Shown here one piece after another: positions 1 through 5,282 of a stretch of DNA of 5,282 nt. Each line of letters begins with the position of its first letter. The first letter of the stretch is position 1. The DNA lies in assembly GCA_022825185.1 (NCBI GenBank), contig JAJDYK010000192.1, forward strand, positions 1 through 5,282. The letters are read 5' to 3'. This DNA comes from Candidatus Latescibacterota bacterium (lineage in GTDB: Bacteria; Latescibacterota; UBA2968; UBA8231). The translations under genes were made by a program, and so were the position numbers. The notes beneath the pieces were generated by a model. The model was given only the letters and a program-made list of their open reading frames with translations, did no database searches and was not told the origin of the DNA.

Positions 1-1
1 C

Positions 2-739
2 TTCCAGACGCCTACCACCTCTGAGTTGGGCAATCGGCCCAGCGGCGAGGGCGGCTTCAACCCGGATCTAGGCCCTGAGCGCGTCCTCGGGTTGGAGACG
101 GGCTTGCGCCGCCACGTGCGCCGGGGGCGCTTGGATCTGGAGGTGGCCTTGTATCAACTCCAGATCGCCGACGCGCTGATTCCCTTTCAGGTCGAGAGCG
201 AAGACAGCGAGGAGATTTACTTCCGCAACGCCGGCCAAGCGCGCAACCGAGGGCTGGAACTGTCGCTCTCGGCGGTGCCGCATCCTGGATTGCGGACCAC
301 CCTCGCGTACACTTTTGGCGACTATGTTTTTGAGGACTACGAGGTTGAGACCGACGGTGAACTTGTTCAGCTCGCTGGCAACGAAGTGCCGGGCGTGCCG
401 CGCCACCGGCTTTTCGCCGCGCTGAGCTACGACAGTCCGCAGGGCCTGTTTGCCGAGGTCGAATTAGAGCGGGTCGGCCGCTACTGGGCCAATGATTTCA
501 ACGGCCCGCCGCCCGGAAGCGACGCCGCGTCCGACGAGTTTTTCAACCGCTCGTATCTGCGGGTTGATCTGCGCTTGGGAATCGACTATCGCGCAGCGAG
601 GCCCTTTGTTGCGGTCGATAACCTGTTTGATGCCCGGTACAACGGCTCGGTGGTTCCCAACGCCTTTGGCGGGCGCTTCTTTGAACCCGCTCCGGGTCGC
701 ACTTGGCGCTTGGGGATTGGAGGATGGATTGGGGGTTGA
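2..739 (+). CDS. TonB-dependent outer-membrane receptor, C-terminal part (5' truncated by window edge)
   Basis: About 245 residues of the C-terminal beta-barrel of a TonB-dependent receptor, which imports siderophores, cobalamin or other large ligands across the outer membrane using TonB-ExbBD energy. The frame is open to the left edge, so the N-terminal plug and TonB box lie outside; the TTG at 26 is internal, not a start. Family-typical stretches are TPTTSEL near the left end followed by a GGFNPDLGPER segment and GLETG (8-103), a YFRNAGQARNRGLELS strand pair (about 218-271), NLFDARYN (620-643) and GGRFFEPAPGRTW (668-706). These match the last strands of FecA/CirA-like receptors. Alternating hydrophobic and polar residues fit transmembrane beta strands. 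The protein ends in WIGG rather than the usual final aromatic residue (often RF), so its last few codons may have been replaced at a junction. The ligand cannot be told from this part. The family call is secure. Confidence 0.93.
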   Translation, partial: FQTPTTSELGNRPSGEGGFNPDLGPERVLGLETGLRRHVRRGRLDLEVALYQLQIADALIPFQVESEDSEEIYFRNAGQARNRGLELSLSAVPHPGLRTTLAYTFGDYVFEDYEVETDGELVQLAGNEVPGVPRHRLFAALSYDSPQGLFAEVELERVGRYWANDFNGPPPGSDAASDEFFNRSYLRVDLRLGIDYRAARPFVAVDNLFDARYNGSVVPNAFGGRFFEPAPGRTWRLGIGGWIGG

Positions 740-915
740 GTCTCGGTCTGCGGATTGACTCAGACAAAGTAAATTGGGCCGGCGACCCGGCGGCTGTGGC
801 TAACGAGGTGCTTTCGTCTTACTACGATCTCACCCCGGATACCGAGGTCGTCGAAGGCGGCCAACTGGGGTTGTTTGACCTAGAGGAGAATATCGCCACC
901 GTGGGGATGAACTGA
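724..915 (+). pseudogene. Probable 3' remnant of the gene that preceded the ATPase in its operon
   Basis: A frame of 63 codons from the ATG at 724, open back to 685 without another convincing start. It overlaps the end of the receptor gene in a different frame and stops at 913-915, sharing one base with the ATPase start (TGATG). Such an overlap is normal for translationally coupled operon genes and suggests that this is the true end of a former upstream partner. The product is acidic and soluble, with DPAAVANEVLSSYYDL in the middle and a GGQLGLFDLEE tail; there is no signal peptide or membrane segment. A GGAGG lies directly against the ATG with no spacing, so initiation there is doubtful. By analogy with Ssp loci, where the DUF4007 gene sspB precedes the ATPase gene, it may be the end of such a gene. 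That identity is inferred from position only. It could also be a genuine small protein. Confidence 0.45.
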
Positions 916-3900
916 TGGTAGCATTAGCAGACTACATTGCCGTTGTCGGGCGATTCGCTCGCTCGGCCAGCCTAGAGCGCGACATCGCCCGGCGCGAGCC
1001 ACTTGATGGCTATATCGTCACTGCCCGAGCGCTCGATGTGGTGGAACGCATCGCTACCACGGCTGCAAACGGCGCTGCGGGCGGAGCTTGGTCATTGACC
1101 GGCCCTTACGGATCGGGTAAATCATCGCTCGCTCTGCTTCTCGACGCCGCATTCGGTGAGCGCGATGCCACGCGAGCCGCTGCGACCGAACTGATTGAGG
1201 CGACATCACCAGCCGTAGCCGACCTCCTCGCTCGCGCACATCAAGCCCGTGGAACCGAGGAACGGGGATTCCACCGCGCCGTAGTCACTGCGAGCCGGGA
1301 ACCGCTGCACCACACCGTCTTGCGAGCGCTTGAGTCCGCCGTCATCCGGGCCTATGGAACTATCCCCTCGACGCGCACATTCCGAGCGGCTAAAACGCTT
1401 AAGACTGCACTCGCCGATGCCGCATCCGATGATCCGCGTAGAGTCGGCCCCTCACCGGCGGACCTGCTCGAAGTGGCCCGCTGCTTGGCTGAAGACGCTC
1501 CGCTGCTGCTCATCATTGACGAGTTCGGCAAAAACCTTGAAGCAATCAGCGATGGATCGGATGCCGACCCCTATCTCTTGCAACAACTCGCCGAGGCAGG
1601 ACAAGGAGCTGGCCTCCCGATCTTCGCGCTAACGCTACAACACCTGTCCTTTGAGGATTATCTCGTTGGCATTGATGGCCCGCGACGGCGGGAGTGGGCA
1701 AAGGTCCAGGGCCGATTTGAAGATGTCGCGTATATCGAGTCTGCCGCTCAGACCCGCGCCCTGATCGGAACGGTTTTCGAGATTGACGACGATCTGCAAC
1801 CCCGCATCAGACGATGGGCTGAGACCCATGCTAAAGAGATGCGCGCCCTCGGAGTTGCTGACCTCGCCACCGCCGCCGCGGTCGAGGCGTGCTATCCGCT
1901 GCATCCTCTTACCGCCCTAGTGCTTCCAGAGCTGTGCAGCCGCTACGGACAGCACGAGCGCACCCTTTTCTCGTTCCTGACCGGTGCTGACTCGGCTACT
2001 GCCGCTTCGTTTTTGTCCGCTACCCCCTTACCGAATCGGGGCGTATTGCCATCGCTCGGCTTGGACGCTGTCTATAACTACTTCGTCGCGGGCGGAGCGG
2101 GCGCGGTTGGCTACTCGCAGCGGTGGTCGGAGATCGCTACCCGACTGCGCGACGCTCATGGCCTGACAGAGAGCCAGACGAAGCTGGCCAAGTCGATCGC
2201 CATCCTCAACCTCGTTTCTACCGGAGGGGCTGCCCGCGCATCCGCCCAAGTACTCGACATCGCTTTCAATGGCGCAGCAAAGGTCCTAACGAGCCTGCAA
2301 GACGCCGGTATCGTCACGTATCGCGATTTTGCCGACGAATTCCGAATTTGGCATGGCACGGATGTTGACATTCGCGGACTTATCAAGGCCGCTCACGCCA
2401 AGGTGCAGCGGCAACCGCTCGTGGAGATCCTCGCTGCAATCCACGAACCTGAACCCGTGGTCGCGGCTCGGCACAGTGCCGAACACGACATCCTGCGCGT
2501 GTTTGCCCGTCGCTATGTTGACGGCACTGAGTCGGTTGCCCCGCTGGACCCGTTCTCTCCCTATGACGGGGAAGTTCTGCTGACGGTCGCGCCGGACGCC
2601 ATGCCAACGCTCGCCCAAGCTGGCGAGAATGCAAAACCCGTCGTCGCGGCCATACCGGACGATCTTACTCGCCTCAACGATGTGGCCCGCGAGGTTGCAG
2701 CCGTTGCCGATGTCCTCGACCACGATAGTGTAAAAGACGACTGGGTTGCGCGGCGCGAAATCGGCGAACGACTCGCCCAAGCTGAGACTGCACTGAGTAA
2801 TGCCATAGAAGTCACGTTCAACGCCGAGGTTTGCCGCTGGGTCCTGCTCGGTCCCAACGGACCGACCAATCTTCTGGCCAATAAGGCTAGAAGACGGGGC
2901 AGTGCCGCGCTCTCAGCAGCAGCCGACCGCGCTTACTCGGCGACGCCGGTCGTGGGCAACGAGATGCTCAACCGCACGGCCGTTACTTCACAGGGAGCCA
3001 AGGCCCGGCGCATATTGCTTGAAGCGATGATCGAATTCGGCAATCATATTGACCTCAATCTCGAAGGACATGGCCCTGAAGTGGCTATGTACCATGCCTT
3101 CATTAAAGGAACGGGAATGCACGGCTGGGATCAGCGCAATGAGGTTATGGTCTTCCGCTCGCCGACTGATAAGAAACTGAGACCAGCATGGGATCTTCTT
3201 GATTCAGAATTTGACCGCGCTAGCACCCGTCGGATCAATCTTGCGGACATCTACGCAGCCCTGCTGTCGCCGCCGATAGGGATGAAAGCCGAGGTGATTC
3301 CCGTTTTCGTCACAGTTGGGTTGCTAGCATATAGCGACGCAGTCGCAATCTACGAACACGGCACGTTTAGGCCGCTTCTCACCGCCGATCTTTCCGAGCG
3401 GATGGTTCGCAACCCCAAGCACTTCGACCTCAAGCATTTCGCCAACACGTCCGGTGCGCGTCGCCAAGTCATTGAAGTACTCGCTACCCGGCTTGAGGTC
3501 CGCCCGCGCTTCCGCAAGCATCGTGTCTCCAATGTCCTCGCTGTCGTTGGTGAACTCGTGTCGCAGGTAAGACAGCTCGACAACTACACGCGGCGCACGC
3601 GCAACCTTTCGGACGCTGCTGCCGCCCTCCGCGAGGCCCTTGCCGCCGCTGTGGAACCCGACGAATTGCTGTTTGCCGCGATCCCCGAGGCCCTTGGTTA
3701 TCGTCCCATTCCGGCCTCGACCAAGACTTATAGCAAGGCGAGCGAGTATGCGGACTCCGTCGCCGTCGCGCTTGAAGAGTTGACAGGCTCTTACCAGCGC
3801 CTTGTGGATGAGATGCTCAATGAGTTGTTTTCTGTCAGTGGAGAGACCTCACGCCTCACTATTGCGGAACAAGCCGCTGCGCTCGATGGCGAGGTACTCG

Positions 3901-4361
3901 ATTCTGAGGTGCGCGCATTCGTCCTTGCACTCGCCAACGATGGCATTGATTCCGATATTGATTGGATTCAGACCATTGCGACGGTTGTTGCCAAGAAAGC
4001 CCCGGCCGAGTGGACGGACGCTGATCGCGACCGCTTCCGCCAAGAGCTATCTCAGCAAGTCGCGTCTTTCCAGCGGCTAGTCGCTCTCCACGCTGACCGC
4101 CGCGCTCCTGGAATTGATTCAAACGCCATGCGGCTGACCGTCACTCGCGCTGACGGCACTGAGTACGTCCGCCTCGTCGGAGTTGATCGCGCCCAGCGAG
4201 ACGCTGGAGAGGATGTCCTCGACGACGCACTTATGCGCCTTACTGACCTTACCGGCTCCCCAGCCCGTGCCCAGCAAACACTCCTTGCATTGCTTGGCGA
4301 ACGGCTCCTACCCGCGCCCGAGCAGGACGCGCCTACTGAAGAGAGGAGACAACATGGCTGA
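915..4361 (+). CDS. Large P-loop ATPase of a DNA-modification defence system (SspC-like or BrxC/PglY-like)
   Basis: A complete 1148-residue cytoplasmic ATPase. Walker A is GPYGSGKS (residues 63-70) and Walker B is LLLIIDE (197-203), followed by FGKNLE. A likely sensor strand is IFALTLQH (236-243). Further family-like motifs are EWAKVQGRFED (260-270) and a helical block with HPLTALVLPEL and QHERTLFSFL (330-355). The remaining 790 or so residues match no domain I can name; they include GNEMLNR (681-687) and GPEVAMY (720-726) and end in a charged region (TVTRADGTEYVRL). No transmembrane segment is evident. The ATG at 915 overlaps the preceding stop by one base and has a weak GGGG 8 bases upstream. 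The gene runs 8 bases into the following PP-loop gene, so the two are probably co-translated. ATPases of this size beside a PAPS-reductase-like gene occur in Ssp phosphorothioation (SspC) and type 4 BREX (BrxC/PglY-like). ATPase fold: near certain. Defence role: inferred from motifs and neighbour. Choice between Ssp and BREX: open. Confidence 0.85.
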   Translation: MVALADYIAVVGRFARSASLERDIARREPLDGYIVTARALDVVERIATTAANGAAGGAWSLTGPYGSGKSSLALLLDAAFGERDATRAAATELIEATSPAVADLLARAHQARGTEERGFHRAVVTASREPLHHTVLRALESAVIRAYGTIPSTRTFRAAKTLKTALADAASDDPRRVGPSPADLLEVARCLAEDAPLLLIIDEFGKNLEAISDGSDADPYLLQQLAEAGQGAGLPIFALTLQHLSFEDYLVGIDGPRRREWAKVQGRFEDVAYIESAAQTRALIGTVFEIDDDLQPRIRRWAETHAKEMRALGVADLATAAAVEACYPLHPLTALVLPELCSRYGQHERTLFSFLTGADSATAASFLSATPLPNRGVLPSLGLDAVYNYFVAGGAGAVGYSQRWSEIATRLRDAHGLTESQTKLAKSIAILNLVSTGGAARASAQVLDIAFNGAAKVLTSLQDAGIVTYRDFADEFRIWHGTDVDIRGLIKAAHAKVQRQPLVEILAAIHEPEPVVAARHSAEHDILRVFARRYVDGTESVAPLDPFSPYDGEVLLTVAPDAMPTLAQAGENAKPVVAAIPDDLTRLNDVAREVAAVADVLDHDSVKDDWVARREIGERLAQAETALSNAIEVTFNAEVCRWVLLGPNGPTNLLANKARRRGSAALSAAADRAYSATPVVGNEMLNRTAVTSQGAKARRILLEAMIEFGNHIDLNLEGHGPEVAMYHAFIKGTGMHGWDQRNEVMVFRSPTDKKLRPAWDLLDSEFDRASTRRINLADIYAALLSPPIGMKAEVIPVFVTVGLLAYSDAVAIYEHGTFRPLLTADLSERMVRNPKHFDLKHFANTSGARRQVIEVLATRLEVRPRFRKHRVSNVLAVVGELVSQVRQLDNYTRRTRNLSDAAAALREALAAAVEPDELLFAAIPEALGYRPIPASTKTYSKASEYADSVAVALEELTGSYQRLVDEMLNELFSVSGETSRLTIAEQAAALDGEVLDSEVRAFVLALANDGIDSDIDWIQTIATVVAKKAPAEWTDADRDRFRQELSQQVASFQRLVALHADRRAPGIDSNAMRLTVTRADGTEYVRLVGVDRAQRDAGEDVLDDALMRLTDLTGSPARAQQTLLALLGERLLPAPEQDAPTEERRQHG
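4344..4348 (+). promoter_or_regulatory. Ribosome binding site (AGGAG) fixing the start of the PP-loop gene
   Basis: AGGAG lies 5 bases before the ATG at 4354, inside the last codons of the ATPase gene. It supports starting the 282-residue protein at 4354 rather than at any upstream in-frame codon, and it fits reinitiation by ribosomes finishing the ATPase. Confidence 0.75.
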
Positions 4362-5202
4362 TAACACGCGCCACATTTGTGGCATCTCAGGGGGCAAGGA
4401 CTCCAGCGCCCTTGCTGTGTACATGCGCCGTGAGGTTCCGGATATGGAGTACTTCTTCTGCGACACCGGGGCCGAGCTTCCCGAGACCTACGAGTATTTG
4501 GCCCGGCTTGAGGTCGTACTTGGCAAGCCGATAGCTAGGCTCAATGCCTCTCGTGGCTTTGACCACTGGTTCGAGGTGTTTCGCGGTGCGCTGCCGTCCC
4601 CGCAGATGCGGTGGTGTACCAGAAACATGAAGATCAAGCCGATTGAGGAGTGGGTCGGCGATGAGCCGGTCGTCTCGTACGTTGCCATTCGCGCCGACGA
4701 ATCCAACCGCAAGGGCTACATTTCTACCAAGCCCAACATCAAGACTCGCTTTCCGTTTGTCGAAGATGGCGTGACGCACGACGACGTTCTCCGCATCCTC
4801 GAAGATGCTGGTATCGGCCTTCCCGAATATTACGAGTGGCGGACTCGTTCCGGGTGCTATTTCTGTTTCTATCAGCGTAAAGCCGAGTGGGTCGGCCTTG
4901 CAGAGCGCCATCCCGAACTCTTCGAGCGCGCCATTGCCATCGAACAGAAAGTACTGCGCGACGCCGGTGTTGATGGCGACGCCGACTTCTCCGACCGAGC
5001 TATGCGTGGTCGTCAATACACATGGTCCGGCGGCGAGACGCTCGTCCAACTGCTCAAGCGCCGCGAGGAGATTCTCGCACGTCACAAAGATGCTATGGAC
5101 CGTGCCGGTAAGAAGAAGACCAATGTCCCGTTGGTTGAAGCACTTGCTGAAGCTCTGGACGATGAGGACGATACTGAGGCTTGTACGGTATGTTCGTTGT
5201 GA
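4354..5202 (+). CDS. PAPS-reductase/DndC-like ATP pyrophosphatase (SspD- or BrxP-like)
   Basis: A complete 282-residue cytoplasmic protein of the adenine nucleotide alpha-hydrolase (PP-loop) fold. The PP-loop is SGGKDSS (residues 12-18), followed by a FFCDTGAELPET segment (34-45) typical of the PAPS-reductase/DndC family. Cysteines are C9, C36, C88 (in RWCT), C168 and C171 (GCYFC), C277 and C280. C88, C168 and C171 are well placed to bind an iron-sulfur cluster, as cysteines do in DndC; the CTVCSL tail may be a redox or sulfur-transfer site. The canonical SGGxDS loop and the lack of the CysH-type C-terminal ECGLH motif argue against sulfate assimilation. In phosphorothioation such proteins use ATP to activate the DNA backbone before sulfur from a cysteine desulfurase is inserted; type 4 BREX has a similar gene (brxP) in place of the methylase. 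It is shorter than most DndC proteins. It overlaps the ATPase gene by 8 bases. Family: firm. DNA as substrate: inferred from context. Confidence 0.88.
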   Translation: MADNTRHICGISGGKDSSALAVYMRREVPDMEYFFCDTGAELPETYEYLARLEVVLGKPIARLNASRGFDHWFEVFRGALPSPQMRWCTRNMKIKPIEEWVGDEPVVSYVAIRADESNRKGYISTKPNIKTRFPFVEDGVTHDDVLRILEDAGIGLPEYYEWRTRSGCYFCFYQRKAEWVGLAERHPELFERAIAIEQKVLRDAGVDGDADFSDRAMRGRQYTWSGGETLVQLLKRREEILARHKDAMDRAGKKKTNVPLVEALAEALDDEDDTEACTVCSL

Positions 5203-5246
5203 GGGGAAAATTAACGACAGGCAGGTGTATTGGGATTATTTCAATC

Positions 5247-5259
5247 AGGTTAGTAACCT
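5247..5259. promoter_or_regulatory. 13-base palindrome, possible operator
   Basis: AGGTTA and TAACCT form a perfect inverted repeat around a single central G. The one-base centre makes a long RNA hairpin unlikely, and the flanking run is A on the plus strand, so it does not look like a terminator. Its place in an AT-rich intergenic stretch, just before a possible start codon at 5265, fits a dimeric regulator's operator. A weak promoter-like pair lies upstream (TTAACG at 5211-5216 and GATTAT at 5234-5239, 17 bases apart). A short palindrome of this kind can also arise by chance. Confidence 0.3.
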
Positions 5260-5264
5260 AAAAA

Positions 5265-5282
5265 ATGGACCGAGAATTAATT
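5265..5282 (+). CDS. Possible start of a further gene (first six codons only)
   Basis: ATG at 5265 opens a frame reading MDRELI to the window edge, with an in-frame stop (TAA, 5259-5261) just before it. No Shine-Dalgarno sequence is seen at a useful distance. The 80-base stretch 5203-5282 is about 36 percent GC, well below the genes to its left, so a new transcription unit or foreign DNA may begin here. Ssp and type 4 BREX loci carry further genes after the PAPS-reductase-like gene (for example sspE, or pglZ and brxL), but six codons cannot identify one. Confidence 0.2.

Follow-up and report, generated by a model that had tools for sequence, protein, structure and literature searches.

The closest described relatives of the locus reported here are the Ssp system (SspABCD with SspE or SspFGH) and the Dnd/ScoMcrA pairing of Streptomyces. 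Nicking by SspB is described as essential, and IscS as able to stand in for SspA, in the available text of one Ssp study (PMC8092258). Incompatibility between a phosphorothioate (PT) writer and a PT-reading nuclease is known from laboratory experiments: in the available part of the Streptomyces report, S. lividans lines given ScoMcrA had lost a 93-kb island with dnd, and the exconjugants examined were without the writer (PMC3009677). The published SBD tests, as far as their available text goes, were carried out on Dnd-type sites.

The window, meaning the whole 5,282-nucleotide stretch that was analyzed, resembles the Ssp system in that SspC and SspD are encoded at full length and side by side, in a family where a related locus (L003) has the order sspABCD. 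It differs in being without sspA and nearly all of sspB, and in having an SBD-HNH gene as the neighbor instead of SspE or SspFGH. As in the Streptomyces case, the reader nuclease and the writer genes do not occur together, but there an island was lost in the laboratory, whereas here sspA and sspB were deleted in nature. We interpret this as an Ssp locus that probably lost PT writing after entry of SBD-HNH, through a clash between a marker of DNA and a cutter of the mark. The features of the window are as follows.

2..739, + strand: 3' end of a TonB-dependent receptor gene (PF00593, 85.6 bits), the conserved left neighbor
740..774, no strand: DNA directly behind the TonB gene, with the deletion junction at ~774/775
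775..915, + strand: sspB remnant, last 46 codons plus stop, final base common to the sspC start codon
915..4361, + strand: sspC, 1,148 aa, AAA+ ATPase of the Ssp machinery (PADLOC SspC, PDLC02781, 1,037 bits)
1101..1124, + strand: Walker A of SspC (GPYGSGKS, residues 63 to 70)
1503..1523, + strand: Walker B of SspC (LLLIIDE, residues 197 to 203)
4354..5202, + strand: sspD, 282 aa, PP-loop ATP pyrophosphatase/sulfur carrier (PADLOC PDLC02782, 371 bits)
5265..5282, + strand: start of the SBD-HNH gene, first six codons (MDRELI), cut by the window end with 18 bases seen

Identity of the gene pair

The initial annotation described an ATPase gene overlapping a PP-loop gene by 8 bases and named Ssp and type 4 BREX as candidate systems. 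Both reading frames and the overlap are present, and sspD starts at the ATG at 4354, in a frame that the open reading frame list begins earlier, at a TTG at 4183. The motifs it listed are present too: in SspC, the Walker motifs and EWAKVQGRFED (260 to 270) lie at the residues it had given, and in SspD, SGGKDSS is at 12 to 18, RWC at 86 to 88, and GCYFC at 167 to 171, to which we add CTVC at 277 to 280. PADLOC profile searches sharpened the assignment to Ssp, with full-length matches for both SspC (E = 0, residues 16 to 1104) and SspD (E = 9e-112, residues 6 to 281). For the cysteines, we collected 24 SspD proteins (the window, L001 to L004, and 19 drawn from 31 further strong SspD matches) and left out 5 without the letters SGGKDS; Cys88, Cys168, Cys171, Cys277, and Cys280 were kept in all 19 that were counted. 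Judged by these profiles and motifs, sspC and sspD are genuine parts of the bacterial DNA-sulfur-marking defense Ssp. The sole solved relative of SspD goes by the name PptA, on which a literature search returned nothing useful.

The Ssp profiles won clearly over those of other families. Type 4 BREX is like the window pair in its PP-loop and large ATPase superfamilies but was rejected on far lower scores (SspD, 371 bits versus 42.6 bits for BrxP; SspC, 1,037 bits versus 312 bits for the best BrxC). Dnd was likewise rejected (DndC, 27 bits; TIGR03183, 19 bits against a cut-off of 290), as was CysH, the sulfate-assimilation family. No PglZ or BrxL match was found among ten neighbor proteins scanned (seven from L002, two from L055, and one from L058), one of which matched mad2 and is an RsmF-like methyltransferase by Pfam.

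The overlap of the two genes had been taken to imply fixed stoichiometry, a claim that does not survive comparison across loci: the overlap is 8 bases in the window, L003, and L004 and 11 bases in L002, and there is none in L001, where sspC ends at 13411 and sspD begins at 13440. The overlap is at most a sign of cotranslation.

A deletion upstream of sspC

The window is without a complete PT writer. sspA and all of sspB except its last 46 codons are missing, so that the SspB nickase (DUF4007) is represented by C-terminal codons only, and the TonB receptor gene runs directly into the remnant. Translated, the frame at 703 to 912 has 69% identity to residues 281 to 329 of SspB from L004 (E = 2e-19; BLASTP). 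A scan of positions 700 to 960 found no sigma-70-like promoter site. The same TonB gene stands at the left in L001, L002, L003, and G013; its best NCBIfam match was PqqU, at 112 bits, far under the cut-off of 1,200. The initial annotation, which had called the pair the core of a phosphorothioation system, was thus right about the Ssp families but not about a working writer, as sspA and most of sspB are deleted and a gene of a PT-cutter family adjoins. It had overlooked the sspB remnant at 775 to 915, the deletion, and the SBD-HNH start at 5265.

We considered and rejected an assembly chimera. Against an assembly error, L001, a diverged MAG (311 substitutions from the window over the shared stretch), has the identical junction, without a single difference at 740 to 774 or at 751 to 900. 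L002 and G013 have junctions of their own at this place; L002 is alike as far as ~774 and then continues toward an sspA stub.

A complete Ssp writer, with sspA and sspB provided by another part of the genome, is very unlikely. IscS can replace SspA (available text of PMC8092258), and IscS-like desulfurases with 44 to 45% identity to SspA are encoded at other loci of G001 and G002, two MAGs that share the window's state and whose completeness is not given. Against this, a DUF4007/SspB search was negative in both G001 (5.8 Mb) and G002 (6.2 Mb), whereas the same search matched in 13 of 47 genomes of the class.

The SBD-HNH neighbor

The gene beginning at the window end has the same start and position as a 295-aa gene in L002 (14353-15240) and the L001/G001 gene. 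SBD-HNH thus begins in the window and lies behind the locus in G001, L002, and G013; there was no match in G003 and none at E ≤ 1e-40 in G004, and a scan of viral contigs with SBD-HNH found no relative. The L002 protein scored 340.6 bits on NF045808 (cut-off, 180 bits) and 42.7 bits on HNH_2, and its SBD half matches 5zmm and 7cc9. It resembles the ScoMcrA/SprMcrA type (NF045808) in score and in the pocket residues H, K (R117 in ScoMcrA), Y, and P, while pocket residue A168 is R here. ScoMcrA is SBD-SRA-HNH, whereas the L002 copy consists of SBD and HNH only and, unlike the ScoMcrA type, immediately follows the sspD gene of a truncated writer operon. By its profile matches, the downstream gene belongs to the PT-reading type IV nuclease family, which is named for binding and cutting PT-DNA. 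The SBD-HNH here may read the Ssp C-PS-CA mark; the Dnd-type sites of the published tests, the R at the pocket position, and the mere 18 bases of the gene seen in the window count against the preferred reading.

Alleles in related genomes

L003 is complete (TonB-sspA-sspB-sspC-sspD), and L004, whose contig begins inside sspA and continues through sspB-sspC-sspD, is complete as far as the contig reaches; both carry other genes, not SBD-HNH, behind sspD. In L002, sspA residues 11 to 65 and 11 codons of sspB remain, and sspC and sspD are kept. In G013, on a 5.97-Mb contig, sspA residues 13 to 69 and 304 to 315 remain, with no sspB, sspC, or sspD between these and SBD-HNH. Loss of sspA and sspB with sspC and sspD spared was seen in three genomes, the window included. 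Among the MAGs of this bacterial family, two are titled Latescibacterota and one Gemmatimonadetes; to go by their names, the MAGs presumably come from sponges. The different junctions could also be extensions of one older deletion, which counts against our preferred reading. In G042, an SBD-HNH genome of the same class, sspA and sspB are present, sspC is cut by a repeated sequence at the contig end, and SspD had no match.

Plain recent decay of a costly defense locus, with SBD-HNH playing no causal role, seems rather doubtful to us. Such decay would fit G041, where most of sspB is lost and SBD-HNH was not found (a sign that other causes can also remove sspB, which counts against the preferred reading), and G013, where the SBD-HNH gene itself has a length change near its start and a transposase gene lies nearby. 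It sits poorly with the three junction types on an SBD-HNH background, each a writer loss, when sspB, sspC, and sspD are all retained in the two alleles that lack SBD-HNH, and with the retention of full-length sspB in 31 of the 34 strong-SspD genomes. SBD-HNH exceeded its cut-off in none of those 31 but in two of the three with sspB missing or truncated (P = 0.005 by Fisher's test, with no correction for kinship). G001 and G002 share SBD-HNH by descent, so this association is essentially one acquisition followed by losses. Lack of overlap in the 395-genome sample carries little weight alone, because only ~0.5 overlaps are expected by chance. Beyond these genomes, SspC had three matches in 50,697 phage records (tblastn), all partial and under 60% identity, and SspD matched 95 plasmid records, all under 60% identity.

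Constraint on the retained genes

sspC and sspD are open in the window, L001, and L002, and by their substitution patterns they look strongly constrained. Between the window and L001, single-change codons in sspD were 50 synonymous and 0 nonsynonymous, with 1 multiple-change codon (nonsynonymous); in sspC, they were 134 synonymous and 37 nonsynonymous, with 16 multiple-change codons left unclassed. Changes found in only one of the three deletion genomes were 44 synonymous and 0 nonsynonymous in sspD and 98 and 17 in sspC, and those unique to the intact L003 and L004 were 37 and 5 in sspD and 166 and 48 in sspC. Such limited decay, with only L001 sspC ending early (by 12 codons), also counts against the preferred reading.

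These mostly synonymous changes would be expected if SspC and SspD functioned as a unit that needs neither SspA nor SspB, in a locus rebuilt rather than decaying: sulfur would come from a housekeeping IscS, such as those kept in G001 and G002, the SspC ring would give access to sites, and SBD-HNH would nick or read. On viral contig L116, SspD adjoins a solo SBD, and no SspB was detected within the 16.9-kb locus. We nevertheless regard such a unit as unlikely. G013 retains SBD-HNH though sspB, sspC, and sspD are gone. Moreover, the window-L001 divergence is a mosaic (~1.6% around the junction and ~7% or higher over much of the remainder), so the constraint cannot be dated to after the deletion and much of it may be older; the junction-linked tract has 7 synonymous and 5 nonsynonymous changes (P = 0.03 to 0.06 against neutrality). 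The sspA losses in L002 and G013 look recent, since their stubs differ by 10 synonymous and 3 nonsynonymous changes. A three-gene module of SspC, SspD, and SBD-HNH, with the AAA+ ring and the PP-loop enzyme working for a PT reader and not for SspB, is a rather improbable arrangement; if it were true, SspD beside the solo SBD in L116 would be a second, independent SspD-SBD partnership.

Probable loss of writing beside a mark-cutter

Under our preferred reading, a writer lost beside a mark-cutter, an ancestral sspABCD operon would have stood between the TonB receptor gene and the RsmF-like methyltransferase gene in this uncultured bacterial family. In one lineage, a helicase, a GHKL ATPase, and a weakly DrmC-like protein behind sspD would have been replaced by SBD-HNH, whose product should bind and cut phosphorothioated DNA. 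A PT-marking host would not tolerate SBD-HNH if the mark fits, and mutations that stop marking would therefore be favored. In the window, a deletion took both sspA and nearly all of the gene for the nickase SspB. SspC and SspD remain encoded, although without SspB no PT would be expected. PT writing was perhaps lost two or three times, an outcome that the laboratory experiments on ScoMcrA and dnd would predict. SBD-HNH would then work alone as a type IV enzyme, directed at foreign DNA that carries PT or at PT operons entering the cell.

If SspC and SspD alone are taken as evidence of PT, a genome such as this one will be called PT positive when it probably is not. At one chromosomal locus, related natural genomes hold a complete writer, a writer without sspA and sspB together with a reader nuclease, or the reader alone. 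They provide a natural allele set for asking whether SBD-HNH drives the loss of Ssp marking and whether SspC and SspD are active without SspB.

Identity of the gene pair

Searches with PADLOC models identified the two main genes as sspC (1037 bits over residues 16 to 1104) and sspD (371 bits over residues 6 to 281) of the phosphorothioate (PT)-writing Ssp system. The two overlapping plus-strand genes of the initial annotation were recovered at the same positions with the same motifs; of the two systems it had left as alternatives, Ssp (SspC, 1037 bits; SspD, 371 bits) was accepted and type 4 BREX (BrxC, 312 bits; BrxP, 43 bits) rejected. An identity as DndC, with a best score of 27 bits, was likewise rejected. 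The relevant features are as follows:

Up to 739: end of a TonB-receptor gene, inside which the window opens
703 to 915: frame ending in an SspB remnant
915 to 4361, plus strand: sspC (1,148 aa)
4354 to 5202, plus strand: sspD (282 aa)

Pfam matches were to AAA domains (below cutoff) for the sspC product and to PAPS_reduct (36.7 bits) for the sspD product. Cys88, Cys168, Cys171, Cys277, and Cys280 were kept in all 19 SspD sequences counted (24 collected, with 5 lacking the letters SGGKDS left out). In the related locus L001, an in-frame TAG (stop at L001:13411) ends sspC 12 codons earlier, and the overlap with sspD is gone.

Deletion of sspA and most of sspB

Upstream of the window's sspC, the final 46 residues of the 703 to 915 frame match the C terminus of the nickase SspB (residues 281 to 329 of SspB from locus L004; 69% identity; E = 2e-19), while the remainder of sspB and the cysteine desulfurase gene sspA are absent. 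The L001 junction is the same base for base, with 0 differences over 704 to 910. The junction in locus L002 differs, leaving sspA residues 11 to 65 and eleven sspB codons. In genome G013, the same TonB gene is followed by sspA residues 13 to 69 and 304 to 315 and then by the SBD-HNH gene described below.

A scan of genome contigs for relatives returned five loci, of which four were full length (85 to 95% identity) and the short L005 was left out. Two have an intact sspB. L003 carries TonB, sspA (399 aa; PADLOC SspA, 422 bits), sspB, sspC, and sspD; the L004 contig begins within sspA and continues with sspB (331 aa; PADLOC SspB, 334 bits; DUF4007, 281 bits), sspC, and sspD. The L004 contig is titled Rhodothermales and may be mis-binned, since it is close to L002 (sspC-sspD 88.5% identical, RsmF-like neighbor 91.7%) and to L003 (11 kb aligned at 83%). 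Elsewhere in its genome, on a different contig, there is a further SspD. Behind the complete sspABCD of L003 (L003:14357-18830) lie genes for a helicase, an MzaB-like GHKL ATPase, and a protein with weak similarity to DrmC (23 bits); these candidate effectors had no match to SspE or SspFGH models. The same GHKL ATPase follows sspD in L004, and the L003-L004 alignment runs through that stretch.

A predicted PT-reading nuclease gene behind sspD

The window's final 18 bases (ATGGACCGAGAATTAATT) are the start of the gene located behind sspD in L001 and L002. The L002 product (295 aa) scores 340.6 bits (cutoff, 180) against NF045808, "phosphorothioated DNA-binding restriction endonuclease," and also holds HNH_2; we refer to this predicted type IV nuclease as SBD-HNH. 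Its N-terminal half resembles McrA chains 5zmm, 5zmo, and 5zmn (ScoMcrA) and 7cc9, 7ccd, and 7ccj, which we take to be SprMcrA. PMC6224610 lists the residues that form the ScoMcrA pocket; of these, the alignment shows H116, Y164, and P165 retained, A168 replaced by R, and R117 replaced by K, the residue found in most homologs. In G001, the genome of L001, the gene spans two contigs joined by a 109-base perfect overlap, and its dN/dS against L002 is 0.20. The G013 copy has a length change close to its start; its neighbors are a short frame resembling GmrSD and a gene for a DDE transposase (L058:5031-7469).

Distribution of SspD, SspB, and SBD-HNH

Among 47 genomes of G001's class, strong SspD (>290 bits) and DUF4007 above cutoff were each found in 13 and SBD-HNH above cutoff in 4. 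DUF4007 was full length in 10 of the 13 SspD genomes, truncated in G041, and absent from G001 and G002 (the genome of L002). In 395 sampled genomes of the phylum of G004 (the genome of L004), all 21 with SspD (E ≤ 1e-40, at least 164 bits) had full-length DUF4007, which occurred in 26. SBD-HNH was above cutoff in nine, none with SspD or DUF4007; its absence from the 21 SspD genomes compares with about 0.5 expected by chance. Pooling both surveys, SBD-HNH occurred in 0/31 SspD genomes with full sspB versus 2/3 of those lacking it (P = 0.005, or 0.04 when restricted to the class; kinship ignored in both).

The remaining two class genomes with SBD-HNH are G013, without an SspD or DUF4007 match in the class survey, and G042. 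The latter has sspA and sspB, but about 665 codons into its sspC, at a contig end (L056:1-2150), the gene is interrupted by a repeated sequence with 13 matches across the genome, a count that covers partial copies and the sequence itself. No SspD was found in G042 in the class survey, and its SBD-HNH is on a different contig; because of the contig end, this genome is weaker evidence. G041 (L060:1746-7242) counts against SBD-HNH as the cause: sspA is intact, sspC and sspD are present, an internal deletion has reduced the sspB domain to roughly its first 65 codons (98-codon frame), and the class survey found no SBD-HNH.

On viral contigs, SspB lay within the fetched stretch at four of seven SspD loci. 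In a 146-kb viral contig (IMGVR_UViG_2904150443_000004; L116:7965-9515), full-length SspD (PADLOC, 299.8 bits) is directly followed by a 196-aa protein whose NF045808 match (109.6 bits, below cutoff) is to the SBD half; the protein has no HNH domain. No SspB was found within this 16.9-kb locus, and tblastn of the SBD protein gave 0 matches in 50,697 phage records.

Selection on the remaining genes

Between the window and L001, dN/dS was 0.125 for sspC and about 0.005 for sspD (dN, 0.0015; dS, 0.326). Single-base changes unique to one of three deletion genomes numbered 44 synonymous and 0 nonsynonymous in sspD (37 and 5 in L003 plus L004) and 98 and 17 in sspC (166 and 48). Since these counts point toward more constraint in the deletion genomes (sspD, P = 0.02; sspC, P = 0.11), they give no sign of relaxed selection there. 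Window-L001 divergence alternates between 0 to 4 and 10 to 20 differences per 150 bases, with low-divergence tracts at 751 to 1500, 1951 to 2100, 3001 to 3600, and 3901 to 4200 and a more diverged remainder. This pattern suggests recombination among strains, and the deletion may therefore be younger than most sspC/sspD changes. The junction-linked tract (7 synonymous, 5 nonsynonymous) differs weakly from neutral (P = 0.03 to 0.06 by assumed kappa). Between L002 and G013, the sspA stubs are separated by 10 synonymous and 3 nonsynonymous changes, which suggests that these writer losses are recent.

Writer loss as a proposed relief of conflict

Searches of excerpted literature on Latescibacter phosphorothioation, orphan SspB/SspC/SspD, and type IV mutual exclusion gave no account of an sspCD-only locus beside SBD-HNH. 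Excerpts of PMC8092258, PMC10853773, and PMC12707154 hold no description of sspCD without sspB; they report many sspBCD modules without known effectors (PMC8092258), SBD-type HNH proteins in Dnd neighborhoods (PMC10853773), and "mutual exclusion" in two uses, both on C-protein-controlled systems (PMC12707154). In sponge metagenomes, PT genes were reported to be enriched and "not functionally complete" (PMC5099237).

SspD and SspA associate in a complex (PMC7188994), and IscS can take the place of SspA (PMC8092258). Because SspB nicking is described as essential for PT formation (PMC8092258) and a review counts sspB with sspC and sspD as the core writer, the desulfurase being linked or distant (PMC12707154), the window's allele should be unable to mark DNA. 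Coexpression of dnd with ScoMcrA causes cell death, and Streptomyces lividans exconjugants with the ScoMcrA gene lost the 93-kb island carrying dnd (PMC3009677). Since SBD-HNH is common to three broken allele types whose junctions differ, we infer that it would have come first and the writer losses after, although the broken alleles may instead share one older deletion that afterwards grew in both directions. With lethality of dnd and ScoMcrA together as precedent, and with SBD specificity setting which PT marks are restricted (PMC7470945), sspA/sspB deletions following SBD-HNH would relieve conflict between PT writing and this nuclease.
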